This document shows positions 1 through 10,071 of a stretch of 10,071 nucleotides of DNA, one piece after another. The DNA is from JBGPLH01 sp041486365 [NCBI: Thermodesulfobacteriota bacterium] (GTDB lineage Bacteria > JAUYMQ01), in NCBI GenBank assembly GCA_041486365.1, contig JBGPLH010000096.1, forward strand, positions 1-10,071. Direction: 5' to 3'. The notes under the pieces are model-generated. The model did not search any database. It was given only the letters and a program-made list of their open reading frames with translations, and was not told the DNA's origin. How positions within the stretch are numbered: position 1 is the first letter of the stretch; the number at the start of each line of letters is the position of its first letter. The translations under genes were made by a program, and so were the position numbers.

Positions 1-1
1 G

Positions 2-583
2 GGATTCGATATCTCCCTCACGGAGCTGAACGAGGGGTTCATCGCGCGGGCCGGAAGCCCCGCCGGAGAGGAGGTCCTTGCCTCGCTCGCGCTTCCCCCG
101 GCCGCCGACGCGCTGTGCGAGCTGGAGCGTTGGGACATCGAGGAGTGCGCGCGCTCGATTCACCGCCGCCTGGACACGAGCGATCTCCCCGCGCTGCTCT
201 ACGCGAATCTAGAACACCCGCGATGGGACGAGGTGGCAAAGCGGTGCCTGTCCTGCGGCAACTGCACGATGGTGTGCCCCACCTGCTTCTGCCACGACGA
301 ATTCGACGAGCCGAGCCTCGACGGGAAGCGCTCGGAGCGCGTGCGCGTCTGGGACTCCTGCTTCAACCGCGAGCACGCGCAGGTGAACGGCCACAACTTT
401 CGCCCGCACATCAGCGACCGTTACCGCCAGTGGCTCACGCACAAGCTCGCGTCCTGGATCGACCAGTTCGGGTCCTCCGGATGCGTCGGCTGCGGCCGCT
501 GCATCACCTGGTGCCCCGTGGGGATCGACCTCATCGAGGAGATCGGGGCCATCCGGGGGAGCAAGGGCGATGGAAGCCGCTAG
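2..583 (+). CDS. hydB: Group 3b [NiFe]-hydrogenase (sulfhydrogenase) beta subunit, 4Fe-4S dicluster protein, C-terminal part
   Basis: Iron-sulfur subunit that carries electrons between the hydrogenase core and the flavoprotein gamma subunit in the cytoplasm. The frame is open from the first bases of the window, so the start lies upstream; 193 residues and the stop are visible, probably about half of the protein. Two ferredoxin-type CxxCxxCxxxCP motifs are seen, at fragment residues 82-92 (followed by a TCFC sequence) and 161-171 ([13 protein letters not shown]), plus a WDSC motif near 117-120 and a [13 protein letters not shown] stretch typical of the HydB/AsrA family. It overlaps the gamma gene by 14 bases. 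AsrA of anaerobic sulfite reductase is a close homologue, but the hydrogenase subunits downstream decide the call. The N-terminal half, which could carry an extra domain, cannot be seen. A GTG at 233 is an internal valine and not the start. Confidence 0.93.
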
Positions 584-1415
584 CCCCCTGGGATATCTCC
601 GGCCCGAGCCGGTCCAGATCGTCGAGAAGCGGAGCTTCGGCCCGGACATCCACGCCTACCGCCTGCGCCTTGTCGACCCCGCGGCGCGCCCCCGCTTCGA
701 TTTTCTGCCGGGGCAGTTCAACATGGTCTACGTCCCCGGCGTGGGCGAGGTGGCGATCTCGATCTCCTCTGATCCCGAGGAGGAGACGCTAGAGCACACG
801 ATCCGGATCGTGGGCCGCACGACCCGCGTGATCGCGAAGCTCGACGTGGGTCACGTGCTCGGGATCCGCGGCCCCTACGGCACGCCCTGGCCGCTGCACG
901 AGTCGCGGTGGAAGGACGTGCTCGTGATCACGGGCGGCGTGGGATGCGCGCCCGTGGCGGGCGCCGTGGACTACATGTTCCGTCGCCGGGCCAACTACGG
1001 CCGGATCACGATCCTCCACGGCGTGAAGAAGCCCAAGGACCTGATCCACCGCGAGCGCTTCGACATGTGGCGGCGTGAGCCGAACACGCGCGTGCTCCTG
1101 GCCTCCGACGAACCCGATCGCCAGTGGAAGGGGCACCTCGGCGTGGTGACGGAGCTGTTTGATCAGATCGAGATCGATCCGGCGCGGACCGTGTCGTTCC
1201 TCTGCGGGCCGGAGGTCATGATGCGTTACGCGATCGGGCGGATGCGCGACCTCGGCCTCAGCGAGGACCGGATCTTCCTCTCGATGGAGCGGAACATGAA
1301 ATGCGCGGTGGGCCTCTGCGGCCACTGCCAGCTCGGGCCGGAGTTCGTCTGCAAGGACGGTCCGATCTTTCCCTACAGGCGGATCAGGAAATTCCTGGGC
1401 GTGAGGGGCCTGTGA
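570..1415 (+). CDS. hydG: Group 3b [NiFe]-hydrogenase gamma subunit, FAD/NAD(P)-binding with [2Fe-2S] cluster
   Basis: Diaphorase subunit of 281 residues that exchanges electrons between NAD(P)(H) and the Fe-S chain, in the cytoplasm. It belongs to the ferredoxin-NADP reductase-like HydG/AsrB family (unrelated to the HydG of [FeFe]-hydrogenase maturation). Visible in order: a beta-barrel FAD domain with PGQFNMV (48-53) and VAISISS (61-67), GPYG at 101-104, the nucleotide-binding TGGVGCAP at 121-128, CGPEVMM at 212-218, and a C-terminal [2Fe-2S] site with cysteines 245, 250, 253 and 261. The ATG at 570 has GGGGGAG eight bases upstream and overlaps the beta gene by 14 bases, so the two are probably translated together. 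The stop shares GTGA with the start of the small subunit. Whether NADP or NAD is used cannot be read from the sequence with certainty; NADP is usual for group 3b. Confidence 0.94.
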
Positions 1416-2194
1416 ACGGCAAGCGACCGCGGCTGGCGGTGTTCAAGTTCGCGTCCTGCGACGGATGCCAGGTGTCGATCCTCAACCTCGAGGACGAGCT
1501 GATCGAGCTCGCCGAGCGGTTCGAGATCGCGCACTTCCTCGAGGCTTCGAGCCGCGTGGAGCCGGGGCCCTGGGACATCGCGCTCGTCGAGGGGAGCATC
1601 ACCACGCCGGAGGACGCGGAGCGGATCAAGCGCATCCGGGCGGAGGCGGGCACGCTGATCACGATCGGCGCCTGCGCCACGGCGGGCGGGATCCAGGCGC
1701 TGCGCAACGTGGCCGACGTGGAGGAGATGAAGCGGCACGTGTACCCGCACCCCGAATGGATCGCGACGCTCGAGACCTCGACGCCCATATCGAGCCACGT
1801 GAAGGTCGATCACGAGATCCACGGCTGCCCCGTGGACAAGCACCAGGTGCTCCGCGTGCTCACCCGGGCCCTGCTGGGCGCGACGCCCGATCTCCCGGGC
1901 GCAAGCGTGTGCCTGGAGTGCAAGCGCGCGGGGAACGTCTGCGTCATGGTCGCCAAGGGAATCCCCTGCATGGGTCCCGTGACGCGGGCCGGCTGCGGCG
2001 CCATCTGTCCCGCCATGGGGCGGGACTGCTACGCCTGCTTCGGGCCCGCCGACGATCCGAACCCGGAGTCGCTCGCGCACCAGTTCCAGACGATGGGCGT
2101 CTACGCGCACGACGTGGCGCGGCGATTCCGCGGCACGAACGGATGGAGCCCCGAGTTCCGCCGCGTGGCCGATCGGATGGAGAAGCGCTCATGA
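1412..2194 (+). CDS. hydD: Group 3b [NiFe]-hydrogenase small (delta) subunit
   Basis: Electron-relay subunit of 260 residues that pairs with the NiFe large subunit. The start is the GTG at 1412, which overlaps the gamma stop in GTGA; GAGGGG lies three bases upstream, and the protein begins just before the family's VFKFASCDGCQ motif. Proximal [4Fe-4S] ligands are Cys16, Cys19, Cys88 (IGACAT) and Cys139 (GCP). Eight more cysteines (167, 170, 177, 186, 195, 199, 206, 209) make twelve in all, enough for the three [4Fe-4S] clusters expected in group 3 enzymes. There is no Tat signal and no C-terminal membrane anchor, so the enzyme is cytosolic. An in-frame extension back to 1301 lies inside the gamma gene and is not needed. 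The stop overlaps the large subunit start in ATGA. Confidence 0.95.
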   Translation: MNGKRPRLAVFKFASCDGCQVSILNLEDELIELAERFEIAHFLEASSRVEPGPWDIALVEGSITTPEDAERIKRIRAEAGTLITIGACATAGGIQALRNVADVEEMKRHVYPHPEWIATLETSTPISSHVKVDHEIHGCPVDKHQVLRVLTRALLGATPDLPGASVCLECKRAGNVCVMVAKGIPCMGPVTRAGCGAICPAMGRDCYACFGPADDPNPESLAHQFQTMGVYAHDVARRFRGTNGWSPEFRRVADRMEKRS

Positions 2195-3504
2195 CGGAGA
2201 AGCGCACGATCGAGGTGGGTGCCCTTGCCCGGGTGGAAGGGGAGGGCGCGCTGCACCTCACCTTCGAGGGGGACCGGCTCACGGATCTCCGGCTGCAGAT
2301 CTATGAGCCGCCCCGCATGTTCGAGAGCTTCTCCCGAGGCCGTCGCGGCGCGGAGCTGCCCGATCTGCTCGCGCGGATCTGCGGCATCTGTCCGGTGGCC
2401 TACCAGATGAGCGCCGTCCACGCGGTGGAGGAGGCCTGGGGCGTCGCCATCGAGCCGCCGATCCGGGCGCTGCGCCGCCTGTACTACGCGGGCGAGTGGA
2501 TCGAGAGCCACCTCCTCCACATGATGTTCCTCGCCGCGCCCGACTACCTGGGGCTCGACGACGGCTTCGCCGTCGCGCGGGAGCATCGCGCCGAGGTGGA
2601 ACGCTCGCTCAGGCTGCGCAAGCTCGGCAACAGGATGATCGCCCTCCTCGGCGGGCGCTCCGTGAACCCCGTGGGCGTCTGCGTCGGCGGGTTCCATCGG
2701 ATCCCCACGCGCGCGGAGCTGTCGGAGCTGGCCGACGAGCTGCGCCACGCCCGCGGAGAGGCGGAATCGCTCCTGCACTGGTTCGCGCGGCTGCCCGTGC
2801 CGCGGCGCCCGCAGGAGATCGAGCTGGTCTCGCTCCGCCACGGGTCGGAGTACCCGATGAACGAGGGGCGGATCGTCTCGAACCGCGGGCTCGATATCGC
2901 GCCGGCCGGGTTCGACGACGCCTTCGAGGAGACGCAGGTCCCGCACTCCACGGCGCTCCACTGCCGCCTGCGCGGCGGCGGGTCCTACCTCGTGGGGCCC
3001 CTCGCGCGGGTCCTGCTCAACCGGGAGCAACTGTCGCCGAGCGCGGCCGCGGCGCTGTCCTCGCTCCGCGAGCGGTTCGCGGGCGCCGATCTGGCGGCGT
3101 CGGTGTTCGCGCGCGGGATCGAGGTGATCGAGGCGATCGACGTCGCGATGGACGTGATCGACGAGTACGAGCCTCCCTCGGCTCCGGCCGCGCCCCACAC
3201 GCCGCGGGCGGGCACCGGCCACAGCGCCACCGAGGCGCCCCGGGGGACGCTCTACGTGAAGGTCGAGACGGATGACGTGGGGGATGTCCGGCAGATCCGC
3301 ATCGTACCGCCCACCTCGCAGAACCAGGCGCGCATCGAGGACGATCTCCGGGCCTTCGCGCCGGGGATCCTCTCCCTGTCCCAGGACGACGCCCGGCGGC
3401 GCTGCGAGGCGGCGATCCGCGACTACGATCCCTGCATCTCCTGCTCGACGCATTTCCTCACGCTCACAATCGCCCGGCGGGATGCGTCGTGCGGATCCGG
3501 GTGA
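2191..3504 (+). CDS. hydA: Group 3b [NiFe]-hydrogenase large (alpha) subunit
   Basis: Catalytic subunit of 437 residues that carries the Ni-Fe(CN)2CO site and interconverts H2 with protons and electrons. Ni ligands lie in RICGIC (Cys64, Cys67) and DPCISCSTH (Cys415, Cys418). ARVEGEG is at 13-19. EAPRG at 348-352 holds the expected catalytic arginine, Arg351. PPTSQNQ at 373-379 is typical of group 3. The family's EAPRGxLxH pattern ends here in Val356 instead of His. Maturation should cut after His421 and release a 16-residue tail. The ATG at 2191 has GGAGAAG five bases upstream and overlaps the small subunit in ATGA. The gene's end overlaps the protease gene by 16 bases. Length is close to that of archaeal HydA. 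Group 3b is inferred from the four-subunit order and from these motifs; groups 3c and 3d are less likely because of the beta and gamma partners. Confidence 0.95.
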   Translation: MTEKRTIEVGALARVEGEGALHLTFEGDRLTDLRLQIYEPPRMFESFSRGRRGAELPDLLARICGICPVAYQMSAVHAVEEAWGVAIEPPIRALRRLYYAGEWIESHLLHMMFLAAPDYLGLDDGFAVAREHRAEVERSLRLRKLGNRMIALLGGRSVNPVGVCVGGFHRIPTRAELSELADELRHARGEAESLLHWFARLPVPRRPQEIELVSLRHGSEYPMNEGRIVSNRGLDIAPAGFDDAFEETQVPHSTALHCRLRGGGSYLVGPLARVLLNREQLSPSAAAALSSLRERFAGADLAASVFARGIEVIEAIDVAMDVIDEYEPPSAPAAPHTPRAGTGHSATEAPRGTLYVKVETDDVGDVRQIRIVPPTSQNQARIEDDLRAFAPGILSLSQDDARRRCEAAIRDYDPCISCSTHFLTLTIARRDASCGSG

Positions 3505-3953
3505 TCGGCGTCGGTACCCGGCGCGGGGACGACGCGGCGGGCATCGCGGTGGCGGAGATCCTCGCGCGACAGGCGCTGCCCGCCGGGGTCACGGTCCGGA
3601 TCTGCGAGCGTCCCGGCGCGGATCTGATCGACGAGATGGACGGGGCCGATGCGGTCGTGCTCGTGGACGGCACGCGATCGGATCACCCCGCCGGCACGGT
3701 GCGCCGCCTCCGGTCCGGGGAGATCGCCGCGGGGCCGGCGCTGTCGACCCACGCCTTGGGCGTGCGCGAGGCGCTCGGCCTGGCAGATGCGCTCGGTCGA
3801 TTGCCCGCGCGCGTGGAGATCGTCGGGATCGAAGCCGGCGACGCGCGGGAGGGCGATCTCTCATCGCCCGTTCGCGATGCCTTGCCCCTGGCGATCGCGA
3901 CGGTTCGCGCGGTGATCGAGGAGACGGCTTCCGCCGGGGCGCGGGGGACCTGA
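3489..3953 (+). CDS. Hydrogenase maturation endopeptidase (HyaD/HycI/FrxA family)
   Basis: Protease of 154 residues that removes the C-terminal tail of the large subunit after nickel is inserted. The fold family is shown by GVGTRRGDDAAG at 7-18, and the three expected metal/nickel-contact residues are Asp15, Asp60 (VVLVDG) and His88 (STHAL). The usual GxGNxxxxD loop reads G-V-G-T-R-R-G-D-D here, so the common Asn is Thr. The start is GTG at 3489, 16 bases inside the large-subunit gene, with a weak GGCGGGA upstream; no in-frame start fits the MRIRVIGVG beginning better. The position directly after its substrate gene, ahead of hypA, points to a dedicated protease for this enzyme. The last dozen residues are low-complexity and probably disordered. 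Confidence 0.9.
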   Translation: MRIRVIGVGTRRGDDAAGIAVAEILARQALPAGVTVRICERPGADLIDEMDGADAVVLVDGTRSDHPAGTVRRLRSGEIAAGPALSTHALGVREALGLADALGRLPARVEIVGIEAGDAREGDLSSPVRDALPLAIATVRAVIEETASAGARGT

Positions 3954-3963
3954 GGGCTCCGCC

Positions 3964-4206
3964 ATGCACGAAGCGAAACTGTGCCTGTCGCTGATCGATC
4001 TCGCCGAGACGCACCTCCGCCGCGCGGGCGGCGAGCGGATCGCGGCAATGCGCCTGGAGGTGGGCGACCTCTGCGGCGTGATTCCGGAAGCCCTCGAGGC
4101 CGCGTTCCCGATCTGCGCCTCGGGCACGCGGGCCGAGAACGCGGCGCTTCATATATATAGGACGCAGGGGCGGAACCTCGTCCTGCGGGACATGGAGATC
4201 GTCTGA
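3964..4206 (+). CDS. hypA: HypA nickel metallochaperone, internally shortened and without zinc ribbon
   Basis: HypA hands nickel to the large subunit together with HypB. This copy has only 80 residues, against about 110-120 for the family. The start MHE is intact; the N-terminal amine, His2 and Glu3 are the known nickel site. The body matches through LEVGDLCGVIPEALEAAF (32-49) and GTRAENAALHIY. The protein then jumps straight to GRNLVLRDMEIV, which corresponds to the last beta strand of normal HypA. The two CxxC pairs that bind structural zinc, about 35 residues, are absent; the only cysteines are 7, 38 and 51. The reading frame is kept and no CxxC pair is hidden in another frame. The ATG at 3964 has GAGGG seven bases upstream. 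It could be a functional minimal HypA, a recent deletion, or an assembly error. Confidence 0.85.
   Translation: MHEAKLCLSLIDLAETHLRRAGGERIAAMRLEVGDLCGVIPEALEAAFPICASGTRAENAALHIYRTQGRNLVLRDMEIV
4151..4159. repeat. Nine-base alternating A/T run inside hypA
   Basis: ATATATATA sits within hypA and codes for part of His-Ile-Tyr. It is the longest A/T-only run I noticed in this GC-rich window, and it lies just where the protein loses its zinc-ribbon segment. It may mark a deletion junction, or be chance; it is in a coding frame and I do not read it as a promoter. Confidence 0.5.
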
Positions 4207-4943
4207 TGTGCACGACCTGTGGCTGCGGCGAGCCCGACCTTCCCGCCGGGACCGTGACCCACCACACGCATCCGCCGGACACGCGGCGGATCCGGGTCGA
4301 GCGCTCGATCCTCGAGGAAAACGACCGGCACGCCGAGGCGCTGCGCAAGAGCCTCGCGGAGCGCGGGATCGAGGCGATCGGCCTTCTCGGCGGGCCGGGC
4401 GCCGGGAAGACGACCTTGCTCGAGGCCACGCTCGCGCGCCTCGGCTCAGAGGCCGCGTCGCAGGCCGCGGTAGAAGGTGACTGTGCGGGCGACCGCGACG
4501 CCCGGCGCGTGGCGGCCCGGGGCGCGCGCGTGGTGCAGGTGGTGACGGGGGCCGTCTGCCACCTCGACGCGCACCTCGTCGGGCACGCGCTGGAGGATCT
4601 CGACCTGGCGGGCGTCACGCGCCTGTGGATCGAGAACGTCGGGAACCTCGTCTGCCCCGCGCCGTTCGCCTGCGGCGAGACGCGCCGCGTGGTGCTCGTC
4701 TCCACGGCGGAGGGGGACGACAAGCCGGAGAAATACCCGGCGATGATCGCGGCGGCCGATCTCCTCGTGATCACGAAGATCGATCTGCTTCCCCACGTGG
4801 ATTTCGAGCCGGACCGCTGCACGGCCGCCGCGCGCGTCGTCCGGCCGGATCTGCCTGTGTTCCGGCTGTCGGCCCGGACGGGCGAAGGGATGGACGCGTG
4901 GCTCCGCTGGTTGGGCGAAAGCCCGGGCGAGGGGAGGGCGTAG
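4206..4943 (+). CDS. hypB: HypB nickel-inserting GTPase
   Basis: G3E-type GTPase of 245 residues that drives nickel delivery to the hydrogenase with HypA. The N-terminus MCTTCGCG carries the CxxCGC high-affinity nickel motif, followed by a small His patch (THHTH, 18-22). The P-loop GGPGAGKT is at 62-69, EGD at 90-92, and the dimer-interface metal site uses Cys118-His119 (VCHLDA) and Cys150 (NLVCPA). EGDDKPEKYP is at 169-178 and the G4 motif is TKID at 190-193 instead of the common NKxD. An additional cysteine, Cys93, follows the EGD. The ATG at 4206 shares one base with the hypA stop (TGATG) and has GGAG eight bases upstream, so hypA and hypB are probably translationally coupled. Full-length for a HypB with a short N-terminal metal region. 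Confidence 0.95.
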   Translation: MCTTCGCGEPDLPAGTVTHHTHPPDTRRIRVERSILEENDRHAEALRKSLAERGIEAIGLLGGPGAGKTTLLEATLARLGSEAASQAAVEGDCAGDRDARRVAARGARVVQVVTGAVCHLDAHLVGHALEDLDLAGVTRLWIENVGNLVCPAPFACGETRRVVLVSTAEGDDKPEKYPAMIAAADLLVITKIDLLPHVDFEPDRCTAAARVVRPDLPVFRLSARTGEGMDAWLRWLGESPGEGRA

Positions 4944-4945
4944 CC

Positions 4946-5185
4946 ATGTGCCTCGCGGTTCCCGGACGGGTTCGCGTGGTGGAGGAGTCCGACGGGCTCC
5001 TCCTTGCCACGGTGGACTTCGGCGGCGTGCGCAAGCGCGTATGCCTGGAGACGCTGCCGGAGGCGAAGGTGGGCGACTGGATCCTGGTGCACGCGGGCTT
5101 CGGGCTGCAGATCCTCGACGAGGCCGCGGCGGAGGAAGTCCTGCGCTGGGTGGCCCCACGGGCCCGGTCCGGAGGGGACGCATGA
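4946..5185 (+). CDS. hypC: HypC/HybG hydrogenase assembly chaperone
   Basis: Small chaperone of 79 residues that carries the Fe(CN)2CO unit with HypD and then docks it to the large subunit precursor. The essential N-terminal Cys2 is in MCLAVPG, and the conserved His49 lies in LVHAGFG; both are expected iron contacts. The start is the ATG at 4946, two bases after the hypB stop, with a strong GGGGAGGG seven bases upstream. A longer in-frame reading back into hypB is excluded because Cys2 must be next to the initiating Met. The stop overlaps hypD in ATGA. The length is normal for the family. Confidence 0.95.
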   Translation: MCLAVPGRVRVVEESDGLLLATVDFGGVRKRVCLETLPEAKVGDWILVHAGFGLQILDEAAAEEVLRWVAPRARSGGDA

Positions 5186-6306
5186 AGTATGTGGACGAGT
5201 ACCGCGATCCCGAGGCGCTCCGGCGCGCGGCCGGCCGGGTCCTCGACGGGGCGACGCGCCCCTGGACGCTGATGGAGGTGTGCGGCGGCCAGACCCACGC
5301 GATCCTCGAGAGCGGCCTGGACGCGCTCATCGCGGAGCGCGTGACGCTGCTCCACGGCCCCGGCTGTCCCGTCTGCGTGACCCCCCTCGAAACGCTCGAC
5401 CGCGCGGTGTCGCTCGCCGGGACGCCCGGTGTGATCCTCTGCTCCTTCGGCGACATGCTCCGCGTCCCCGGATCCCGCGGCGATCTCTTCGGCGCCCGCG
5501 CCCGGGGCGGCGACGTGCGGATCGTCTACTCGCCGCTGGACGCCGTCCGGCTCGCCGCGCGAACGCCCGAGGCCAGCGTCGTGTTCCTCGCCGTGGGTTT
5601 CGAGACGACGATTCCCTCCGTCGCGGCTGCCGCGCGCTGGGCGCGGAAGCAGGGGCTCACGAATTTCTTCCTGCTCGCCTCCCACGTCCGCGTGCCGCCC
5701 GCGCTCGCGGCGATCCTGGAGGCGCCGGGCTGCCGCGTGGACGCCTTCCTGGCCGCGGGGCACGTCTGCACGATCATGGGGACCTCCGAGTACGAGCCGA
5801 TCGCGCGCCGCTTCCGGGTGCCCATCGTCGCCACGGGCTTCGAGCCGCTCGACATCCTCCAGGGGATCGCCCTCGCCGTGGATCAACTCGAGCGCGGCGA
5901 GGCGCGCGTGGAGATCCAGTACCGGCGCGCCGTGCGCCCCGGGGGGAATCCGGCCGCGCGGGCCATCGTCGAGGACGTGTTCGCCATCGGCGATCGCCCC
6001 TGGCGCGGGATCGGCGTGATCCCGGACGGCGGATTCGTGATGCGCGAGTCCTGGGCGGGGTTCGACGCCCTGCGCGCGTTCCCGGATCTGCTGAGCGAGA
6101 TCCCGCGCGAGTCGCCCGCCTGCCGCGCGGCCGACGTGCTGCGCGGGGTGCTCAGGCCGCCCGAGTGCCCCGAGTTCGGCCGCGGCTGCACGCCCGATCG
6201 CCCGCTCGGCGCGCCGATGGTTTCGGCCGAGGGAGCCTGCGCGGCGTACTTCCATTACCGGATCGCCGGAGCGGCGGGGGAAGCCGGCGCGGAGAGCATC
6301 GCATGA
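5182..6306 (+). CDS. hypD: HypD, Fe-S scaffold for Fe(CN)2CO assembly
   Basis: Iron-sulfur protein of 374 residues that, with HypC, holds iron while CN and CO ligands are attached. Conserved motifs are all visible: MEVCGGQTH (Cys34), GPGCPVC (Cys62, Cys65), GFETT at 139-143, and a C-terminal Fe-S region with Cys329 (ECPEFG), Cys336 (GCTP) and Cys353 (EGACAAYF). The fourth ligand is usually the second Cys of a CRCG-like motif; here the sequence is CRAAD, so that position is Ala316 and only Cys314 is near. The ATG at 5182 overlaps hypC in ATGA and has a near-perfect GGAGGGG four bases upstream. The stop overlaps hypE in ATGA. Length is usual for HypD. Confidence 0.95.
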   Translation: MKYVDEYRDPEALRRAAGRVLDGATRPWTLMEVCGGQTHAILESGLDALIAERVTLLHGPGCPVCVTPLETLDRAVSLAGTPGVILCSFGDMLRVPGSRGDLFGARARGGDVRIVYSPLDAVRLAARTPEASVVFLAVGFETTIPSVAAAARWARKQGLTNFFLLASHVRVPPALAAILEAPGCRVDAFLAAGHVCTIMGTSEYEPIARRFRVPIVATGFEPLDILQGIALAVDQLERGEARVEIQYRRAVRPGGNPAARAIVEDVFAIGDRPWRGIGVIPDGGFVMRESWAGFDALRAFPDLLSEIPRESPACRAADVLRGVLRPPECPEFGRGCTPDRPLGAPMVSAEGACAAYFHYRIAGAAGEAGAESIA

Positions 6307-7364
6307 GCCGCGCCTACGACCCGAATCGCCTCGCGAGCCCGATCTGTCCCCTGCCGGTCGAGTCCGATCTCATCACGCTTTCCCACGGGGCGGGGGCGGG
6401 CGCGAGCGCGCGGCTCTTCGAGCAGGTCCTCTGGCCGCATCTGAAGAACGAGGCGCTCGGCGCGCGCCACGACGGCGCCGTGCTCGACGCGGGCGGCGCC
6501 CGGATCGCCTTCACCACCGACACCTTCGTCGTGCGCCCGATCGAGTTCCCGGGCGGCGATATCGGCGTGCTGGCGGTGCACGGCACGCTGAACGATCTGG
6601 CGATGTGCGGCGCCCGGCCCATCGGGCTTTCCTGCGCGTTGATTCTCGAGGAGGGCTTCCCCCTCGCGACGCTCGGGCGCGTGGTCGCCTCCATCGCGGG
6701 CGCGGCCCGGGCGTCCGGAGTCGAGGTCGTCACCGGCGACACCAAGGTGGTCGAGCGGGGGAAGGGCGACGGGATCTTCGTCAACACGGCGGGCGTGGGG
6801 ATCGTGCCGCCCGGCCGCGACCTGCGCCCCGCGCGGGTGGAGCCCGGAGGAATCGTGATCGTGTCGGGCCCCATCGGCTGCCACGGTGCGGCCATCCTTT
6901 CGGTGCGCGAGGGGCTCGAGTTCGATTCGGACATCGTGAGCGACACGGCCGCCCTGCCGGACCTGGTGGAATCGCTGCTGGACGCGGCGCCCGGGACGCG
7001 CTGTCTGCGCGACCCGACGCGGGGAGGCCTGGGCGCGGCGCTCCACGAGATCGCCTCTGCCGCGGGCGTCGAGATCGAGATCGAGGAGCTTTCGATCCCC
7101 GTGACGGAGCCCGTGCGCGTGGTCTGCGAGTTGCTCGGCCTCGATCCGCTCTTCCTCGCCTCCGAAGGCAGGCTCGTCGCCTTCGTGCCGGAGGCGGAGG
7201 CCGAGCGCGCGTGCGCGGCGCTCAGATCCCATCCGCTCGGCCGCGACGCCGTGCGCGTCGGCCGCGTCCTCGCGGGCCGCGCGGGGGTCGTGGTGCGCAC
7301 CCGGATCGGCGCGCGGCGCTTCCTGCCCCTTCCCGCCGGAGACCCGCTTCCCCGGATCTGCTGA
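6303..7364 (+). CDS. hypE: HypE, carbamoyl dehydratase (thiocyanate-forming)
   Basis: HypE takes the carbamoyl group from HypF on its last cysteine and dehydrates it with ATP to a thiocyanate, the source of the cyanide ligands. The protein has 353 residues and ends in LPRIC, so the essential C-terminal Cys353 is present and exposed. The PurM-like ATP-binding parts are clear: SHGAGAG (27-33), TTDTFVV (71-77), FPGGDIG (82-88), GTLNDLA (94-100), TGDTKVV (144-150) and RDPTRGGLG (236-244). The ATG at 6303 overlaps hypD in ATGA with GGAGAG six bases upstream. The stop shares one base with the hypF start (TGATG), so the two partner enzymes are made in coupled fashion. Confidence 0.96.
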   Translation: MSRAYDPNRLASPICPLPVESDLITLSHGAGAGASARLFEQVLWPHLKNEALGARHDGAVLDAGGARIAFTTDTFVVRPIEFPGGDIGVLAVHGTLNDLAMCGARPIGLSCALILEEGFPLATLGRVVASIAGAARASGVEVVTGDTKVVERGKGDGIFVNTAGVGIVPPGRDLRPARVEPGGIVIVSGPIGCHGAAILSVREGLEFDSDIVSDTAALPDLVESLLDAAPGTRCLRDPTRGGLGAALHEIASAAGVEIEIEELSIPVTEPVRVVCELLGLDPLFLASEGRLVAFVPEAEAERACAALRSHPLGRDAVRVGRVLAGRAGVVVRTRIGARRFLPLPAGDPLPRIC

Positions 7365-9709
7365 TGGATCGTGTCCGGCGAGAGATACGCCTTCGCGGAA
7401 TCGTCCAGGGCGTCGGCTTCCGCCCCTGGGCCGCGCGCCGCGCGTCCGCCTTGGGACTCGCGGGATCCGTCCGCAACACGACCGGCGTCGTCGTCGTCGC
7501 GCTCGAGGGATCCCCCGCCGCGGTCGACGCCTGGATCGAGGCCCTGCGCGGGGAAGGGCCGGAGGGCGCGCACATCGAGTCGCTCATCGATGAGGCAGCG
7601 CCGACGCGTGGCGAGCAGGACTTCCGGATCGATCCGAGCGCCTCGGACGAGGCCGGCCCGCGCGGTCGCATCCCGCCGGACGTGGCGCTCTGCGCTCCGT
7701 GTCTGGATGACCTCTTCGATCCCGCCGGCCGCCGCCACCGTTATCCCTTCACCCACTGCGCCGTCTGCGGCCCCCGCGCGTCGGTGCTCCTCGATCTCCC
7801 CTGGGATCGCGAGCGGACGGCGCTCCGATCGTTCCCGCCCTGCGGAGCCTGCCGCGCGGAGTACGCCGACCCCTCCAACCGGCGCTTCCACGCCCAGGCG
7901 ATCGCCTGCCCCGACTGCGGCCCCCGCGTGAGCGCGTGCTCGCCCGACGGGACCCCCGTCGCGGGCGATCCGATCGAGTCGGCGGCGGCCTGCCTGCGCG
8001 CGGGTGGGATCGTCGCCGTGAAGGGCTACGGCGGATTTCACCTCGCGGCCGACGCGACCTCGGCGGAAGCGGTGGCCCTCCTGCGCAAGCGAAAGGGGCG
8101 GCCGGCGAAGCCCTTCGCGATCCTCGTGCCGGATCTCTATCTGGCGCGCACGGTCGCGCGCATCGATTTGATCGAAGAACAGTTGTTGGCCGGTCCCGTG
8201 CGCGCCGTCGTCATCGCGCCGCGCGACGAGGCGGGCTTCCGCCGCCTGGGGATCGCGGGGGACGTGTCGCCGCGCACGGGCGACGTCGGGCTCCTGCTCC
8301 CCTTCGCGCCGCTACACTTCCTGCTGCTGTACGGCCCGGGGACGCGTCCCGGCACCGACGCCGCGCGCTTCCCGGCGCTCGTCTTCACGTCGGCCAATCT
8401 GACCGATGAGCCGACGGTGCACGCCAACGACGACGCGCGCGCGCGGCTGGCGGGGATCGCCGATCTCCTGCTCACGCACGACCGTGACGTGGCGCGGCCG
8501 AGCGACGACCCCGTCTTCCGGAGCGCCCCGTCCGGCCCGATCCCCCTTCGCCTGTCCCGCGCCACGTCGCCGCTGGCGCTCTCTCTCCCGGCGTCCTGGC
8601 GTGACGCGCCTCCCGTCCTGGCCGTCGGAGGCGATCTCAAGTGCGCTCCCGCGATTCTCGCGGGGGGCGAGATCCTGCTGGGCGAGCATGCGGGCGATCT
8701 CGCCTGCGTGGAAAGCGTGGAGGCGCTCGAGCGCCGGATCGCGGATCTGTGCCGGCTCGCGGGCGCGAATCCCGTCGCGGTCGCCCACGATCTTCACCCC
8801 GGCTACGTCGGGACCGATCTCGCGCGGCGGCTGGGACCCGAGCCGATCGGCGTGCAGCATCACCACGCGCACGCGCTGGCGTGCCTGCTCGAACACGGCC
8901 GCGCCCGCGGGCTGGCGCTGGCGCTGGACGGCGCGGGCTGGGGGACCGACGGGACGATCTGGGGCGGTGAGCTCCTGCGGGTGGACGGCGCGCGCTTCGA
9001 GCGGCTCGCGCGTCTCGAGACGGTGCCGCTTCCCGGCGGTGATGCCGCGGTGCAGGAGCCCTGGCGGATGGCGGCGGTCTGGATCGATCGGGCCTTTCCC
9101 GAGGGCGCGCCGGGCACGCCCTGGCGCCTGCGGCGAAGCGAGAGCGCCACGCGCGTCGTGCTCCAGATGGCGGCGCGCGGCCTGCGGAGCCCGCTCACGT
9201 CCTCGACGGGTCGTCTCTTCGACGCCGTGGCGTCCCTTCTGGATTGCGGAGACCGGGTGACGCACGAGGGGGAGGCCGCGATGGCCCTGGAATCCCTCGC
9301 GGCGACCTTCGCGGGGGAGCCGGTGGACGGGGGGGACGCGATGGCGGCGGCGGTCGGCGGAGACGTGGTGATCCGCGCCGCCGATCTCATTCGCGCGATC
9401 CTGCTGGAGCGTCTTCGCGGGGACGAGCTCTCCGCGATCGCATGGCGGTTCCACGCGCGTCTGGCCTCGCGTCTCGCGGCCTGTGCGGCGGCGTGGGCGC
9501 GGCGGCTCGACGAGAACGCGGTGGCGCTTACCGGCGGCTGCCTGCAGAACCGCCTTCTGTCCGAGATGCTCCGGACGCGGCTCCTCGCGGCGGGGATCGA
9601 GCCGCTTCTCCATCACCGGATCCCGCCCAACGACGGCGGGCTCGCGGTGGGTCAGGCCGCCGTGGCGGCGGCGCTCCTGCTCGCCCGAGGCGAAGGGACC
9701 CGGGCCTGA
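7364..9709 (+). CDS. hypF: HypF carbamoyltransferase
   Basis: HypF of 781 residues uses carbamoyl phosphate and ATP to make carbamoyl-AMP and moves the carbamoyl group to HypE. Domains in order: acylphosphatase-like at about 1-92 (GIVQGVGFRP at 12-21); two zinc fingers with Cys110/113/132/135 and Cys160/163/182/185; a YrdC-like domain at about 205-395 (KGRPAKPFAI at 244-253, FTSANLTDEP at 341-350, SDDPVF at 380-385); and a Kae1-like domain with HDLHPGY (475-481), QHHHAHA (498-504), LDGAGWGTDG (521-530), STGRLFDA (614-621), TGGCLQN (723-729) and NDGG (756-759). It is complete. No good Shine-Dalgarno precedes the ATG at 7364; translation probably re-initiates from the hypE stop. This is the last gene of the operon. 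Confidence 0.96.
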   Translation: MDRVRREIRLRGIVQGVGFRPWAARRASALGLAGSVRNTTGVVVVALEGSPAAVDAWIEALRGEGPEGAHIESLIDEAAPTRGEQDFRIDPSASDEAGPRGRIPPDVALCAPCLDDLFDPAGRRHRYPFTHCAVCGPRASVLLDLPWDRERTALRSFPPCGACRAEYADPSNRRFHAQAIACPDCGPRVSACSPDGTPVAGDPIESAAACLRAGGIVAVKGYGGFHLAADATSAEAVALLRKRKGRPAKPFAILVPDLYLARTVARIDLIEEQLLAGPVRAVVIAPRDEAGFRRLGIAGDVSPRTGDVGLLLPFAPLHFLLLYGPGTRPGTDAARFPALVFTSANLTDEPTVHANDDARARLAGIADLLLTHDRDVARPSDDPVFRSAPSGPIPLRLSRATSPLALSLPASWRDAPPVLAVGGDLKCAPAILAGGEILLGEHAGDLACVESVEALERRIADLCRLAGANPVAVAHDLHPGYVGTDLARRLGPEPIGVQHHHAHALACLLEHGRARGLALALDGAGWGTDGTIWGGELLRVDGARFERLARLETVPLPGGDAAVQEPWRMAAVWIDRAFPEGAPGTPWRLRRSESATRVVLQMAARGLRSPLTSSTGRLFDAVASLLDCGDRVTHEGEAAMALESLAATFAGEPVDGGDAMAAAVGGDVVIRAADLIRAILLERLRGDELSAIAWRFHARLASRLAACAAAWARRLDENAVALTGGCLQNRLLSEMLRTRLLAAGIEPLLHHRIPPNDGGLAVGQAAVAAALLLARGEGTRA

Positions 9710-9800
9710 TTTGCCGGAAGCGAGGTCATTGTGCCGCAGGGCGGGACGGGTTAATTTCCGAGCTTCCGAACTCACCGTCCGCGGAAAGGGGCAAGCGCCC
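9710..9800. other. Intergenic gap between hypF and the DUF3300 gene
   Basis: Only non-coding stretch of note, 91 bases. It contains two weak inverted repeats: CGGAAGC (9715-9721) with GCTTCCG (9762-9768), loop of 40 bases, and GGACGG (9744-9749) with CCGTCC (9775-9780), loop of 25 bases. The two would form an interlocked rather than nested pair. Neither has a T-tract after it, so neither is a convincing intrinsic terminator. The operon may end by another mechanism or read through into the next gene. Confidence 0.4.
9729..9756 (+). promoter_or_regulatory. Weak candidate sigma-70-type promoter for the DUF3300 gene
   Basis: TTGTGC (9729-9734), 16 bases of spacer, then TTAATT (9751-9756), the most A/T-rich spot in the gap. 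Both boxes match the consensus only partly, so this is a guess based on position ahead of the 9801 start; a different sigma factor or read-through from hypF is equally possible. Confidence 0.18.
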
Positions 9801-10071
9801 ATGAATCTCAAGACACGCATGGCGGTGATCGCCTGCCTTCTCGGCGGGATCGCGATCGCGGCGGGCGCGGGGCCGGCCCGGGCCCAGGAGACCGCCGGCG
9901 GGCCGCCGGTGCTCTCGAAGGAGCAGATCAACGGGCTGGTCGCGCCGATCGCGCTCTACCCCGACGCGATCCTCGCGCAACTCCTGCCCGCTTCGACGGT
10001 GCCGCTGCAGATCGTCCAGGCCGCTCGTTTTGCCGCTCAGAACAAGGGGCTCTCGGGAGAGGCGCTCCAGA
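9801..10071 (+). CDS. Exported DUF3300 protein, N-terminal part
   Basis: Only the first 90 codons are inside the window. The N-terminus is a typical Sec signal peptide: basic MNLKTR, a hydrophobic stretch to about residue 22, and an Ala-Arg-Ala cleavage site before Gln29. The mature part enters the DUF3300 domain with LVAPIALYPDAILAQLLPAS (46-65) and PLQIVQAARF (68-77), which match the start of that family well. The function of DUF3300 proteins is not known to me; they are envelope proteins. The ATG at 9801 has AAAGGGG about ten bases upstream. It lies on the same strand, 91 bases after hypF, and nothing suggests a role in hydrogen metabolism. The C-terminal part is beyond the window, so completeness is unknown. 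Confidence 0.85.
   Translation, partial: MNLKTRMAVIACLLGGIAIAAGAGPARAQETAGGPPVLSKEQINGLVAPIALYPDAILAQLLPASTVPLQIVQAARFAAQNKGLSGEALQ

What the first reader, a model, noticed from the sequence alone, without database searches (positions are those of the whole stretch)
3964..4206. HypA without its zinc-ribbon domain
The protein has the nickel-binding MHE start, the conserved body and the last strand (GRNLVLRDMEIV), but the whole segment with the two CxxC pairs is missing and the frame is kept. All other operon genes look intact. If real, this is a minimal nickel chaperone and would question how necessary the structural zinc is for handing nickel to group 3b enzymes, or it would imply that HypB or a second HypA takes over. 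Comparison with full-length HypA is from memory of the family.
Basis: partly seen in the sequence, partly recalled or inferred. Interest (0 to 1): 0.6.

Follow-up and report, generated by a model that had tools for sequence, protein, structure and literature searches.

The report
Nickel chaperone HypA without zinc domain
The 80-residue protein is a real, inherited form of the nickel-delivery protein HypA that has lost its zinc-binding half; similar zinc-free forms turn up repeatedly in Myxococcota and Planctomycetota, although zinc is generally held to be needed by this protein.

Summary
ORF 3964-4206 is HypA's nickel-binding domain, complete from MHE to the last strand, with the zinc ribbon (33 residues in the nearest full-length relative) absent in frame. 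It is not an assembly error: 11 Myxococcota genomes carry the same gapless form (54-70% identity), 10 of them beside a related hydrogenase, one beside a different one. In 10 of these 11 genomes no other HypA was found over the Pfam cut-off, and each shows one [NiFe]-hydrogenase locus (drafts). AlphaFold gives a confident fold (pLDDT 93.7) that superposes on solved HypA over all 80 residues (Z 14.6), the zinc domain replaced by a turn. The window type keeps HypB with its metal motifs.

Followed up, zinc-free HypA proved common: 27 of 104 Myxococcota genomes with a HypA-family match, 20 of 65 Planctomycetota, 1 of 91 Acidobacteriota, at least 2 of 117 Actinomycetota, 0 of 86 Pseudomonadota. One origin for all is rejected (AU p 0.010, 82 columns). 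A second clade has a conserved histidine trio and no HypB over cut-off in 30 of 30 genomes. Most likely the window protein is the working nickel chaperone of its hydrogenase; that function is inferred, not shown. New variant of a known kind.

The parts
3964..4206 (+). hypA, zinc-free form, 80 aa (nickel-binding domain only)
   Evidence: AF2 model; Z 14.6 to solved HypA
3964..3972 (+). Met-His-Glu nickel-binding start
   Evidence: MHE in 12 of 12 window-type sequences, GTG starts read as Met; role from PMC5557546 passages
4165..4170 (+). junction (codons 68-69) where the zinc ribbon of full-length HypA would lie; a turn between strands 61-67 and 72-79 in the model
   Evidence: alignment with L058; secondary structure
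4204..4208 (+). TGATG: hypA stop overlapping hypB start by one base
   Evidence: same overlap in 10 of 12 window-type copies, window included; G001 is cut by its contig end after residue 80, G002's frame runs 9 residues further
4206..4943 (+). hypB, with N-terminal CxxCGC, CH and CPAPF metal motifs and an I-x-V pair that looks like the HypA-docking pair
   Evidence: TIGR00073 242 bits, cut-off 121.2; motifs; docking pair matched by eye to PMC3287977 passages
4946..5185 (+). hypC
   Evidence: TIGR00074 68 bits, cut-off 48
5182..6306 (+). hypD
   Evidence: TIGR00075 447.1 bits, cut-off 192.8
6303..7364 (+). hypE
   Evidence: TIGR02124 404.6 bits, cut-off 251.6
7364..9709 (+). hypF
   Evidence: TIGR00143 633.8 bits, cut-off 466.1
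3489..3953 (+). hydrogenase maturation protease (hyaD-like)
   Evidence: TIGR00072 98.1 bits, cut-off 47.45
2191..3504 (+). hydrogenase large subunit (hyhL)
   Evidence: best NCBIfam matches are sulfhydrogenase/NAD(P)-dependent hydrogenase alpha, 222 and 218 bits, below their cut-offs; relatives
1412..2194 (+). hydrogenase small subunit (hyhS)
   Evidence: best matches are the delta subunits of the same enzymes, below cut-off
570..1415 (+). FAD/NAD-binding gamma subunit (hyhB)
   Evidence: best matches are cytochrome-c3 hydrogenase gamma and sulfhydrogenase gamma, below cut-off
2..583 (+). iron-sulfur beta subunit (hyhG), cut by the window start
   Evidence: best matches are sulfhydrogenase beta subunits, below cut-off

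Best explanation
The gene encodes a genuine, inherited zinc-free HypA that is the working nickel chaperone of the hydrogenase in its operon. Shown: it is predicted to fold as the whole HypA nickel-binding domain with a turn where the zinc ribbon was, keeps MHE, overlaps and is co-encoded with an intact HypB, and is the only HypA found in 10 of 11 relatives. Inferred: it docks on HypB through the nickel-binding domain, takes nickel at the Met-His-Glu end, and presents it to the N-terminal region of the immature large subunit as the nickel domain does in the solved HypA-HyhL complex. Because His98, which completes the nickel site in the Thermococcus HypA-HypB complex, has no counterpart here, the window protein must complete its site in another way (a weaker site, or a ligand from HypB or the large subunit). 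The tree suggests that the ribbon was lost once in the ancestor of this Myxococcota group.
For: Same gapless form in 11 other genomes, three of them from named, separate MAG projects. Clade of 12 with 100/98 support, placed beside a full-length HypA (97/86). MHE, Gly34, Pro41, Leu62, Gly69, Glu78 12 of 12; no CxxC in 12 of 12. Operon order hydrogenase-protease-hypABCDEF kept as far as contigs reach, except in G076, where hypABCDE follow a different hydrogenase. TGATG overlap with hypB in 10 of 12 copies. No other HypA over cut-off in 10 of 11 genomes. One hydrogenase locus in each of 15 short-HypA genomes examined, 11 of the window type. HypB matched in 11 of 11, 10 over cut-off. AF2 pLDDT 93.7; Z 14.6, rmsd 1.2, 80 of 80 residues to TkHypA, 14.4 to HypA in the HyhL complex. 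His98 role and HyhL contact: PMC7055735 passages.
Against: No experiment was run. In Helicobacter pylori, C74A, C91A and C94A of the zinc site cut hydrogenase to 9-12%, equal to loss of hypA (12%), and five other cysteine changes to 15-60% (PMC5557546 passages), so loss of zinc binding is damaging in that protein. The relatives are draft genomes of untold completeness, so a second HypA may be missed; G022 has two. Two of 12 copies depart at the end: G001's is cut by the contig end after residue 80 and G002's runs 9 residues further. Synonymous sites are saturated (third positions 48% different against 26% and 25%), so a dN/dS test is weak. The window's own genome is not held.
Confidence: 0.84

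Rival explanations
1. A second, full-length HypA elsewhere in the genome does the nickel work and the short protein is redundant or only assists.
For: One of 11 genomes, G022, holds two full-length HypA-like genes besides the short one. The relatives are drafts.
Against: 10 of 11 genomes show none over cut-off. The two G022 copies are divergent (61-64 bits), sit on other contigs and have no window-like hyp or hydrogenase gene within the 6.0 and 4.4 kb read. The short gene stays with the operon and overlaps hypB.
Confidence: 0.07
2. The zinc ribbon is supplied in trans by a separate small zinc-ribbon protein.
For: Weak PF01155 matches to the ribbon half only (profile about 69-99) occur in several of these genomes.
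Against: The four read from window-type genomes (L043, L090, L091, L092) and those in G004 and G005 share an MPxYEYxCxxCGxxFE start, a form I recall as the common FmdB-type ribbon; G005 has full-length HypA as well. In one search every ribbon-only match of the 11 genomes lies on another contig or at least 30 kb from hypA. I did not search for other kinds of ribbon.
Confidence: 0.04
3. The gene is a decaying remnant after a deletion.
For: Loss of a domain that matters in a model species (PMC5557546).
Against: 11 other copies open over the 80 residues at 54-70% identity, 10 of 12 copies with the same stop and overlap with hypB; first and second codon positions differ about half as much as third ones.
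Confidence: 0.02
4. Assembly or binning error removed about 99 bases.
For: An odd TATATATA stretch (4152-4159), the only one in the window, lies just before the junction in GC-rich sequence.
Against: 11 other genomes show the same gapless junction, none with that AT stretch.
Confidence: 0.01
5. The short protein has left nickel delivery and acts only as a docking or regulatory partner of HypB or the large subunit.
For: The acidic residue at position 40, a likely nickel ligand in H. pylori (Asp40, PMC5557546 passages), is absent in 12 of 12 window-type sequences.
Against: 22 of 61 full-length HypA also lack an acid there; MHE is kept in 12 of 12.
Confidence: 0.04

Closest known systems
Full-length HypA/HybF (PF01155; TIGR00100; structures 3A43, 2KDX, 6G81)
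   Same: MHE start, alpha-beta-alpha-beta-beta nickel domain over all 80 residues (Z 14.6 to 3a43_B, 14.2 to 6g81, 11.8 to 2kdx), operon with hypBCDEF
   Different: No zinc ribbon and no CxxC; scores 38 bits against TIGR00100's cut-off of 88.1, so that model would not name it
HypA in the Thermococcus kodakarensis HypA-HyhL complex (5YXY, 5YY0) and HypAB complex (5AUN, 5AUP)
   Same: The nickel domain of these structures is matched (Z 13.4-14.4 and 13.9-14.2); the client here is also a hydrogenase of the sulfhydrogenase-like kind
   Different: His98, the HypA ligand that completes the HypAB-nickel site (PMC7055735 passages), has no counterpart here
The histidine-trio zinc-free HypA found here in Planctomycetota and other Myxococcota (82-94 aa; one of 123 aa)
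   Same: Zinc ribbon absent, MHE kept (one MHD), next to a related hydrogenase
   Different: Separate clade (99/87); His at 38, 43 and 47 in 22, 29 and 27 of 30; no hypB in the stretches read and no HypB over cut-off in 30 of 30 genomes

Membership tests
HypA (Pfam PF01155) | Score over the family's gathering cut-off | tested here: met
   54.2 bits against 28.9, residues 1-69 on profile 1-69 of 112
HypA (Pfam PF01155) | N-terminal MHE nickel-binding motif | tested here: met
   Sequence; 12 of 12 in the clade
HypA (Pfam PF01155) | Nickel-domain fold | tested here: met
   AF2 pLDDT 93.7; Z 14.6, rmsd 1.2 over 80 residues to 3a43_B
HypA (Pfam PF01155) | Zinc site of two CxxC motifs, stated for all HypA in PMC7055735 (conclusions) | tested here: not met
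   No CxxC in the protein; 33 residues absent against L058
HypA equivalog TIGR00100 | Score over 88.1 bits | tested here: not met
   38 bits, profile 1-66 of 116
HypA (Pfam PF01155) | Co-encoded with HypB and a [NiFe]-hydrogenase | tested here: met
HypA (Pfam PF01155) | Binds nickel and delivers it to the large subunit | not testable with these tools
   Needs protein work
Group 3b [NiFe]-hydrogenase (the client) | Placement in a hydrogenase classifier | not tested

The most novel reading that the evidence does not exclude
Zinc-free HypA is a widespread, repeatedly evolved mode of nickel insertion. In the window type it works with HypB but with a nickel site that cannot use a zinc-domain ligand. 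In the second clade a histidine trio on the nickel domain replaces both the zinc domain and the GTPase HypB, so that hydrogenase is matured with no HypB at all.
Probability: 0.4. Interest if true: 0.78.

Novelty: new variant of a known kind. Interest (0 to 1): 0.63.

Why it matters
A review states that all HypA proteins have a zinc site with two CxxC motifs (PMC7055735, conclusions), and single zinc-cysteine changes can ruin hydrogenase maturation in H. pylori (PMC5557546). Natural HypA proteins that dropped the whole zinc domain, more than once, and in the window type as the only HypA found in 10 of 11 genomes, turn the open question of what the zinc is for into a direct comparison. The gammaproteobacterial pair L002/L004 carries a large subunit 68% identical to the window's, with a full-length HypA on another contig, so nearly the same client could be tested with both kinds of chaperone. 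The clade without HypB would also question whether the GTPase is indispensable.

Tried and rejected
Looked for the window's own genome: none is held, so raw reads and a second hypA in the same genome could not be checked; relatives were used instead.

Selection test by dN/dS: 0.35-1.0 in the twelve pairs with the lowest dS, but third positions are saturated in these GC-rich genes (GC3 0.83-0.99), so I rest nothing on it.

Replacement zinc ribbon in trans: the weak ribbon-only matches read are a generic MPxYEYxC type. Idea that loss of zinc goes with loss of HypB: not general, since the window type has a HypB match in 11 of 11 genomes and five other short-HypA genomes have one over cut-off, while three further ones have none; 2 of 10 full-length controls also lack it. 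Idea that Cys7 and Cys51 (each 12 of 12 in the window type, together in 1 of 61 full-length) replace the zinc cysteines: kept as an untested remark.

One origin of all zinc-free HypA: rejected on 82 columns (AU p 0.010), but the window clade and the histidine-trio clade alone as one group were not rejected (p 0.148). The quick large-subunit tree sets the two apart: the window group (10 rows and L002-L004) lies with 13 gammaproteobacterial or proteobacterial rows that I had labelled full-length; the other side holds 30 histidine-trio rows, 6 rows without a HypA match and 4 full-length rows, and the histidine-trio rows are not one clade there (5 changes). Two of the 17 rows labelled full-length (L009, L011) in fact had no HypA match.

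Partial matches counted and dropped: Pseudomonadota G876 runs into a contig end. Of the Actinomycetota partial matches only G779 and G744 were read, so 2 of 117 is a lower bound. The Myxococcota count leaves out 20 rows whose match starts at profile position 3-30 and ends at 108-111; three were read and keep CxxC but lack MHE. Matches that run through the ribbon positions were taken as full-length without reading each. Phylum names come from the titles of the named loci in the centre genomes.

The HypB motif scan missed HypB in L005 because its start lies before the end of the longer hypA frame; one search found it at 2238.

Papers: PMC5557546, PMC7055735, PMC12134894, PMC3287977, PMC2770081: passages only. 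PMC6142260 and PMC4485131 (HyhL-HypA and HypAB structures) are not held; their content is taken from review passages. Searches that turned up no printed zinc-free HypA: (listings with starts of abstracts seen); most subscription papers are outside that library.

Full report
What was checked. The ORF at 3964-4206 encodes MHEAKLCLSL...GRNLVLRDMEIV, 80 residues. Pfam HypA covers residues 1-69 at 54.2 bits, over its cut-off, while NCBI's HypA equivalog gives 38 bits against a cut-off of 88.1. The gene sits in an operon of hydrogenase subunits (G-B-S-L), a maturation protease, and hypA-B-C-D-E-F. HypB, HypC, HypD, HypE, HypF and the protease pass their NCBIfam cut-offs; the four subunits resemble NAD(P)-dependent hydrogenase/sulfhydrogenase models below their cut-offs. 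The genes from hyhB to hypF are open; hyhG is cut by the window edge.

Is it real? A scan of genome contigs with the window's large subunit gave 35 loci; three of them (L001, L005, L034) hold the same HypA, gapless to the window over 80 residues. A phylum search of 377 genomes found 41 with a match, 11 of which have this form at 54-70% identity; two more of the 41 (G274, G263) have other short forms. A search of the 90 genomes of the class of G001 returned the same 11. Of the 12 copies, window included, 10 end in a TGA that overlaps the hypB start by one base; G001's is cut by its contig end after residue 80, and G002's frame runs 9 residues further into hypB. None of the 12 has a CxxC. An assembly deletion is therefore excluded.

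Is there another HypA? In the 11 genomes, 10 have no other PF01155 match over the cut-off; G022 has two, both full-length and divergent, with no window-like hyp or hydrogenase gene in the 6.0 and 4.4 kb read around them. Each of the 15 short-HypA genomes examined for the large subunit (11 of the window type, G274, G263, G216, G400) shows one hydrogenase locus; in G003 and G215 it is split over contigs, by my reading together. In G076 the short HypA lies beside a different hydrogenase, 29% identical in the large subunit, so the short form is not tied to one enzyme. The genomes are drafts whose completeness was not told.

Anatomy. AlphaFold2, with four sequences, gives helix 2-21, strand 26-34, helix 41-52, strands 61-67 and 72-79, pLDDT 93.7. 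It superposes on solved HypA over 79 or 80 residues: 3a43_B Z 14.6, rmsd 1.2; HypA from the HyhL complex Z 13.4-14.4; HypA from the HypAB complexes Z 13.9-14.2; H. pylori HypA Z 14.2 and 11.8; the domain-swapped dimer 3a44_A only over 68 residues, Z 10.7. In those proteins the zinc ribbon lies between the last two strands; here the strands are joined by a turn. In the clade MHE is 12 of 12. Cys7, Pro49 and Cys51 are each 12 of 12; Cys7 and Cys51 occur together in 1 of 61 full-length proteins. No acid stands at position 40 in 12 of 12; 39 of 61 full-length proteins have one.

HypB. All 11 genomes have a HypB match, 10 over cut-off; G003's is split over two frames. Of the ten HypB read from their start, nine show the CxxCGC, CH and CPAxF motifs and the tenth is the broken one; L005's start was found and its motifs show (L238). 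A hydrophobic pair before the GTPase domain, I-x-V in the window, looks like the pair that HypA binding needs in A. fulgidus and E. coli HypB (PMC3287977 passages); this match is by eye.

How wide is it? PF01155 searches: Planctomycetota 65 of 199 genomes with a match, 20 of them without CxxC, one of these (L176, 128 aa) with another insert; Myxococcota 104 of 356, 27 zinc-free, that is 11 of the window type and 16 others (with 16, 17, 20); Acidobacteriota 91 of 199, 1 zinc-free; Actinomycetota 117 of 246, at least 2; Pseudomonadota 86 of 299, none, one partial match being cut by a contig end. A tree of 113 HypA nickel domains (52 zinc-free, 61 full-length, 82 columns, 35 of 110 inner branches open) holds the window type as one clade of 12 (100/98), next to full-length L058 (97/86), and a second zinc-free clade of 30 (99/87); the zinc-free state needs five changes, of which starred branches force at least three. 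All zinc-free rows as one clade are rejected (p 0.010); the two large clades as one are not (p 0.148).

The second clade. Its members carry His at 38 (22 of 30), 43 (29 of 30) and 47 (27 of 30). In 17 of the 30 the stretch read runs hypA-hypF-hypC-hypD-hypE; in the other 13 the stretch is shorter or the order differs; hypB was found in none of these stretches. None of the 30 genomes has HypB over cut-off; one (G455) has a 67-bit match. Three have near-complete single contigs and one HypA match each: G513 (9.50 Mb), G528 (4.03 Mb), G155 (8.05 Mb). Controls: HypB over cut-off in 8 of 10 full-length genomes and in 5 of 8 genomes with other short forms. This goes beyond the window and is reported as a lead.

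How it most likely works. From the papers read in passages: MHE binds nickel; in the Thermococcus HypAB complex His98 of HypA completes a nanomolar site; HypA's nickel site lies beside the HyhL nickel site in their complex (PMC7055735); zinc-cysteine changes lower hydrogenase activity in H. pylori to 9-60% (PMC5557546). In the structural alignment chain residues 1-134 pair with the model's 1-80 and the protein matches TkHypA in sequence only over 1-64, so the part with His98 has no counterpart here. I conclude, by inference, that the window protein delivers nickel from MHE to its large subunit with HypB's help and without a zinc-domain ligand, perhaps with lower affinity or with a ligand from a partner.

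Natural control. L002 and L004, from gammaproteobacteria, have large subunits 68% identical to the window's and placed inside the same clade (support 88), but their genomes have full-length HypA on other contigs and no short one was found. The enzyme itself thus does not seem to demand the short form; this assumes that the full-length HypA serves that enzyme. L003, also in that clade, has no HypA match over cut-off in its genome G004.

What is known. No paper in the searches listed under Tried and rejected describes a zinc-free HypA; the library lacks most subscription papers. A 2019 review says that all HypA proteins have both sites. I rate it a new variant of a known kind, with high confidence that the form is real, and less in the mechanism.

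Noticed in passing
L160, L164, L166, L168-L171, L192, L198, L199, L201, L202, L205, L208, L209, L211, L102 and the 30 genomes: Zinc-free HypA with a conserved His trio in hydrogenase operons without hypB; no HypB over cut-off in 30 of 30 genomes, three of them near-complete single contigs.
   Followed up: partly
L213 (about 3881-4210, minus), L214 3714-4037, L215 4125-4472; 17 further rows with similar match ranges, not read: The reverse loss: HypA-like proteins of Myxococcota that keep both CxxC pairs but lack the MHE start; no window-like hyp or hydrogenase genes nearby in the three read.
   Followed up: partly
L017, L021, L023, L025, L033, L035 (Actinomycetota): Six genomes with a related hydrogenase show no PF01155 match at E 1e-4; their large subunits nest among those of the HypB-free group.
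   Followed up: partly
L160 2871-3335, L165 1770-2237: A protein that looks like a cyclic-nucleotide-binding regulator is encoded between the iron-sulfur and gamma subunits in two HypB-free operons (by eye).
   Followed up: no
L176 (G418), HypA-like protein of 128 aa: No CxxC, but a His-rich insert (HKHERVETCHDHSEE) stands after the nickel domain.
   Followed up: no
L206, L210 (G211, G306): A further zinc-free HypA type (88-90 aa) next to hypB and hypF and a distant hydrogenase (30-31% in the large subunit).
   Followed up: no
L034 903-1519 (G003): hypB is split over two frames beside an intact short hypA; sequencing error or real break unknown.
   Followed up: no
window 4152-4159: TATATATA, the only such stretch in the window, just before the zinc-ribbon junction; the 11 relatives lack it.
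   Followed up: yes
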